From the NCBI GenBank assembly GCA_002456995.1, contig NTKC01000009.1, positions 1 to 64,000 of the forward strand: a stretch of 64,000 nt of DNA, given 5' to 3'. Shown one piece after another: positions 1-64,000 of this stretch. Numbering within the stretch: position 1 is the stretch's first letter; each line of letters begins with the position of its first letter. The notes beneath the pieces were generated by a model. That model had not been told where the DNA came from and searched no databases. It saw only the letters and a list, made by a program, of their open reading frames with translations. The translations under genes and the position numbers were made by a program. This DNA is from Candidatus Thioglobus sp. MED-G25 (lineage in GTDB: Bacteria > Pseudomonadota > Gammaproteobacteria > Arenicellales > UBA868).

Positions 1-264
1 AACTTCTTCTAAAAATCCGGTGGCGAGGTTGCCGCCGTTTAAGTGGCTATGTGTGCTGATGAGACCTGGCATGACCATGAGGCCGTTCGCATCCATCACT
101 TCGTCGGCGGGTGGCCCCTGGTAGTTGCTACCCACGTACCGAATACCACCGGCATCGAATACAACATCACAATTGCGTCTATAGATGTGGTCGTCAGCGG
201 TGTCGTCCCAGGCGATGACCCAATCGGCGTTTTGGATGTGCGTTGTGTGAGTATCCGATGTCAT
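1..264 (-). CDS. Amidohydrolase (chlorohydrolase/cytosine-deaminase-like), N-terminal part, truncated by window edge
   Basis: Reading the minus strand from an ATG at 264 gives 88 codons open to the window edge. The N-terminus has the small composite beta domain typical of metal-dependent amidohydrolases, followed by PGLISTHSHLN, which contains the HxH pair that binds the catalytic metal in this superfamily. A G-rich Shine-Dalgarno (six G) lies about 5 bases upstream of the ATG. It resembles the amidohydrolase at 10770-12212, sharing a DW-x-WD start, a Y-x-RN-x-D segment and a PGL-x-H-x-H segment, so the two are probably paralogs. The substrate cannot be told from this fragment; family members deaminate or dechlorinate heterocycles or hydrolyse amides. 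Confidence 0.8.
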   Translation of the reverse strand, partial: MTSDTHTTHIQNADWVIAWDDTADDHIYRRNCDVVFDAGGIRYVGSNYQGPPADEVMDANGLMVMPGLISTHSHLNGGNLATGFLEEV

Positions 265-638
265 GGTTCCCCCCATTAGGCCAGTGTCTGGTGATGCTAA
301 CCATACCACCATGCACGCTAATCCAGGCCAGCGCCGTGGTGGCAGAGCCAAAGAAGAAATTAAAATCCTGCCGCACTTTACAGGTTAGAACTCCCATGCG
401 ACAACGTCTGCATCACTCCACTGGCGGTAAATTGAGAATGTTTCCGCACAACATAATGCCGCTACCCCCTATGGCACTGGAGAGGGTATTAATCTCTCCG
501 CCAATTTCCGGCTTTTGTGACCGTGACTATATCGTGACTATCTTTTGTCCTTTTGCGTCCTTTCAGGTCCGGTATAGACAACAAGCGCAGAGTCAGTAGG
601 CTTGGATTTTGGTTTAAAATACAGCAAATCGTGTCTAT
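265..638. other. Intergenic region, no gene recognised
   Basis: This stretch separates the amidohydrolase start from tRNA-Leu. Open frames here have no family resemblance and no ribosome binding site. A short direct repeat (CGTGACTAT twice, near 521-540) is the only pattern seen. It should contain the promoters for the amidohydrolase and the tRNA, but I could not assign clear -35/-10 boxes. Confidence 0.4.
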
Positions 639-725
639 GCCCGGGTGGCGAAACTGGTAGACGCAAGGGACTTAAAATCCCTCGGCCTTATGGCTGTCCC
701 GGTTCGACTCCGGGCCCGGGCACCA
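639..725 (+). tRNA. tRNA-Leu(TAA)
   Basis: The acceptor stem GCCCGGG pairs with CCCGGGC at 715-721. The anticodon arm GGGACTTAAAATCCC exposes TAA, and a variable arm (CTCGGCCTTATGGCTG) marks a class II tRNA. The T-loop GGTTCGACTCC is standard, and the CCA end is encoded at 723-725. The length of 87 nt fits bacterial tRNA-Leu. Confidence 0.97.
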
Positions 726-839
726 AACAATGCATACCCTCTCTAGAATGAATACTTGTACATCTGGAATGTCGACCAGAAAAGAGCCAGCAGATAACAG
801 GTTGGCGACAACGACTTCGCTCGTTGAGCAGGTATAAAC

Positions 840-2240
840 ATGGACAACGCGTCTTTTCTTCAGTCGGTTGGCACTAATTTTGATCGCGCCTCGGGTTTGC
901 TCGGACTTTCTGACGATCTAGCCAGAAAGATTAAGACTGCTAATTCAACCTACATTGTTCGGTTTGGAGTAAGACTACGAGGTGGCGTGCATACTTTCAC
1001 AGGCTATCGCACGGTCCATTCTGAACACTTTGAGCCGGTCAAAGGAGGTATTCGTTACGGACCTTTTGCCGATCAGGATGAAGTTGAAGCACTGGCTGCG
1101 TTGATGACTTATAAATGCGCGCTCATGGACATTCCTTTTGGCGGCGCTAAAGGAGCACTAGCGATTGAGCCAAGAGAATGGGAAACACAGGATCTAGAAA
1201 AAATAACACGGCGCTTTACCCAAGAGCTGGCGAAACGTAATTTGATTAGTCCCTCTCAGAATGTGCCTGCACCGGATATGGGAACAGGCGAACGAGAGAT
1301 GGCCTGGATGGCAGACGAATATAGAAAGCTGAACCCCACTGATTTGAACGCATGGGCATGTGTTACTGGCAAGCCTCTTGGTAAGGGCGGCATCGCCGGT
1401 CGAACTGAGGCAACTGGGCGCGGTGTTCAATACACGTTGCAGGAGTTTTTTCGCCATGTCAGCGATGTAAAGAAAACTGGCCTCTCTGCCGGGCTCAGTG
1501 GTAAGCGAGTGATTATTCAAGGTCTCGGAAACGTTGGTTATCATGCCGCTCTTTTTCTAAGCGAGCAAGACGGCTGTTGCGTCACCCACGTACTTGAAAG
1601 AGGTGGTTCTATCGTGGACCCCAAAGGGGTGGATATAGCCAAGCTACACGAACACATGCTTGAGACAGGGGGTATTGAGAATTATTCCGGGTTTACGAAT
1701 AGTGGTCCCGAAATTCTAGAGGCAGAGGCCGATATCTTGATTCCAGCTGCAATGGAAGGAGTCATTAATGAAAACAATGCCTCACGAATTAAAGCGCCAC
1801 TGATTATTGAAGCTGCCAATGGTCCAATTACGGCTGCTGCCGATACGATCCTAAGGAAAAATGGTGTGATTGTTATTCCTGATTTCTGTGCCAATGCGGG
1901 AGGGGTAACGGTTAGTTATTTTGAATGGATCAAGAATCTTACTCATATTCGCTTTGGTCGAATGCAGCGGCGCCAACAGGAAAATCAGTTCGAAATGTTG
2001 ATTCAGGGAGTGGAGTCGATGACCGGACAATCGTTCCCGGAGGCTGATCGAAAATCAGTACTGAGCGGCGCCACGGAAATTAATCTCGTCCGTTCCGGTT
2101 TGGAAGACACAATGCGCGTAGCGTATGAAGCAATTAGTACGGTCTGGAATGATAAAGACGATGTTCCCGACCTTCGAACTGCAGCGATGATGATTGCGGT
2201 CGACCGAGTTGCCAAGAGCTATGTTTCAATTGGTATTTGA
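840..2240 (+). CDS. gdhA: Glutamate dehydrogenase (Glu/Leu/Phe/Val family)
   Basis: This enzyme catalyses reversible oxidative deamination of glutamate to 2-oxoglutarate and ammonia in the cytoplasm, linking nitrogen and carbon metabolism. The 466-residue protein has the N-terminal dimerisation/substrate domain with KGGIRYGP and PFGGAKG; the lysine at about residue 104 is the expected catalytic lysine. The Rossmann domain follows, with GLGNVG, which favours an NAD-type site. Length and motifs fit the hexameric NAD-linked form rather than the very long GDHs. The gene stands alone after tRNA-Leu, with nothing in the same operon. The start is an ATG after a modest GCAGGT element. Cofactor preference is inferred only. 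Confidence 0.93.
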   Translation: MDNASFLQSVGTNFDRASGLLGLSDDLARKIKTANSTYIVRFGVRLRGGVHTFTGYRTVHSEHFEPVKGGIRYGPFADQDEVEALAALMTYKCALMDIPFGGAKGALAIEPREWETQDLEKITRRFTQELAKRNLISPSQNVPAPDMGTGEREMAWMADEYRKLNPTDLNAWACVTGKPLGKGGIAGRTEATGRGVQYTLQEFFRHVSDVKKTGLSAGLSGKRVIIQGLGNVGYHAALFLSEQDGCCVTHVLERGGSIVDPKGVDIAKLHEHMLETGGIENYSGFTNSGPEILEAEADILIPAAMEGVINENNASRIKAPLIIEAANGPITAAADTILRKNGVIVIPDFCANAGGVTVSYFEWIKNLTHIRFGRMQRRQQENQFEMLIQGVESMTGQSFPEADRKSVLSGATEINLVRSGLEDTMRVAYEAISTVWNDKDDVPDLRTAAMMIAVDRVAKSYVSIGI

Positions 2241-2554
2241 TCAGGCAATGCTGTCGATCGCTGCAACGTTGTCCTGACATTGTCCGCAATGAGTTCGCTT
2301 TAATTGCCCAATAGTGTAAGCGTATTTAGTCTTTCCATAATGAGCTCGGGTGTTTGTATAACCGCTCAACTCGCGCTCGTTGATCTCATCAAAATATTTG
2401 TCTCGTAACGATTTTCTTCTAACACGATATTCGATTCGTGAGTTCTAGCCAACACACTAGTTTGTTGCGGTCCAGATTTGTTAAAATAACAGCCGATCTC
2501 GTAGATCACTACGAGATGTCAGTTCATAAGTTACTACCTATAGGAGAAAAATTT

Positions 2555-2959
2555 ATGTTGGGTGAGAAAGTTGGATCTTTACAAGCGACTACGACCATAA
2601 AAACACTATCTGCAGAGGACTCCAGGCCTGTTTTTGAGGTAAGTGCACAAGGTGCTGGAAAGCTAGGAGATGGTGATGTAACCATAATGGCTACATATAA
2701 AGCCAACGTATTGGCGGATGGTAGCCTGTATGGGGAGTGTCCTAATGCCGGCGTCATTATGGCGCAAGATGGTATTGGTACATTTAGGGCAACAGGAGCT
2801 GGGGCCTTCACGGCGGACGGTGGATCAACATTTAGGGGTGTAACTTACGTTCAATCAGCGGCACCGTCGTTAGCCGGTCTAAACGGTAAAGCGCTTGTTT
2901 ACGACTGGGATGTCGATGCGAGTGGTAACGCAACGTACGAACTTTGGGAGTGGAATTAG
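2555..2959 (+). CDS. Conserved-looking small hypothetical protein, beta-rich
   Basis: I do not recognise the family. The open frame extends upstream to 2438, but ATG 2555 is preferred: AGGAGA lies 7 bases before it, whereas the upstream start has no ribosome binding site. The resulting 134-residue protein is rich in Gly, Ala, Thr and alternating hydrophobic residues (for example GKLGDGDVTIMATYKANV), suggesting an all-beta fold such as a small barrel. There is no signal peptide or membrane segment. A strong intrinsic terminator follows about 75 bases after the stop, so the gene is probably transcribed alone. Function unknown. Confidence 0.6.
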   Translation: MLGEKVGSLQATTTIKTLSAEDSRPVFEVSAQGAGKLGDGDVTIMATYKANVLADGSLYGECPNAGVIMAQDGIGTFRATGAGAFTADGGSTFRGVTYVQSAAPSLAGLNGKALVYDWDVDASGNATYELWEWN

Positions 2960-3034
2960 TCGTCAACTCGAAAATCTAATACTTGGATCTCGATTAACCG
3001 TATACGAATTCGAAATTCCGTTACTGTCTTAGCC

Positions 3035-3076
3035 AAAGCGGCCAGTAGATTAAATTCTACTGGCCGCTTTGTTTTT
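3035..3076 (+). terminator. Rho-independent terminator
   Basis: A perfect 15-bp stem (arms 3035-3049 and 3056-3070, loop TTAAAT) is followed on the plus strand by GTTTTTG. It ends the hypothetical gene at 2555-2959. The stem also lies just beyond the convergent monooxygenase gene, but a U-run exists only in the plus direction. Confidence 0.9.
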
Positions 3077-3123
3077 GCAATTCACAAGTTGGCACATCTA
3101 TTTGATCTATGTTGGAACCGTCC

Positions 3124-4767
3124 TTATGCTGACATTGAGAATCCCATATAACCTCCATCAACAACCGCGTCACATTTTTTCTTGTATCTATCGACACCAC
3201 CCACATAAGGCATAAATACCTTTGGTTTGCCGGGGACATTAACGCCCATATACCAAGAGTTCGCCAGTGGATATAGAGTGGCATCGGCAACTTGCCTGAC
3301 ATGCTTAACCCACAAATCCTCTGCGTCAAATGTTGCCTCAATTTGAATGAGATCTCTTGATTTCATATGTTGTAAGCAGTTCGCAATAAAATCTACATGC
3401 TGCTCAATCGATAGGATCATCTGGCTTTTGACACCAGGGCTTCCAGGTCCGGTGATAGTAAACAGATTAGGGAATCCAGCAATCGTAAGTCCAAGATAAC
3501 TTGTTGGACCATGTTTCCACACATCGCGAACCGAAGGTCCGTCTTCAACACCAATATCTATGTCTAGAATAGCGCCGGTCATTGCATCAAATCCCGTAGC
3601 AAAAACTATAGAGTCAACTGTGAAATGACCATCCTCTGTGCGGATCCCATTGGGCGTGATTTCTTCGATAGCATGATTACTGACGTCGACCAGTGTTACA
3701 TTGTTACGGTTGTAGGTTTCGTAGTAGTTAGTATCCAGAATTAGTCTTTTGGTGCCGATCGGATGACTCTTCGGTGCTAGCAATTCGGCCACAATTGGGT
3801 CTTTGACAGTCTTTCGAATTTTCTGACGAACAAATTCTGCTGCAGTGTCATTGGATGCTTTGTTAGTCAAGAGATCGTTGAACGAATAAAGAAAGCTGAT
3901 CTGTCCACCTTCTGCCCATTTTTGCTCATAGGTTTGCAGTCGCTCTTTATCGGACACGTCCAACGCTGATTTCTCTGGTGGTGGATAGCCTGCAATGCCA
4001 AATGGCGTATCGAAAGCAGCCTTCCGGCGAGCCGAATACTCAGACTTGTGTCGTTGTTCTATTTCAGGATCAAGGGGTCCATTGCGTGCCGGGAGACTAA
4101 AGTTTGCGGTACGTTGAAACACGTAGAGGTGCGACGCCTGTTGTGCAATGTGCGGAATAGACTGAATACCCGATGAACCAGTGCCGATAATTCCGACTCG
4201 CTTCCCAGAAAACTTAACTTCATCATGCGGCCACAACCCAGTATGGAACCAATCTCCCTTAAACCGATCAAGGCCGGAGAATTCCGGCGTTTGGGGGGTC
4301 GAAAGGTTTCCAGTTGCCATCACACAATAGGGCGCGCGGAAAATCTCCCCCCTATCGGTGCACAGGGTCCATAAGACCTTTCTCCGGCAGAAGAGGGCAG
4401 ACGTAATTCGTGTATTGAACCGAATATCACGGCGAAGATTAAAACGTTCTGTGACGTGATTAATATATTTGAGTATTTCTGGTTGGGTACCATACCGTTC
4501 GGGCCAATTCCATTCCTGCTGCAGATCATTCGCGAAAGAATAGGAATATTCCAGACTTTCAACATCACATCGACATCCAGGATATCGATTCCAGTACCAT
4601 GTTCCACCTACGCTCGACCCCGCTTCAAAAGCGACTGCCGACAAGCCAAGGCCTCTTAGACGATACAAAAGATACAAGCCCGCGACACCACCACCGACTA
4701 TCAGTACATCAAAATCCTGATCGATTGCCGTCTGACGTTGTGTCGGTGGTAAAGATGTTGCCTTCAT
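3124..4767 (-). CDS. Flavin-containing Baeyer-Villiger monooxygenase
   Basis: This FAD- and NADPH-dependent enzyme family inserts oxygen next to a ketone to give an ester or lactone. The N-terminal FAD Rossmann motif is GGGVAGL. The Baeyer-Villiger fingerprint FxGxxxHxxxWP is met exactly by FKGDWFHTGLWP, and the NADP-binding GTGSSG follows directly. Length (about 547 residues) fits cyclohexanone-monooxygenase-like proteins. The frame is open to 4875, but the extra 36 residues look unlike the family, so ATG 4767 is chosen; neither start has a good ribosome binding site. It is convergent with the hypothetical gene and divergent from the luciferase-like gene. The substrate (cyclic, steroid or aliphatic ketone) is unknown. 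Confidence 0.92.
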   Translation of the reverse strand: MKATSLPPTQRQTAIDQDFDVLIVGGGVAGLYLLYRLRGLGLSAVAFEAGSSVGGTWYWNRYPGCRCDVESLEYSYSFANDLQQEWNWPERYGTQPEILKYINHVTERFNLRRDIRFNTRITSALFCRRKVLWTLCTDRGEIFRAPYCVMATGNLSTPQTPEFSGLDRFKGDWFHTGLWPHDEVKFSGKRVGIIGTGSSGIQSIPHIAQQASHLYVFQRTANFSLPARNGPLDPEIEQRHKSEYSARRKAAFDTPFGIAGYPPPEKSALDVSDKERLQTYEQKWAEGGQISFLYSFNDLLTNKASNDTAAEFVRQKIRKTVKDPIVAELLAPKSHPIGTKRLILDTNYYETYNRNNVTLVDVSNHAIEEITPNGIRTEDGHFTVDSIVFATGFDAMTGAILDIDIGVEDGPSVRDVWKHGPTSYLGLTIAGFPNLFTITGPGSPGVKSQMILSIEQHVDFIANCLQHMKSRDLIQIEATFDAEDLWVKHVRQVADATLYPLANSWYMGVNVPGKPKVFMPYVGGVDRYKKKCDAVVDGGYMGFSMSA

Positions 4768-5105
4768 GTTGTTACGCTTCAGGATTTCCTCGCAGAAATT
4801 AATAAATAGCGGCTTATGAACCGGAATTCGTCGTATTTTAGGTCCTATGGCTCGCTGTAAGCCCCCTGTAGGCATTTTAGTCCAGATAATGCCGGTTGGT
4901 TAGTAGATCAGAGTATTCGATCACCTGGCTAAAGCAGTGGCTATTATTCAGTCAAACCCGTTGTGTTTTCGTAGGGCTAGATCGCAACTTTTGTACCTGA
5001 CTAGACTGAATTCGTTTTGGGTATATTTCGAATGTGGCGATAAGATGTCTTATCTCAGGGTTTATCGATAGTTGGCTACTGGCAATTGTAGAGGGAGAAT
5101 AGGTT

Positions 5106-6110
5106 ATGAAGTTTGGCATTACGTTCAAAGGCGAGGGCTCCCCAGAACGGACTCGCCATCTGGTACGACAAGCAGAAGCGGCCGGATTCGAGTACAGCTG
5201 GTTTTTTGACTCCCACATACTCTGGCGTGACAGTTATGTCACCATCGCCATGTGTATCGAGCATACGCAGACCATGCGGTTTGGACCGTGTGTGACTAAC
5301 CCCGGAGTAAGGGATTGGTCGGTCGCGGCCAGTCTTTTTGGAAGCCTTGCCTTCCAGAGTGGGGGTCGGTTTGACATTGGAGTGGGCCGCGGGGACAGTT
5401 CACTTCGTGTCATGGGTAAAAAACCTTCGAATCTCAGTGAGGTGGTTGATTTCTGTGACAAAGTCAGATCGATGGTTCGCGGTGGTCAAACACTTTATGC
5501 GGATTGTCCAGCTCCAGTAGAGTTTCCTTGGGCCAGTGGTTACGAACTTCCCATATGGATCGCAGCCTATGGACCCAAAGCGATCAAAGTCGCCGGTGAA
5601 CACGGTGACGGTGTTGTGCTTCAGATCGCGGAACCAATGATCTGCAAATGGTTAGCAGACCAGACAATCAAAGCAGGTGTCGAGAAGAATAGAGACATGA
5701 GAGATTATCAAATTATGGCTGCAGCGCCTGCTTACATCGGTTCAATGGATCATTGCGTAGAACGAACCAAATGGTTTCCGGCGATGGTGGGAAACCACAT
5801 TGCAGATATAGTGGAGCGATATGGATCTGACAGTGCAGCAATTCCTGTGAGCCTCGCCGGTTACATCGAAAATCGTCGTGGATATGATTACCAGAAACAC
5901 GGTCAGAGTGATAACCCATTTTTGGACTTTATAACCCCTGATGTTGTCGAAGATTTTGCGGTACTCGGGTCAGCTAAACAGCACATTGAAAAGCTACATC
6001 GGTTAAAAGAAGCCGGAATTACACAGTTCAATATCTATATTGATAACGGAGAGGAAGAAAAACTAATTGCTGAATATGGAAGGACAATAATTCCTGAACT
6101 AAAACACTAG
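5106..6110 (+). CDS. LLM-class (luciferase-like) flavin/F420-dependent oxidoreductase
   Basis: This is a TIM-barrel oxidoreductase of the bacterial luciferase-like superfamily, using FMN or coenzyme F420. The 334-residue protein starts MKFGITFKG and carries FDSHILW, the GRFDIGVGRGDSS loop and PIWIAAYGPKA, which resemble the subgroup annotated as TIGR03842-type F420-dependent oxidoreductases. GAGGGAG precedes the ATG by about 8 bases. The enoyl-CoA hydratase gene starts 13 bases after its stop, so the two form an operon, divergent from the Baeyer-Villiger monooxygenase. Such a set suggests breakdown of a cyclic or branched carbon compound. Cofactor and substrate are inference. Confidence 0.88.
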   Translation: MKFGITFKGEGSPERTRHLVRQAEAAGFEYSWFFDSHILWRDSYVTIAMCIEHTQTMRFGPCVTNPGVRDWSVAASLFGSLAFQSGGRFDIGVGRGDSSLRVMGKKPSNLSEVVDFCDKVRSMVRGGQTLYADCPAPVEFPWASGYELPIWIAAYGPKAIKVAGEHGDGVVLQIAEPMICKWLADQTIKAGVEKNRDMRDYQIMAAAPAYIGSMDHCVERTKWFPAMVGNHIADIVERYGSDSAAIPVSLAGYIENRRGYDYQKHGQSDNPFLDFITPDVVEDFAVLGSAKQHIEKLHRLKEAGITQFNIYIDNGEEEKLIAEYGRTIIPELKH

Positions 6111-6123
6111 GTAGAGGGCCGCT

Positions 6124-7020
6124 ATGGATTATCAAACTATTGTTTATTCAACTGACGGTACAGTGGCAACTATTTCACTAAACAGGCCGGAACGTCTAAA
6201 TACTATCGTTCCGCCAATGCCCGAAGAGATTGCGAACGCCGTCGATTCAGCAAACCTTGACGAGCACATCAAAGTCATCATTTTGCGTGGTATTGGTCGC
6301 AGTTTTTGTGCCGGTTTTGATTTTGGACCTGAATTTGAAACAGGATATGGCGATCGTTTATCCACCGATGATGAATGGGACCCTGGTAAAGATTTGATCG
6401 GTGCGATCAATCATCAAACTGGCTATGTGCCCAAGTTTATGAGTATGTGGCACAGTCCCAAACCGGTAATTGCCCAAGTACATGGCTGGTGCGTGGGGGG
6501 TGGTTCGGACATGGCTCTGTGCGCCGACCTAATCATTGCCTCTGATGATGCTCAATTTGGTGCACCGTATTCCCGGTTATGGGGCTGCTATTTGTCTGGT
6601 ATGTGGATCTATCGACTCGGGCTCAGTCGGTGCAAATGGCATGCGCTCACTGGAGAACCATTGTCCGGTCGGACGGCAGCAGAGGTTGAACTGATTAATA
6701 AGGCTGTACCGTTTGATCAGTTGGAGAAGACGGTTAGTGAATTGGCCAATAAATTGGCACGATTACCATTATCCCAGCTTGCAGCAATGAAGCTTGTCGT
6801 TAATAAAGCTTATGAAAACCAGGGCATCACAAATACCCAAGCACTCGGTCTTTTGCTTGATGGATACATGCGGAATACGCCCGACGGAAAATCCTTTCGG
6901 AATATGGCGAAAATAGACGGTGTGGGCGCAGCTATTCACAAACGCGACGAGATGTTTGGGGATTACAGTGCTGCACCTGCTGATCAGAAACCAAACCCAA
7001 ATAACGAGATCCTGTTGTAA
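6124..7020 (+). CDS. Enoyl-CoA hydratase/isomerase (crotonase) family protein
   Basis: This is a crotonase-fold protein of 298 residues. The oxyanion-hole segments are GRSFCAGFDFG (first NH donor region) and HGWCVGGGSDMALCADL (second). The usual catalytic glutamates of true enoyl-CoA hydratases are not evident in the following FGAPYSRLWG segment, so hydration activity is uncertain; it may be an isomerase or another crotonase activity. GAGGG lies just before the ATG. It is co-transcribed with the luciferase-like gene, with dtd 43 bases downstream. The operon suggests CoA-linked degradation of a product made by the oxidoreductases. Confidence 0.87.
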   Translation: MDYQTIVYSTDGTVATISLNRPERLNTIVPPMPEEIANAVDSANLDEHIKVIILRGIGRSFCAGFDFGPEFETGYGDRLSTDDEWDPGKDLIGAINHQTGYVPKFMSMWHSPKPVIAQVHGWCVGGGSDMALCADLIIASDDAQFGAPYSRLWGCYLSGMWIYRLGLSRCKWHALTGEPLSGRTAAEVELINKAVPFDQLEKTVSELANKLARLPLSQLAAMKLVVNKAYENQGITNTQALGLLLDGYMRNTPDGKSFRNMAKIDGVGAAIHKRDEMFGDYSAAPADQKPNPNNEILL

Positions 7021-7063
7021 GTGTGTTGATGCTAGCTATGGGTGTCGGTTACCGACGATAAAT

Positions 7064-7498
7064 ATGATTGTCCTGATCCAGCGAGTATCTGAAGCTAGCG
7101 TCGATGTAGAAAACAGAACTGTTGCAAGAATTAGGCGAGGTTTAGTGATATTCCTTGCAATCGAGCCCGGAGACACTGATAAGGATTGCACAAAACTGTG
7201 TAGGAAGGTGATCGGATATAGAATGTTTTCCGATGCGCAAGGCAAGCTGAACTTAGATGTACGTCAGGCTAACGGAGAAATACTGGTTATCTCCCAATTT
7301 ACGTTGGGTGCAGACACAACCAAAGGGCTAAGACCGAGCTTACGTGCGGCTGACCCTGGGATCGCTGAACCACTTTATGAACTGTTTGTCGAAAAACTAC
7401 GTACCGACGATATACCCGTACAAACAGGTGTGTTCGGTGCTCATATGGATGTAGCGCTTGTTAATGATGGTCCCACAACTTTTATGCTGAAAAGTTAA
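7064..7498 (+). CDS. dtd: D-aminoacyl-tRNA (D-tyrosyl-tRNA) deacylase
   Basis: Dtd hydrolyses D-aminoacyl-tRNAs (and Gly-tRNA-Ala) in the cytoplasm, proofreading chirality. The 144-residue protein has both hallmark motifs: SQFTLG for the catalytic strand and NDGPTTF matching the NxGPxT motif that binds the 3' adenosine. The open frame extends upstream to 6920, but that part overlaps the hydratase gene and is not conserved, so the ATG before IVLIQRV is used; it gives the standard family length. The 3' end overlaps the convergent MFS gene by 4 bases. Confidence 0.95.
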   Translation: MIVLIQRVSEASVDVENRTVARIRRGLVIFLAIEPGDTDKDCTKLCRKVIGYRMFSDAQGKLNLDVRQANGEILVISQFTLGADTTKGLRPSLRAADPGIAEPLYELFVEKLRTDDIPVQTGVFGAHMDVALVNDGPTTFMLKS

Positions 7499-8913
7499 TG
7501 GTCACTCAATGATCGATTCCGCCACAACCAGAGGTTGACCAGAGCGCCGAATAAACCAAGGACAGCAGCAATACCATAGACGAATCTAAATGCGGCAACA
7601 TAGCCAGCCACTGTATCGGTTAACTGTGTCGAACTGATCTCTACTGGGTCTTGTCCTGTAGCTCTTAACGTTACAAATATCGACCCCAGAATTGTGACGC
7701 TGCAGACCGTTCCAAGGTTGCGCGACAGCCCCGATAGTCCGCCAGCTATACCTAATTCCCGCGCACTGACGCTTCCCATAATTAGACTTAGATTGCTGCT
7801 TTGAAAAATTCCCATGCCTATCCCCAATCCGGCCATTCTTGCAGCGATTCCAAAGCCTGTGGAGAGGTTGTCTACCGTTTGGAAAGAGATTAGAGAGACA
7901 ACGATGATTAGCATGCCTACGGTACTTATAAGGGCAGGGTGAGTGCGGTCTGCGAAAGCTCCGCCGAGGGGCGAGGAAATTAGTAAGAATACTGCGGGGA
8001 TTGTGAGCAAAACGCCAATACTGGAAGGTCCCATTCCGACTATTTCGGTGACAAAGAATGGCAGGACAAACCAATTAACAAAGATTGCAAGATACATTAG
8101 AAAATTACAAACCAAGCCAATCGATACTTCACGTCGACGCAACAACCCTTTCGGTATAAATGGTGTCGATAGGGTGAGCTGTCTTTTGCACAAGAAATAG
8201 GCTGCAACTAGTGATGCTGCAATGCAAATCAGAGCATTAAACGAAAGCCAGCCGGTTATCTGTGTTTGATTCAGAAAAAGCATGAAAAATAGAACGCTCA
8301 AAACTATCAGTACTGCTGAATTTATATCCAAATCTGTTTGAGAGGAATTTCTGACTGATGGAAGAAACCAGACGGACATTCCTAAGGCAAGAATTGCCAG
8401 TGGGACGCGCGCAAGGAAGATCCAACGCCACCCATAAAAGTCGATCACAAAGCCAGCCCCGAATGAACCAAGAATCATTCCGGCCATGCCGATAGCTGTC
8501 ATCCACCCCAAGGCCTGGCCGCGATAGCTATCGGGAACGCTTGCTGTAACTATAGCGGGGGATAACGCTAAAAAGATCGCATTGCCGAGTGCTTGAAGAA
8601 CCCTGGTTGCAATTACACTTTCTAAAGTCGTTGCAATGCCAATCAGGAATACTGCAAGTCCATAGATAATTAGGCCAAGAATGTAGATACGTTTCAGCCC
8701 ATAAGCGTCAGCAATTCTGCCTAGGATCAACTGAACCGTAGCGGTTGCCCCCAGATAAACAGTGATAATCTTATAAATTTCAATGAGGTCAGCATCGAAG
8801 CTTGTTGCAATATCTGGAAGCCCTACGTTAACGCTAAAGTCTAAGCTGGCTAATAGCATTCCGGATGACGCAGTCGCAAGGACTAACCAATACTTTTTAG
8901 CAATTACAGGCAT
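7495..8913 (-). CDS. MFS transporter, DHA2 (14-helix drug:H+ antiporter) family
   Basis: An inner-membrane proton-driven exporter of about 470 residues with many hydrophobic helices. Helix 1 ends in the LDFSVNVGLPDI segment typical of EmrB/QacA-like proteins (LD-x-TIVN-x-ALP). The loop between helices 2 and 3 reads GRIADAYGLKRIY (motif A), and the helix 5 region carries GxxxGP-like glycines (GSFGAGFVIDFYGWRWIF). The frame also allows a GTG start at 8943, but AGAAG there abuts the codon, so ATG 8913 is preferred. It is divergent from the ChaC gene 41 bases away. It may export a metabolite or toxic compound of this catabolic zone; substrate unknown. Confidence 0.9.
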   Translation of the reverse strand: MPVIAKKYWLVLATASSGMLLASLDFSVNVGLPDIATSFDADLIEIYKIITVYLGATATVQLILGRIADAYGLKRIYILGLIIYGLAVFLIGIATTLESVIATRVLQALGNAIFLALSPAIVTASVPDSYRGQALGWMTAIGMAGMILGSFGAGFVIDFYGWRWIFLARVPLAILALGMSVWFLPSVRNSSQTDLDINSAVLIVLSVLFFMLFLNQTQITGWLSFNALICIAASLVAAYFLCKRQLTLSTPFIPKGLLRRREVSIGLVCNFLMYLAIFVNWFVLPFFVTEIVGMGPSSIGVLLTIPAVFLLISSPLGGAFADRTHPALISTVGMLIIVVSLISFQTVDNLSTGFGIAARMAGLGIGMGIFQSSNLSLIMGSVSARELGIAGGLSGLSRNLGTVCSVTILGSIFVTLRATGQDPVEISSTQLTDTVAGYVAAFRFVYGIAAVLGLFGALVNLWLWRNRSLSDH

Positions 8914-8954
8914 AATCCGATCAGCTGGAATCAGCAGAGGCACCTTCTTTTATC

Positions 8955-9500
8955 ATGTGGATTTTTGGCTATGGTTCATTAATTTGGAATCCTAATTTTG
9001 CCTATCATGCCCATCGTTTAGCGCGAATCGATAATTGGGTGCGGCGTTTTTGGCAAGGGTCGATTGACCATAGAGGTGTGCCAGGTCATCCTGGCCGTGT
9101 TGTTACATTGGTATCCGAGCCATCGGGTAATTGTTGGGGTGTTGCATTCAATTGTGGAACGTCTGATAACCAAAAAGTGATCGACGATCTGGACCTTCGG
9201 GAAAAGGGAGGATATCACCGCGAATGGGTAACACTGAATTTCACCGACGGCAGTACCACCCAGGGCCTGGTGTATGTAGCAGACCCGGATAATCTAGATT
9301 ACCTTGGGCCAGCAGATGAAATCGATATTGCCAGACAAATACTCTCGGCTGAAGGACCGAGTGGATCAAATCGAGAGTATCTCAGCAATCTAGCCAGCGC
9401 CTTGAGGACTTTGGATGTGCCAGATTCACACGTATTTTTGATTGAGTCCAAGGTCCAAACATTGATCAATACGAGGCCATCTGCAAGCGATTTGCTGTAA
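8955..9500 (+). CDS. ChaC-family gamma-glutamylcyclotransferase
   Basis: ChaC-type enzymes cleave glutathione to 5-oxoproline and Cys-Gly. The protein (181 residues) begins with the nucleotide-like loop YGSLIW and contains LREKGGYHR, whose glutamate is the conserved catalytic acid/base. Both are diagnostic of the glutathione-specific subgroup. The start is an ATG at 8955; the region before it is shared with the MFS promoter. It ends before the convergent ABM-type gene. The short C-terminus is normal for the family. Confidence 0.92.
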   Translation: MWIFGYGSLIWNPNFAYHAHRLARIDNWVRRFWQGSIDHRGVPGHPGRVVTLVSEPSGNCWGVAFNCGTSDNQKVIDDLDLREKGGYHREWVTLNFTDGSTTQGLVYVADPDNLDYLGPADEIDIARQILSAEGPSGSNREYLSNLASALRTLDVPDSHVFLIESKVQTLINTRPSASDLL

Positions 9501-9531
9501 TTAGGCAGAACTTTCGATTATGGGCTTGATG

Positions 9532-9837
9532 TTATGCAGTCGTCAGAACCTTCAAGGACACGCTTTCGACGATATCCTTTACCTTCTCACGGTAGTCCAG
9601 CATATGCGGCGCCACTGAATGTGCATTCAAATCAGACATGGTTTCCCATTTTTCCACCATAACTACGGCATCGTCATCCAACACTTGTGCGCCGAGTGAA
9701 GACTCAGCATCTACCATGGGTTGGTATTCCACACACCCAACTTCGGCGTGGACATTCGATAGGTTGTCTTGGATACATGCCAGTAAGGCTTGTCGCTGGC
9801 CGGTTTTGGCTTTTATCGTTGCAATCACACAAATCAT
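9532..9837 (-). CDS. Antibiotic biosynthesis monooxygenase (ABM) domain protein
   Basis: This small dimeric alpha/beta-barrel protein has about 101 residues. It shows the ABM pattern: an N-terminal strand MICVIATIKAK, helix GQRQALLACIQ, VGCVEYQPM, then VVMVEKWETMSDL and a SVAPHMLDY helix. Such domains act as cofactor-free monooxygenases on quinols, or as aldehyde/peroxide-linked accessory enzymes. AAGGAG lies 8 bases before ATG 9837, which is therefore preferred over the GTG at 9846. It lies just downstream of the SDR gene on the same strand with a 50-base gap, so the two may be co-expressed. Substrate unknown. Confidence 0.88.
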   Translation of the reverse strand: MICVIATIKAKTGQRQALLACIQDNLSNVHAEVGCVEYQPMVDAESSLGAQVLDDDAVVMVEKWETMSDLNAHSVAPHMLDYREKVKDIVESVSLKVLTTA

Positions 9838-9895
9838 ATTCGTCACTCCTTGTTTTCAATTGTCTGGGGTTCTGCAATTGTAGGACGTAGTACAG

Positions 9896-10672
9896 CTAAC
9901 TGGGGGGTCCGGGATACCAGTCGGATCCTCCCAAGTGGGATCGATTCCATGTAGGGCTGATTAATACTTCATTCAGACATACATGCGCGGGCATCTCTGC
10001 GATAAAACGAATAGTCTCTCCAAGATCATCAGGTTGCAGCATTCGAGCTCGTTCTTCATCCGGGACTGGAATAGGGCGCCGATCAAGAATTTCTGTAGCA
10101 ACCTCGGCAGGCTCCAAGGAGCAACAACGGATCCCATATCGACCTTCTTCTAGGTTTATGGTCGCGGACATAGATGACAACGCATGTTTTGAGGCACCGT
10201 AAGCTGGACCTGCAACATAGGAATCATGTCGCCCTGCCCAAGAGGAAACATTAATAATTAGGCCAGCGCCTCTATCTCTCATCTCCGGTAGCACAGCGTA
10301 TATACAGTTATATGCCCCATTCAGATTGGCGTCGATTACCCTTTGCCAATCACCTATTTCCATTTCGCCATAGCGTCGTTTGGGAAGGTTAATGCCCGCA
10401 CTATTTATGAGAATATCAATTTGATTCAGTTCGGCACGAATCTCATCGGCAGCAGATAAAACTGCTTCACTATCGGCAACGTCGACCGGAACAACTATTC
10501 CGTTGCCATTAATTGATTGAACCATCTCTAGAGTTTCTTCAAGTGGGTTGACTCTACGTCCCGATAAGGCAACCCGTGCACCTGCTTGCACTAAAGAATT
10601 GACAGCGGCTCGGCCGATACCGCTACCGGCGCCTGTTATCCATACGGTTTTTCCTTCGATTGAAGTTTTCAT
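9896..10672 (-). CDS. Short-chain dehydrogenase/reductase
   Basis: A classical SDR of 258 residues: dinucleotide motif TGAGSGIGR near the N-terminus, NSAGIN after strand 4, the catalytic Ser in INVSSWAG, and YGASKHA as the YxxxK pair. It is expected to oxidise or reduce an alcohol/ketone with NAD(P). The frame allows a TTG start at 10687, but ATG 10672 (KTSIEGKTVWITGAG) fits the family. It is likely transcribed with the amidohydrolase upstream (97-base gap) and the ABM gene downstream. Substrate unknown. Confidence 0.9.
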   Translation of the reverse strand: MKTSIEGKTVWITGAGSGIGRAAVNSLVQAGARVALSGRRVNPLEETLEMVQSINGNGIVVPVDVADSEAVLSAADEIRAELNQIDILINSAGINLPKRRYGEMEIGDWQRVIDANLNGAYNCIYAVLPEMRDRGAGLIINVSSWAGRHDSYVAGPAYGASKHALSSMSATINLEEGRYGIRCCSLEPAEVATEILDRRPIPVPDEERARMLQPDDLGETIRFIAEMPAHVCLNEVLISPTWNRSHLGGSDWYPGPPS

Positions 10673-10769
10673 AAACTGAATTCCCAATTGTGGTTGTGGT
10701 CAGAACAGTTACCGACTTGAGTACATTTCTATTTTTATCACCTCTACCTGAAACGCTTGTTGTGATTAT

Positions 10770-12212
10770 CTAGATAGATTCGACTGTTTTTAACATTAGT
10801 GGTGCCAATTCTTGGTCGGATCTATTTTTCCAATCTCTTTTCGAGACCACATTCAACATGTTTTCTTGAGCAGCATGCAAGCGGGTTAGTTCAAGTTCAA
10901 GATCTATGTTCAATACAGTTCCATTGCTGACGACCTGTTCGCCATGTGTAAATACGTCTTTTACTGGTCGATTGCCGGCGACAGTGATGAGGCTTCGAAG
11001 TGGTTCGCGAACGGGGCGCATACTTGGCGACGTTAAATCGATTATTGAAAAGTCTGCTTTACAGCCTACGGCTAATCGTCCAATGTCATCCCGATTGAGA
11101 GCATTTGCTCCACCGACTGTGGCCGCATTGAATACATCAACACAGTCAACATCAGTAACGCTCTGGCCAATGATTCGGGCAACAATAACTGCTGTACGAC
11201 ATTCGTCCAGCATATTGTGGGGATAGGTGTCCGTACCGATGGACATGCGTACGCCATTGTCTAAGTATGTTCCAAACGTGTTTAAAGCTATACCACGCCT
11301 TGAAAATACCGTTGGGCAATGTGCAATGGTTGCGCTGCGATCAGATAACAGCTTAAGATCCTGTTGACTGGTCCAGTGCAGCCAAGGGTGGTGGTCAAGA
11401 AAAATACCGTGCGCAATCACAGATCGTTCATCTAAGACATCAATGCTGTCAAGCCACTGAATTGATGTCATGCCGTGTCTACGTTGCATTTCATGGAATT
11501 CGGTAACTGACTGTGCTGCGTGTATTGTCCAGCTGAGATTGTGATCTCGAGCGAGAGCGTGACTGTCACGGAGTAATTCTTCGGAGCAAGTATCAACCTG
11601 TGATGGAGATACCACGGCGGACAAACGTCCAGAAGGGTGATTCTTTACATGCTCGACTATCTTCTGTGCCTTACGAAAAGCCTTTTTTCCAGCTTCATAA
11701 TCCCAATCATATTCAAGCGAGTGTCCGTTGGTTGTAAACCAGCGCGCGTCGCGGAAGCTGGGTGCTACAAAGCTCCGAATCCCACTGTCCAAAAGTGTTT
11801 CAGCCCAACCCTCAAAAGGCGAGGAAAGATCAACGAGCGTTGTGACGCCAGACAGTAGTAATTCAGCAAGGGCAACCTTTAAACAGGCTAAACGTCCTTG
11901 GTCATCTACAGGATCGAACACCGGCAGATGCTCGTAGAGCGAACTGTGCCAAAAGCCTGGAGATAGTGTCTCATCGGTAATCCCTTTTCGGATCGGTTCG
12001 GTGGTAGGGTGAGCGTGGATGTCAACTAAGCCCGGGATTATCAAGCGATCTTTGCCAGAAAGTTCAATGTCGACGCAATCGACATAGCGATCACCTACAA
12101 AAATGATATCCGGGCCCTTGAATACAAGATCACTGTTACGCAGATAGACATGTTGACGACCATCCCAGCCAACAAGCCAATCGACACCACGGATGCAAGT
12201 GGTCTGACTCAT
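10770..12212 (-). CDS. Amidohydrolase (TRZ/ATZ chlorohydrolase, cytosine-deaminase-like)
   Basis: This 480-residue metal-dependent hydrolase has the flanking beta domain and TIM barrel of the cyclic amidohydrolases. Metal ligands are visible: DIHAHPT (HxH), TIHAAQS, a His in VIAHGIF, and GTDTYPHNM (Asp). The HCPTVFSRRG segment is typical of TrzN/AtzB/guanine-deaminase-like members. The expected reaction is hydrolytic deamination or dechlorination of a nitrogen heterocycle or related amide. AAGAGA precedes the ATG. It sits between an SDR and a divergent BKACE gene, and a paralog begins at the window's left edge. Substrate unknown. Confidence 0.9.
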   Translation of the reverse strand: MSQTTCIRGVDWLVGWDGRQHVYLRNSDLVFKGPDIIFVGDRYVDCVDIELSGKDRLIIPGLVDIHAHPTTEPIRKGITDETLSPGFWHSSLYEHLPVFDPVDDQGRLACLKVALAELLLSGVTTLVDLSSPFEGWAETLLDSGIRSFVAPSFRDARWFTTNGHSLEYDWDYEAGKKAFRKAQKIVEHVKNHPSGRLSAVVSPSQVDTCSEELLRDSHALARDHNLSWTIHAAQSVTEFHEMQRRHGMTSIQWLDSIDVLDERSVIAHGIFLDHHPWLHWTSQQDLKLLSDRSATIAHCPTVFSRRGIALNTFGTYLDNGVRMSIGTDTYPHNMLDECRTAVIVARIIGQSVTDVDCVDVFNAATVGGANALNRDDIGRLAVGCKADFSIIDLTSPSMRPVREPLRSLITVAGNRPVKDVFTHGEQVVSNGTVLNIDLELELTRLHAAQENMLNVVSKRDWKNRSDQELAPLMLKTVESI

Positions 12213-12416
12213 TTAATCTCTTTTGCGATATTTTCTAGGTTCAAAAACAAGCCTACACTGGCTCAGGGTATTTACACCGTACGGGAAAGGCAAGTCCCAG
12301 GGATCAGTCGAAGCTAATTCTGGGTTTTCGTTATAGGATTAAGTCAGTATTATTGGTTATGCTATACCGAACCAGACGTAGAGGTCGGAATCGGAACAAC
12401 ACACCGGATAATCGCT

Positions 12417-13298
12417 ATGAAACCAACCATCTTGAGTTGCGCTGTTACGGGTAGCTTTACGACACGAGAACACAACTCCAACCTACCTGTTACTCCAGAA
12501 GAAATAGCCAATGAATGCTTTGCAGCAGCACAGAGTGGTGCTGCAATCTGTCACATACACGTTCGTGAGCCTGAAACGGGTACTCCCAGTATGAATATCG
12601 AATACTACCGGGAGGTTGTAAAACGGATCCGTGCAAGCAGTACTGACCTAATTATCAATCTTACAACCGGCCCTGGGGGTCGTTATGTGCCCTCGGACGA
12701 GGATCCGGCGCAGGCAGCCCCCACCACCACACTGGTTTCGCCGATTGTTAGAACAGAACACGTCGTTGAACTTAAACCAGAGATTTGCAGTTTAGACCTC
12801 AACACTATGTGGTTTGGCGGTGGTGCAGTGATCAATCACCCGCCAGCGGTAAAAGCGATGGCAGAAAGAATCTATGCCTCTGGTGTCAAGCCTGAATTAG
12901 AAGTCTTTGATACAGGCGACATTCGACTTGCCCGAGACTTAATACAAGATGGCACCCTCAGGCCGCCTATGCTTTTCCAACTGGTCATGGGCGTAAGTTA
13001 TGGTATGGATGCCACTCCTCAATCGCTGGCTTACGCACGGTCAATGCTTCCAGAGGGCTCCGAATGGGCTGCCTTCGGGGCAAGTCGACACGCCTATCCA
13101 ATGCTTGCGCAGGCCTTTCTTTTAGGCGGCCACTGTCGAGTCGGTATGGAAGACACGGTTTATCTTTCAAAGGGGATTAAAACACCCGGAAATGGTGCTC
13201 TAGTAGATAAAGCTGTTCAACTTATCCAAAACCTCGGCGGACAAGTTGCTACGGTCAATGAAGCACGGCAAATTCTGGGACTCTCACCTGACAATTGA
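12417..13298 (+). CDS. BKACE family protein (beta-keto acid cleavage enzyme, DUF849)
   Basis: BKACE enzymes condense a beta-keto acid with acetyl-CoA and split it into acetoacetate and a CoA ester; the founder is 3-keto-5-aminohexanoate cleavage enzyme of lysine fermentation. The 293-residue TIM barrel carries the zinc ligands His46 and His48 in CHIHVREPETG, and NLTTGPGGR is the conserved strand loop. The family has many specificities, so the substrate cannot be named. It is divergent from the amidohydrolase with a 204-base shared promoter region. With the SDRs and amidohydrolase it suggests degradation of an amino-keto acid or carnitine-like compound. Confidence 0.9.
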   Translation: MKPTILSCAVTGSFTTREHNSNLPVTPEEIANECFAAAQSGAAICHIHVREPETGTPSMNIEYYREVVKRIRASSTDLIINLTTGPGGRYVPSDEDPAQAAPTTTLVSPIVRTEHVVELKPEICSLDLNTMWFGGGAVINHPPAVKAMAERIYASGVKPELEVFDTGDIRLARDLIQDGTLRPPMLFQLVMGVSYGMDATPQSLAYARSMLPEGSEWAAFGASRHAYPMLAQAFLLGGHCRVGMEDTVYLSKGIKTPGNGALVDKAVQLIQNLGGQVATVNEARQILGLSPDN

Positions 13299-13368
13299 TC
13301 TTTAGTTCGAACTGACTTATCCAATACTATCGAGTTGAAACTAAAAACAAAATCTTACACGTCAATCC

Positions 13369-13488
13369 ATGAATAAGACCATCGAAAAAGTCAAACGCTA
13401 TGTCATGGAAAATCTAACAGCGCTGGCTTGGGTGATTGTTATCGCGGTATCTATGTACTATTACGTATCGCTGATGTTCAGTGAGTGA
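13369..13488 (+). CDS. Possible small single-span membrane protein (39 aa)
   Basis: ATG 13369 to TGA 13486-13488 gives 39 residues. The N-terminal third is basic (NKTIEKVKRYV) and the rest is a convincing transmembrane helix (LAWVIVIAVSMYYYVSLMF), so the topology would be N-in. I see no Shine-Dalgarno and no homolog comes to mind. It lies 70 bases downstream of the BKACE gene on the same strand and could be its operon partner. The rest of 13489-13730 holds nothing I recognise. Confidence 0.4.
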   Translation: MNKTIEKVKRYVMENLTALAWVIVIAVSMYYYVSLMFSE

Positions 13489-13730
13489 TGCGCCTGTTCT
13501 CTAATGATCTAAAACAGTGGCTTGGCTCAGACTAACACCGATTATTGATCAATCCTGTTCGTCGAACCTTTCACGTGGGTTCACCCCGCTCATCTGTATT
13601 GGATCCGGAAAGGGTAGCGGTATCTGCTTGTTGTAGCGATCAAAGTTGATTGATCTACGTTTCCGGTAGGAAATTATTCGTCTACGTGTAGACCAGCGTT
13701 TGGTGTTCATGGTTGCTGGGTACGCGGCGT

Positions 13731-14498
13731 TCAGGCAGCCGTGTAGCCACCATCAACTGTCCAGGCTGCCCCTGTAACAAAGGAAGCCTCATCAGAAGCT
13801 AAAAATGTTATCACACTGGCTATCTCTGCAGGTTCCCCTAAACGACCTATGGGATGTTTAGCCACCAAAGCCGCATGTATGTCTGGAGAATCTGTAACCG
13901 CTTTTGTCAATTTAGTATAGACGAACCCAGGGCATACTGCGTTTACTCGAATCTTTTTGCTGGCTACTTGTAGCGCGAGGTCTCGTGTTAGTTGTAACAC
14001 ACCGCCTTTACTGGGCGGGTAGGGGGAAAATCCATCTGACAGAGACATCACTGGATCGTAGCCAACAAATGACATTATTGAGGCTAGATTGACGATTGCT
14101 CCGCCGCCAGATTGGAGCAGGGCTGGTACTGCGGAATGGCACATCAGCATCGTGCCTTTCAGATTTACACTCACCACTTCGTCCCATTTCTGTTCAAAAT
14201 CGACATCGTCGCTTAGTGTTCTAGCACTTATACCTGCTGAATTGACCACGATATCAAGACAGCCAAATAAACCTAAGGCTGCTTCCACCCACCGGATGCA
14301 GTCGTTTCTATCGCGCACATCTCCTTGATCGATTTTCAAATTATTCGGAGTGAGGGAGAGTTCAGACAAAGTAAAATCTTCACGGTCTACTGCCAACACT
14401 CGAGCTCCTTCAGACAAAAAACGTTCAACAGTAGACTTGCCGATACCAGATGCAGCGCCAGTAACAATTGCGACCTTATTAGTTAAAAGATTAGACAT
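13731..14498 (-). CDS. Short-chain dehydrogenase/reductase
   Basis: A classical SDR of 255 residues with TGAASGIGKS, NSAGIS, a catalytic Ser in LASIMSF and PYPPSKGG, where the tyrosine and lysine form YxxxK. CPGFVYTKLT and the C-terminal DGGYTA are family hallmarks. It probably oxidises a secondary alcohol with NAD(P). A TTG at 14510 is possible, but ATG 14498 fits better. It is isolated from its neighbours and convergent with the 13.4 kb small frame. Substrate unknown. Confidence 0.9.
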   Translation of the reverse strand: MSNLLTNKVAIVTGAASGIGKSTVERFLSEGARVLAVDREDFTLSELSLTPNNLKIDQGDVRDRNDCIRWVEAALGLFGCLDIVVNSAGISARTLSDDVDFEQKWDEVVSVNLKGTMLMCHSAVPALLQSGGGAIVNLASIMSFVGYDPVMSLSDGFSPYPPSKGGVLQLTRDLALQVASKKIRVNAVCPGFVYTKLTKAVTDSPDIHAALVAKHPIGRLGEPAEIASVITFLASDEASFVTGAAWTVDGGYTAA

Positions 14499-14736
14499 AT
14501 ATTTCAACAAGTTAAATATTGTAGTTAATGTACTTATCTAGGTCGACCAGTAGATTGAACGAACCGACCATGATCCATCCCCGCTAGGGCAGGACAGATC
14601 TATTGTGACACATTCACTCACACCTTAAGTATTTCTCCCACGCTCTGATTCCAGATATAGTTGAATGCCGATCAACGCAAAGCCCCTGGCGTGATAAATG
14701 GTCGTCAGGCGGATATTGCCATGAGTAGCACACGGT

Positions 14737-15660
14737 ATGTCTGTGAGATTCACGTTAGTAACGGTGGTAGCTGTGATATCGGTTCTGGCTGGACTGGTCG
14801 CGTTACCAGTTCACGCTAACAATGACCTCCCATTTAATTGGGTTCGGAATCTGAACGGCACGGCCTGGGGCTACACTCAAGCAGAAGATCCTAGTGAATA
14901 CGGATCAGATGGACTGGTAGAAAGGTTCGAACTCCGGATGGGGGATTGCGATAGAAACGAACATGAAGATGATTGTAAGTCTAGCCAGGAGCGAATTGAA
15001 TTAGTCGAACCTGATCGACCTGCGGTGCCGCTCAACGGTGAAGTTTGGTATCGCTGGAAAATGTATTTTCCTGAAGGTTACAAAAACATCTATCCAGCAA
15101 AAACGCACCATATTCGATTTGTCGAGAAAGGCGACAAATTAGTCTGGTCTTTCGAAATCGGGAGTACTGGTGTTTTCTGGTTGGGTAGTTACGTCTCGGA
15201 TGAACACACCTACTACCCACTAATCGATGAGGACGAGCTATTGTCTCAATGGCATGAATTGAGTGTGCATGCAAAGTGGGGGTCGGACAGTGGGTTTTTT
15301 AGGGTGTGGGTCAACAATCTCCAGAAAGTTAACTATGTGGGTACAACTTGTCGAAGCTGCCGCCTGCGTCTCGGTTACGGAATCATGCGCTCTGGCCTAG
15401 ATCACTATTACAAATCCAACCCAGGAAATGATTTACCGACACAGGTCATCTACTATGTGGGATTTGAAAGAAGTACCAGCGGCATTGAGTACCCAGGATA
15501 TGTCCCACCCCAAACGACCCACACCCCCACTGTAAGCGAACAACCCAAAACGCTTAAGCCTGTGTTAATCATCGAAACCACAAGCAAGAAGACATCGGGC
15601 ATAGACCAACTTGAACTGGATAAAGGTGCTGCCGAGGTCCCTAACAGAGATAGAGATTAA
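14737..15660 (+). CDS. Secreted heparin-lyase-like (polysaccharide lyase) protein
   Basis: The first 27 residues form a signal peptide (hydrophobic LVTVVAVISVLAGLVAL, cleavage near VHA-NN). The body resembles the beta-jelly-roll polysaccharide lyase/heparin lyase I-like family: ERFELRMGDC, GEVWYRWKMYFP, HHIRF, SQWHELSVHAKWG and GFFRVWVNN, with the paired sheet strands typical of glycan binding. The C-terminal 60 residues are Pro/Thr/Lys-rich and probably unstructured. Export to the periplasm or beyond is expected. The next gene, a phosphoribosyltransferase, starts 31 bases later. Activity on a specific glycan is not shown; it could be only a binding protein. Confidence 0.75.
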   Translation: MSVRFTLVTVVAVISVLAGLVALPVHANNDLPFNWVRNLNGTAWGYTQAEDPSEYGSDGLVERFELRMGDCDRNEHEDDCKSSQERIELVEPDRPAVPLNGEVWYRWKMYFPEGYKNIYPAKTHHIRFVEKGDKLVWSFEIGSTGVFWLGSYVSDEHTYYPLIDEDELLSQWHELSVHAKWGSDSGFFRVWVNNLQKVNYVGTTCRSCRLRLGYGIMRSGLDHYYKSNPGNDLPTQVIYYVGFERSTSGIEYPGYVPPQTTHTPTVSEQPKTLKPVLIIETTSKKTSGIDQLELDKGAAEVPNRDRD

Positions 15661-15691
15661 TTGTTTGAAACAATAAACGAGACCCATCAAA

Positions 15692-16279
15692 ATGACTATG
15701 AAGGACGAAAAGATTTTTATTTCAGCGGAAGAGCTGCTCCGGGACTCGTTTTTGCTTGCAAGTATTATTCATCAAAGTGGATTCCGCCCGGATTATATCG
15801 TGGGAATATGGCGTGGCGGTACGCCGGTTGGCATTGCGGTGCAGGAATTTCTCGACTACGCTGGTGTCGAAACGGATCACATTGCAATTCGAACGTCCCA
15901 CTACACAGGCATAGACCAAACAACGCTGAATGTACAGGTGCACGGACTGGGTTATCTAATACGTAAAGTGAATAAACAAGATACTCTACTCATTGTGGAT
16001 GACGTATTTGATACAGGAATGAGCGTAGATGCTGTGATCTCTGAGCTTTCAAAGCGAACGCGTCTAAACATGCCTGGCGACATCCGTATTGCGACACCCT
16101 GGTACAAGCCCTCGAAGAACAAAACGGAGCGTGTACCTAACTATTTTATTCATGAAACCTCACAATGGCTGGTATTCCCTCACGAGCTCACAGGCTTAAC
16201 ACTTGAAGAGGTTTGCCGTGGTAAGCCCGAAATCGCCGACATTGTTACCTCACTACATACATCAAAGCAGACAACGTGA
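15692..16279 (+). CDS. Phosphoribosyltransferase (purine PRTase-like)
   Basis: A type I phosphoribosyltransferase of 195 residues. The PRPP-binding loop is LLIVDDVFDTGMS, with the acidic pair and TG-S that hold pyrophosphate, and GIWRGGTPVG is the preceding strand-loop. The C-terminal TPWYKPSKNKTERVPNYF and WLVFPHEL segments resemble hypoxanthine/xanthine PRTases of the compact Gpt-like type. It would salvage purine bases in the cytoplasm. The start is ATG 15692 (MTMKDEK). It is convergent with the histidine kinase gene 13 bases away. Exact base specificity unknown. Confidence 0.85.
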   Translation: MTMKDEKIFISAEELLRDSFLLASIIHQSGFRPDYIVGIWRGGTPVGIAVQEFLDYAGVETDHIAIRTSHYTGIDQTTLNVQVHGLGYLIRKVNKQDTLLIVDDVFDTGMSVDAVISELSKRTRLNMPGDIRIATPWYKPSKNKTERVPNYFIHETSQWLVFPHELTGLTLEEVCRGKPEIADIVTSLHTSKQTT

Positions 16280-16292
16280 CTAAGCCTGACTC

Positions 16293-18530
16293 CTAAACGG
16301 TGTGGGCACGAGTCAATGTTACCGTTACAACAACGCCAGAGCGGTCTTGGCGATTCTCCGCCTTAACTGTCCCGCCATGAAATTCGGCAATGAGGCGTAC
16401 GACATATAGCCCAAGCCCCAGGTGTGCCTGACGAGCGTCCTTAGCACTGGAAACCATTGGGTCGAATAATCTATGTTCGATATCCTGAGGAAGGGCGGGT
16501 CCCCGATTAAGAACAGATAGAGAAATCAGTTCATGAGCGAGGCTAATCTGAACAACGATATCGCCAACAGTACTGAAGCGTACTGCGTTATCAATGAGCT
16601 TGTCTAAAAGCTGGGCCACTCGATCAGGGACTCCTTTGATATAGAAAGTACCAGGTAAGGCATCGATCCTAATTGTTCGATCAATATAGACCTGTTGATA
16701 ACCATCTACACAAGAAGTAACGAGCTGTCTGAGATCGAATTTTTCAAACTGGTCGGATTCTTGTTCCAGGGCTTCTTTTAGGCTTGCCGCTTCTGTCAAA
16801 CTGGTCAGAATCGAACGGAGTCGTTGTACACCATTTTGTGCGCGAAGAAAATACTTGTTATCACGAAGGTCCTGGTTGGAATACTGAAGGTTTTCAAGTG
16901 ATGAATTCACCACATTCAAGGGATTGTTCATCTCGTGGGCCAGTGTATCGGGCAGTTTTTCAAGATACCTTGTGTACTGACCAAGATTCTGCAACATGGC
17001 AGAAATACTTCGCGTCAGACTGCCAAGTTCATCGGCAGCACGTGTGCCGGACCTGATGTTATCTCGAAGCAGACGGCCTTCATCTGTGGTTGCCTGTTCA
17101 GTTTCTCTCTGCAACCGACCGACTCGGTAAGTTAGTCTGCTGGCGAACACAAGAATTACGACTGACAAAAACAGAAATACACCAAGGAAAAGGAGCATAA
17201 ACCGTCGCAAGGTTTCATATTGAAGGGATAGCAGCCGGTTGCCACTCTGTTTCATCAGAATAGCGCCTTGTATCTCACCGTTTGCCCAAATAGGCAGGGC
17301 ACTGACAATCAGCTTAGCTTCACCATGTCGCCGACGTTCACTGACTTGAGTGCCGTTGTTGATAACCTTCGAAAGGATACGCAGGTCTTCCTTAGATGAA
17401 TCGACTGGCATGTCTTTAAGTCCGCCTAGGGGTTGCCGTAGCACCCAGTCGTATAAAGCCAGGGGTATGGATTCAATTCGATTCAACCAACCTTTATCAG
17501 ACACTCGCCCCCGTTGTATTGTCAGTCGTCCAGGATAGAGGCTCCCCAGTTCTGCACGCAATCGAAAATCCTTGTCCCATATCCGAATGTTTGCCTCAGA
17601 GAGGTAGATGGGTTCGACCAGCTTGGCTAGCGCAGGGGTCATCAGTCGTACACGGCCAAGATTGTGAATGAAAGGATCGGGGTCCGTAGAGATACGCCCG
17701 ATTATCTCGCGTGCAACCAGATCGTCTACATCAACAATCTCGAATTTGATCCTCGCCCTTTGCCCCATAATGGCTTTGGGAATTCTTACTTTAATGAAGT
17801 AACCGCTGTCAGTTGGTTCAAACACTGCTGTTATTTCTTTTAGCGCCTCTCCGGTTTCCGGCTCACGCCAGCCGAATTTCATCGAATAAACACTCATCCG
17901 TCCTTCCTCTCTAGCGACTAGAAGGTAACGCTTGAGTTCGATACCGAAGGACTGAATGGTGACTCGTAGTTGATCGCTGTTAGCCAGACTGACCAACTCC
18001 GGGTCTCTGAATACGACGTTATCGTCGGTTACTTGAAACAAAGCATAAACGAACGACTCATGAGTCCCCAGAGCGTGACGAACTGATAGAGAGTGCGGCT
18101 TGTAATCTGTTGTGCATTCGAAAAATCCGGTTCCTGTGTATTCATGGATGTCTTGAAAAGCTGATTCCCAGTCGGCCACGTTAGCATCGATCGAAAGAGA
18201 GTTAGTGAGTTTGGTTGGTAATACCTCGAATGACTGCCCAAGTACTTCCGCTACACCAACATCCGGGTCAAACAACGCCTCACGGTTCGATAGCAAACTT
18301 GCTATTCCTTCAGATGTTAAGTCAAGTGCCTGTTGTTGCCCTTCCAGCAGGAAGTTTTCCATCTCGCGAACCGATTTGTAGCCCATCCACGGAATAGCCA
18401 GCAGAGAAAGCACCAACAGCAACAACTTGGTCCTGATCTTTAATCCGGTTCGAATTCGACGATGCTCTGACTCATCCCTTCTGGATTGTTGGTGGGTAAA
18501 GGACTTATCGTTTGTCTGTGTCGTTCTCAC
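16293..18530 (-). CDS. Sensor histidine kinase, resembling the proteobacterial dedicated sortase system kinase
   Basis: A 745-residue inner-membrane kinase. TM1 is near residues 32-50 (LLLLVLSLLAIPWMG). Residues about 60-440 are periplasmic and include a beta-sandwich-like part (IDANVADW, FVYALFQVTDDNVVFRDPE, RIPKAIMGQ) reminiscent of CBM9-type carbohydrate-binding domains. TM2 is at about 442-462, then a HAMP-like linker and the H box LAHEMNNPLNVV with His532. The ATPase domain shows N and G boxes (DNAVRFS, LGLGLYVVRLI). Overall it matches my memory of the TIGR03785 family. It is encoded just after its response regulator, 6 bases apart. No sortase gene is visible nearby. Confidence 0.85.
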   Translation of the reverse strand: MRTTQTNDKSFTHQQSRRDESEHRRIRTGLKIRTKLLLLVLSLLAIPWMGYKSVREMENFLLEGQQQALDLTSEGIASLLSNREALFDPDVGVAEVLGQSFEVLPTKLTNSLSIDANVADWESAFQDIHEYTGTGFFECTTDYKPHSLSVRHALGTHESFVYALFQVTDDNVVFRDPELVSLANSDQLRVTIQSFGIELKRYLLVAREEGRMSVYSMKFGWREPETGEALKEITAVFEPTDSGYFIKVRIPKAIMGQRARIKFEIVDVDDLVAREIIGRISTDPDPFIHNLGRVRLMTPALAKLVEPIYLSEANIRIWDKDFRLRAELGSLYPGRLTIQRGRVSDKGWLNRIESIPLALYDWVLRQPLGGLKDMPVDSSKEDLRILSKVINNGTQVSERRRHGEAKLIVSALPIWANGEIQGAILMKQSGNRLLSLQYETLRRFMLLFLGVFLFLSVVILVFASRLTYRVGRLQRETEQATTDEGRLLRDNIRSGTRAADELGSLTRSISAMLQNLGQYTRYLEKLPDTLAHEMNNPLNVVNSSLENLQYSNQDLRDNKYFLRAQNGVQRLRSILTSLTEAASLKEALEQESDQFEKFDLRQLVTSCVDGYQQVYIDRTIRIDALPGTFYIKGVPDRVAQLLDKLIDNAVRFSTVGDIVVQISLAHELISLSVLNRGPALPQDIEHRLFDPMVSSAKDARQAHLGLGLYVVRLIAEFHGGTVKAENRQDRSGVVVTVTLTRAHTV

Positions 18531-18536
18531 AGCAGT

Positions 18537-19229
18537 CTAGTCGTGGGACCATTTATAGCCGGTGCCATGCACTGTTTGAATTCGACTAAAAGTAGGATCG
18601 ATTAGCCTGAACTTATTTCTGATACGGCGGATATAGCCATTAATCGTATTTCTTTCCACTAGCCCCTGGCGTGTGACATCGTTCAGAGCTTCATATGTCT
18701 TGACGTGGCCAGGTCGACGAGCCAGCGACTCAACTAGCCAGAACTCCGTTAAAGTCAGATTCACGATCTCATCCCGCCACAAAACCGACATACTTTTTTC
18801 ATCTATTTCCAATTGGTCTACCTTTATAGAGGACTCGGAATCTATCGGATGTTGGAGCTGTTCCGCAATGCGAAGTAGGGCGTGAACTCTGGCGACTAGA
18901 AACTCCAAGCTGACCGGCTTGGTAATGTAGTCCCAAGCTGTCATTCGCTGGGAAGAGATGCGATCGGCATCACTATCTCGAGCGGTCAGAAATATAACGG
19001 GGAGGTTAGGACTCATGTTTCTGAGTTCCATACACAACTCAAAACCACCATCCATATCCTCACCCAACATGATGTCTAAGATAGCGAGATCTGGAAGTGT
19101 CTTTTGAAATCCAGCCTGCGCTTCTGTTTTACCGGCATATGCCTGGATCTCGAAGCCTTGCGCTGCAAGAACATCTGCGTAGTTTTCGCGTTGATCGAAG
19201 TCGTCTTCGACGACGGCTACTATTTTCAT
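18537..19229 (-). CDS. OmpR-type response regulator, partner of the adjacent kinase
   Basis: A 230-residue two-component regulator. The receiver domain has the acidic pocket VVEDD, the phospho-acceptor Asp52 in LAILDIMLGED, T/S in FLTARDSD and Lys in YITKPVS. The C-terminal half is an OmpR-type winged helix (LTLTEFWLVESLARRPG, INGYIRRIRNKF, VHGTGYKW). The pattern NYADVL, GGFELCMELR and TARDSDAD resembles the TIGR03787 'dedicated sortase system' regulator. It comes first in the operon, followed by the kinase gene. It is divergent from the small gene at 19429, whose upstream region could hold its operator. Confidence 0.92.
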   Translation of the reverse strand: MKIVAVVEDDFDQRENYADVLAAQGFEIQAYAGKTEAQAGFQKTLPDLAILDIMLGEDMDGGFELCMELRNMSPNLPVIFLTARDSDADRISSQRMTAWDYITKPVSLEFLVARVHALLRIAEQLQHPIDSESSIKVDQLEIDEKSMSVLWRDEIVNLTLTEFWLVESLARRPGHVKTYEALNDVTRQGLVERNTINGYIRRIRNKFRLIDPTFSRIQTVHGTGYKWSHD

Positions 19230-19428
19230 GTCGTAGCACTCATTTGGCTTATTAGAACGTCAAACACCTAAGATAGCGCGCCTGCCACCTCAGTACGGTG
19301 AACTTACTCAAATGTGCCCCGAATAACAATAAAACCGTGATTACCCCGTGATTACCATCAATCTGACGTCTCGAAACCAGATCAAATTATTACAGTTTTG
19401 GCTGGCCAATAGCGCAGTCGAGCAAGAA

Positions 19429-19659
19429 ATGTCGAAGATAGTGTTTGTACCATTAACGGACGAAATGGTGTTTGAGCACCCGGAATTGATTACGGGGCCG
19501 ATCATGACCTATAAACCGGTCAATTCGAGAAAGAGCAATCGTTTTTTAAGCTCCAAAGAATCGCGTCGCACCTCAGGGGCCTGCCTGAAAGGGGATATGG
19601 TCAATGGTTTCGACGTCGTCTATGCCGCCCACGAGCCAAACAAGAGGGTTCAAGGCTGA
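19429..19659 (+). CDS. Small hypothetical protein (76 aa)
   Basis: I do not recognise the family with certainty. ATG 19429 gives SKIVFVPLTDEMVFEHPE, then LITGPIMTYKP and a basic, Ser/Arg-rich tail ending in FDVVYAAHEP. A GTG at 19348 would add 27 residues, but a GAGCAAGA element precedes the ATG. There is no signal or membrane segment. It is divergent from the two-component operon, so regulation by that system is possible but not shown. It ends just before the bactofilin terminator. Confidence 0.55.
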   Translation: MSKIVFVPLTDEMVFEHPELITGPIMTYKPVNSRKSNRFLSSKESRRTSGACLKGDMVNGFDVVYAAHEPNKRVQG

Positions 19660-19661
19660 TA

Positions 19662-19685
19662 AAACCGCGGTCATAGCCACGGTTT
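19662..19685 (-). terminator. Intrinsic terminator downstream of the bactofilin gene
   Basis: A 9-bp stem with one mismatch (arms 19662-19670 and 19677-19685). Read on the minus strand it is followed by a short U-rich tract (TTTTATC). It lies 10 bases after the bactofilin stop. Confidence 0.6.
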
Positions 19686-19694
19686 GCTCTGTGG

Positions 19695-20222
19695 CTAAGT
19701 AGTCCGCAAGGGCAGGGTTGTATCCTGCTTCTCGCGTCCAGGTCGCACCGGACGGGTGGCACTGGGTCTTAGACGGGGCGCCGACGAGCGGTCGCCGCCT
19801 ATGGCCATTTTATCGACAGCCATGTCGACAGAGCCTTTGAATTGGCAACCATCTTCGAGAACGACTCTCGGCGCACGGATGTCACCAGTGACCTGACCAC
19901 TAGGGCTTACGACAACTTGTTCGGCCCCACGAAGTTCCCCTTTTACCTCGCCATCGACACGGATTACCCGAGCATTGATGTTTGCAGTCACGCGTCCATT
20001 CTTACTGACTACAAGTGAATTGTCCTTGAAATTTACTGTGCCTTCGATCGTGCCATCGACAATCAAGTCTTCTTCGCCAGCAACATCACCGTGGATAATG
20101 ATCGATGGACCTATGGATGCTGGTTTCTTGGTTGAAGCGACCGGCGCCTTAGGGTCGGCGGTGGCCGACTTTGCGGTGGTGGTGTCTTTTTTTACGGAAT
20201 CAGGTAATTCATTTTGACTCAT
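19695..20222 (-). CDS. Bactofilin family cytoskeletal protein
   Basis: Bactofilins are self-polymerising cytoskeletal proteins that recruit cell-wall enzymes. The central domain (about residues 45-135) shows the right-handed beta-helix repeat pattern: IIIHGDVAGEEDLIVDGTIE, VVSKNGRVTANINARVIRVD, GEVKGELRGAEQVVVSPSG, QVTGDIRAPRVVLEDGCQFK. Both tails are Pro/Lys/Arg/Thr-rich and disordered, as usual. An upstream start at 20300 exists in frame, but AAGGA lies 7 bases before the ATG at 20222. No peptidase or ParAB partner is adjacent. Confidence 0.92.
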   Translation of the reverse strand: MSQNELPDSVKKDTTTAKSATADPKAPVASTKKPASIGPSIIIHGDVAGEEDLIVDGTIEGTVNFKDNSLVVSKNGRVTANINARVIRVDGEVKGELRGAEQVVVSPSGQVTGDIRAPRVVLEDGCQFKGSVDMAVDKMAIGGDRSSAPRLRPSATRPVRPGREKQDTTLPLRTT

Positions 20223-20406
20223 GGTCATGTCCTTTGCGGTATCAATTTGGCAAATGCCAGGTAGGGACGCATTGTCTACTGATCGAGCATCAAGCGTCAA
20301 TTCGTTGAAGTGGTAAATTCGTGTGTATATACTATTTTACATAATCAATGTTATGCGAACCAATGCTACCTAACGCACAATTCCTTTCGCCTAGTACTGT
20401 TCCATA

Positions 20407-21204
20407 TCAGTGATCATCGGCGGTTATTCTGGTCGCCAGGGGAAACAGCTCAAAAAAGTTATCTGTGGTTTGCTGTGCCAGAGTCTCGAGGTCAACACCA
20501 CGGAGTTCTGCTAGGAATCTCGCCGTATCTGCGACAAACGCAGGCTCGTTCGTGTGACCACGATGAGGTACCGGAGCAAGATAGGGAGCGTCTGTTTCTA
20601 CGAGAAGTCGATCGCTTGGGATCTGTCTAGCGACTTCTCTGACTGTATCGGCATTTTTGAAGGTGACAATTCCAGATATAGACACATAAAAACCCAGGTC
20701 TAGAGCTGCTTTCGCGGTCGGCCAATCTTCAGAAAAGCAATGCATGACACCGCCGGCGTCAGCGGCACCTTCTTCTCTCATTATGGAAATTGTGTCGTGG
20801 TTTGCCCGTCTGGTATGTACGATGAGTGGTTTCCCGACCTCTCTCGAAATCGCTATATGTCTCCGGAACCGATCCAATTGCCACTCCAGGTCACCTTCTG
20901 ACCGATAGTAATCCAGACCTGTCTCTCCAACAGCGACCACAACGGGGTCTTGAACGGCTTCTCGAAGCTCGACATAGGTAGGTGAATCTAACGCGCCTTG
21001 ATCATGGTTTGGGTGAACGCCTGCCGATGCAAATACCTGGCTGTAGACATGGGATATTTCAACAATATTCTTCAGGTCTTCGAGATTTACCGATACACAT
21101 AGCAGGTAACCAACGCCGGCAGCATTCGCCCGGTCTAGTACAGCGATCAGATTCTCATGCAACTCAGGAAAATCGATATGGCAATGGGAGTCGACCAGTA
21201 TCAA
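20407..21204 (-). CDS. TatD family metal-dependent deoxyribonuclease
   Basis: A TIM-barrel hydrolase of 265 residues. The N-terminal DSHCHIDF gives the metal-binding HxH. GETGLDYY carries the conserved Glu, VHTRRAN and MHCFSED give further His ligands, and LLVETDAPYLAP carries the catalytic Asp. It is the last gene of the fatty-acid/replication run, directly after holB with a 3-base gap, as in many gammaproteobacteria (E. coli ycfH position). Family members have 3'-5' DNase activity and act in DNA quality control. Confidence 0.95.
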   Translation of the reverse strand: MILVDSHCHIDFPELHENLIAVLDRANAAGVGYLLCVSVNLEDLKNIVEISHVYSQVFASAGVHPNHDQGALDSPTYVELREAVQDPVVVAVGETGLDYYRSEGDLEWQLDRFRRHIAISREVGKPLIVHTRRANHDTISIMREEGAADAGGVMHCFSEDWPTAKAALDLGFYVSISGIVTFKNADTVREVARQIPSDRLLVETDAPYLAPVPHRGHTNEPAFVADTARFLAELRGVDLETLAQQTTDNFFELFPLATRITADDH

Positions 21205-21207
21205 ATG

Positions 21208-22260
21208 TTAACCTCGCGTTTGTGCGCAAAAAGCGAGTTTGAGTGCGATGTCTTCCAGAAATAACTGTTCATCCACTGACTTCTTAGGCCAACTGAGGAA
21301 CCTACCGATTGCGAAATACACAGAAAATAGAGCCTCTCGGAACTCAACGGCCAGATCCGGGGAAATTAAAACGGGCACATCAGTATCATGGTCAGGTTGG
21401 GCCGACTCTCTCAATCCTCGATGTATCTCCGATTGAATCACCTTTAGTGTGAGCACAATATCGTAGATACCGCTTTGGCGTGCAAAAGCACCAGCGCTTA
21501 TATTTCCGGAGATCAGGTTAGTCAGCCCATCGATCAACGCTTGGTGAGCTTCTAAATTTTCTCTGGTATTCATTTGAAGTGCGTCATAGGGCCCTAACCC
21601 GTGGGTAATCAGCTGTTGAGCAACTTTCAAGTCCACCTTATGCTTGACCGTCAGCCATTCGATAGATTCATCGCTAGTAGGGTTGTTAAGGTTGAGTCGA
21701 CTGCACCGACTGCGAATTGTCGGAGGTAGATTACTTGGAGACGAGGACACCAATAGGAAATAGGTTCCACCAGTCGGTTCCTCTAATGATTTTAGGAGTG
21801 CATTCGCTGCGTTCAGATTAAGCGCATCGGCTGGATAAATCAGACAGATTTTGCTTGACCCCAGCCCAGCGGATTTATTCAAAGCATCAGTGACTGCCCG
21901 TATTTGATTGACTGTGATGATGTTTCTGACAGTCGTTCTTCGCTCTCTTTTTGTGGAATCTGAGTCGGCGTATCTCACCGAGTGATTCCTAAACCTAAGG
22001 TCACACATTCCCTCGGCTTCTTCAGTAGAAATAACATGCAGATCTGGGTGAACTCCCCGTGCGAACATATGACAGGAATTGCATGCTGTACAAGGCTTGT
22101 CGCCGTTTCCTACATTACATAGCAACATCCCGGCAAGTTCCATGGCAAGATTCGGTAAATCGGTGCCCGGCTTGCCGACAATCAACATTGAAGATGGTAT
22201 AACGTGGCGCCTTTCCTGCAACGATCGCCATTGGGTCTGATGCCACGGACTAATCGCCAT
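21208..22260 (-). CDS. holB: DNA polymerase III delta-prime subunit
   Basis: HolB is the delta-prime subunit of the sliding-clamp loader. The 350-residue protein shows the AAA+ layout. The four-cysteine zinc module is LLCNVGNGDKPCTACNSCH, the SRC motif appears as TIRSRCSRL, and LLKSLEEPTGGTYFLLVSS is the sensor-1 region. The P-loop is degenerate, as expected for delta-prime, which does not bind ATP (GKPGTDLP). The gene overlaps the 3' end of tmk by 11 bases, the usual coupling. Confidence 0.95.
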   Translation of the reverse strand: MAISPWHQTQWRSLQERRHVIPSSMLIVGKPGTDLPNLAMELAGMLLCNVGNGDKPCTACNSCHMFARGVHPDLHVISTEEAEGMCDLRFRNHSVRYADSDSTKRERRTTVRNIITVNQIRAVTDALNKSAGLGSSKICLIYPADALNLNAANALLKSLEEPTGGTYFLLVSSSPSNLPPTIRSRCSRLNLNNPTSDESIEWLTVKHKVDLKVAQQLITHGLGPYDALQMNTRENLEAHQALIDGLTNLISGNISAGAFARQSGIYDIVLTLKVIQSEIHRGLRESAQPDHDTDVPVLISPDLAVEFREALFSVYFAIGRFLSWPKKSVDEQLFLEDIALKLAFCAQTRG

Positions 22261-22915
22261 TCCGATTCCCTGAAGAACTCACCATGTTTGCGATTTCAAT
22301 TGTGATGGCCTTATGTACCTCGTGTATTGAGGCCGATGCATCAACCAGGGCTATACGTGAGTGATGCTGGTGATATCTTTCCAGGTAAGCTTCGCGGACC
22401 CGCTGTTTAAATGCAAGGTCTTGCTGTTCTATCCGATCGCGGGTCTCGCCCCGACGTGTTAACCGGAGGATTCCCTGCTCTACCGGCAGGTCTAAAAGAA
22501 TTGTTTTATCCGGTCTAAAATCACCTTGGACAAGAGTCTGCAAGACTTCTATATCCTTTATCCCCATTTGACGACCACCACCCTGGTAAGCAAAAGTGGC
22601 ATCTGTAAATCTGTCCGACAATACCCACTGTCCATTTGATAAACGTGGCTTGATAACATTAGTGATGTGCTGTGAACGTGCCGCAAACAATAGCAACAGT
22701 TCAACCTTGTCATTGATTGGGTCGACGCTGTGAAGAATTATTTCTCTCAATGCCTCCCCAAGCCGCGTGCCACCAGGTTCTCGGGTTATGTGTACATCAA
22801 TACCTCTTTCATTCAAATAGTTAGCTAACAGCTCAATCTGAGTTGTTTTGCCAGAGCCATCTCCACCTTCTAAAGTAATAAAGTGACTCTCGTTGTTACT
22901 GTCTGTTCGGTTCAT
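22250..22915 (-). CDS. tmk: Thymidylate kinase
   Basis: Tmk phosphorylates dTMP to dTDP. The 221-residue protein carries the P-loop GGDGSGKTTQ, the DR(Y/F) motif as SDRFTDATFAYQGGGR, and a LID region with GETRDRIEQQ, where LID arginines mark the E. coli-like type II kinase. TREPGGTRLGE is the family's substrate motif. It is preceded by mltG (4-base gap) and overlaps holB, so translation is probably coupled. Confidence 0.97.
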   Translation of the reverse strand: MNRTDSNNESHFITLEGGDGSGKTTQIELLANYLNERGIDVHITREPGGTRLGEALREIILHSVDPINDKVELLLLFAARSQHITNVIKPRLSNGQWVLSDRFTDATFAYQGGGRQMGIKDIEVLQTLVQGDFRPDKTILLDLPVEQGILRLTRRGETRDRIEQQDLAFKQRVREAYLERYHQHHSRIALVDASASIHEVHKAITIEIANMVSSSGNRNGD

Positions 22916-22919
22916 TCCT

Positions 22920-23900
22920 TCATCGGTAGGTTTTTACGGCTTCTTGATGTTCCTTAAGTGTTTTTGAAAAGTAGTGCGTGCCATCACCCTTGGCCACGAA
23001 ATAGAAGAGATTATGTTCTTCAGGATGCGCGGCTGCAAAGAGTGAGTCCCAACCTGGGCAGCTGATTGGTGTTGGTGGGAGCCCATTCCTTCTATAGGTA
23101 TTGTAAGGTGTGTCTTTGGCCAGATGTTCTCTGGTCAGACCTCCAGTAAACTCATCTCCTAGGCCATAAATAACGGTTGGATCGGTTTGCAATCGCATGT
23201 TTTCCCGGAGTCGATTGGCAAAAACGCCACTTATTTTTGGTTTCTCATGCGCAACAACAGCCTCCATTTCAATTAAAGAAGCAAGAACTAGCAGTTCATA
23301 GGAGTTTTTAAGCAAAAGGCCACCATCTTTGCCGGACCAGGCGTCCTGAAGTTTCACCTGCAGAACTTTGTTTGCGCGCTGCAATATACTGACCGGCGTG
23401 TCGGACCTAATGTAATGATATGTATCTGGAAAGAATAATCCCTCGAGCACTTCATGGTCGGTACCGATCGCCTGTTTGATCAGTTCTAATGAGAGATCAC
23501 CTTCTTCTCTGAAAAGCGATTTGGCAGTATCCAATCGGTTAATAATGTCGCGAAACTCGAAACCTTCCGGAAAGGTGATTGAATGCTCAAGCACTTTACC
23601 TGCGACGACGTGAGTAACAATGTCTTCGACACTGTCCCCTGTGCTGACCTTATATTCTCCGGCTTTTAGGCTCGACGATCGTCCAGTTATCATCACCCAT
23701 GTCATGATAGGCATAGGGGATTCAAGATCACTTATCAGCACCATCAGTTCAGCGAAGTCGCGCAGGCTACTACCGCTCTCAAGGAGAAGTACGTTGCTCT
23801 GTAAAACACGCGGTTCAAGCGCCGTACGCTGAAGGTACGTCACTAAAATTACCATAAAGGAAACAACACCAGCTATGCCAATGAGAACGTATTTTGACAC
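22920..23900 (-). CDS. mltG: Endolytic murein transglycosylase MltG (YceG)
   Basis: MltG cuts nascent peptidoglycan glycan strands in the periplasm. One N-terminal transmembrane helix (YVLIGIAGVVSFMVILVTYL) is followed by a LysM-like region and the YceG catalytic domain. LASLIEMEAVV carries the catalytic Glu, followed by SGVFANRLRENMRLQTDPTV, YGLG and NTYRRNGLPPTPI, all diagnostic. The length of 326 residues is normal. It is located between fabF and tmk, as in E. coli except that pabC is missing. Confidence 0.96.
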   Translation of the reverse strand: MSKYVLIGIAGVVSFMVILVTYLQRTALEPRVLQSNVLLLESGSSLRDFAELMVLISDLESPMPIMTWVMITGRSSSLKAGEYKVSTGDSVEDIVTHVVAGKVLEHSITFPEGFEFRDIINRLDTAKSLFREEGDLSLELIKQAIGTDHEVLEGLFFPDTYHYIRSDTPVSILQRANKVLQVKLQDAWSGKDGGLLLKNSYELLVLASLIEMEAVVAHEKPKISGVFANRLRENMRLQTDPTVIYGLGDEFTGGLTREHLAKDTPYNTYRRNGLPPTPISCPGWDSLFAAAHPEEHNLFYFVAKGDGTHYFSKTLKEHQEAVKTYR

Positions 23901-23996
23901 GTTGAGTCACCCTAAGAGATTTCTGAACATCCTTTATGCTAGACCTTGACTCTAGCAGAAAGCCCAAGTCAGATCGTCCTAACCAGTGGCTATGAT

Positions 23997-25238
23997 TCAA
24001 CCCATGTAACGCTTAAACACGAGAGTGCCATTGGTTCCACCAAACCCAAATGAGTTGCTCAGTGCGGTATTGATGCCAACTTCCCGAGCTGCCCCCGGTA
24101 CGTAATCCAGATCGCAATCGGGATCGGGTGTCTCAAGATTAATTGTTGGTGGGATCACTCCATGATGAAGCGATAAAACAGTTGCCACAGCTTCAACCCC
24201 GCCCGCTGCACCGAGTAGATGTCCCAGCATAGATTTGTTGGAGCTGACCATCAGTTTGTAGGCGGTTGGTCCAAAGGTCCTCTTTATTGCGAGAGTCTCA
24301 CCCAAGTCACCCTGTGGAGTAGAAGTGCCGTGGGCATTGATGTAGTCAATCTCACTGGCATCAATGCAACTATCAGTCAGGGCGTTTGCCATGCACCTAG
24401 AGGCGCCCTCCCCGCCAGTCGATGGCTGCGTCATATGGTGGGCATCCCCGCTCATGCCAAATCCTATCAACTCGGCATAGATTCTCGCGCCTCTGTTTTT
24501 CGCCTGCTCCAGTTCTTCTAGAACTACCACCCCGGCGCCTTCCCCAAGTACGAAACCATCTCGCTCGATATCCCATGGGCGACTTGCCCCAGCTGGATCA
24601 TGGTTTCTTCGACTAAGTGCCTTCGCTGCACCGAATCCGGCCATCGACGTTGGAGTGACACTTGATTCAGTGCCCCCGGCAACCATCACGGTTGCCTCTC
24701 CGTATTGAATCAATCGAGCGGCCATCCCTATGCTGTGAGTTCCCGTCGTACAAGCTGTTGCAATGGCCAAATTCGGACCTTGCGCATCCAACATTATAGA
24801 TAAATTTCCCGAGACCATATTGATGATACTGCTAGGAATATAGAATGGTGAAACCCTTCGGGGGCCTTTTTCTAATAATGTATTCGTGGTTCTTTCAATC
24901 GTCTCCAATCCACCTATCCCGGCCCCAACTAGTACACCAAAGCGCTCTTTATCAAATTCGCCATTCAGACCCGCATCATCGTAGGCCTCCAGACCAGCGA
25001 CCATACCCAACTGCACAAAACGATCCATCTTGCGTGATTCTTTATTAGAAAGGCGGGCGAGTGGGTCAAAATCTTGAACTTCACCAGCAATAGAAGAAGG
25101 ATAATCTGTTGCGTCAAAAAAACTAATGGGGGTAATGCCAGACCGGCCTTCAGTCAGAGCTGTCCAGGTTGTCGACATACTGCAACCTACGGGCGTGACA
25201 CAACCCAGGCCGGTGACAGCGACTCTGTGTCTGATCAT
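23997..25238 (-). CDS. fabF: Beta-ketoacyl-ACP synthase II
   Basis: FabF condenses acyl-ACP with malonyl-ACP during fatty acid elongation. The 413-residue thiolase-fold protein has the catalytic triad: Cys in ATACTTGTHSIG, His in NAHGTSTPQGD, and Lys/His in SNKSMLGHLLGAAGG. The C-terminal NSFGFGGTNG is typical. It follows acpP, from which an intrinsic terminator separates it, so its expression is probably lower than that of acpP. Confidence 0.98.
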   Translation of the reverse strand: MIRHRVAVTGLGCVTPVGCSMSTTWTALTEGRSGITPISFFDATDYPSSIAGEVQDFDPLARLSNKESRKMDRFVQLGMVAGLEAYDDAGLNGEFDKERFGVLVGAGIGGLETIERTTNTLLEKGPRRVSPFYIPSSIINMVSGNLSIMLDAQGPNLAIATACTTGTHSIGMAARLIQYGEATVMVAGGTESSVTPTSMAGFGAAKALSRRNHDPAGASRPWDIERDGFVLGEGAGVVVLEELEQAKNRGARIYAELIGFGMSGDAHHMTQPSTGGEGASRCMANALTDSCIDASEIDYINAHGTSTPQGDLGETLAIKRTFGPTAYKLMVSSNKSMLGHLLGAAGGVEAVATVLSLHHGVIPPTINLETPDPDCDLDYVPGAAREVGINTALSNSFGFGGTNGTLVFKRYMG

Positions 25239-25258
25239 TTATTGGATCCTGTAACTAT

Positions 25259-25294
25259 AAAAGCCGCGCTTAGCATTTCGCTAAGGCGGCTTTT
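25259..25294 (-). terminator. Intrinsic terminator between acpP and fabF
   Basis: A long GC-rich stem (outer arms 25259-25267 and 25286-25294, inner arms 25269-25274 and 25280-25285, one bulged G, loop ATTTC) is followed on the minus strand by a run of U. It lies between acpP and fabF and would let acpP be transcribed in excess. The stem is nearly symmetric, so it could work in both directions, but only minus-strand genes lie here. Confidence 0.85.
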
Positions 25295-25318
25295 TATTTC
25301 AGACCAGAATGTCTTGCA

Positions 25319-25558
25319 TCAACCGGCAGCGTTCGCCTTAACAAATTCCATCGCCTGCTTGACCGTAGTAATCTTTTCAGCCTCGTCGTCAGGTATCTCG
25401 GTATCAAATTCTTCTTCTAAGGCCATTACAAGCTCTACTGTATCCAGGGAGTCTGCACCCAAGTCATCAACAAACGAAGCGTCGGGTGTTACCTGGTCTT
25501 CACCTACACCCAGTTGTTCGACGACGATTTTTTTTACTCGATCTTCTATGGTGCTCAT
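25319..25558 (-). CDS. acpP: Acyl carrier protein
   Basis: The 79-residue acidic four-helix protein carries the growing acyl chain. The phosphopantetheine attachment site is Ser37 in [11 protein letters not shown]. The open frame continues upstream, but the ATG before [11 protein letters not shown] is preceded by GGGAGG and gives the standard size. It lies between fabG and fabF as in E. coli, with a 242-base gap before it that may hold its own promoter. Confidence 0.98.
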
Positions 25559-25800
25559 TGGTTTACTAGCCTCCCTTGGTGTTGCAGCTACAGGTCTTGG
25601 CGATATTTTGGACCAGGCTCCGGTGGAACCCAGTTTCCCATTGGCGCGCATTAAACAATATTACGCGATTGAAGTCCATCACGTCGCGGAAAAGCAGCAC
25701 ACTGAATGGACCTTAAACTAACCAGCTACTGACTCAAACTATGATTGATATTATAGATTAATATGTGCTGACAAGTAACTGAATATATGCATGGAATTGT

Positions 25801-26535
25801 TTACCCCATGTGCATCCCACCGTTAACATGTAGAACCTGCCCAGTAATGTAGGCGCCAGCATCAGAGGCCAGAAACGCCACCAGCGAAGCAACCTCATTG
25901 GGTAGACCAAGTCGACCCAAAGGCACGGACTCAATCAAGTTTTCTCGCTGACTTTCTGACAATTTAGCCGTCATGTCTGTATCGATAAAACCAGGAGCAA
26001 CAGTATTAACGGTGATATTTCGGCTTGCCACTTCGCGCGCGAGCGCGCGCGTGAATCCAATCATTCCGGCTTTCGCTGCTGCATAGTTCGTTTGCCCCGC
26101 GTTACCGGTACTGCCAACCACGGAGCCAATATTGATGATCCGGCCATGACGCGATTTGGTCATCTTGCGTAAAACTGCCTTTGAAAGCCTATATAACGAT
26201 TTTAGATTCGTATCTATGATGTCATCCCAGTCTTGTTCCTTCATTCTGAGTAGTAGGTTATCCCCTGTTATACCAGCGTTGTTTACAAGCACACTGACAG
26301 AACCATACTCAGTCTCTATATCGTCCAGTAGTTGATCCACTGATTCTTGATCTCTGACATCTAATCGATACCCTCTACCAGGAATCCCTAGTTTAATGAG
26401 AAAATCGGTAATTGCATCAGCACCCTCTGAAGTGGTGGCTGTCCCAACAACGAGACAACCCGCACTTCCGAGCGCTTCACATATGGCTTTGCCTATACCC
26501 CTACTACCGCCCGTTACCAGGCATATTTCAGCCAT
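25801..26535 (-). CDS. fabG: 3-oxoacyl-ACP reductase
   Basis: FabG reduces 3-oxoacyl-ACP with NADPH. It is a classical SDR of 244 residues: VTGGSRGIGK at the N-terminus, NNAGIT, Ser in INIGSVVGS and NYAAAKAG as YxxxK, then VAPGFIDTDM. A TTG 24 bases upstream is in frame, but the ATG at 26535 gives the exact family length. It directly follows plsX; the usual fabH and fabD genes between plsX and fabG are missing. Confidence 0.97.
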   Translation of the reverse strand: MAEICLVTGGSRGIGKAICEALGSAGCLVVGTATTSEGADAITDFLIKLGIPGRGYRLDVRDQESVDQLLDDIETEYGSVSVLVNNAGITGDNLLLRMKEQDWDDIIDTNLKSLYRLSKAVLRKMTKSRHGRIINIGSVVGSTGNAGQTNYAAAKAGMIGFTRALAREVASRNITVNTVAPGFIDTDMTAKLSESQRENLIESVPLGRLGLPNEVASLVAFLASDAGAYITGQVLHVNGGMHMG

Positions 26536-26602
26536 GAAGTCTTTTTTGACGATGTCCAACTGAACCTACGCTCATGAGATAAATCCTATTCGGTCGAGAT
26601 TC

Positions 26603-27634
26603 TTAAGCCGGTACAGATTTAGCGGAGATCTGCTGTTCATGCAACTGGCTGAGATCGTCACGTATTTGCGCGACCAAGTCGGTGCTGACCGCTGTTTGGG
26701 CCACCTTAATAGCGTGGGCAAATCCTATTTCATCCGTGCCACCGTGGCTCTTAACGACCGTACCACTTAAACCCACCAATACAGCACCATCGTAGCGTCT
26801 ATGATCTATTCGAGCACGAATTGCCTTGAGCACAGGGGCAGACAAAACTCCTAGAAACCGTGACCACAACGATCGCATATATTCTTCCCTTACAGCTTTC
26901 GTTAGCATCTGTGCCAAACCTTCGCTTGTTTTTAGTGCAACATTACCGGCAAAACCATCACATACAATGACATCGACTTCACCACTGAAAATATCATCTC
27001 CTTCTACATAACCGATGAAATTGATCGGGCTACTCTGGAATAGCTTATAGGCTGATTTAACAGTCACGTTCCCTTTGACTTCCTCACTTCCAATATTGAG
27101 AAGACCCACTGTGGGGTTAGGGTTATTTTCAAGTGTCCGAACTAAACTTGCACCCATCATGCCAAACTGCAGAAGGTGCTCGGGCAAACTTTCTACATTG
27201 GCCCCAAGATCCAGTATATGTACGTGGCCGTTAGCTCGAGGAAGTGCACTGACAATAGCAGGTCGATCTATTCCAGGTAGTGTCTTTAGCACGAATCGAG
27301 CCGTAGCCATGAGAGCACCTGTGTTTCCTGCGCTGACACACGCATCAGCCTTTCCTGCTTTTACGAGATCAATCGATATTCGTAGGGAAGAATCCTTTTT
27401 GTTCTTAAGTGCCGAGACGGCGGATTCGTCCATTCCAACGACTTCAGTCGATCTAACTATCTCTAGTCTCGGATGTGATTTCTCCGGACCCAATGCGTTC
27501 TCAATTGAATCGAATGCACCCACCAGTTTTATCGAAAGATCTGGGTTATCTTGGACCATCGCGCAGGCCGCTGGCACTGTAACAGGTATGCCGAAATCGC
27601 CCCCCATCGCATCGACGGCGAGAGTAGTAGCCAC
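26603..27634 (-). CDS. plsX: Phosphate acyltransferase PlsX
   Basis: PlsX makes acyl-phosphate from acyl-ACP, the first step of phospholipid synthesis in the PlsX/PlsY route. The 343-residue protein has the N-terminal AVDAMGGDFG, SAGNTGALMA, LDLGANVES, LLNIGSEEVKGN and CDGFAGNVALKTSEG, all family signatures. It lies between rpmF and fabG on the same strand, the standard place. Confidence 0.98.
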   Translation of the reverse strand: MATTLAVDAMGGDFGIPVTVPAACAMVQDNPDLSIKLVGAFDSIENALGPEKSHPRLEIVRSTEVVGMDESAVSALKNKKDSSLRISIDLVKAGKADACVSAGNTGALMATARFVLKTLPGIDRPAIVSALPRANGHVHILDLGANVESLPEHLLQFGMMGASLVRTLENNPNPTVGLLNIGSEEVKGNVTVKSAYKLFQSSPINFIGYVEGDDIFSGEVDVIVCDGFAGNVALKTSEGLAQMLTKAVREEYMRSLWSRFLGVLSAPVLKAIRARIDHRRYDGAVLVGLSGTVVKSHGGTDEIGFAHAIKVAQTAVSTDLVAQIRDDLSQLHEQQISAKSVPA

Positions 27635-27705
27635 CTCAGTAACTATTCCGCATTTTTGCCTGAATTACACGTGAATCGCACGGGTCGAGTGTAGCGATTT
27701 AAACG

Positions 27706-27891
27706 CTACTCAGTTTCGTCCCGGTCGCTGACGATCTTTCGCCCGCGGTAATAGCCGTCTGCTGTCACGTGATGCCTACGATGCAGTTCCCCGGAAACTG
27801 GGTCAGTTGACAAGGTCGAACCGGTTAGTGCGTCATGCGAACGCCGCATATTTCTTTTCGATGGAGTTTTTCTGCTTTTCTGAACAGCCAT
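27706..27891 (-). CDS. rpmF: 50S ribosomal protein L32
   Basis: The 61-residue basic protein starts [20 protein letters not shown], the L32 signature, and contains [19 protein letters not shown]. The zinc cysteines found in some L32 proteins are absent, as in many gammaproteobacteria. The gene leads the plsX-fab run; the usual upstream yceD gene is not present. A short 8-bp stem with a 16-nt loop (27927-27958) lies in the gap to maf. Confidence 0.97.
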
Positions 27892-27967
27892 AAGTGTTCT
27901 CTTGATCTAGTATCTAGCGCTTGGAGAGCCCAGAATATGCATCAAGTCACTCTGGGCTGATTGGTAG

Positions 27968-28645
27968 GTGAACAAGGCCGAATTTTATTCTTTGCTGCTT
28001 AAAGTGTCAAAATATTCAAAACATCAGGAACTTGTTCTTGCGTCTTCTTCCCGATATCGGCGAGCGCTTCTGGATATGTTATTGCTACCTTTTCGGGTTG
28101 TGCCACCTGATATTGATGAGTCACCGAAACAAGATGAAGACGCAAATACGCTTGTTGAGCGGCTTGCGAGCGAGAAAGCCCAAGTTGTGGGTCAACATGA
28201 GGCAAGTGCTTTGATCATCGGGTCTGATCAGGTGGCCGTATATGCCGGTCAGATTGTTGGCAAACCGATTGACCGAGAAGATGCGATCTCGCAGCTTGAA
28301 CTTATTTCTGAGGGAAAGGCAGAACTGCTAACCAGTGTCGCACTGCTGAATACGCTCACGGGACACACCCAGGCTCAAACAGTGTCGACATTGATCCAGT
28401 TTAAAGCCCTGAGTCGCCCTGGCATCGAATTCTACCTCGACACTGATAAGCCTTACGACTGCTGTGGCAGCGTCCGAGTCGAAGGGTTGGGTATCACATT
28501 ATTGAAAAGCATTCGTTCAGAGGACCCAACCGCAGTGATGGGATTACCAATGATCGCGTTGGTATCGATGCTCGAAAAAGAAGGACTAGACCCATTGATG
28601 ATTGGACCGCGAACTACGATGAGTGAATTTGATGCCTCGAACTAA
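27968..28645 (+). CDS. Maf/YceF-like nucleoside triphosphate pyrophosphatase
   Basis: Maf proteins hydrolyse non-canonical or methylated NTPs to monophosphates. The 225-residue protein shows LVLASSSRYRRALLD (substrate loop), a conserved acidic strand GSDQVAVY, and GKPIDREDA. LEKEGLDPL near the end is common in the YceF (m7GTP) subgroup, and the position divergent from rpmF is the yceF position in E. coli. It starts at a GTG. Its 3' end overlaps the convergent Rieske gene by 32 bases. Confidence 0.93.
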   Translation: MNKAEFYSLLLKVSKYSKHQELVLASSSRYRRALLDMLLLPFRVVPPDIDESPKQDEDANTLVERLASEKAQVVGQHEASALIIGSDQVAVYAGQIVGKPIDREDAISQLELISEGKAELLTSVALLNTLTGHTQAQTVSTLIQFKALSRPGIEFYLDTDKPYDCCGSVRVEGLGITLLKSIRSEDPTAVMGLPMIALVSMLEKEGLDPLMIGPRTTMSEFDASN

Positions 28646-29033
28646 CCTCTAATGAGCCATCTATCAATCGATAGGTCTCGTCCTCCAAATATATATAACC
28701 GTCAGACTCGATGGTGTTTAAGGCCTGCAGCGGCCTGCCTCTGCAGGCACCACCGATGCATGCGCCCGTTTTGGGATCATAAAGTGCACCGTGGGTCGCG
28801 CAGACAAGATACTGACCATCAGCATCGAAGAATTCGCCCAGACTCCAGTCCAACTCCAACGCCATATGTGCACATTGATTCATAAAACCGGCTACACCTT
28901 CAGCAGATCGAACCGCAAATGCCGTGTAAGTTCCTGTCCGGTCTGAGACCTCGAAGCGAACTCCCCTGCCCCCGACTGTTAAGGAATCGGATCGACAAAG
29001 TAGTTTGGCATTGGTTGTAACGTTCGGCATCAT
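28614..29033 (-). CDS. Rieske [2Fe-2S] domain protein
   Basis: A 139-residue single-domain Rieske protein. The two cluster motifs are NQCAHMALELDW (CxH) and LVCATHGALYDPKTGACIGG (CxxH), matching the ferredoxin-like Rieske proteins of dioxygenase systems. There is no signal peptide, so it is cytoplasmic. AGGTA lies just before tandem ATGs at 29033 and 29030; either could start. It overlaps maf by 32 bases at the 3' end. Its partner oxidoreductase is not evident; it could supply electrons to an oxygenase elsewhere. Confidence 0.93.
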   Translation of the reverse strand: MMPNVTTNAKLLCRSDSLTVGGRGVRFEVSDRTGTYTAFAVRSAEGVAGFMNQCAHMALELDWSLGEFFDADGQYLVCATHGALYDPKTGACIGGACRGRPLQALNTIESDGYIYLEDETYRLIDGSLEVSSRHQIHSS

Positions 29034-29105
29034 TACCTATTTCTTAGTTGGTAGTACGGTAGCGTCTGGAAAGAAGTCGAGCCGAGGGTAGCCGAAAATC
29101 CATTT

Positions 29106-30077
29106 CTATAAGTTGGATCTTGTCGACATGAGTTGTTCAAAGTCATCTGGAAGCGGGGCTTCTATCTTTAATAAAACGCCGGTATCAGGATGTTGAAGTT
29201 CAATTTTAGTCGCATGCAACAGTTGTCTCTTTATTCCTATCCGCGCTAATTGTTGATTGGTCGAAACGTTGCCATATTTACGATCAGCCGCAACAGGAAA
29301 CCCAACTGATGCGGCATGGACTCGTATCTGGTGCATGCGCCCTGTCATTAGTTTAACCTCGACCAAGGTGAATCCATTTAACCTTCTAAGCGGCTGGAAA
29401 ATGGTCCGAGCAGGACTGCCGCTCGGCGATACTATGACTCGACTAACAAGATTACCTCGAGCTTTCTTTATGGGTGCATTGACTTCCTGAACATCAGCCT
29501 GCCACTCTCCAACCACTATAATATGGTAAGTTTTATGGAAATATGCTGATTCTTCCTGTCTACGCAGGCTAGCATGTAGAGATCTAAGGCAATCTGGTGT
29601 TTTGCTGAGAATTAGACAACCCGATGTATCTTTATCCAATCGATGGGCTAACTCAAGAAAGCTATCGGCATAACGCTTTGCTCTGAGTAGTTCGATAATA
29701 CCGCCAGCCAGGCCAGTGCCCCCATGCACTGCTATTCCCGGGGGTTTGTTCACTACCAAAATCGATTGATCTTCATAGAGCGTTTGGATCATTTCGACCT
29801 TTGATAAATCCAACTCGGCATCAGATTCTCGATTCGCCGTTCTAATCGGGGGAATTCGCACCTTATCGTCAGGCCGGAGTCGATAGTCCGGTTTGACTCT
29901 TCCCCCATTAACCCGGACCTGGCCATCTCGGATGATCCTATAGATGTGACTCTTCGGGACACCCTTGAGTATTCTACGCAAGTAATTGTCTAATCGTCGG
30001 GTTACAGACCTTTCATCGACCTCCAATAGTGTCGGACGACCAGCTTGAGGACCAATTATTTCATCTGGATTAACCAT
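29106..30077 (-). CDS. rluC: 23S rRNA pseudouridine synthase RluC
   Basis: RluC converts U955, U2504 and U2580 (E. coli numbering) of 23S rRNA to pseudouridine. The protein has an S4 RNA-binding domain at the N-terminus (LDNYLRRILKGVPKSHIYR, DGQVRVNGGRVK) and the synthase domain with the catalytic Asp in HRLDKDTSG; GRMHQIRVH is the conserved C-terminal motif. A TTG at 30104 is in frame, but ATG 30077 gives the family length of about 320. It is divergent from rne, exactly as in E. coli, which supports the RluC name over RluD. Confidence 0.95.
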   Translation of the reverse strand: MVNPDEIIGPQAGRPTLLEVDERSVTRRLDNYLRRILKGVPKSHIYRIIRDGQVRVNGGRVKPDYRLRPDDKVRIPPIRTANRESDAELDLSKVEMIQTLYEDQSILVVNKPPGIAVHGGTGLAGGIIELLRAKRYADSFLELAHRLDKDTSGCLILSKTPDCLRSLHASLRRQEESAYFHKTYHIIVVGEWQADVQEVNAPIKKARGNLVSRVIVSPSGSPARTIFQPLRRLNGFTLVEVKLMTGRMHQIRVHAASVGFPVAADRKYGNVSTNQQLARIGIKRQLLHATKIELQHPDTGVLLKIEAPLPDDFEQLMSTRSNL

Positions 30078-30085
30078 GTTGTTGT

Positions 30086-30114
30086 TTGCCTGAAAAACGC
30101 TCAAATGCTATAAT
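30086..30114 (+). promoter_or_regulatory. Extended -10 sigma70-type promoter of rne
   Basis: A perfect TATAAT at 30109-30114 is preceded by TG and one base (TGC), forming an extended -10. A weak -35, TTGCCT, lies 17 bases upstream at 30086-30091. It reads toward rne and would make a leader of about 510 nt. It overlaps the start region of divergent rluC, so the two genes may compete. Confidence 0.65.
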
Positions 30115-30630
30115 TGTTTGAGTTGTAGAGGAAAAATACCGTGTAAGCTATATGCTATAGCAAGCTTTGTAAACGCCCGGTTTGAGAGATTTTCGGCACT
30201 GTGGGAATTATGACTGCTCCATTTGATCTACCCAGAGTGCCCGGAGAAAGCAGTCAGTCGCCAGGGAATGCCTGGCAAAAAGCTGGCTTACTGACAATAG
30301 GCAGTTCGACAAATAACACACTGGCGGAGCGTCATGGACGTATATGCCAAGACATGGTGTCAAGACTGCTTACCGTTTAACCAATGCATAACAGGAATTG
30401 TAGTACAGCAACAAAGGCAACAGTGACCTGCCAATTTGGCGAGTCGTTGTGCGCAGTCTGCACCTGAAGCATTCTTCAATCAGTAATCTCTCACATCATC
30501 GGCCTTGCGGTTTACGAGGGGCTTGGTGTCGCATAGTTGGGCTTACCACTGGCATGACTAAATAACTGTTCCCGTGTTGCACACGAGTGGTGCAACACGG
30601 GACTTAGCGACTTCAAGTTGAGAGAAAATA
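30115..30630 (+). promoter_or_regulatory. Long structured 5' leader of rne
   Basis: No recognised protein gene lies in this stretch. Two RNA structures are clear. At 30253-30295 an outer stem GTCAGT/ACTGAC encloses an inner hairpin GCCAGG-GAATG-CCTGGC. At 30571-30601 a perfect 12-bp stem (CCCGTGTTGCAC with its complement, loop ACGAGTG) ends 29 bases before the start codon. In E. coli the long rne leader binds RNase E and autoregulates rne mRNA decay. A similar role is likely here, but I see no direct sequence match to the E. coli element. Confidence 0.6.
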
Positions 30631-32784
30631 ATGAAAAGAATGCTATTTAATGCAACCCACCCAGAAGAACTCCGGGTAGCGATTGTCGATGGTCAGAAAT
30701 TACTCGATTTAGATATCGAATCGGCAATACGTGCACAGCGCAAGGGGAATATCTATAAGGCTGTTGTAACTCGTGTAGAACCCAGCTTAGAGGCTGCTTT
30801 TGTAGACTACGGTGCAGAGAGGCAAGGATTTTTACCTTTGAAGGAAATCTCTCGATCACACTTCAAAAACTATTCTCCAGCAACGCCAATGGCACAAGTA
30901 AAAATTCAAGATGTTCTGTCAGTTGGCCAAGAATTCGTGATTCAGGTGGAAAAAGACGAACGTGGTACGAAAGGCGCCGCGTTGACAACTTTTATTAGTT
31001 TGGCTGGTCGTTATCTCGTGCTCATGCCCAACAATCCTAAAGGCGGTGGAATTTCACGACAAATCGAAGGTGACGAACGCTCAAACCTCAGAGAAGCAAT
31101 GGCGCAGCTAACTGTCCCAACTGCCCACTCGTTGATAGCTAGAACAGTCGGCATAGGGAAGTCAGTAGAGGAACTTCAATGGGATCTCGACTTTCTGCTT
31201 CAGCTGTGGACTGCGGTTGAATCAGCAGTCGCCGACAAGTCAGCTCCCTTTCTGGTTTATCAAGAAAGCAATTTGATCGTCCGAGCGATACGAGATTATC
31301 TTCGCAGCGATATCCAGGAAATTGTTATCGATCAACAAGAAGTCTTCGATCGCGCCAGTCGATTTATGCAGCAGGTCATGCCTCACAACATTGTTCGTCT
31401 AAAACACTACGAAGACACCGTTCCCTTATTTTCTCGATTTCAGATAGAGCACCAGATCGAAAGCGCCTACTCACGAAAAGTGAACCTGCCTTCGGGCGGT
31501 TCGTTAGTTATTGACCATACTGAGGCATTGGTGAGCATCGACGTCAATTCAGCACGCGCGACAAAAGGTTCGGATATTGAGGAGACAGCGCTACAAACTA
31601 ATCTTGAAGCTGTAGACGAACTAGCTCGTCAATTGAGAATACGTGATCTAGGTGGTTTGATCGTTATCGACCTGATCGACATGTCGTCGTCTCAGAACAA
31701 GAAAATGGTAGAAGCAAGATTGCATGAGGCGGTTAGGAACGATCGTGCGAGGATTCAGTTAGGACATATTTCACGCTTCGGTTTGCTTGAAATGTCAAGA
31801 CAACGCCTCAGATCCTCCATTAGTGAATCAAATTATGAATCCTGCGTGTTGTGCAAAGGTACTGGACAAATTAGAAATGTAACTTCGTCGGCATTAAGTC
31901 TACTTCGCATACTCGAGGAAGAAGCATTGAAGGAAAATACAGAAGCAATCGTAGCAGAGTTGCCTCTGGATACAGCTACCTTTCTGCTGAATGAAAAGCG
32001 TCACGAAGTGAGCCACATCGAAAATCGGCTGGGTACCCGCATCGTAATACTACCCTCCGTAAATCTCCAAGGGCCACAGTTAAACATCAGACGATTGCGA
32101 AGTGATGATATTGACGAGATGGGCTACCAGGCGAGTCACGAACTTAAGTCAGAACTCCCTTCCAATGACTCTCTGGAGCAGTATCCTCTTGAGAAAGCTC
32201 CTCCAGAAGCAGCTGTTAAGTTAGAGCAACTATCTACCGAACCGCCGCCTGTCGTCTCACCAACCAGCACTAAAACTGCCACGGCAACACCAGCCATTGG
32301 TATCTTTGCCAAGCTGCGCAATCTGTTCTCTAAAACGGCTGTAGTCGAACAAGAAGAACCAGATAAAGCCGAAAAGGCAACAAGACATCCTCGAAATCGC
32401 CGACGACATGGCGGGCAAAATCGAGGAGGCTCGAACCGTCGCAGTCAGTCTAGCCGCGGCAACGCACACAAAAGTCAAAAAGGTTCCGATTCAGGTAACA
32501 CCAGAGACGGAGAAAACAAACAGGCCCGAGGCAACTCACAGCCTAATCGTAGCCGTAGGCCACGTAATAGCCGAAAAACAACTGACCAGAGAAACAGTCA
32601 ATCATCCAACCAAAACACTTCTTCAAGACCTGCGAGAAGTCAAGATTCAAGACCTGCGAGAAGTCAAGATTCAAGACCTGCGAGAAGTCAAGATTCAAGA
32701 CCTGCGAGAAGTCAAGATTCAAGACCTGCGAGAAGTCAAAAGCCCACGACTGGGCAGGCAAGCAAAACGGGTACGGAAGCCTAA
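30631..32784 (+). CDS. rne: Ribonuclease E (short C-terminal region)
   Basis: RNase E is the main mRNA/rRNA-processing endonuclease and degradosome platform. The S1 domain follows the start (RKGNIYKAVVTRVEPSLEAA). The catalytic DNase I-like part has VSIDVNSARATKG and VIDLIDM, whose Asp residues bind the metal. The zinc-link is SCVLCKGTGQ. At about residue 553 the amphipathic segment GIFAKLRNLFSK matches the membrane-anchoring helix of E. coli RNase E. After it comes only a 150-residue Arg/Ser/Asn-rich tail with five RPARSQDS-like repeats, so the E. coli enolase and PNPase docking scaffold is not recognisable. Total 717 residues against about 1061 in E. coli. Confidence 0.96.
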   Translation: MKRMLFNATHPEELRVAIVDGQKLLDLDIESAIRAQRKGNIYKAVVTRVEPSLEAAFVDYGAERQGFLPLKEISRSHFKNYSPATPMAQVKIQDVLSVGQEFVIQVEKDERGTKGAALTTFISLAGRYLVLMPNNPKGGGISRQIEGDERSNLREAMAQLTVPTAHSLIARTVGIGKSVEELQWDLDFLLQLWTAVESAVADKSAPFLVYQESNLIVRAIRDYLRSDIQEIVIDQQEVFDRASRFMQQVMPHNIVRLKHYEDTVPLFSRFQIEHQIESAYSRKVNLPSGGSLVIDHTEALVSIDVNSARATKGSDIEETALQTNLEAVDELARQLRIRDLGGLIVIDLIDMSSSQNKKMVEARLHEAVRNDRARIQLGHISRFGLLEMSRQRLRSSISESNYESCVLCKGTGQIRNVTSSALSLLRILEEEALKENTEAIVAELPLDTATFLLNEKRHEVSHIENRLGTRIVILPSVNLQGPQLNIRRLRSDDIDEMGYQASHELKSELPSNDSLEQYPLEKAPPEAAVKLEQLSTEPPPVVSPTSTKTATATPAIGIFAKLRNLFSKTAVVEQEEPDKAEKATRHPRNRRRHGGQNRGGSNRRSQSSRGNAHKSQKGSDSGNTRDGENKQARGNSQPNRSRRPRNSRKTTDQRNSQSSNQNTSSRPARSQDSRPARSQDSRPARSQDSRPARSQDSRPARSQKPTTGQASKTGTEA
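32623..32740 (+). repeat. 24-bp in-frame tandem repeat in rne, about 4.9 copies
   Basis: The unit begins at 32623, 32647, 32671, 32695 and 32719. The first four copies are identical and the last diverges at its end. Because 24 is a multiple of three it encodes an eight-residue repeat (RPARSQDS frame) and leaves all other frames open too, which makes a false opposite-strand open frame. It is a likely site of slippage-driven length variation. Confidence 0.95.
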
Positions 32785-32898
32785 ATTTACTAGATGGTCT
32801 GGATTGCAATTGGCTGGATTCGCTTATGTTGGGCCGTATTCTCGATTCGCACTGCCTGAGGTGCATGGCGTTGTCCACTAGACGTTTGGCGGATTCCA

Positions 32899-33669
32899 TT
32901 ACGACAAAAACTTTTTCAGGTGAGGTCGTCCGTCCTGAGCCAGACTAGATCGGACTCTGTTTATTTCCAGTGTATAGCTGTCGTTAGTCAGTCGACCTCT
33001 GATGTGTTGAAATCGTAGATAGATCAGATACGTATTGAGCACATCGGTCTCACAATAATTGCGAATCACGTCGATGTTTCCTGCGTTGTAATAGCGCCAT
33101 ACGTCGGATCCACTCACTCCCATTTTTCCTGGTAAGCCCAAAAGTTGGGAAATCTCGTCCAGCGGTGCGGTCGCTCTTGCCTGGAAACCTGACAGAACGT
33201 CCATAAGATCAATATGACGCCAGTGGAATCGATTTGCATAGTTGTTCCATTTGAATTCCCTGTCAGTATCGCCTGTTTCCCAGTAACGTTTTGAAACTAC
33301 ACTGTTATACAACGCACGATAATGGATAACGGGGAGATCAAATCCCGAACCATTCCAGGATACTAGGGTTGGGTCGTATCTCTCTAAGCCGCTAAAAAAT
33401 CGATCCAAGAGCTCCTTTTCAGTCGAATCTGTGTCACCCAAACTCCAGACCCGAAAACCGTCATCCTCTTTCAGGACAACCGCTATCGCCACTATACGAT
33501 GATAGTGAAGAGCTAAAAAATCGGAACCACCCGTTTTTTGCCGTCGACGGTGTGACATTGCTCGAACGACATCTTGGTCATCTATGCCGTCCAACTCCAG
33601 CACTGCTCTTCCCGAAGCTACATCTGGTACTGTTTCTATATCAAAAACAAGAATGGGAGAGTTGAACAT
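32899..33669 (-). CDS. Predicted 3'-5' exonuclease (PolB-like DnaQ superfamily)
   Basis: This 256-residue protein shows the DEDD exonuclease motifs: Exo I VFDIETVPD, Exo II SWNGSGFDLPVI, and Exo III NYCETDVLNTYLIYLRF with the final Asp. This matches the stand-alone 'predicted 3'-5' exonuclease related to PolB' family. It should act on DNA or RNA ends in the cytoplasm. A TTG at 33690 is also in frame, but ATG 33669 fits better. It is convergent with rne, with a 114-base gap holding nothing recognised, and downstream of thrC on the same strand. Confidence 0.92.
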   Translation of the reverse strand: MFNSPILVFDIETVPDVASGRAVLELDGIDDQDVVRAMSHRRRQKTGGSDFLALHYHRIVAIAVVLKEDDGFRVWSLGDTDSTEKELLDRFFSGLERYDPTLVSWNGSGFDLPVIHYRALYNSVVSKRYWETGDTDREFKWNNYANRFHWRHIDLMDVLSGFQARATAPLDEISQLLGLPGKMGVSGSDVWRYYNAGNIDVIRNYCETDVLNTYLIYLRFQHIRGRLTNDSYTLEINRVRSSLAQDGRPHLKKFLS

Positions 33670-33735
33670 TACTTGCTCAGACAGGATCAACTTCTACAGC
33701 AGCTGAATTGTGGCATTAGTTTAGATGCGATATCG

Positions 33736-34809
33736 TCAATCTAACGACGATAAAATTAAATCTCTCAATCCCTCACCCCCTTTGGGAATGGTTATCGGTT
33801 CTGGTGATTGACTGATTGCGATTTCTGGATCTTTCAACCCATGTCCGGTTAAGGTGCAGACCACAACTGAATTATCTTGAATGTTTCCTTTCTCGATTTC
33901 GTCACAGAACCCAGCTATTGAGACGGCTGATGCAGGTTCACAAAAAACTCCGCAGCGTTCCGCCAGCAGTTTTTGGGCTGTGAGTATTTTTTCGTCATCG
34001 GATGACCTGAACCAGCCATTTGACTCAATCACGGCAGTATTAGCTAGATTCCATGACTGTGGATTGCCAATACGGATGGCAGTGGCGATCGTTTCCGGTT
34101 CTTCAATAGGCGCACCAACCAGAAATGGTGCGGCTCTGGCAGCCTGACAGCCGACCATTCGCGGCTTGGCGCCAACAATCCCTGCATCGCCATATTCGAC
34201 ATATCCCATCCAGTATGCGCTGATATTCCCAGCATTACCCACCGGAAGGAAGTGATAATCCGGCGCGCAACCAAGTTGATCAACCACCTCGAAAGCGGCT
34301 GTTTTCTGACCTTGTAGCCGGAAAGGATTGACTGAATTTACCAAGGTGACCTCTGCCTCCTCGGGCATTCGTTTGACGATATCCATCGCATCATCAAAAT
34401 TACCTCCGATCTGAACAACCTTGGCACCGTGCATCATCGCCTGTGCAAGTTTACCTACCGAAATCTTACCCGCGGGTATAACAACAAAAGCTTGAATGCC
34501 AGCGCGGGCTGCATATGCTGCAGCAGAAGCAGAGGTATTACCAGTCGACGCGCAGATAACGGCCTTACTGCCGTTATGTGAAGCTATCGACAAGGCGACT
34601 GTCATCCCGCGGTCTTTAAAGGAACCAGTAGGATTAAGACCCTCGCATTTGGCATACACATCGATATTTCGTTTTCGATCTGACACAGCTGGTAGATGAA
34701 CCAACGGGGTATTGCCTTCGTTGATATGTATTGCCTCAACATCAGGAGGTATCGATAGCCTATCTCGATAGGCAGCAATAACACCGCCATTGAGTGTTCG
34801 GACGGTCAA
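33736..34809 (-). CDS. thrC: Threonine synthase
   Basis: ThrC converts O-phosphohomoserine to threonine with pyridoxal phosphate. The 357-residue protein has the PLP lysine in NPTGSFKDRGM, then ASTGNTSASAAAYAARAG, the PLP-phosphate loop LPVGNAGN and TLTGHGLKDP. This is the short Bacillus/actinobacterial-like form rather than the longer E. coli form. Its ATG overlaps the hom stop by four bases (ATGA), so the two are translationally coupled. Confidence 0.97.
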   Translation of the reverse strand: MTVRTLNGGVIAAYRDRLSIPPDVEAIHINEGNTPLVHLPAVSDRKRNIDVYAKCEGLNPTGSFKDRGMTVALSIASHNGSKAVICASTGNTSASAAAYAARAGIQAFVVIPAGKISVGKLAQAMMHGAKVVQIGGNFDDAMDIVKRMPEEAEVTLVNSVNPFRLQGQKTAAFEVVDQLGCAPDYHFLPVGNAGNISAYWMGYVEYGDAGIVGAKPRMVGCQAARAAPFLVGAPIEEPETIATAIRIGNPQSWNLANTAVIESNGWFRSSDDEKILTAQKLLAERCGVFCEPASAVSIAGFCDEIEKGNIQDNSVVVCTLTGHGLKDPEIAISQSPEPITIPKGGEGLRDLILSSLD

Positions 34810-36134
34810 TTCGTCTGTACCCTTTTATCGATGGTCTCAATTCGAATCCGAACGACCTTTTCCTTAATCGTTGTCAATCTCTCCAGTTCCGGTATGGCAC
34901 GTGACATCTGAGATTCGATTGTTCTGTGTGTAAGAATGACAATAGATACCGGGTCATCTCCAGAACTGGTCCCCTTCTGCCTTATGGAATCAATACTGAT
35001 TTTATGTTCACCAAGAATTCTGGCAATGTCTGCCAAAACTCCCGGTCTGTCTAGCGCTAGCAAGCGAAGATAATACGCAGTTTCAACATCTCCAATCGAA
35101 CCACACTTATTGTGAGAAAGATGTCCCGGTTGAAATGCTAGATGAGGCACCCTATTCTCTGGATCTGTAGTCAGGGTTCTAACGACGTCAACAATATCTG
35201 CCACTACAGATGAAGCGGTTGGTTTGGCCCCCGCACCAGCACCATAATGCAGCGTTGGACCGACTGCATCACCATGAACAAGAATTGCATTCATTACGCC
35301 ATCAACATTCGACAGTAGATGATCCGCCGGTATTAGACAGGGGTGGACTCTGAGTTCTATTTTTCCTTTGTGCTGCTTTGCTATTCCAAGATGTTTGATG
35401 CTATATCCAAATTCCTTAGCATAGGCTATGTCCTGTTGGTGTATATCTGTTATTCCCTCTACATAAATAGAATCAAAGTCTAATGGGATACCGAAGGCAA
35501 TAGAGGACAATATAGTTAACTTATGAGCTGCGTCGATCCCTTCAACATCAAAAGAAGGATCTGATTCAGCGTATCCCAGCCGCTGAGCCTCTGCCAACAC
35601 CTTACTGAACGGACTCCCTTTCTTGTGCATTTCTGAGAGTATGAAGTTTGTCGTCCCATTCACGATTCCGATGACTCGTTCAATTCGATTGCCAGTAAGT
35701 CCTTCGCGCAAAACCTTGATGATAGAAATCCCACCTGCAACCGCGGCTTCAAATGCGACGACCAGGCCCTTCTTCATAGCTACATCAAAAATATCGTTGC
35801 CATGCACGGCAATAAGAGCTTTGTTGGCCGTAACTATATGCTTGTCATGTTCCAAAGCCCTAAGAGCAACTTCTCTTGCGGTTGATTCACCGCCCATTAA
35901 CTCAACGATAATATCGATTTGGGGGTCATCGGTCACTTCGAACGGATTATCAGTCAGTTTGAAATCACTGATATCGCAAGCTCGTTGTTTAGTTGTATCA
36001 TTAACCGCTACTGCCTTGATGCTGATCTGGCGACCAGCTCTACGAGTGATTTCTTCTGCATTTTTGTCGAGTAAATTGACCGTTCCTGCGCCAACTGTAC
36101 CTAGACCAATAATACCGATTTGTACAGGTTTCAT
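34806..36134 (-). CDS. hom: Homoserine dehydrogenase
   Basis: Hom reduces aspartate semialdehyde to homoserine on the way to threonine and methionine. The 442-residue protein has the NAD-binding GIIGLGTVGAGTV, then TANKALIAVHG and the catalytic GIVNGTTNFIL, with a Lys/Asp pair in YAESDPSFDVEG. The C-terminal ACT domain (LRLLALDRPGVLADIARILG) suggests threonine feedback. It is the monofunctional type. The thrA kinase gene is not here, and no gene precedes it in the operon. Confidence 0.97.
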   Translation of the reverse strand: MKPVQIGIIGLGTVGAGTVNLLDKNAEEITRRAGRQISIKAVAVNDTTKQRACDISDFKLTDNPFEVTDDPQIDIIVELMGGESTAREVALRALEHDKHIVTANKALIAVHGNDIFDVAMKKGLVVAFEAAVAGGISIIKVLREGLTGNRIERVIGIVNGTTNFILSEMHKKGSPFSKVLAEAQRLGYAESDPSFDVEGIDAAHKLTILSSIAFGIPLDFDSIYVEGITDIHQQDIAYAKEFGYSIKHLGIAKQHKGKIELRVHPCLIPADHLLSNVDGVMNAILVHGDAVGPTLHYGAGAGAKPTASSVVADIVDVVRTLTTDPENRVPHLAFQPGHLSHNKCGSIGDVETAYYLRLLALDRPGVLADIARILGEHKISIDSIRQKGTSSGDDPVSIVILTHRTIESQMSRAIPELERLTTIKEKVVRIRIETIDKRVQTN

Positions 36135-36302
36135 GTCACTAACGTAAACTACTCAAGGCTCGACTAACGAATGTAGCGACGAAGCTAAGCACTCTTAGTT
36201 TGATTGAATTACTCACCTATTTTATCGTATGTTTGCTAAAACGACGTAGTTGGTGTCAATTATTTTCAATAAACATCGGGCTAATTCGGAACTACCAATG
36301 AT

Positions 36303-36680
36303 ATGTCTCCTGAAATGGATAACGTGACCACCATTAATATGATCCGTGAATATTTACCTTTTAGGGTAATAGTAGGATCACGATCAATTAACGACAGTTT
36401 CATCGTAACGCCGGACACTGTTATATCGCCTTGGTTAAGAAAGAACGGGGGGACACTCAGTAGTTCTGATCTTTTACCTCTACTCGCTCTTGACGTTGAT
36501 ATTCTGCTGGTGGGCACTGGCCCGATCCAGCAAATCCCAAGTCCTTCTGTCTACAGAGCTTTTGTAGACAAAGGAATGTCAATCGAGTTCATGGATTCAG
36601 CAGCGGCGTGTCGGACCTATAACATACTTGCTGAGGAACAACGGCGAGTCGGGGCAGGTATCACACTACCCATTGAATAG
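36303..36680 (+). CDS. Mth938/Xcc1710-like domain protein
   Basis: The 125-residue protein matches the Mth938-like family (an assembly/NDUFAF3-like fold). It shows SFIVTPDTVISPW, then DIDILLVGTGP with the conserved glycines, GMSIEFMDSAAACRTYNIL, and a final AGITLPI. The biochemical role of bacterial members is unknown; the mitochondrial relative helps respiratory complex I assembly. It is a solo plus-strand gene convergent with nlpD, with an ATG at 36303; a second Met at residue 5 is possible. Confidence 0.88.
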   Translation: MSPEMDNVTTINMIREYLPFRVIVGSRSINDSFIVTPDTVISPWLRKNGGTLSSSDLLPLLALDVDILLVGTGPIQQIPSPSVYRAFVDKGMSIEFMDSAAACRTYNILAEEQRRVGAGITLPIE

Positions 36681-36698
36681 TAAACAGTGCACACTGCA

Positions 36699-37478
36699 TT
36701 ATTGCCTGGTCGGCAGATACATTAATGGATTCACTGGTTTTCCATCTAGGCGGATCTCGAAATGTAACTTAACCGTTTCTGCACCAGTACTGCCCATGTG
36801 AGCGATTACCTGTTCCGCCTGCACTGAATCCCCTTCATCTACTATTAAGACACTGTTATGAGCATATGCACTGAGAAAATGTTCGTCGTGCTTGAGAATC
36901 AGCAGAAGCCCATAACCTCTTAAACCGGATCCAGCGTAGACAATCTTCCCCGCCGCTGCTGCCACCACTGGGCTACCCTCGATTCCAACTATGTCTATCC
37001 CGTTGTTACCTTCCGCCTCGGAAAACTGGCTGATAACACGACCAGCACTCGGCCATGACCATACTTTCCCCTGGCTTGCGATAGCGCCAGATGAACGCTG
37101 TTTAACCAAACTGCCTGAGTCTTTCTGGTCTTTCTCGACAAGCGGCTGTGCCTGTATTTCAGTATTCACCAACGCTTTGACGACCATACGTGACCCGTTT
37201 CCGCTGGGCTGTTCGGATGCCCTGGAAGGACCTAAGCGAATCTTCTGTCCCGGAGTCACCTGGTATGGCGGTCTTAATCTGTTCCAAAGTGCGACTTCAC
37301 GATAGTCCAACCCGAATTCCCATGCAATGGTATACAGTGAATCTCCCTCCATCACTATACGTGCTTGATATCTTGATTTTTTCGATGTCAGGTCGCTGAC
37401 TGGGATCACTGGATTGCCACCACAGCCGTTCAGCAATAAGGTTATTGATAGAGCAGCGGTTAGCTTGGCCAGTTTCAT
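36699..37478 (-). CDS. nlpD: Murein hydrolase activator NlpD (LysM-LytM lipoprotein)
   Basis: NlpD is an outer-membrane lipoprotein that activates amidase AmiC at the septum. The signal ends in the lipobox LLLNGC. A LysM domain follows (EGDSLYTIAWEFGLDYREVA) and the C-terminal half is a LytM/M23 fold. In it, NNGIDIVG replaces the metal-binding His with Asn, and the motif is degenerate as in E. coli NlpD, so it is an activator rather than an active peptidase. GLRGYGLLLILKH and KLHFEIRLDGKPVNPL match NlpD closely. It sits after yqaA and surE; rpoS, its usual downstream neighbour, is absent. Confidence 0.96.
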   Translation of the reverse strand: MKLAKLTAALSITLLLNGCGGNPVIPVSDLTSKKSRYQARIVMEGDSLYTIAWEFGLDYREVALWNRLRPPYQVTPGQKIRLGPSRASEQPSGNGSRMVVKALVNTEIQAQPLVEKDQKDSGSLVKQRSSGAIASQGKVWSWPSAGRVISQFSEAEGNNGIDIVGIEGSPVVAAAAGKIVYAGSGLRGYGLLLILKHDEHFLSAYAHNSVLIVDEGDSVQAEQVIAHMGSTGAETVKLHFEIRLDGKPVNPLMYLPTRQ

Positions 37479-37485
37479 GGTCTGG

Positions 37486-38061
37486 TTAACGCAGCAGAAA
37501 AAATAAAGCGACCAACAGGGCGATAATGGCCCACCCTAAAACATCGACATAGCGCCGGATAGCATTGACTAGATCTTCGTCGCTAGCAAAAAATGTACCT
37601 GCAAAATAGATGAACCCCGCAACAAGAAAGAACCGAGCACCCCTACCGATAATGGATGCCAAAACGAACAGCCCCAACGACATCCCCATCATGCCCGCAC
37701 TAATCGTAAAGATCTTATACGGTACGGGCGTAAACCCGGCTACAAGAATTATCCATATACCATAGTCTACAAACCACTGTTGTGCCTGTGCTAGGGTCTC
37801 TTGCGCGCCATATATTGTGACCAGCCATTCTCCGAACCCACCCAAGAAATACCCAAAAATTCCACCTGCGACCGACGCAACTGTCGTCAGACCCGCCAGA
37901 CGCCATGCACGTTTCCGGTTTCCAAGCACCATAGGTGCCAGCATGACATCCGGAGGAATAGGAAAGAAAGAAGATTCAGCAAAGGAAACAATGGCCAGAT
38001 ATTTTGATGCATGGCGATGTCGAGACAACCTGACGACCGAATCGTACAGACCTTTAAACAT
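37486..38061 (-). CDS. YqaA-like (DedA/VTT) membrane protein
   Basis: A 191-residue inner-membrane protein of the SNARE-associated/VTT (DedA-like) type, related to proteins thought to move lipid carriers. It shows FAESSFFPIPPDVMLAPMVL, GGIFGYFLGGFG, GFTPVPYKIFTISAG and a C-terminal hydrophobic helix, all typical of YqaA. It lies between surE and nlpD, where YqaA is found in many gammaproteobacteria. pcm, often next to it, is missing. Confidence 0.9.
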   Translation of the reverse strand: MFKGLYDSVVRLSRHRHASKYLAIVSFAESSFFPIPPDVMLAPMVLGNRKRAWRLAGLTTVASVAGGIFGYFLGGFGEWLVTIYGAQETLAQAQQWFVDYGIWIILVAGFTPVPYKIFTISAGMMGMSLGLFVLASIIGRGARFFLVAGFIYFAGTFFASDEDLVNAIRRYVDVLGWAIIALLVALFFLLR

Positions 38062-38074
38062 AGCAAGTTCGAAT

Positions 38075-38833
38075 CTAACGCTTAAGCTTTAAGTTTAGAG
38101 CCCACTCAGCTAAATACTCGTGCTGACTATGGTCTGTACTATCTATAAGCAACGGTGTTATGGAGACGTAGCCATCACTTACCGCTGAAAAATCTGTTCC
38201 AGGACTGCTATCCGCAGCACTGCCTATCGTCCCGATACGGTACTGCCTATAGTCGTCACTAACATTAATCTTGACTACAGGGTGAGATCGCGCCCGATAA
38301 CCCAAACGGGTAATTTTGTATCCATTAAGATCCCCCAGAGGCCTATCTGGCACGTTAACATTCAAAATAGTGCCAGAGGCCAAAGGACTAATCTTGAGTT
38401 CGGATATTATTGCAGAGACAACCTGCCCAGCCGTCCGATAGTGCTTAGGCTCACTACCTACCAATGAAACTGCCACCCCGGGATAGGTTAACCGACGTCC
38501 CTCCAGGGCCGCCCCTACAGTTCCCGAATAAAGTACATCATCACCCAGATTAGATCCTGAGTTGATTCCAGAAATCACCATATCCGGTTCATTGTCGAGC
38601 AGTCCGTTTAGTCCGATGTGAACGCAATCAACCGGAGTTCCATCTACAGCAAAGCATCGTTCGCCGGATGCCTTGACAGTAAGTACCTTACTAAGAGTTA
38701 AAGAACCGCTAGCGCCGCTTCTATTTTCGTTAGGAGCAACAATTGTGATCTCACCATGCTCTTTTGTGCTGTCAAAAAGAGCCTTCAGACCTGGAGCCTG
38801 ATAGCCGTCGTCATTACTCAGTAATATATGCAT
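38075..38833 (-). CDS. surE: 5'/3'-nucleotidase SurE
   Basis: SurE removes phosphates from nucleoside monophosphates and is linked to stationary-phase survival. The 252-residue protein has the metal-binding NDDGYQAPGL at the N-terminus, then NRSGASGSLTL and SGINSGSNLGDDVLYSGTVG, which define the active site. TPVDCVHIGLNG follows. It heads the surE-yqaA-nlpD run; the promoter should lie in the 150 bases shared with the divergent transporter gene. Confidence 0.97.
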   Translation of the reverse strand: MHILLSNDDGYQAPGLKALFDSTKEHGEITIVAPNENRSGASGSLTLSKVLTVKASGERCFAVDGTPVDCVHIGLNGLLDNEPDMVISGINSGSNLGDDVLYSGTVGAALEGRRLTYPGVAVSLVGSEPKHYRTAGQVVSAIISELKISPLASGTILNVNVPDRPLGDLNGYKITRLGYRARSHPVVKINVSDDYRQYRIGTIGSAADSSPGTDFSAVSDGYVSITPLLIDSTDHSQHEYLAEWALNLKLKR

Positions 38834-38986
38834 TTACATGTTTTTTAATCTAGATTAGGGCTAACTGACCCTAGAACAAAATCATAGGTCTAGAGTGTAT
38901 TATCTCAACTTCTGCTACTCCTGTGAATAACATTAATCGATGCCCACGAGTGTCATAACGAACCTCAGATATTATCCCTCCGTTAA

Positions 38987-40156
38987 ATGAAACCGTTCGA
39001 GAATCCCGAATACTATTCCGAGATACGACGGCTGACATTGATCGGTGGTGTGCTCGATCTGTTTCTTGGATTTGTCAAGGTGCTGGTTGGATACATCGGC
39101 AACTCACAGGCGCTTATCGCAGATGGCATACATTCTTTATCAGACCTGATAACCGATATCCTGGTTCTTGTCGCAACAAAACATAGTGCTCAAGCGGCCG
39201 ACGAGGGACACCCGTATGGTCACGACCGGATCCAGACTCTAGTCAGCCTGGCATTGGCCGGGTCATTAGGCATCATAGCCATTGTAATTGCCTGGGATGC
39301 TGTAATCAGAATTGTATCTCCTGAATCACTGTTACTGCCGGGATTTTGGCCATTGGCAGTAGCCGCTATCTCCGTTGTCTCAAAAGAGGGGTATTTTCAG
39401 TATGTTGTACGGCACCCCTCCGCCGCTACCTCGCGTATGTTGTATGCGAATGCCTGGCACAGTCGGTCAGATGCGCTATCCTCACTCGCAGTTATTGTGG
39501 GGGTTGGCGGAGTACTGGCTGGATTCGCCTGGGCAGACGCATTTGCCGCGATTGTGGTCGCTGGCCTGCTACTTGTTGTGGCTTACAGAATCGGTCGAGA
39601 AGGCGCTGAGGAACTCATAGATTCAGCAGCCTCTCCGGTTCTGAATGCAAATATGCGAAAGACCATCCTATCAATAGAAGGAGTAAGAGATTCACATGAG
39701 CTAAGGACTCGTCGGATGGCTGACAAAGTGCTTGCTGATTTGCATATACGAGTGGATCCTTTGATCAGCGTTTCTGAAGGCCACCGCATCGGTGATGAGG
39801 TAATGGATGCTCTAAAAACACGATTCCCAGAGGTTGGGGATGTGGTCGTACACATTGACCCGGAAGACGATATCGTGGGTGACGTTTACTCTAAACTACC
39901 TATGCGATCTGTAATCGTGGCAGAAATTAATACGAACCTTCATAAATTACAGAACAATTTTGACGCCCGATTCTCACTACAGCCGAAAAACATAGTCGTA
40001 CACTATCTCGATGATGGGTGTCAGATTGAAATCTGGATGACTATGCCTGATGAGGCAACCACCAGAGACTGCAGTCTTGCTTCGTCAACAATAAAGGATG
40101 CCCTTATGCGCATCGATAATATCGTCAGTGCCAGTGTTCTATTTTCCTCAAATTAG
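38987..40156 (+). CDS. Cation diffusion facilitator transporter
   Basis: A CDF-family metal/H+ antiporter of 389 residues. Six membrane helices cover about residues 15-210. The transport-site Asp/His residues are in ADGIHSLSDLITD (TM2) and AWHSRSDALSS (TM5). The C-terminal cytoplasmic domain (LRTRRMADKVLADLHIRVDP, HIDPEDD) is the zinc-sensing ferredoxin-like fold, with an extra C-terminal extension of about 90 residues. It exports Zn, Fe, Co or Mn; which one is not evident. It is divergent from surE. Confidence 0.94.
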   Translation: MKPFENPEYYSEIRRLTLIGGVLDLFLGFVKVLVGYIGNSQALIADGIHSLSDLITDILVLVATKHSAQAADEGHPYGHDRIQTLVSLALAGSLGIIAIVIAWDAVIRIVSPESLLLPGFWPLAVAAISVVSKEGYFQYVVRHPSAATSRMLYANAWHSRSDALSSLAVIVGVGGVLAGFAWADAFAAIVVAGLLLVVAYRIGREGAEELIDSAASPVLNANMRKTILSIEGVRDSHELRTRRMADKVLADLHIRVDPLISVSEGHRIGDEVMDALKTRFPEVGDVVVHIDPEDDIVGDVYSKLPMRSVIVAEINTNLHKLQNNFDARFSLQPKNIVVHYLDDGCQIEIWMTMPDEATTRDCSLASSTIKDALMRIDNIVSASVLFSSN

Positions 40157-40219
40157 TTGGCGCTGAGCCAAAACCGAACCCATAAGAGACGTGGTTTACC
40201 GCACTGCAATACCGAGCAG

Positions 40220-41476
40220 TTACATATCTAACAAGGTCGGAGCTTGAGCAAGTCGCTCAATCGTGACCTCATGAATTCTTCGCCTACTGGCACTTTTTAC
40301 CAGCACCTCAAAATCATCTAATGCAAAGGTTTCGCCCGTTATGGGTATACGCTCTGTATGGTCAAGAATCCATCGATTTATCGTATCCGTAGATTTGCCG
40401 GGAAGTTCAGTATCAAAATACTCTTCAATCAGTCTGACTTCCGCCGTGCCATCCACGCTTATCTTGTTCAGGCCTAACTCAACAAACTCAACAGGCTTTT
40501 GGTCACTTTCGTCATAAATTTCACCAACAAGTTCTTCGAGAAGATCCTCAAAGGTCACAACACCTTCCATGGTGCCATGTTCATCAACAACGATAGCCAT
40601 GTGTTGCTGTTCCTTTCGGAACCCGCTGATAGTATCTGTTACAGGCTGGGTATTGGGAACGAACTTTGCATCTCGACCGATTTCACCCACAGGGATCTGT
40701 GTTTGTTTGCTAATTACCGCGACCATAAGGTCTCTCAAATAGAGGATCTTCTGGATCTCATCGGGATCCTCAGCGAATAGCGGAATTCGACTATAGGGAG
40801 TTTCCTTGAGGTCTTCTAGCGCCTGGGATACTGGTCTACGTCCATCATAAGTAAAAACCTTATGCCGCGGTGTCATTACATCTGCTACGGTGAGGTCAGA
40901 TAAAGCAAAAGCCCTCTCGATCAAGACTCTTTCACCCTGCTCAATCGTTCCTTCTTCTTCCCCGTAGCCGACTATGCTGATAAGTTCTGATTCAGTTACC
41001 GTAGGGTCCTCTTCACTCGAAATGGCGGCTTTCCCCGCAACATCCGATATGACTTCAAATAAGCTAATCAGGGGATAAATGGTGCGTTGAAACCAGAGTA
41101 CTATAGGAGAGACAACCAGTGAAATCCTTTCCGAATAACGTGTTGCGAGACTCTTCGGCGTAATCTCTCCAAATATCAGGACCAGTACGGTAAGCACACC
41201 AACCGCGATTCCAGGTCCAATGCTCCCAAGGGTTCGGGTCGCGATCACTGTTGCTATCGCGGACGCGCCAATGTTCACGAGGTTATTGCCAATCAGGATA
41301 GCGATCAGCATCTTTTGAGGCTTGCTCTTTAATATGAATAGCGACCTGGCGCCTCGCCTTCGCTCTTTCAGTAGTGCTTTTGCTCTCCCTTTGGATAAGG
41401 CGATAAGGGCTGTTTCCGATGCTGAAAAAAAAGCAGAACAACACAGCAGAAGTACCAAACATATGCCGCCTAACAT
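40220..41476 (-). CDS. CNNM/CorB-type transporter (DUF21-CBS-CorC)
   Basis: An inner-membrane protein of 418 residues. The N-terminal DUF21 transmembrane domain has SASETALIAL and GNNLVNIGASAIAT, with PKSLATRYSE in the third helix region. Two CBS domains follow (VMTPRHKVFTYDG and YLRDLMVAVIS) with MAIVVDEHGTMEGVVTFEDL. A CorC-HlyC domain ends the protein. The family exports Mg or Co, or regulates magnesium. A 252-base intergenic stretch to ilvE holds only a 6-bp hairpin near 41697-41714. Confidence 0.93.
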   Translation of the reverse strand: MLGGICLVLLLCCSAFFSASETALIALSKGRAKALLKERRRGARSLFILKSKPQKMLIAILIGNNLVNIGASAIATVIATRTLGSIGPGIAVGVLTVLVLIFGEITPKSLATRYSERISLVVSPIVLWFQRTIYPLISLFEVISDVAGKAAISSEEDPTVTESELISIVGYGEEEGTIEQGERVLIERAFALSDLTVADVMTPRHKVFTYDGRRPVSQALEDLKETPYSRIPLFAEDPDEIQKILYLRDLMVAVISKQTQIPVGEIGRDAKFVPNTQPVTDTISGFRKEQQHMAIVVDEHGTMEGVVTFEDLLEELVGEIYDESDQKPVEFVELGLNKISVDGTAEVRLIEEYFDTELPGKSTDTINRWILDHTERIPITGETFALDDFEVLVKSASRRRIHEVTIERLAQAPTLLDM

Positions 41477-41728
41477 AATATCTGGCCCACGACGCTACGC
41501 AGACTTTCCAAAGACGGGGGTTCAGATTCTTCGTTTGCCGACTGTGATTCTTTCATTACGTGTCAAACAATAGGAAATAACTGGTAGCGTATCCACCGTG
41601 TTCGATAAGTAAAGACTGTAACATTACTGTAGTTTTGATGCTAAGTACCCAGCATAGGTCACCTGTAGGCCACTCTTCCTGTCAACAACCCGCGGGCGCC
41701 CAATACTGTTGGGCTAGGTTCTACAGCT

Positions 41729-42790
41729 TTACTCCAACGGAATCATCCAACTGTGGTGATCCTCGAGTTCACCGTGCTGGATACCGAGGATCCTATCGTA
41801 TAGCTTCGGGCACAAATTCCCTGGTTGCTCATCAGGAAAACACAGATTGTCGTCGTGATGGCGAATTCGTCCAATAGGAACCACCACCGAAGCTGTACCG
41901 GCTCCAAAAGCTTCATAGAGTTCACCTTCAATTTGGGCTTGAAATAACTCATCCATAGACAAACGACGTTCAGTAGCCGTGATGTCCATATCGCTGAGTA
42001 GCGTCAAAACGCTTTCACGGGTTACACCAGGTAGAATTGTTCCACTCAGATCTGGAGTAACTACCGAATCACCCAATCGAAAAAACATATTCATCTGTCC
42101 GGCCTCTTCCACATACCGGTGCTCTTGTCCATCCAGCCATAAAATCTGGTCAAAACCATCCTCGACACTGTCATTCATTGGCCTTAGTGTCACCGAGTAG
42201 TTACTAGCGGTTTTCGCGTAGCCCGTACCACCAAGGGGAGCTCTGGTGTATCGTTCTTCTGCTTTGAGATATAACGGCGACTTCACTCGTGCAAAATACT
42301 CACATACCGGCGACGTGAATATCAGTAATCGGTACTGCGATGCTGGTCGCACTGCCAGATGGGGCTCCGTTGCCATAAGCACGGGTCTAATATATAACGC
42401 CTCGCCTCTTCGAGATGGCGCCCAGTCTTGATCGAGCATCACAAGCTGTTTGATTGATTCTATGACGAGGGATTCGTCTGGTGCAGGTATACACAATCTA
42501 GTGCACGAAGCTGTTAAGCGCGCAGCATTTCGGTCAACCCTGAAAAGTCTGATCTTGTGATCATCCGTACCTCGAAAAGCCTTCAATCCTTCAAAAACTG
42601 TTTGGCCGTAATGCAGCGCTAACGCAGCCGGACTCATTTCAATGGGAGCGAATGGAACAATCGAAGGCTCTCCCCACGACCCATCCGAAAATTCACAGGT
42701 AACCATATGATCTGAAAAATAGTCACCAAACCCTAGATTTTTATAATCGACTTCTGCCAGTCGACTATTCTTCACGGACTTTATTTTCAT
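41729..42790 (-). CDS. ilvE: Branched-chain amino acid aminotransferase
   Basis: IlvE transaminates Ile, Leu and Val with 2-oxoglutarate. The 353-residue fold-IV PLP enzyme has the PLP lysine in GGTGYAKTASNYS, then RLGDSVVTPDLSGTILPGVT and AGTASVVVPIGRI, which fit the longer eukaryotic-like BCAT2 subgroup rather than the 309-residue E. coli form. It follows ytfJ with a 44-base gap on the same strand. Confidence 0.95.
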   Translation of the reverse strand: MKIKSVKNSRLAEVDYKNLGFGDYFSDHMVTCEFSDGSWGEPSIVPFAPIEMSPAALALHYGQTVFEGLKAFRGTDDHKIRLFRVDRNAARLTASCTRLCIPAPDESLVIESIKQLVMLDQDWAPSRRGEALYIRPVLMATEPHLAVRPASQYRLLIFTSPVCEYFARVKSPLYLKAEERYTRAPLGGTGYAKTASNYSVTLRPMNDSVEDGFDQILWLDGQEHRYVEEAGQMNMFFRLGDSVVTPDLSGTILPGVTRESVLTLLSDMDITATERRLSMDELFQAQIEGELYEAFGAGTASVVVPIGRIRHHDDNLCFPDEQPGNLCPKLYDRILGIQHGELEDHHSWMIPLE

Positions 42791-42834
42791 TGTTTCTTCA
42801 AGCTCTATCAGTATCCTGTCAGATTCAGTGATCT

Positions 42835-43380
42835 CTAATTAGATATTTGTAACCAGATCAGGGCTGTCAGATTTGCTACTTCTACTCCTGACAGTGCTCT
42901 GCCTTGATTGAATAGCAAATTCCCATTAGGGCCAAACACCAGCACATTATAACTATGATCAAGCAGCCCCCAACGCTCAACCAGAACTTTACTCTTGTCT
43001 GTAACATAAGTCGTACGGGGATATTTCTTTTGCTTCCTTTTAAGGATTTTTGTGATTAAGAATTTTGGTTTCCAGGTCGCCGCCAAGTTAGTGATCGCTA
43101 CGGATCTTATTTTTTCCGACGGATACTGTTCTTTGGCCAATGCTTCTTCAACATGTTCGTTAACCCTGATTTTGTCAGGATCAACATACATCAATATGTG
43201 GACTACCCCTTGCAGTTCAGAACTATTCCAACTGGTACCATCAAGCCTGCCCCCCACGTCGCCTGCCAACTGGATTAGAGGCGGTACCTGATTCAGCTCC
43301 AGATCGGCCTTAACCAGACTGCTGGCAACGAACAGTACGATCATGGTCGAGAATATCAGTTTATGTTTGTGTGTCATCAA
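42835..43380 (-). CDS. YtfJ-family periplasmic protein (thioredoxin-like)
   Basis: The first 25 residues form a signal peptide (LIFSTMIVLFVASSLVKA). The remaining 155 residues match the YtfJ family: GVVHILMYVDPDK, then KIRSVAITNLAATWKPKFLI, TTYVTDKSKVLVERWGL and VLVFGPNGNLLFNQGRAL. The fold is thioredoxin-like but without a CxxC, so no redox role is proven. Function unknown. It lies just upstream of ilvE. Confidence 0.88.
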   Translation of the reverse strand: MMTHKHKLIFSTMIVLFVASSLVKADLELNQVPPLIQLAGDVGGRLDGTSWNSSELQGVVHILMYVDPDKIRVNEHVEEALAKEQYPSEKIRSVAITNLAATWKPKFLITKILKRKQKKYPRTTYVTDKSKVLVERWGLLDHSYNVLVFGPNGNLLFNQGRALSGVEVANLTALIWLQISN

Positions 43381-43431
43381 ACTTGGAAACGAATCTGCAA
43401 AGCCTAATGTTTAATCGATCGCGACGAATTG

Positions 43432-43806
43432 TTATGACATGCCATTGCTATCCGGAAGAATCCGGAAGGATCCTAACGCACAGAATTCCTTGACCTGACT
43501 GACTATTTCTTGAGTGAGAAGAGAAAATTCACTTTCTAGAATGGTTTCAGATTCAACATAGTGCTGTAAGGCTGATGCAAGGCAATCTGAGAGAGCACAG
43601 GCGTCGACTTCAGTCGTCTTTTGAAAACTTGGGCTTTCGTATCCACCCGCCCAACCAGTCTTTTCAAAGCTCTTTAGCTCCACTAGTCCGAGGCCCGGAT
43701 CGATAGTTCCACAGGGTTCCCAGCCATGTTGGCTAGCGAGCGTCCTTAAATCGCTCCACTGATTATTTGTGATTGCTATAAACCGACCGCGGTGAGATCG
43801 AGACAT
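43432..43806 (-). CDS. Hypothetical protein downstream of tRNA-Pro
   Basis: I do not recognise this protein. The open frame runs back to 43947, but that part overlaps tRNA-Pro; the ATG at 43806 gives 124 residues beginning SRSHRGRFIAITNNQW. It has Cys residues in CGTID, CALSDCL and FCALG and no membrane segment. The tail is EFCALGSFRILPD. It is on the same strand as the tRNA, 97 bases downstream. Confidence 0.5.
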   Translation of the reverse strand: MSRSHRGRFIAITNNQWSDLRTLASQHGWEPCGTIDPGLGLVELKSFEKTGWAGGYESPSFQKTTEVDACALSDCLASALQHYVESETILESEFSLLTQEIVSQVKEFCALGSFRILPDSNGMS

Positions 43807-43902
43807 ACTCTTAAGTATCACAATGAATGTCTGCAGAGAGAGCGTCGTTGTCGATAACAATTTCTCAGCAACTCGTTCTACCTGTTGCTGATTGTTTAAA
43901 AA

Positions 43903-43979
<77 letters not shown>

Positions 43980-43998
43980 AGTAATACTTCCGACCAAG

Positions 43999-44358
43999 TT
44001 ACGATTGCAGGAGTTCCGAAATATCTGCAAGCTCCTCTATTACCTGACTATAGAGTTTCTTGTTTAGTCCTTTGCTGCTCTTTTGTTTTTCTTCTCGGAG
44101 TCGATTACTAGCACCACTGATCGTATAGCCCTCAATATAGAGTAGACGACGGATTGTTCTAATCAACTCGACTTCATGGCGTTGGTAATAGCGGCGATTA
44201 CCTCGACGCTTTACAGGCTGTAATTGTGGAAACTCTTGTTCCCAGTACCTTAGAACATGAGGCTTCACAGAGCAAAGCTCGCTTACTTCACCAATCGTAA
44301 AATATCTCTTTGCCGGGATCGGTGGGAGTTCCTCTGATGAGGGATCGAGCATAGTCAT
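43999..44358 (-). CDS. MerR-family transcriptional regulator
   Basis: The 119-residue protein has the MerR winged helix at the N-terminus: [20 protein letters not shown], then [20 protein letters not shown] and [18 protein letters not shown]. The short C-terminal part is the dimer helix without a metal-binding domain, so it is the small family often found after ihfA. Its ATG overlaps the ihfA stop by four bases. Ligand unknown. Confidence 0.95.
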
Positions 44359-44681
44359 AGCACGTTCGACTCAGGCACTCTGTCTGATTCGGATAGATTG
44401 TTTTTGGCTATCCTATCCTTGACTTTCTGGCTTGCCTTATAGGTAACCACTCGCCGTGGGGTTACAGGCACCTCTTCACCAGTTTTGGGATTTCGTCCTG
44501 GTCGACTCTTTTTATCTCTAACGCTGAAACCACCGAATCCGGAAAGCTTTACTGATTCACCATTTTCTAATGATTCTCGAATCTTCTCGAAAAACAATTC
44601 GACAAATTCTTTAGCTTCCCGCTTGTTCAAGCCAAGTTGCTCAAACAACGTATTAGCGAGGTCTGCCTTGGTGACAGTCAT
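44355..44681 (-). CDS. ihfA: Integration host factor alpha subunit
   Basis: IhfA is a DNA-bending protein that works with IhfB. The 108-residue protein starts [20 protein letters not shown] and has [20 protein letters not shown] and [20 protein letters not shown], with the DNA-intercalating proline at the beta-arm tip. It follows pheT by 23 bases and is coupled to merR. E. coli has the same pheST-ihfA order. Confidence 0.98.
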
Positions 44682-44704
44682 CGTTCTACCCTTCCTTTGG
44701 CGAT

Positions 44705-47095
44705 CTATTTATCTCTGAGCTTCGAGCCCAGCTTTTTCTTTAGGCTGTCGAGAATCTCCTCCATAACCTTCTCGATATCCTGTTCCGTAAGATTGCGTGA
44801 AGTTCCTTTCAACGTCAACCCATAAGACAAAGATTTTTTGTTTTTTTCTAGCCCTGCGCCCTGATATACATCAAAGAGCTCGATTGAGTTCAACATTGTG
44901 CCACCAGATCCGATGATAACCTCTCTGACTTCGTCCGCTGGCGTAGCTATATCCACAGTTATTGAAAGATCACGGTTCACAGAAGGAAACTTTGGCATCG
45001 GGCTATAGGCTGGGAGATCACGGGCCGCTATGCATTGGGTATCTAATTCAAAAATGAATACTGTTTGTTCTAGGTCGAATGCTTTCATAACCTCTGGGTG
45101 GAGTCGCCCTAGCCATCCGACGACTTGGTTACCACGGGTTATCCTCGCGCTCTGGCCGGGATGAAGAGCGGGATGAACAGCAGGCTTGAACTCGGTTTTT
45201 AGCACCTTAGCAGCTAGTCTGAATATTCCTTCAACATCACCCTTGACATCATAAAAGTCTACCCCTCGGACATGGCTGTCCCAGCCCCTGCGAGAAGCAT
45301 CACCGGTTACGACCCCGGCAATTCTTTTGATTTCGGTTCGAGTGTTGATGTTGCCATGAAATACATTACCGGCTTCAAACAATCGGACCCGTCGCCATTG
45401 CCGACGGTAGTTAACAGCCAGCGCTTGCAGCAACCCCGGCCAGAGACTCGTACGCATGACCGACATGTTTGACGCGATCGGATTTTCCAGTGTGATGACG
45501 CGTGACGCTGGATCGACTAGTTTTTGAATTACTGGATCTACAAAACTGTATGTCATTATCTCCTGATAATCATTGTCAATAAGAAAATCAGTTAGCCGGT
45601 CAGTGGTTAGGCTCGACTCCCGGTCTGGCGTATAAGCGATGACACTCTTAGGTTCGCGTGTAGGTACATTGTCATAGCCAAATACCCGAACAACTTCCTC
45701 CACCAGATCGTGCTCTTCTTCAACGTCTGTTCTCCAACTCGGGGGAAGAACTTTCCAGCCTGCTTTTAGACTCCTGACTCTCATCCCCAGAGATTCGAGT
45801 ATGAACTTGACCCGCTTGTCCGGTATCGTGTGTCCCAACATCTTAATCAGACGCGCTCTGCGTAATGTGATGGGCATCGGAGAGCTCATATGGGATTCAC
45901 TGAGTTCCTGAAACACCGGACCTGGGTTACCCCCAACAAAAGCACTGATCAACTGAGTTGCACGCTCTATGGCAGTCCGTTGATGGACAGGATCTATTTT
46001 TCTTTCAAAGCGATACGAGGCTTCCGACTGAATCCCGTACTCTCGTGCTTTACGAGCGATAGCGCTGGGTCGAAAATAAGCTGCTTCGAGCATGATGGAA
46101 GTGGTCTGCCCATCAATACCTGATCTCATACCACCCATGATTCCAGCCATACCAAGGCTTTTGTTGGCATCTGCAATTATCAATGTTTCAGGTGTTAGTT
46201 GAATCGCTTTGCCATCAAGTAGATTTAGCGTTTCTCCCTTCCGTGAATGTCTGACGACAATTTTTTGTTTAATTTCATCTAAATCGAACGCATGCAATGG
46301 CTGCCCGAGTTCTAACATTACATAGTTGGTAATGTCGACAATGGCACCGACGCTTCGAAGACCGCAGCGCCTTAGCCGTTCGCGCATCCAATCTGGTGTC
46401 TTGGATTGCGAAACGATACCGTCGATTACTCTTCCAACATATCGCGGCGCATCTTTTGGTGCTCGTATTTCCAATTGAACAATCTGTTTACTTGTCGCCC
46501 TCACCGATTTGAAGGAAGGCCCGATAAGTTTTTTACCAGTTAGGGCATGCAACTCCCTCGCTATGCCTTGAATGCTGAGGCAGTCACCCCGATTCGGGGT
46601 AAGGTCGATATCAATTATGTGGTCATCAACCTGCAGATAATCGTTGAGTGTGCTGCCGGTTGGGGCATTTGAATCAAGTATAAGAACACCAGCAGAATTG
46701 TCTGTGCTGTAATCCAGATCCAGATCGTCTGCTGAACACAACATTCCTCGAGATTTCTGGCCGCCAAAGTCAGCGACACGAATGAGTTTTCCGCCGGGCA
46801 GAGAACTGCCAGGCATCGCCGCTACTACGCGGCTTCCCACTTCAACATTGGATGCTCCACAAACTATATCGACGTTTCGGCGTTGACCAACGTCAACCTC
46901 GCAAATCTTTAGATTACTATTACCAGGCAGATGTAACGAGGATACGATTTCAGCAACTCGGATTTTATTTGAAAAATCTGGGACCCTGGAAATGGAACCG
47001 ACTTCAAGCCCTGCATTTGTCAGCAATTCGGAAAGTTGCGGCAGATCCAAATCTACCTCTATCCATTCCCTCAGCCAGTTGAGACTGATAATCAT
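44705..47095 (-). CDS. pheT: Phenylalanyl-tRNA synthetase beta subunit
   Basis: PheT is the tRNA-binding half of the alpha2-beta2 enzyme. The 796-residue protein starts [14 protein letters not shown]. It contains the EMAP-like tRNA-binding domain ([14 protein letters not shown]), the B3/B4 editing domain ([20 protein letters not shown]), the B5 domain, the catalytic-like fold and the FDX-ACB C-terminal domain ([16 protein letters not shown]). It follows pheS by 20 bases. Confidence 0.98.
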
Positions 47096-47115
47096 TGGAT
47101 GTTCATAGGTAGCTA

Positions 47116-48150
47116 CTAGCTGAACTGGTTCAAAAACGACAGCTCGTTATCAAAAAATAACCTAAGATCATCGACGCCATATCGAAGCATCGTGACCCGT
47201 TCTATACCCATTCCAAATGCGTAACCCGTATATTTCTCGTTATCGATGCCAACCTGTCGGAATACCTCGGGGTGAACCATTCCGCAACCAAGTATTTCTA
47301 GCCAGCCGGTATGCTGACAAACTCTACAGCCAGTACTGGCACAAAAAACACATCCCATATCGACTTCCGCTGAAGGTTCGGTGAATGGAAAATAAGAAGG
47401 CCTGAATCTCACCGGCAAATCCTGTTCAAAGAATTCCCGAACAAAATGAATTAGGATTCCTTTTAGATCGGAAAAGGTTATGTCCATATCTACTGCTAAT
47501 CCTTCCACCTGGTTGAACATGGGTGTATGGGTAACATCAGAATCGCACCGGTACACCCTACCTGGGGCTATCACCCTAATGGGCAGTTCTTGATTTTCCA
47601 TATATCGCACCTGGACAGGCGACGTATGAGTTCGGAGGACCACACCTGGAGATAGATAAAAGGTATCGTGCATTGCTCTAGCTGGGTGATCCTCGGGAAT
47701 ATTCAGCGCACCGAAGTTATGGAAATCGTCTTCGATTTCAGGGCCCTCGGCGACATCAAACCCGAGCCGTCGGAATATCGTTGTAATCCTGCGTACAGAA
47801 CGGCTTATTGGATGTAATGTGCCATGTTGTACGGCTCGACCAGGGAGTGATACATCAATAATGTCTCGATCTAACGCGCTTGCTTGTTCTTGCTGCTCTA
47901 GAAGCTCGGCCTTTCTATCGATAGCTACTGTCAGTTGTTGTTTTGCAGTATTTAGCGCTTTTCCGTATGCTTTTCTTTCGTCAACTGGCAGGCTCCCGAT
48001 CCGCTTAAGCTGGCGGGTCAGGTACCCTTTTCGACCGAGATGAGCAACCCGTAGCGTTTCCAGGGCAGAGAGCGTCGGCGTGCCGGATACCGCTACGATC
48101 GCTTCAGCTATTTTGGCGGATAACTCATCACCTGCAGATTGTTGGCTCAC
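47116..48150 (-). CDS. pheS: Phenylalanyl-tRNA synthetase alpha subunit
   Basis: PheS is the catalytic subunit that charges tRNA-Phe. The 344-residue class II synthetase has an N-terminal coiled-coil region ([20 protein letters not shown]), motif 2 with [13 protein letters not shown] and [10 protein letters not shown], and motif 3 as [17 protein letters not shown]. The C-rich insert [17 protein letters not shown] is normal. A strong intrinsic terminator precedes it, suggesting attenuation control. Confidence 0.98.
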
Positions 48151-48166
48151 TGTAGTACCTTTCTAC

Positions 48167-48196
48167 AAAAAAAAAGGAAAGGCCATAGACCTTTCC
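48167..48196 (-). terminator. Attenuator-like terminator upstream of pheS
   Basis: On the minus strand GGAAAGG and CCTTTCC form a 7-bp stem (48190-48196 and 48176-48182), directly followed by nine U (48167-48175). It lies between rplT and pheS, 17 bases before the pheS start. It could terminate the rplT transcript or act as a pheS attenuator. A short frame of 18 codons (48219 to 48163) runs through it and ends FPFFL. Some of those Phe codons simply come from the U-tract, so a leader peptide is possible but not proven. Confidence 0.75.
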
Positions 48197-48238
48197 CGTT
48201 GTTCATTTACGTATGCCATGGCACTGCCACGGGCTACG

Positions 48239-48598
48239 TTAAGCTACCAGTGCTGCCTTGGCTCGTTCCGCCAAAGACTCGAAACCTGCTTTGTCATTGA
48301 CCGCCATGTCAGCAAGTACCTTACGATCTATTTCAACCGCTGCCTTAGAAAGACCATTAATCATCTGACTATAACTAATTCCACTTAGCCGAGCTGCCGC
48401 ATTAATCCTCACAATCCACAACGCTCGAAATTGACGCTTACGCTGTCTACGGTCTCTATAGGCATATTGCCCAGCTTTCATCACGGCTTGCTTTGCAACT
48501 CGATAAATATTTTTGCGGGCACCACGATACCCTTTAGCATTCGCCAACACCTTTCGATGTCTAGCTCTTGCTGTTACCCCTCGTTTTACCCTAGGCAT
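48239..48598 (-). CDS. rplT: 50S ribosomal protein L20
   Basis: The 119-residue basic protein starts [19 protein letters not shown], the L20 signature, and contains GYRGARKN and [15 protein letters not shown]20 also represses the infC-rpmI-rplT operon in E. coli by binding the rpmI leader. It is the last gene of the ribosomal operon here. Confidence 0.99.
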
Positions 48599-48622
48599 TG
48601 ATCCACTCCGTAATCTGATGTG

Positions 48623-48820
48623 TTAACTGTAAGGAAGCATCCGCTTCAGAGCGGATTCGTTTGAGGGGTGAACGATTAACTGCGATCGTAATTGCCTTTT
48701 TCGCTTGGTCGACTTTTTTGTCAGGATGTGGTTCATATATGCCTGCGATCGCTTAAAACGTCCGGTTGCAGTCGTTTTGAACCGTTTCGCAGCACCCCTG
48801 TTCGTCTTCATCTTCGGCAT
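48623..48820 (-). CDS. rpmI: 50S ribosomal protein L35
   Basis: The 65-residue, very basic protein starts [20 protein letters not shown], followed by [14 protein letters not shown] and a C-terminal RMLPYS, matching L35. It lies between infC and rplT in the standard order, 24 bases upstream of rplT. Confidence 0.99.
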
Positions 48821-48847
48821 CTTAATTGTCTCTCGAATGACTCTAAT

Positions 48848-49360
48848 TTACTTCTTAGGCGCTAGGACCATGACCATCTGTCGACCTTCCATTTTTGGCA
48901 TTTGCTCAACCACTCCCAGTTCATCCAGATCCGCTTCGACCCTTTTTAGCATTTGCATACCCAGTTCCTGATGGGCCATCTCTCTGCCGCGGAACCGTAA
49001 CGTCACCTTGACTTTATTTCCGGCATCCAGGAACTTCGACAGATTTCGCACCTTAATGTCATAGTCACCGATATCGGTCCCAGGTCGGAATTTGACCTCT
49101 TTAACGATAATCTGTTTTTGCTTCTTTTTCGATTCCTGCTTTTTCTTTGCAGCTGAATATAAAAATTTACCGTAGTCCATCAACCTACAAACAGGTGGTT
49201 CCGCATATGGCGAGATCTCAACAAGATCAAGCTGTTTTTCTGCTGCAATCTGGTGGGCTTCAGTAACTGGAACAATACCTAGTTGTTCGCCGACTTCTCC
49301 GATTAGCCGGACTTCGCCGGCTGTAATCTGATTGTTGATGCGCTGCTGCTTTGCTGCTAT
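48848..49360 (-). CDS. infC: Translation initiation factor IF-3, AUA start codon
   Basis: IF-3 checks start codons and keeps ribosomal subunits apart. Conventional start codons give only a C-terminal 111-residue frame beginning at ATG 49183. The true protein continues upstream in the same frame through [20 protein letters not shown] and [20 protein letters not shown], which is typical IF-3. The in-frame codons between the thrS stop and that region include no ATG, GTG or TTG. TAAGGAG lies 7 bases before an ATA at 49360-49358, so AUA is the start. Length is 170 residues. E. coli infC uses AUU, and such starts let IF-3 repress its own translation. Confidence 0.95.
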
Positions 49361-49387
49361 GTCGCTACTCCTTACCTGGTTAGCTAA

Positions 49388-51292
49388 TTACCGTATTGAC
49401 GAAAGACCCGGTAGCGTTGTTGCCACCCTGTCTAGGTCGATTGATCCCAGATTGGTCCCGTCTTGTGTACGCACGTTAACACTCTCCGCGTCAATTTCCT
49501 TATCCCCAACAACCAAAATAAACGGGATTCGGCGCAGAGTCGCATGGCGAATTTTATAGCCGATCTTCTCGTTTCTCAAGTCACATTCGACTCTTAAGTC
49601 ATGATTTTTTAGATGTTTTTCCACAGACAGGGCATATTCACGTTGCCTGGGCCCAATGTTGCACACGATTAACTGGACGGGAGAAAGCCAGGCAGGCAGT
49701 TTTCCTTCAGTATCTTCCATCAAAATTCCAATAAAACGTTCGAGAGAACCCAGTATTGCCCTATGGATCATGACGGGCACCTTTTTCGTTCCATCTTCAG
49801 CAACGTATTCCGCCCCCAGTCGACTCGGCATCGAGAAATCCAGTTGTATGGTCCCGCATTGCCAACGCCTGCCTATAGAATCACGAAGTACGAACTCGTG
49901 TTTAGGTCCGTAAAATGCACCTTCGCCTTCCTGCACTGTAAAGGGTATCTCCTTTTCTTCAAGCGCAGTCGCCAGTGCTTTCTCTGAACGATCCCACAAC
50001 AAGTCATCTCCCACTCGATTTTCAGGTCGAGTCGACAGGGCAACCTCAATATCATCAAAGCCAAAATCGTTATACATACGGTAGGTCAGATCGATCAGCG
50101 TTGACACCTCACTGCCTATTTGCTCTTCTGTACAGAAAACATGGGCATCATCCTGAGTAAAACGCCGACCACGCATCAACCCATGCAAGGTACCTGACGG
50201 CTCATTTCTGTGGCAGATGCCGAATTCCGATATTCTTAGTGGCAGGTCTCTATAGCTTTTGATCCCTTGATTAAAGATCATGACATGACCGGGGCAGTTC
50301 ATTGGTTTTATGGCGTAGTCCTGATCTTCGACATGCGTTGTAAACATGTTTTCCCTGAATTTTTCCCAGTGCCCTGAACGTTCCCACAATCGTCTATTGA
50401 GAACTTGCGGCGTGTGCACCTCTTGGTAATCATATTCTTCGAGCAAAGTTCGAACATAGGTTTCTACCAATTGAAACAATGTCCATCCCTGTGCATGCCA
50501 GAAAGCCATACCCGGGGCTTCTTCTTGAAAATGGAAGTAGCCCAATTGCTTCCCCAACTTTCTATGGTCTCGTTTTTCAGCCTCGACCAAACGCGTTAGA
50601 TAGGCATCAAGTTGTTTCTTATCGGGCCATGCAGTACCATAAATTCGTTGCAGCATTTCTTTAGTTGAATCACCACGCCAATACGCGCCGGCCAGTTTTG
50701 TTAGCTTAAAAGCTTTTAGATGACCCGTTGATGGAACGTGCGGACCGCGGCACAGATCGGTGAACTCACCTTGTGTGTACAACGAAATCATCTCATCTTC
50801 CGGTATAGCGCTGATGATTTCCGCCTTATAGTTCTCGCCACCGGCCTTAAATAGGGCGACCGCCTCGTCGCGCGGCATAGTTGAACGACTGATTGGAAGC
50901 TTCGAACTTACAAGCTCGTACATTTTCTTTTCTATTTTTTCCAGATCACTTTCTTCAAAACCTGCGGCATAGGAAAAATCATAATAAAACCCGTCTTCAA
51001 TAACAGGGCCAATTGTTACCTGAGCCGACGGATACAGAGTTTTAACCGCATGTGCTAAAAGGTGTGCACAGGAATGGCGTAGGATCTCCACTCCTCTGGG
51101 ATCTTCAGGTGTAATAATGCACACAGATTGATCACCGTCGATACGGTGATCCAGGTCAACCAAATTGCCGCCAACCTCACCTGCCAAGGCACGTTTCGCA
51201 AGTTTTGGGTGTATATCGGCTGCGATTTCCATAACCGAAACGGACTGTTCATAACTACGGATAGCGCCGTCAGGCAGTCGAATTTCGGGCAT
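49388..51292 (-). CDS. thrS: Threonyl-tRNA synthetase
   Basis: ThrS charges tRNA-Thr and edits Ser-tRNA-Thr. The 634-residue protein has an N-terminal TGS domain ([17 protein letters not shown]), an editing SAD domain with [11 protein letters not shown], and the class II core with CRGPHVPST and [11 protein letters not shown], then an anticodon domain at the end. The frame runs back to 51421, but the ATG at 51292 follows GGGAAAA and gives the family size. It is upstream of infC, as in E. coli. Confidence 0.98.
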
Positions 51293-51350
51293 TTGGATTT
51301 TCCCTGGAAGCTGTCGGGTCTGGCATCTAAGCTCTAGATGATTTAAATGA

Positions 51351-51379
51351 GAATGCCACATTGGCTCAATGTGGCATTC
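51351..51379 (-). promoter_or_regulatory. Perfect 12-bp hairpin between tRNA-Val and thrS
   Basis: GAATGCCACATT at 51351-51362 pairs with AATGTGGCATTC at 51368-51379 around a 5-nt loop. It starts 59 bases upstream of the thrS ATG and lies 15 bases past the 3' end of tRNA-Val. There is no U-run, so a simple terminator is unlikely. A role in processing, or in thrS leader control (E. coli ThrRS binds its own mRNA leader), is a guess. Confidence 0.55.
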
Positions 51380-51394
51380 GACTGATCCAGTGTC

Positions 51395-51469
51395 TGGTAG
51401 GCGCGAGTGGGATCGAACCACCGACCACTTGCGTGTCGAGCAAGTGCTCTACCGCTGAGCTACGCGCCT
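51395..51469 (-). tRNA. tRNA-Val(GAC)
   Basis: On the minus strand from 51469, AGGCGCG pairs with CGCGCCT. The anticodon stem CTTGC/GCAAG closes TCGACAC, giving GAC. The T-arm is GGTGGTTCGATCCCACT and the CCA end is encoded at 51395-51397. The length of 75 nt is normal. Confidence 0.96.
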
Positions 51470-52240
51470 AAATGCTTATTTATAGGCGTATTCTACACAA
51501 TTAAGAAATTTAGGGGACAGAATTAGGGTGAGAGAATTATTATTTCCTTGCTTTCCTCTGTTCAAGCTTATCCCACAGACCAGAGAGTAGGTTGCACCAA
51601 CAGTTCCTTGGACACATCATCTTATCGAATGATCAAACAAGACTATCTCTGAGGCTTATATAAGTTTGGTGATTTACTTAAATATCAAAGTCGAACCCGA
51701 TCAGTGCAGAAGTCGAGGGCTCCGACTGGTAGGCAAGGACGTAACCGCGTTCAAGATCAGATTTCGACGGCGCCCGTAAACGAACACAAACCTACGCGCT
51801 TCGGCAGTTTCATCGGGTGCCTCTTTTACAATTAACTGATGATAGGCGTGCCCGACGGGGTTATCGCTCCCTCTGCTCTGACACATATCACGAAGATCGG
51901 GTCGCTTTTGTTCACCTGGCCCTTTTGCAGACCTACGGCCAACACACCGGTATTACCGCCATGATTTCGTGCGAGATACCGCAACAACTTGGGTGTAGCT
52001 TCGGCCAGGAGCCCCGTCTTTTGTCTACTTCAGGGGCCAAAAGTAACATCAGTACGCACAATCAAACACATTCACACAACACCTATGAAAATAGATTTAG
52101 GAATGCGTTGTAGAAAAGCATGATTTGCCTGTCGACCAGGCGGTGTACCGGCGAACTACGCACATTTATAACCCCTAAACCGCTATTCTAGATCCAGTAA
52201 TCACGATCGGCACGGTGGACTGCTAGCTGACCATCGATGG
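51470..52240. other. 770-base region without a recognised gene
   Basis: Between tRNA-Val and uvrB no frame resembles a known protein. Frames at 51701-51886 (minus) and 51817-52113 (plus) overlap each other and lack ribosome binding sites. The region looks eroded, and a tRNA-like remnant lies at 52121-52166. A decayed former insertion or gene is possible. Confidence 0.4.
52121..52166 (-). pseudogene. tRNA-Val-like remnant (5' half)
   Basis: Read on the minus strand, GCGTAGTTC, CGGTACACCGCC and a TCGACA anticodon loop line up with the 5' two thirds of the intact tRNA-Val(GAC), with many changes. The 3' half is not recognisable. It is probably a decayed tandem copy of the tRNA gene. Confidence 0.5.
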
Positions 52241-54274
52241 TCAACCGGCCACAGAATCGCCGGTGAAGTGCCTCTTTTTTAACTCACTAATGCTGTCTCG
52301 AATCTGTGCCGCTTGCTCAAATTCGAGCGCACGTGCGTGATCGTACATCTGCTTCTCAAGACCATCAATCAGGCGCCCAAAGTCACCGGCTGATTTGATT
52401 TCGATATTTGCAATATTTGAATCTATTGTGCCGGCTTTACCAAATCTGGTTCCGCCTGCTTGCTGAGCCTTCTCATAAACACCATCAATGATTTCTGTAA
52501 TTCGTTTTTTTATAGTCGCCGGCGAAATCCCATGGCGAATGTTGTGAGCCTCCTGTTTTTCCCGTCTCCTTTCTGTCTCATCGATCGCCCTTTGCATAGA
52601 TTGCGTCACATTGTCGGCATAAAGAATCGCTTTCCCATTAATATTTCGAGCAGCACGGCCAATTGTCTGAATCAGAGAGCGCGTCGATCGGAGAAACCCC
52701 TCTTTATCGGCATCTAGAATTGCTACCAGAGACACCTCTGGGAGATCCAAGCCTTCACGCAATAAATTAATACCTACCAGTACGTCGAAAACACCCCGGC
52801 GAAGATCCCGAAGAATCTCAACACGTTCGATAGTGTCTATATCGGAATGAAGGTACCTCACGCGCACTCCGTGATCTGCCAGATAATCGCTAAGATCTTC
52901 AGACATTCGCTTGGTTAATGTCGTTACCAACACCCGTTCAGATGCTTTCACACGAAGTTGTATTTCAGAAATCAGGTCATCCACCTGAGTGCTCACCGGC
53001 CTGACCTCTAAGACTGGGTCTACCAGTCCTGTTGGTCGCACAACCTGATCTACGGTACTGGAACTGTGTTCCGCCTCGTAAGGCCCTGGCGTTGCTGATA
53101 CGAACACGGTCTGGGGAATCATTCGCTCAAATTCATCAAATCGCAACGGTCGGTTATCCAGTGCCGACGGTAATCGAAACCCATATTCAACAAGTGTTTC
53201 TTTTCTTGACCGATCGCCTTTGTACATAGCACCCAGTTGGGGCACCGTCACATGACTTTCGTCGATAAATAGCAGCGCATTGTCTGGCAGATAGTCGATC
53301 AGTGTCGGGGGTGGTTCGCCCACTTTGCGACCAGAAAGAAATCTCGAATAATTTTCAATCCCGTTGCAATAACCCAATTCTTCGATCATTTCAAGATCAT
53401 ATTGAGTGCGTTGTTCGAGGCGCTGCGCCTCCAAGAGTCGCTCCTGGCCGCGCAGAACTGAAAGTCGTTCAGTCAACTCATCTCTGATAACTTTCGTTGC
53501 TGCTAACAGAGTCTCGCGTGGGGTTACGTAATGACTCTTAGGATAGATTGTGAAACGATTCAGTCTTTCATCGACCTCACCTGTCAGGGGATCAAATCGA
53601 GCTAGACGTTCAATCTTGTCATCAAACAACTCGATCCGTACGGCAAAACGTTCCGATTCTGCGGGAAAGATGTCAATAACATCTCCGCGAACCCGAAAGG
53701 TACCACGCCGGAGATCCATTTCATTGCGTGTATATTGAAGCTCAGAAAGGCGCCGCAGAATATCACGTTGTTCTGCCAGCCCCCCCTGCCTCAAATGAAG
53801 AATCATCCCGTGGTAAGCCGCCGGGTCACCGAGGCCAAAAATTGCTGAAACCGTGGCAACGATGATTGTGTCCTCCCGTTCCAGAAGCGCCTTTGTGGCC
53901 GATAGACGCATCTGGTCAATGTGATCGTTGATAGACGCATCTTTCTCAATATAGGTATCACTGCTCGGTACATACGCTTCGGGTTGGTAGTAATCGTAGT
54001 AAGACACAAAATATTCAACCGCATTGCCCGGAAAAAGATCACGCATTTCCGCATAGAGCTGCGCGGCAAGTGTTTTGTTCGGTGCAAGGATCAATGCTGC
54101 TCTTCCCGTGCTGGCAATCAAATGGGCTATTGTGAATGTCTTGCCCGACCCTGTGACACCGAGCAGGGTCTGGTACAACTCTCCAACCTCAATACCATTC
54201 AGCAATGCCTTGATCGCTTCAGGTTGATCTCCTGCGGGATGAAATTCACTTTCTAACTGAAACTGACGCATCAT
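52241..54274 (-). CDS. uvrB: Excinuclease ABC subunit B
   Basis: UvrB verifies DNA damage in nucleotide excision repair. The 677-residue helicase-like protein has the Walker A GVTGSGKT, the beta-hairpin [20 protein letters not shown] that clamps DNA, a DESH Walker B and the TIGRAARN motif VI. The C-terminal UVR motif, which binds UvrC, is [20 protein letters not shown]. The start is one of two adjacent ATG codons at 54274 and 54271. No clear LexA box was seen upstream. Confidence 0.98.
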
Positions 54275-54418
54275 CTTGAACTATGTTAAGTGGCTCAATC
54301 GTTTTAGATAGCTTATGTTCATTTGACCAGCGACCTCGGCACAGAGATTTATTCAGCCGAATAGTTCTGTGAACTTCGACACAGCCTGACCAGCACAAAG
54401 CACCTACCGTTCACAGGT

Positions 54419-55003
54419 ATGGCGCGAATTCTTTGTCAATTCTACAACCCTGCAACGAGAATTCCGGTATTCCATCGATCCCGACAAACTGGTGTAAGTT
54501 TGATTGAACTGCTTGTCGTTTGTTTGACTATTGGCATCCTTGTTCAATTGGCCATACCCAGTTTTCAAGTGCTTTCAGATCGAACGAAGCGGAATGCAAC
54601 AACACGATTGCTTATTACAGATCTTAATTGGGCACGGACCGAAGCACTCGCAAACAGTACCAGACTATACCTCTGTCCGGGTCAAAACTCAGATCGTTGC
54701 CGGTCGAATACCGACTGGAGTCAAGGATGGTCGGTTTTTTCTGATCAAAACCACAATGGGCAACTGGAACCCAGCGAGTTATTGCTGGTACGTACCCTGG
54801 CGCTGAACAATAGTATCTTTGTACGTTTTCGAAAGCCGGGTTATCTTTTCTATAAAAACGATGGCAGCGCCTGGCCCAACGGTACATTTAAAATCTGTAC
54901 TGCCGGCTCCAAAGTTCCGCCACTATTGGTGATCGTCTATCGTACGGGACGCACACGAACATCAACAGGAACAGATCTGGAGTGCATACAGAAGCAAATT
55001 TAA
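54419..55003 (+). CDS. GspH/FimT-type pseudopilin
   Basis: A minor-pilin-like protein of 194 residues. The type III signal is at about residues 25-45: a basic leader with SRQTG, cleavage before VSLIELLVVCLTIGILVQ, and Glu five residues into the mature helix, as in type IV pilins. The C-terminal domain (WARTEALANSTRLYLCP, DQNHNGQLEPSE) fits GspH/FimT. No other pilus genes are adjacent, so it is an orphan. It lies just before tRNA-Asn and the integration scars. Confidence 0.88.
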   Translation: MARILCQFYNPATRIPVFHRSRQTGVSLIELLVVCLTIGILVQLAIPSFQVLSDRTKRNATTRLLITDLNWARTEALANSTRLYLCPGQNSDRCRSNTDWSQGWSVFSDQNHNGQLEPSELLLVRTLALNNSIFVRFRKPGYLFYKNDGSAWPNGTFKICTAGSKVPPLLVIVYRTGRTRTSTGTDLECIQKQI

Positions 55004-55066
55004 GCACCAATTATGGCAGTTTCTCTTGACCGTCGACCGACCGAACAGTAGCATTCGCTATCCGGA

Positions 55067-55142
55067 TCCCCGGTAGTTCAGTTGGTAGAACGGTGGACTG
55101 TTAATCCATATGTCGCTGGTTCGAGTCCAGCCCGGGGAGCCA
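55067..55142 (+). tRNA. tRNA-Asn(GTT), attachment site of the downstream elements
   Basis: TCCCCGG pairs with CCGGGGA at 55132-55138, then G and an encoded CCA at 55140-55142. The anticodon loop CTGTTAA gives GTT. The T-arm GCTGG/CCAGC closes TTCGAGT. The 3' part recurs at 56561-56620, 59761-59820 and, decayed, at 60867-60915. Confidence 0.97.
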
Positions 55143-55193
55143 GTTTTATAGGGTTTTTTCAACAGTCCTTCCACGCTCTATTCCTTAACGTTG

Positions 55194-55382
55194 CTAAAAC
55201 GTTGCTAACTTTGGCAGCTTTGCCATTGCTTCATGCGCCCTATCGTCAGCCGTATGCATATATCTTTGTGTAGTCTTTAGGTTCTTATGCCCAGCTACCC
55301 TAGAAATATCGTATACGTTTGAGTTGGAAACATGTACAGCCTCTGTAATAGAGGTATGTCTTAGGCAATGTGGTGTAGCCAT
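55194..55382 (-). pseudogene. Tyrosine recombinase (phage integrase) C-terminal fragment
   Basis: Only the last 62 residues remain. They carry three active-site elements: PHCLRHTSI (Arg box), VAGHKNLKTTQRYM (His and the nucleophilic Tyr). An in-frame stop lies upstream of the fragment, and yghU begins soon after, so the catalytic N-terminal part is gone. The 3' end points at tRNA-Asn, the arrangement expected for an integrase next to its attL site. Confidence 0.85.
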
Positions 55383-55442
55383 GCAATTCCAGCCCTTCCT
55401 TTAATGGGCGGGTACTGTTTGCTGATGACGCGCTCAAGCCAA

Positions 55443-56312
55443 TCAATCGAGATCGCTGGCATCGTGGCGTTCGGGGGCGCGCTTTAGCTCATCACGGCGC
55501 TCCCATGGCCGATCTTCCGGTCCCCAGGTTTTGTTGACCCGCCGGCCACGCTCGACCGCCGGCCGCCGCTCTATTTCCATTGCCCATCTGGCAACATGTT
55601 TATACGACACGACGTCAAGGAATTCCGCCGCATTGTATGAATTATTTAACACCAGATTGCCATACCAGGCATAGGTGGCGATGTCGGCGATATTGTAGTC
55701 ATCGCCGCAGAGATAGGGCCGCGCGGAAAGATTCTGATCCAAGACATCGAGTTGACGTTTGGCTTCCATTGCATAGCGATCAATTGGGTACTCGAACTTT
55801 TCCGGCGCGTAGGCGTAGAAATGACCGAACCCGCCGCCGAGATAGGGCGCGCTGCCCATCTGCCAAAACAGCCAAGAGTAACATTCGGCCCGCGCAGATT
55901 GTTCGTCCGGAACAAACTCCCCAAACTTTTCCGCCAGGTATAGGAGAATTGCACCTGACTCAAACACACGTGTCCCTGGCGATGTGCTGCGATCGAGTAA
56001 GGCCGGAATCTTTGAGTTTGGGTTGAGCGCCACGAAGCCGCTGCCGAACTGCTCGCTATCACTGATCTTGATCAGGAAGGCATCATATTCAGCCCCCTTA
56101 TGTCCAAGCGCCAACAGCTCCTCCAGAAGAATCGTTACTTTGACGCCATTCGGTGTCGCGAGCGAATAGAGCTGCAGCGGATGTTTTCCGACCGGTAATT
56201 CCTTCTCATGTGTTGCGCCGGCGGTGGGACGATTGATATTGGCCCATTTCCCACCGTTTTTGTTTATGTTTTGCCAGACTTTTGGCGGTGTATAAGACGA
56301 TGTATTGGGCAT
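55443..56312 (-). CDS. yghU: Glutathione S-transferase-like disulfide-bond oxidoreductase YghU
   Basis: YghU reduces disulfides and organic peroxides with glutathione. The 289-residue protein closely follows E. coli YghU: GGKWANINRPTAGATHEKEL, PVGKHPLQLYSLATPNG, NPNSKIPALLD (cis-Pro GSH site), RVFESGAILLYLAEKFG and GGGFGHFYAYAPEKFEY. GGAAAG lies 9 bases before ATG 56312, preferred over GTG 56318. It is cargo of the first element beside tRNA-Asn, and its codon choice looks GC-richer than the core genes. Confidence 0.96.
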   Translation of the reverse strand: MPNTSSYTPPKVWQNINKNGGKWANINRPTAGATHEKELPVGKHPLQLYSLATPNGVKVTILLEELLALGHKGAEYDAFLIKISDSEQFGSGFVALNPNSKIPALLDRSTSPGTRVFESGAILLYLAEKFGEFVPDEQSARAECYSWLFWQMGSAPYLGGGFGHFYAYAPEKFEYPIDRYAMEAKRQLDVLDQNLSARPYLCGDDYNIADIATYAWYGNLVLNNSYNAAEFLDVVSYKHVARWAMEIERRPAVERGRRVNKTWGPEDRPWERRDELKRAPERHDASDLD

Positions 56313-56374
56313 AAGCACAGCTTTCCAGTTGTGATGGCAATGTTAATAGAGCTAACTAGTGATTATGGGAATTA

Positions 56375-56400
56375 TAGGGCGTGACACTTTGGTACCGTTA
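56375..56400 (-). repeat. 26-bp motif, copy 1, upstream of yghU
   Basis: TAGGGCGTGACACTTTGGTA continues into CCGTTA. Similar copies occur at 58519-58543 and 59191-59215, each 37-63 bases upstream of a minus-strand gene start. On the minus strand this copy reads into TATAAT, so it may include a promoter. Confidence 0.65.
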
Positions 56401-56560
56401 GGCCCGACATGGCGGGTACAGGTAATGTCGAAGTTAAGGATTTGGCGAGTGACACTATCTCAGCGTCATTTCTGTCGAGAAACGACACCAAACAACCTAG
56501 AAGCACAGGATCAGTGTTTAGGTTAGTGCTTATTTCTAGGTGTTTTCTTTAATCAGCTAC
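56391..56560 (+). repeat. Imperfect direct repeat A, right end of the first element
   Basis: About 170 bases that recur, imperfectly, at 59581-59760 and lead into a tRNA-Asn 3' copy both times. It contains GCGGGTACAGGTAATGTCGA and an inverted repeat at 56496-56540 whose arms (CCTAG/CTAGG) covary with the other copy. It may be an element end or a recombinase-binding region. Confidence 0.75.
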
Positions 56561-56620
56561 GGTTGGAACGGTGGACTGTTAATCCATATGTCGCAAGTTC
56601 GAGTCTTGCCCGGGGAGCCA
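56561..56620 (+). repeat. tRNA-Asn 3'-end copy 1 (att-like site)
   Basis: Sixty bases identical to 59761-59820 and closely similar to the 3' part of tRNA-Asn, including the anticodon arm, T-arm and CCA. The T-stem reads GCAAG/CTTGC here, still fully paired, so it is a functional tRNA 3' end carried by an element rather than random decay. It lacks the 5' half and is not a tRNA gene. Confidence 0.9.
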
Positions 56621-56648
56621 GTTTTCTCGATATTTTTGCACAGTTCAT

Positions 56649-56720
56649 TCAGGTTCTATTCCTTAACGTTGCTAACATTGGCAGCTTAGCCATCGATTCA
56701 TGCAGCCTTTCATCCACATT
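56649..56720 (-). pseudogene. Integrase C-terminal remnant after att copy 1
   Basis: On the minus strand the frame reads VDERLHESMAKLPMLATL before a stop. It lines up with DDRAHEAMAKLPKLATF at the end of the integrase fragment beside tRNA-Asn. Nothing of the active site remains. It marks the start of the second element. Confidence 0.75.
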
Positions 56721-56776
56721 ATGGAACTAATTCAAAAGGTGAGTGAACTGACGGCTAGTAATTGTATCTACAGTAG

Positions 56777-57634
56777 CTATCCATCTACGTCTGGATCTTC
56801 AGAATTCCCCCCACTGGGAGTGCGTTTTGAGCCGTGACCGGAAAAGAAACGCCCGGTTGCGTCAGCATGGTGCTGACGTGCGAGGGCATCATAGCCCCTT
56901 GTCGGTTTGGTTTCCGGGTCGAAATGGTCGAAATGGTCCTCGCCCCGTACCAGCGTCGCGGTTAATCGTCGTGGTCCAGTATGGCGAACTCGGGTCGGAA
57001 TATAACTTACACCAATCCCGATTCGACGATCAGTACTCCGGTTAGGTTTCGAAGAGTGCACCAAATGGGTGTGGTGCAGGGTGAACTGTCCGGACGGTAC
57101 CTGCAATAATTCTGCTTGGGTCCAATCGATCCCATCCACATACTGACCATTCGATAACAGGTTGCCTTCAGTCTCGCCCTTCTTATGTGCCAGGGCCCCA
57201 TAACGGTGACTGCCGGGTAAGACCTGGAGACAGCCGCTCACCTCCGAGGAATCCGAAAGCGCGATCCAAGCCGTAACGTGTTCGGCTGGCTCGAGAAAGA
57301 AATAGGTGCCATCTTGATGCCAAGAAACGTAGGTCTGGTCACCCGGTTCCTTGATCCAGCAGGTGAGGTGGTAGACCATAATATTCGGGCCAATTAGGCT
57401 TTCGACAGTATCGAGCACCACGGGTAACCGAATCAGGTCGTGCATCCACGGGAATAACAGGTGGGTTTTGGCACGCACCTGGTTTGACATACTGCTAAGC
57501 TGCCTACCCTCGCTTTTTTCGAACGCTTCCAACTCGTCGCGAAAGTACGCTACCTCTTTCGAAATTAGTCCGTCGAAGGGTCCGATGAAACCCCGTTCCG
57601 CATACTCTCGAACCTGTTCCGGGGTTAGTCTCAC
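56777..57634 (-). CDS. Phytanoyl-CoA dioxygenase family protein
   Basis: An Fe(II)/2-oxoglutarate dioxygenase of 285 residues. The metal-binding triad is visible as WHQDGTYF (HxD) and a distal His in HHTHLVHSSKPN, followed by the 2-oxoglutarate-binding Arg in STDRRIGIGVSY. The N-terminal part (LTPEQVREYAERGFIGPFDG) is typical of PhyH-like hydroxylases. The acidic, Gly/Pro-rich tail is probably disordered. It is followed upstream by an SDR gene 73 bases away on the same strand. Substrate unknown. Confidence 0.93.
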   Translation of the reverse strand: MRLTPEQVREYAERGFIGPFDGLISKEVAYFRDELEAFEKSEGRQLSSMSNQVRAKTHLLFPWMHDLIRLPVVLDTVESLIGPNIMVYHLTCWIKEPGDQTYVSWHQDGTYFFLEPAEHVTAWIALSDSSEVSGCLQVLPGSHRYGALAHKKGETEGNLLSNGQYVDGIDWTQAELLQVPSGQFTLHHTHLVHSSKPNRSTDRRIGIGVSYIPTRVRHTGPRRLTATLVRGEDHFDHFDPETKPTRGYDALARQHHADATGRFFSGHGSKRTPSGGNSEDPDVDG

Positions 57635-57707
57635 GGTGTTTTGTACTCTCAGTCCTCAGATCAGTCCAGATTCTGTCATCGCCACGATACGCGAATAGTC
57701 CCGGCCT

Positions 57708-58472
57708 TCATCTATTCCACCAGGCGAGGTCGGAGAACGAACGTAGGTCGATCTCGTGGGTCCAGGCGGAGCGGTGCTGCTGGGCGATGTGATAGTACGT
57801 ATCCGCGATCTTGGCTGGGAGCATCAAGCCGTCGTGTTCCATACCGCGGGTCTCCCGCAGCTCTTGAAACTTCTCCGGGCCGAGCATCTTACCGAGCGTA
57901 TCCGGGGCATCAACCGAGCCGTCGATGAGGATATGGGCGACGTGTATTCCTTTGGGTGCGAACTCCGCGTTTAGGCTTTGGCAGAGCATCCGCCGTCCTC
58001 CCATTGCCGCTGCATGCGAATGCTGCCCACGGTTGCCGCGCACGGCGGCAGTGGAGGAGGTCACCAGGATCGTTCCTCCGCCGCGCGCCTCCATCAACGG
58101 GCACACAGTCGAGGCGAAACGAAACAAGGCAAAGGTCGCGAGCCGCCAACCGATTTCGAATTGCTTATACGTCGTTTCCTCGAGCGAATGGTTTCCAATC
58201 TGAGCACCGATATTGAACACCGCAACCTCGATGGGCCCGATATCAGCCTCGATTGATGCTACCCGCTCCTCCAGGCTGTCGGTCTCGACCGCATTGAGAA
58301 GGAATCCCGATGCGGAGCCATCCTTGCTTTCGATCTCCTCGACAAGCTGCCTCAAACCGTTCACATTGGTGCGGCGGCAGAGCACTGCGTGATAGCCCGC
58401 TTTCGCGAAGCGCTTGCCGACGTTTCCGCCGATTCCAGCGCCAGCACCTATGACGAGACAGACTGGTTTCAT
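57708..58472 (-). CDS. SDR-fold protein lacking the catalytic Tyr-Lys pair
   Basis: The 254-residue protein has the dinucleotide motif VIGAGAGIGG and a normal Rossmann topology, with VAVFNIGAQ in place of NNAG and TSSTAA keeping Ser. Where YxxxK is expected it reads HSHAAAMGGRRM, so Tyr and Lys are missing. GIHVAHILIDGSVDAP is the family's C-terminal loop. Related SDRs of this type also lack the pair and may bind rather than reduce. It is probably co-transcribed with the dioxygenase gene; the region is GC-rich compared with the core. Confidence 0.85.
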   Translation of the reverse strand: MKPVCLVIGAGAGIGGNVGKRFAKAGYHAVLCRRTNVNGLRQLVEEIESKDGSASGFLLNAVETDSLEERVASIEADIGPIEVAVFNIGAQIGNHSLEETTYKQFEIGWRLATFALFRFASTVCPLMEARGGGTILVTSSTAAVRGNRGQHSHAAAMGGRRMLCQSLNAEFAPKGIHVAHILIDGSVDAPDTLGKMLGPEKFQELRETRGMEHDGLMLPAKIADTYYHIAQQHRSAWTHEIDLRSFSDLAWWNR

Positions 58473-58518
58473 CTCGGGTCAACTCCTAGTTCTACGTTCT
58501 AGAATCCGTTTACCCAAC

Positions 58519-58543
58519 AGGGCGTGATACTTTGTTACCGTTA
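58519..58543 (-). repeat. 26-bp motif, copy 2, upstream of the SDR gene
   Basis: CAGGGCGTGATACTTTGTTA then CCGTTA. It lies 47 bases upstream of the SDR start and overlaps the stop codon of the frame at 58541-58805. No TATAAT follows here. Confidence 0.6.
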
Positions 58544-58805
58544 ATTCTTTGAAGGTTTGCTCTCGACAGTCGTAATATCAGGGCTGACTCCGTTCTTCTT
58601 TAAACAATGCACTTTGGCCTGATCTATCCCTGTGGAATAGTGGACAAGAACGGCAAACCAGTCCTTATTCTTTCGGTAAGTTCTCTTCCACTGTGGAACA
58701 AACAATTTACCAGCTTCTTCCTCATTGGATGTCCAACGATATGCACTACCTTCTATGATAGTTTCAATTCTACCTTCGACTAAGCAAACTTAAAAAGACT
58801 TTCAC
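58541..58805 (-). pseudogene. Probable frameshifted small gene
   Basis: On the minus strand an 80-codon frame without a usable start ends at TAA 58541-58543 and reads EGRIETIIEGSAYRW, then WKRTYRKNKDWFAVL and VHYSTGIDQAKVHC. A GTG at 58805, preceded by AGGAG, begins KVFLSLL in a different frame that stops after 11 codons; joining them near 58790 would give one protein. Family not recognised. A real frameshift or an assembly error cannot be told apart. Confidence 0.4.
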
Positions 58806-58860
58806 TCCTGAATGTCCATATCTTAATCTTTTATGTCTTTACGCTTGTTTTAGATGCCTA

Positions 58861-59139
58861 CTAATTCCGTACATCGACATGAATAGGACCAACCGCTTCC
58901 ATCCTCATTTCTATATCCAGTGTCTCAACTTGGTCTTTACGATACGAAGCAAGTGTTGCCTTGAAGTCTTCATACACTTCCTGAGAGGGATAAGTGCAAA
59001 ATGAGCCGTGATTATGGTCATCGATTGCAAACCACTGCACCGTTGATCCTTCAGGCATGTCATCACCAATCTCCGATTCCATACCATTCCAGTCAATCGC
59101 ATTGGTATGTTTCCAAGTAGTCATTACGGCATATTTCAT
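58861..59139 (-). CDS. Small hypothetical protein, possibly ABM/DUF3303-like
   Basis: A 92-residue protein starting KYAVMTTWKHTNAIDWN. The pattern (strand, helix, VQWFAIDDHNHGSFC, helix YEDFKATLASYRK, strand) suggests a small ferredoxin-like dimeric barrel. The frame extends to 59154, but GGAG precedes the ATG at 59139 by 9 bases. It has the third copy of the 26-bp motif upstream. Function unknown. Confidence 0.65.
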   Translation of the reverse strand: MKYAVMTTWKHTNAIDWNGMESEIGDDMPEGSTVQWFAIDDHNHGSFCTYPSQEVYEDFKATLASYRKDQVETLDIEMRMEAVGPIHVDVRN

Positions 59140-59190
59140 AGCTCTCATCTCCATTTATTATTTACGGCTTCATTCTACAATTCTCCCTTA

Positions 59191-59215
59191 TAGGGCGTGA
59201 CACTTTTTGCCGTCA
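59191..59215 (-). repeat. 26-bp motif, copy 3, upstream of the small hypothetical gene
   Basis: TAGGGCGTGACACTTTTTGC then CGTCA. It lies 52 bases before the ATG at 59139. On the minus strand it reads into TATAAG, like copy 1, which supports a promoter role for the whole unit. Confidence 0.6.
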
Positions 59216-59312
59216 CCGCTCCAGTCAGCACGAATGGCCATAAGACCTAGCATTGGCTCGATGGAATGAATAGACTAATTCTGATGTGACTAACAATTTT
59301 TAAGGTAACACA

Positions 59313-59570
59313 ATGTATTTCTTTGCAGAACATAGACACACAGGCGCCACATGCTTTTCTAAAGACGAATCAAAGACCGTACTATTTGATAATTTAATAA
59401 CTGAAGCAAATGAACATGGTGTAAAAATACATCAATTCTTAAAGTGCGCTCCTGAGCATAGATTCTTTTTTGTGCTTGAGGCTGAGGACTATCAAGCTAT
59501 CCATAACTTTTTTCAGCAAGTATTCACATTAGGAGATATTGAGATTGTTCCAGCAATTAGCGCTCTCTAG
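59313..59570 (+). CDS. Small hypothetical protein (85 aa)
   Basis: The protein reads YFFAEHRHTGATCFSKDES, then HGVKIHQFLKCAPEHRFFFV and EDYQAIHNFFQQVFTLGDIE. It has the same strand-helix-strand size and order as the neighbouring 92-residue protein and could be the same kind of small barrel. It is divergent from that gene. There is no signal or membrane segment. Function unknown. Confidence 0.6.
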   Translation: MYFFAEHRHTGATCFSKDESKTVLFDNLITEANEHGVKIHQFLKCAPEHRFFFVLEAEDYQAIHNFFQQVFTLGDIEIVPAISAL

Positions 59571-59580
59571 AGTGTCTACG

Positions 59581-59760
59581 GGATCGTTAGGTCCGACATA
59601 GCGGGTACAGGTAATGTCGAAGCTAGGAATCTAGCTACTGACACTATATTGGCACTGTCTAAACGTCTTTTCTGACGCGAAACGACCTCAAACAACCTAC
59701 AAGCACAGCATCAGAGTTTAGGTTTATGCTTGTTTGTAGGCGTTTCTTACAATCTACTGC
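59581..59760 (+). repeat. Imperfect direct repeat B, right end of the second element
   Basis: Matches 56391-56560: GCGGGTACAGGTAATGTCGA is shared exactly and AACAACCTA-x-AAGCACAG is conserved. Its inverted repeat arms are at 59696-59705 and 59727-59740, with CCTAC/GTAGG replacing CCTAG/CTAGG of the other copy. It leads directly into the second tRNA-Asn 3' copy. Confidence 0.75.
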
Positions 59761-59820
59761 GGTTGGAACGGTGGACTGTTAATCCATATGTCGCAAGTTC
59801 GAGTCTTGCCCGGGGAGCCA
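59761..59820 (+). repeat. tRNA-Asn 3'-end copy 2 (att-like site)
   Basis: Identical over 60 bases to 56561-56620, and similar to the end of tRNA-Asn at 55067-55142. It marks the junction between the second and third elements. Confidence 0.9.
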
Positions 59821-59865
59821 GTTTTCTTGATTGTTTTGCCATTCCCACCACTCCCATTTTGTCAC

Positions 59866-59988
59866 TCTAACTATCGACGGTAACGTTGCCATTGCGTTAT
59901 GCCGGCTATCAGCCGCTACAAGGATCTATCCCAGCGTTGTCTTGAGACCTTTATGACCAGCGCGGTTGCTTAATACATCTCTGTGCTT
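59866..59988 (-). pseudogene. Decayed integrase C-terminal remnant after att copy 2
   Basis: The minus-strand frame reads HRDVLSNRAGHKGLKTTLG, then a stop codon, then VAADSRHNAMATLP. It matches the AGHKNLKTTQRY and ADDRAHEAMAKLP parts of the fragment at 55194-55382. The nucleophilic Tyr is lost and there is an in-frame stop, so it is clearly dead. Confidence 0.75.
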
Positions 59989-60101
59989 GAAGTTGGTTCA
60001 CGTGGTAATTCTGGTTCGAACCGTTCTACGCCCATCTGTTCACAAGTATAGTTGACCCCAGTTAAACTTTTTGAAGAGCAATGGAAGACAGCGAGGATTA
60101 A

Positions 60102-60668
60102 ATGATGCATGGAAACGCGTTGTGTCCTGGACTTGGCGATTACCTAATAGCCCAAGCCAGAAACAACCACTGGAGCAATAATCGCCTGCATTCGGCATGT
60201 TTGCGTCTGTCTGCCACGGAGTACTACCAGAAACGCCCTAGCTTTTTCGGCTCCATACAGATCCACCTGGATCACATCGTCTTCGTCGATTGGCTCTACC
60301 TAGAGCGCTTAACAGGAAAGCAGTACCTGCCCGCTGATGTTGGGGAAGAATTGCACAGCGAACTCGCGCCACTAGTGGAGGATCAGGTGAAAGCCGATAG
60401 AGCGCTGATCAAGTACTGCGAGGCTGCGAAACCCGAAACCCTTGCCTCAAAGGTGTCGTTCAAGCTTTTGGACGGTACACAGCACACGGAGGCTGTCTGG
60501 GGCGTGCTTGCGCATCTGTTCACGCACCAGATTCATCATCGTGGTCAGGTGCACGATATGCTCTCGGCAACGTCAGTGGCACCGCCCCAGCTTGACCAGT
60601 TTTTCCTCAGCTCCGATTTGCAGCTTCGTGAGGTCGAGTTAAAGGCATTGAACCTACCCATTGAGTAA
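60102..60668 (+). CDS. DinB family protein
   Basis: A four-helix metal-binding protein of 188 residues. The three-His site is visible: HLDHIVFVDWLYLERL (His in helix 2) and FTHQIHHRGQVHDML, with two further His. DinB proteins are often thiol-dependent transferases or hydrolases of unknown substrate. The start is ATG 60102, with GAGG five bases before it. It is cargo of the third element. No damage-inducible promoter was seen. Confidence 0.93.
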   Translation: MMHGNALCPGLGDYLIAQARNNHWSNNRLHSACLRLSATEYYQKRPSFFGSIQIHLDHIVFVDWLYLERLTGKQYLPADVGEELHSELAPLVEDQVKADRALIKYCEAAKPETLASKVSFKLLDGTQHTEAVWGVLAHLFTHQIHHRGQVHDMLSATSVAPPQLDQFFLSSDLQLREVELKALNLPIE

Positions 60669-60866
60669 CGTGGTTTGATGGAGTATTCATCCATCGGCCG
60701 ATTCCTGGCTTTTGGTACTGTCACTAATAGGTTACTAACTTAACGACCTGCCTGACGCGGAGCCAGGTAAAGGACTTGAAGCCTTCGCAGATAAGAACGA
60801 TCTGTGAAATCGTAGACGTGAACTGGCTCAAATTTCCTGGTCAGATTAATGGACCACGCAAATAAA

Positions 60867-60915
60867 GCTGAATTGTTAATTCGTATATCACTGGTTCAAA
60901 CCCAATCCAGGGAAC
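60867..60915 (+). pseudogene. Decayed third copy of the tRNA-Asn 3' end
   Basis: GAATTGTTAATTC lines up with GGACTGTTAATCC of the anticodon arm, and CACTGGTTCAAACCCA with the T-arm, ending CAGGGAAC. The anticodon-stem changes are mostly compensatory, but the T-stem is mismatched. It probably marks the far end of the third element. Confidence 0.65.
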
Positions 60916-60944
60916 TTGTTATTCCAGATTCTTCCGGCTATCAA

Positions 60945-60973
60945 TAAGCCATCAGATCCAGTTTGATGGCTTA
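60945..60973 (-). terminator. Candidate terminator after the secreted hydrolase gene
   Basis: TAAGCCATCA at 60945-60954 pairs with TGATGGCTTA at 60964-60973 around a 9-nt loop. On the minus strand it lies 40 bases after the hydrolase stop; the U-run is short (TTATTG), so strength is uncertain. Confidence 0.45.
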
Positions 60974-61012
60974 AATTGGATTAGCCCGCTGCAGAACATC
61001 ACCAGGCCATAG

Positions 61013-61897
61013 TTATTCGACCCTGTGAGCTTGCAGGAATTCAAGAACCAATTTTTGCACATCAGCATCATCCAGCAGACTATGTCTGCTCACCAATGGC
61101 CCGGTACTATAAACCACTGATCGGCTGCCATTGTCTGAATTCATGTACCTGCCGCAACTGCCTCGTGTCCACGGATTCTGGAGCCACGGATCTTGATCAG
61201 CCACCAGTGCCAGTACCGGCTCCGAAGACGATGCATTAATTCCCCGGTACTCACTCCATTCCGCATGGCAAGTCCACCCTTCAATAACTCTTGCATTAAC
61301 CCCACTGTCCAAATCTGTCGAGACGGTCGCGCTAGTGATCCCGCCCTCACTGAAACCAACTAGAAATATATTCCTCGCATCAACCCAATCTAATTGTTTT
61401 GCATATTTGATAGCATTTAGCGCATCGTACTGCCTCATCTTCAGTGTTTCCCGGTAAAGCCCTGACCTTTTTATCGCCGAATCACAAGACTTTGGATATT
61501 TGGACCGAGCAAAGCTGGCTGGTGCAATTACAGCAAAACCATTTTCAGCGAAAAAATCGAGACGGATGTGCGTTCCCCACCAGATACCAGAACACCCGTG
61601 GAGATAAATGACGGTGGGGAGTTTTCTCTTGTCTAGTAGCGCCTCGTAAGGTAGATCACTAATCTGACCCGCAAATACTTTATGTTTATTGGGTATCCGC
61701 ACAAGAGATGCTTGCCAGGTACGGTCTAACTCATCAGGACTAGACCAATCGGCGGTACTCATCTCAGAATTAGGCGTAAATTGCTTGGTGTGATTGCCTA
61801 AGTCAGCGCCAGCCAGCACGCCGTTATATAGCAACAATAGGCTCGAGATCACAGAAACGATGGATGTAATGCCACCAGATATTGGTGTCGTACTCAT
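61013..61897 (-). CDS. Secreted alpha/beta hydrolase (dienelactone-hydrolase-like)
   Basis: A signal peptide occupies the N-terminus (hydrophobic ITSIVSVISSLLLLYNGVL). The body is an alpha/beta hydrolase: YLHGCSGIWWGTH gives the oxyanion region, LVGFSEGG carries the nucleophilic Ser, ALVADQDPW the acid and RHSLLDD the likely His. This resembles dienelactone-hydrolase or esterase-type proteins of the periplasm. It stands alone on the minus strand after the integration array. Substrate unknown. Confidence 0.85.
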   Translation of the reverse strand: MSTTPISGGITSIVSVISSLLLLYNGVLAGADLGNHTKQFTPNSEMSTADWSSPDELDRTWQASLVRIPNKHKVFAGQISDLPYEALLDKRKLPTVIYLHGCSGIWWGTHIRLDFFAENGFAVIAPASFARSKYPKSCDSAIKRSGLYRETLKMRQYDALNAIKYAKQLDWVDARNIFLVGFSEGGITSATVSTDLDSGVNARVIEGWTCHAEWSEYRGINASSSEPVLALVADQDPWLQNPWTRGSCGRYMNSDNGSRSVVYSTGPLVSRHSLLDDADVQKLVLEFLQAHRVE

Positions 61898-62038
61898 CTG
61901 TCAATAAGCATCTCTCAAATTCTAATATCTATGAGATCTTGACCCATCCTGCTTGTCGCGCAAATTCGATGGAATGTCCGCATAAAGTTGGCGACGAGAG
62001 GTTTTGTATAGACGACAACCCAGCATCCGAATCGGCTT

Positions 62039-63079
62039 TCATAATCGAATTCCCACTCCCTTTTCCGATGCCTCAAAAACTGCGAGGGTAGCCTTTAAAG
62101 TTTTCGTTGCATCCACAGCATTGATTCTAGGCTCCTCTTTACCTTTAATCACTGCGCAGAAATGACGGATCTGTTCGGCATAAGCATCTCCGATCTCACT
62201 CTCGATAACTTCAGGGCTGATTTCATGGAGCCAGTCGGGTTCATTACCCGCATGTCTCCATAGAACCAGATTCGGGAAATCTAGTGACGCTTTGGATCCA
62301 ATAAACCGGTAGACATTTTGTGAAGTCTTGGGAAAATTTGGATTTTCCCCCGTAGCCTGCTCCCAGGTCCAAGGAGAAGGGGTAACGTCCGATAACAAAA
62401 ATGTCCCTAGTGCCCCAGAGTGGAACTCAAGCAAGAGTGCAGTAGTTTCCTCTTTGGGATGGTCTCGAATTCCTTTACTGACTTTGGCTGATATCGAGGC
62501 AATTTCCCCACAGACATATCTGAGGGTATCGATTTCGTGGATTAGATTGATCAGAACCGGCCCTGAAGTTCGCTGCTTGCGCCATTCCAGCTCGAAATAG
62601 GCATCTGCTTTTCGAGTTGCCCAGATGCCTGTGACGCCAACCAGTTCACCCAATACTCCTTTTTCCATCATACGCTTTGTTTGTTGCATTTGTTCGGAAT
62701 AGCGCCGGTGATGCCCGACCAGAACCTGCCTATTGAATCTCTTTGAAAACTCAATAATCTGCTGCGCCTCTTCGAGAGAGGGTGCAATGGGCTTTTCTAC
62801 CAGCACATGGGCATTGAACTCAAGCGACGACAGAACTGGCTCCAGATGCACTTCAGTCGGGGTACACACGATTACACCATCTGGCTGTATCTCTCTCAGC
62901 ATTTGCCTAGTTGATGAAAAGAAACTGGCGTTGGTTTTGATCGCGATTGATTGGGCGAGCGGATCTGTATCGACGATCGCCACCAGTTCAGCTTGGGTCA
63001 CCTCAGAGATTGCCTGCAGATGCCTTTTGCCTATGGTGCCGGCGCCAATCAATCCCAGTTTAGTTTTGTGTTGTCCCAC
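62039..63079 (-). CDS. Gfo/Idh/MocA family oxidoreductase
   Basis: An NAD(P)-dependent sugar- or inositol-type dehydrogenase of 346 residues. The Rossmann motif is GLIGAGTIGKRHLQAI, the conserved EKP appears in VLVEKPIAPSLEEAQQ, and the C-terminal domain has WRKQRTSGPVLINLIHEIDT with the typical His/Asp. It starts at GTG 63079 and is divergent from the ABC permease, so the two could belong to one uptake-and-use pathway. Substrate unknown. Confidence 0.93.
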   Translation of the reverse strand: MGQHKTKLGLIGAGTIGKRHLQAISEVTQAELVAIVDTDPLAQSIAIKTNASFFSSTRQMLREIQPDGVIVCTPTEVHLEPVLSSLEFNAHVLVEKPIAPSLEEAQQIIEFSKRFNRQVLVGHHRRYSEQMQQTKRMMEKGVLGELVGVTGIWATRKADAYFELEWRKQRTSGPVLINLIHEIDTLRYVCGEIASISAKVSKGIRDHPKEETTALLLEFHSGALGTFLLSDVTPSPWTWEQATGENPNFPKTSQNVYRFIGSKASLDFPNLVLWRHAGNEPDWLHEISPEVIESEIGDAYAEQIRHFCAVIKGKEEPRINAVDATKTLKATLAVFEASEKGVGIRL

Positions 63080-63286
63080 GATTATTGTTACTGAGAAACC
63101 TACGAGTGTAGTGATTCATTTGATGCTTAAAAAAGGTTACGATAGCCGGACAATATATACCCTGACCTCCGACATAGACTTGATACCAGGACATCTCACA
63201 AGTAAGAACAATTCACCGGCCAGCTTGACTCTACCCGACTAAAGGCGACGTGGTTCTTAATATCTGCAATCCAACTAACGCCAAAT

Positions 63287-64000
63287 TTGAAACACTATAT
63301 TCTAAGTCGTGTTCTGCTGATGTTTCCAACCCTATTGGGTGCTGGGATTCTGGTCTTCTTTCTAATGAGAGTATTACCTGGAGATATCTGCCTTGTCAGG
63401 TGGGTCGACTACGGTACGAATCTCGATCCGGATTTGCTGGAATTCTGCCGAAACCAACTCGGGCTGAATGATCCCCTGCTGACTCAATTTCTTCAGTTCA
63501 TTGGCGGAGTATTAACATTGGACTTTGGTGAGTCCATGTGGACCGGGCGACCTATCTTAGAAGAATTTGAGCTTCGGTTTGCACTGTCATTCCAGGTTGC
63601 CGTAATGGCAACAGTTTTTTCTGTTTTGATCGCTGTACCTCTTGGTGTCGTGGCGGCTCTAAAGCAGAACACATGGATAGACTATATCGTGCGTATTATC
63701 TCCATCGCGGGCGTCGCCGTTCCATCATTCTGGCTGGGTATTCTGATTATTTTAGGACTGCTTATTGCGAGCCAAAACATTTTTGGAGAGCCCTGGCTAC
63801 CGCCAATAGAATACGTTTCACCGTTTGATGATTTTGGCAGAAATATTTCACAGCTAGTGTGGCCAGCGCTGGCTACAGGTTATCGGTATTCGGCAGTGGT
63901 TGCGCGAATGACCCGTTCGGCATTACTCGATGTTCTGCGGGAAGATTATGTGCGAACCGCCTACGCGAAAGGCCTTACTTCCAGAAAAATTGTCAGTCGC
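63287..64000 (+). CDS. ABC transporter permease (DppB/OppB-like), truncated by window edge
   Basis: The frame is open to the last base (238 codons). It reads YILSRVLLMFPTLLGAGILV then FFLMRVLPGD, the classic start of dipeptide/oligopeptide permeases. GLNDPLLTQFLQFIGGVLTL, DFGESMWTGRPI and the DYVRTAYAKGLTSRK loop at the end are the inner-membrane binding-protein-dependent motif. No ATG or GTG exists between an in-frame stop at 63203 and helix 1, so TTG 63287 is the likely start. It would import peptides or a similar solute; the binding protein and ATPase lie outside the window. Confidence 0.93.
   Translation, partial: MKHYILSRVLLMFPTLLGAGILVFFLMRVLPGDICLVRWVDYGTNLDPDLLEFCRNQLGLNDPLLTQFLQFIGGVLTLDFGESMWTGRPILEEFELRFALSFQVAVMATVFSVLIAVPLGVVAALKQNTWIDYIVRIISIAGVAVPSFWLGILIILGLLIASQNIFGEPWLPPIEYVSPFDDFGRNISQLVWPALATGYRYSAVVARMTRSALLDVLREDYVRTAYAKGLTSRKIVSR

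Follow-up and report, generated by a model that had tools for sequence, protein, structure and literature searches.

Tycheposons are cargo-carrying elements of streamlined marine bacteria that target tRNA genes and have tyrosine recombinases. Cis-mobilizable elements (CIMEs) and accretion arrays have been described in Streptococcus salivarius and, as cited in the same source, at tRNA-Lys of S. agalactiae (PMC7563491). The ssrA genomic islands of Dehalococcoides stand in tandem behind an RNA gene whose 3' end is directly repeated at the bounds of each island, and 15 of them are described as having no integration module (PMC3146451). The attP of ICEMlSymR7A, studied by experiment, is reported to contain five arm-type motifs for IntS together with RdfS sites (PMC11963761).

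Here we describe an array at a tRNA-Asn gene in a 64-kb window, which is the whole stretch of DNA that was analysed. Like the Dehalococcoides islands as described, its units are stacked in tandem behind an RNA gene with repeats of the 3' end. The islands have a serine recombinase and a tmRNA target, whereas this array has tyrosine recombinase relics and a tRNA-Asn target (PMC3146451).

The tRNA-Asn array and its arms

Behind an intact tRNA-Asn(GTT) gene, the insertion target (55067..55142, + strand; ARAGORN; Rfam tRNA, 72.3 bits), stand three cassettes in a row. Every cassette opens with the 3' half of a tRNA-Asn and the relic of a tyrosine recombinase C-terminus, and closes with a right arm. 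Cassette 1 encodes a glutathione S-transferase-like protein (55443..56318, - strand; Pfam GST_N/GST_C), and its right arm (56391..56565, +) is 82% identical to 59585-59839. Cassette 2 encodes a PhyH-like dioxygenase (56777..57634, -; Pfam PhyH, E 1.1e-30), a short-chain dehydrogenase (57708..58472, -; Pfam adh_short, E 1.2e-25) and two small ORFs, one of 97 aa with no Pfam match (58861..59154, -) and one DUF3303-like (59313..59570, +; Pfam, E 8.1e-6). Its right arm (59585..59765, +) was recognized by likeness to that of cassette 1. The DinB-like protein of cassette 3 (60102..60668, +; Pfam DinB, E 8e-17) is 84% identical to a DinB protein at L039 2810-3370. Sequence comparison places tRNA-Asn 3'-half copies between cassettes 1 and 2 (56566..56620, +) and between cassettes 2 and 3 (59766..59820, +). 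A degenerate copy closes cassette 3 (60872..60920, +), with 35 of 49 bases retained, 13 transitions and one transversion. In a related genome (G024) the site is empty: the tRNA joins directly the sequence that in another (G029) lies past the distal tRNA copy, and the G029 counterpart carries a DinB cassette before that copy. The array can serve as a record of how insertions followed one another at a single tRNA gene.

The recombinase relics follow the intact tRNA and each of the first two 3'-half copies. The relic in cassette 1, seen in translation, is 66 aa long (55197..55394, -) and matches Phage_integrase with E 1.6e-5 and 25.2 bits, under the family cut-off of 27.1. It is 78% identical to a 182-aa fragment from a genome of the same genus, which passes that cut-off (E 7.2e-22). 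Searches with tblastn located a 20-aa relic in cassette 2 (56664..56723, -) and one of about 34 aa with an internal stop in cassette 3 (59872..59973, -). A search of 33 genomes of the family and 109 of the order for an intact member of this recombinase subfamily found none. Six recombinase loci on GTDB contigs included two close relatives, both gene fragments; five loci from IMG/VR, with 22-32% identity, gave no full recombinase of the subfamily. Intact recombinases with 32-38% identity exist at other tRNAs. With no full recombinase of the subfamily recovered and the outermost end devoid of an inverted repeat of the kind described below, the array and its gene islets now look decayed.

Both arms were examined for tandem GTNNCTA sites, which are probably arm-type sites of the recombinase. 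The left arm of cassette 1 has two GTTGCTA sites 11 bp apart (55190..55207, +) that may be of arm type, and its right arm has one GACACTA site (56451-56457, +). Tandem sites are found in the right arms of cassette 2 (GACACTA, 59640-59646, and GGCACTG, 59651-59657, both +) and cassette 3 (GTCACTA and GTTACTA, 60720..60737, +). Thirteen right ends align through the arm almost without gaps. By a simple pattern nine of them have the tandem pair, compared to 0.2 expected from shuffles, and eight are in register at 11-12 bp. A site is present in seven of 14 left ends (5.4 expected), and six of the seven share offset 45. The tandem sites change in step, with eight of ten pairs identical, a level reached by 48 of 200000 shuffles; this is a testable hint on how the arm specificity of a recombinase evolves. 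The middle dinucleotide differs between the arms of one cassette, TG on the left and CA on the right in cassettes 1 and 2, and such a mismatch is odd for one recombinase.

The inverted repeat and its copies

An inverted repeat lies in the right arm of two of the three cassettes and is absent from the right end of cassette 3. Copy 1 (56496..56540, no strand assigned) has the arms CCTAGAAGCAC (56496-56506) and GTGCTTATTTCTAGG (56526-56540), and copy 2 (59696..59740, no strand assigned) has the arms CCTACAAGCA (59696-59705) and TGCTTGTTTGTAGG (59727-59740). Both repeats, first noted in a sequence-only reading, are real, and the G-to-C and C-to-G difference between them is present in the sequence. 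The loop is 19-21 nt long, and 25 nt separate the end of each repeat from the next tRNA-Asn 3'-half copy (56566-56620; 59766-59820). The right arm of both contains a 4-nt bulge (TTAT/TTGT), and a bulge of this length on one arm is found across six copies. A T-rich tail, TGTTTTCTTT, follows copy 1.

Folding of the repeats is more stable than that of shuffled sequences, to an extent that depends on the stretch chosen. In a 57-nt stretch chosen around the stems, the RNA fold z-scores of the two copies are -4.19 and -4.23, reached by none of 200 shuffles. When 5328 AT-rich stretches of 57 nt from the window are ranked, both copies come 25th. With a 100-nt stretch that was not chosen around the stems, the excess shrinks (z -3.50 and -1.84). 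It is weaker still for ungapped arms, which were equalled in 21 and 12 of 300 shuffles.

The same right end is found three times in G005 and once in G029, giving six copies for a covariation test. The sequence-only reading held that pairing was kept by compensating change, and it proposed more homologous copies as the check. With these four added, compensating changes are not above the shuffled control. One of 14 pairs is changed on both sides (G-C at 56500/56536, C-G in five of the six copies); 82 of 500 shuffles do equally well, and at least one such pair arises in 46% of neutral simulations. The covariation claim is not supported, and the matched change is at chance level. One matched change between two copies does not imply selected pairing, and the lesson is that it is weak evidence. 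Two of the six copies have unpaired arm positions, the outcome that the sequence-only reading had named as refuting its claim; these two, whose tRNA pieces are mutated, contain all five broken cells of 84. Broken arm pairs are nevertheless fewer than in simulations of neutral change that use the substitution rates of the copies themselves (P 0.001), though the loop is conserved more still. It is the best-conserved part of the repeat, with 17 of 21 columns invariant in the 21-nt loop and an identity of 0.92, compared to 0.87 and 0.84 for the arms and 0.76 and 0.61 for the flanking spacers.

Searches for further copies returned the known ones. By DNA, the right end itself is matched in 109 genomes of the order only in G000, G005 and G029, apart from one 22-base match in G050 (E 0.006). 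A covariance model gave six strong matches in these genomes, which are the six copies used to build it, and no new strong one. A seventh match in G005 (E 0.0019) is the L035 7806 end and was not counted, nor were weak matches with E 0.07 to 0.97. Only the window's own copies were found in 369 genomes of the class, and an exact 20-mer had 0 matches in IMG/VR. Among the matches listed for phages and plasmids, similarity was limited to the tRNA part and the few bases preceding it.

Other tRNA-Asn right ends have no inverted repeat or a different one. Stretches were read at 20 tRNA-Asn places in 17 of 31 other matching genomes, and the repeat of this sequence is confined to one right-end family (six copies, two imperfect). 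Fifteen sites were folded for palindromes; L042, a nearly complete tRNA copy, and L043, which holds Ns and is unlike the rest, were left out of the later comparisons of 13 ends. In four of the 13 (window 56566, window 59766, L036 5988 and L045 2992), fewer than 35 of 300 shuffles gave ungapped arms as good, so the palindrome is not a general feature of these ends. In a second right-end family (G007, G009), four sequences were aligned, leaving out a fifth, partial relative (L122) and a short sixth (L125). Two of ten pairs are changed on both sides, as in 101 of 500 shuffles, and five of 40 cells are broken; for pairs, cells and score the figure is 101 to 169 of 500 shuffles.

Explanations of the repeat

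On balance the inverted repeat is probably part of a conserved block of about 50 bp in the right (non-integrase) attachment arm of successive small tRNA-Asn elements, a view held with moderate confidence. It draws on the observed stacking, tRNA halves, recombinase relics, empty site of a relative, tandem sites and conserved block. A tyrosine recombinase would recombine an element in circular form with the chromosomal tRNA through the tRNA-Asn identity block (GAACGGTGGACTGTTAATCC...); this block runs from the anticodon stem to the 3' end of the tRNA and is found at both ends, and the integrase relic adjoins the target. With every insertion, the tRNA would receive the 3' half brought by the element, and the previous half would move outward along with the cassettes inserted before. 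The block with the inverted repeat is probably bound as double-stranded DNA, whether by the recombinase, by a directionality factor or by a protein that bends DNA, and it may act in insertion or excision. Its conservation can also be explained by a short divergence time among six related copies. Of the earlier suggestions, mobile-element insertion ends at tRNA-Asn are borne out and a protein-binding site stays the best guess, whereas compensating change falls away. A bolder version of the attachment-arm reading, in which a tRNA-Asn recombinase that is now rare mobilized, in trans, minimal cassettes whose right arms have tandem sites changing in step and symmetric half-sites changing together, is improbable. 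If true, arm specificity would switch as a set and separate co-existing element families at one tRNA.

The most serious alternative, unlikely though not negligible, is that the symmetry has no role and arose by coincidence within sequence conserved by recent descent or another cause. The shuffle results for ungapped arms and for pairing fit this, as does the end of cassette 3 without such a repeat, and the window has perfect 7+3 bulged repeats at roughly twelve or more distinct positions (27 hits, many of which overlap). It accounts less well for the deficit of broken pairs, tempered by the more conserved loop, and for the folding z-scores of the two window copies in the chosen stretch, about -4.2 to -4.7 for RNA and DNA.

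Selection for an RNA hairpin, for instance a terminator or structured leader kept by compensating changes, would agree with the stable predicted fold of both window copies, the T-rich tail of copy 1 and the both-sided changes, one here and two in the different family of four sequences. We doubt it strongly, since neither alignment is clearly above its shuffles, the stem is less conserved than the loop, and tRNA alone reaches the Rfam gathering score. Neighbouring genes read toward the repeat in some cassettes and away from it in others. The six terminator-like sites listed, themselves at the chance level of 5.6, do not include the repeat; an intrinsic terminator (GC-rich stem, short loop, immediate T-run) was rejected on this count and for the length of the loop. 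The hairpin option of the sequence-only reading is accordingly disfavoured. Least probable is a folded single-strand recombination site like the attC of integrons. The one-arm bulge in six copies, the cassettes of one to four genes and the tandem arrays recall such sites, but the duplicated segment and the empty-site junction are in the tRNA 3' half, away from the hairpin, and the relics adjoin the tRNA half as with ordinary tRNA integrases. In addition, inspection by eye revealed no integron attC core, and the copies combine a conserved loop with a stem that two of the six have broken.

Comparison with known elements

On the attachment-arm reading, the repeat belongs to a structure of a known kind, and as it stands it matters little. 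The array resembles tycheposons, by their general description only, in its tRNA target and cargo, and differs in that its recombinases are relics. As in the attP of ICEMlSymR7A, several arm-type motifs may be present in the attachment site of a tyrosine recombinase, along with a possible site for a directionality factor, here judged from sequence; the motif itself differs, TGKTGGTATC there and GTNNCTA here (PMC11963761).

The gene islets are an ordinary kind of mobile-element relic in a gammaproteobacterium. No ICE, IME or intact integrase was recognized at the array, and this, the metabolic-enzyme cargo and the gammaproteobacterial host distinguish it from the CIMEs as described. CIMEs are small att-flanked elements with cargo and no complete recombination gene, and they pile up in tandem where a single target gene ends at its 3' side (PMC7563491). 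By definition they derive from an ICE or IME and are mobilized in cis by one following accretion. Here att-like tRNA 3'-half copies stand at each boundary, with an empty site in G024, and the recombination genes are incomplete, consisting only of C-terminal relics of 66, 20 and about 34 aa. A CIME array is the closest known kind of element.

Inverted repeats in the right arms

The inverted repeats reported by the sequence-only reading were confirmed on re-reading at 56496-56540 (copy 1) and 59696-59740 (copy 2). They lie in the right arms of cassettes 1 and 2, on the side preceding a copy of the tRNA-Asn 3' half. In copy 1 the stem is formed by CCTAGAA/TTCTAGG and GCAC/GTGC, with a 4-nt bulge (TTAT) and a loop of 19 nt; the stem of copy 2 consists of CCTACAA/TTGTAGG and GCA/TGC. 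RNA folding of isolated 57-nt stretches, picked with the repeat already known, gave -18.8 and -18.7 kcal/mol, equaled by 0 of 200 shuffles. Folds of the 100 nt that precede each tRNA copy gave z = -3.50 and -1.84, and the ungapped arms were matched by 21/300 and 12/300 shuffles, respectively.

The same reading held that pairing was kept by compensating change, and this was not borne out by an alignment of six copies of this right end (two from the window, three from genome G005, and one from G029). Both-sided change was found in 1 of 14 counted pairs, in window copy 1 only. Of the 84 cells 94.0% are paired, and shuffles give 92.1%. The observed values were reached by 82 of 500 shuffles, and at least one compensated pair arose in 46% of neutral simulation runs (G-T pairs included). 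Shifting the partner reduced pairing sharply, a weak control since the structure was derived from the same sequences. Four copies keep all 14 pairs, while single copies G005C5 and G029C63 keep 11 and 12; both have mutated tRNA pieces, and their DNA folding is at shuffle level (71/200 and 172/200 shuffles as good). A second right-end group (G007 and G009) has a different inverted repeat, in which both-sided changes are likewise near shuffle level. An RNA hairpin, which the earlier reading had offered alongside a protein site, is disfavored, as is a folded single-strand site.

The arms are nevertheless conserved, because broken cells as few as the observed 5 occurred in just 0.1% of neutral runs, and the loop is even more so, with 17 of its 21 columns unchanged across the six copies and an identity of 0.92. 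The block is best read as a putative double-stranded protein site, the main and still plausible rival being chance symmetry within a conserved arm.

Tandem sites at the element ends

Right ends at tRNA-Asn in genomes of the bacterial family fall into several sequence groups, yet an alignment of 13 of them is nearly gap-free; the window's cassette-3 end required a 19-column insertion. The feature common to them is a tandem GTNNCTA pair, 11 to 12 bp apart, and not the inverted repeat. A simple pattern finds the pair in 9 of 13 right ends versus 0.2 expected, with window 59766 in a false register. Tandem sites spaced one helical turn apart occur at window 59640-59657 and 60720-60737 and in stretches L035, L036, L037, L039, L044, and L045 from tRNA-Asn places of related genomes. 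NN varies from element to element. In the ten right ends with both sites legible by eye in the alignment, the middle dinucleotide is identical within 8 pairs (shuffle mean 2.4; 48/200000 as high), which is not a probability because the ends are related. Of 14 left ends, 6 have a site of the same kind at offset 45, counted from the tRNA copy, and any site occurs in 7 versus 5.4 expected. The NN of left-arm sites is unlike that of right-arm sites in the same cassette.

The tRNA-Asn array and its relatives

The only intact tRNA-Asn in the window is at 55067-55142. Further copies of its 3' half lie at 56566-56620 and 59766-59820, and a degenerate one at 60872-60920 retains 35 of 49 bases (13 transitions, 1 transversion). 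Stacking at the tRNA predicts that the outermost copy should have decayed furthest, as this one has. T-arm alleles are CTGG/CCAG on the tRNA, CAAG/CTTG on copies 56566 and 59766, and CTGG-like on 60872, as expected if every insertion exchanges the 3' half. The stretch 59753-59817, a tRNA copy plus preceding element sequence, reaches 31.2 bits with the tRNA model of Rfam (cut-off 29) and may therefore be misannotated as a tRNA.

The C-terminal end of a tyrosine recombinase follows, on the minus strand, the tRNA (66 aa) and the first two copies (20 aa, then about 34 aa containing a stop). Among named relatives, the nearest to carry this recombinase are two draft genomes of gammaproteobacteria, REDSEA-S15_B12 and RIS_SAG_16. 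The host genome is itself a draft, 1.6 Mb long and 86% complete. The cargo is, in order, a GST-like gene; PhyH, SDR, a 97-aa ORF, and a DUF3303 ORF; and a DinB gene. AGGGCGTGAYACTTT occurs three times in the genome, all within the array (56376-56390, 58519-58533, and 59192-59206), and in 0 of 32 related genomes. The latter two copies sit within cassette 2, and this cassette may have arisen by fusion of earlier ones.

Evidence of a mobile origin comes from G024 and G029. In G024 a gene directly follows the tRNA; in G029 a DinB cassette comes first, and the same gene stands after a distal tRNA copy. Their alignment places the junction within the tRNA half. Between the window and G029, DinB proteins are 84% identical and the UvrB adjoining the tRNA 79%, suggesting that the DinB cassette may be old and inherited, not recently moved. 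An aminotransferase and kinase-like cassette is common to G023 and G005 (84% and 72%). Past the array, a Gfo/Idh/MocA-like gene (62039-63079) is 83% identical to a G005 gene (L036 2526-3563) that adjoins a tRNA-Asn cassette, so the island could continue farther right.

Literature searches returned no paper title on this tRNA-Asn array. The repeats most likely belong to the attachment arm of a tyrosine-recombinase element, within an array whose small, decayed islands are of the cis-mobilizable element (CIME) type (PMC7563491; PMC3146451).
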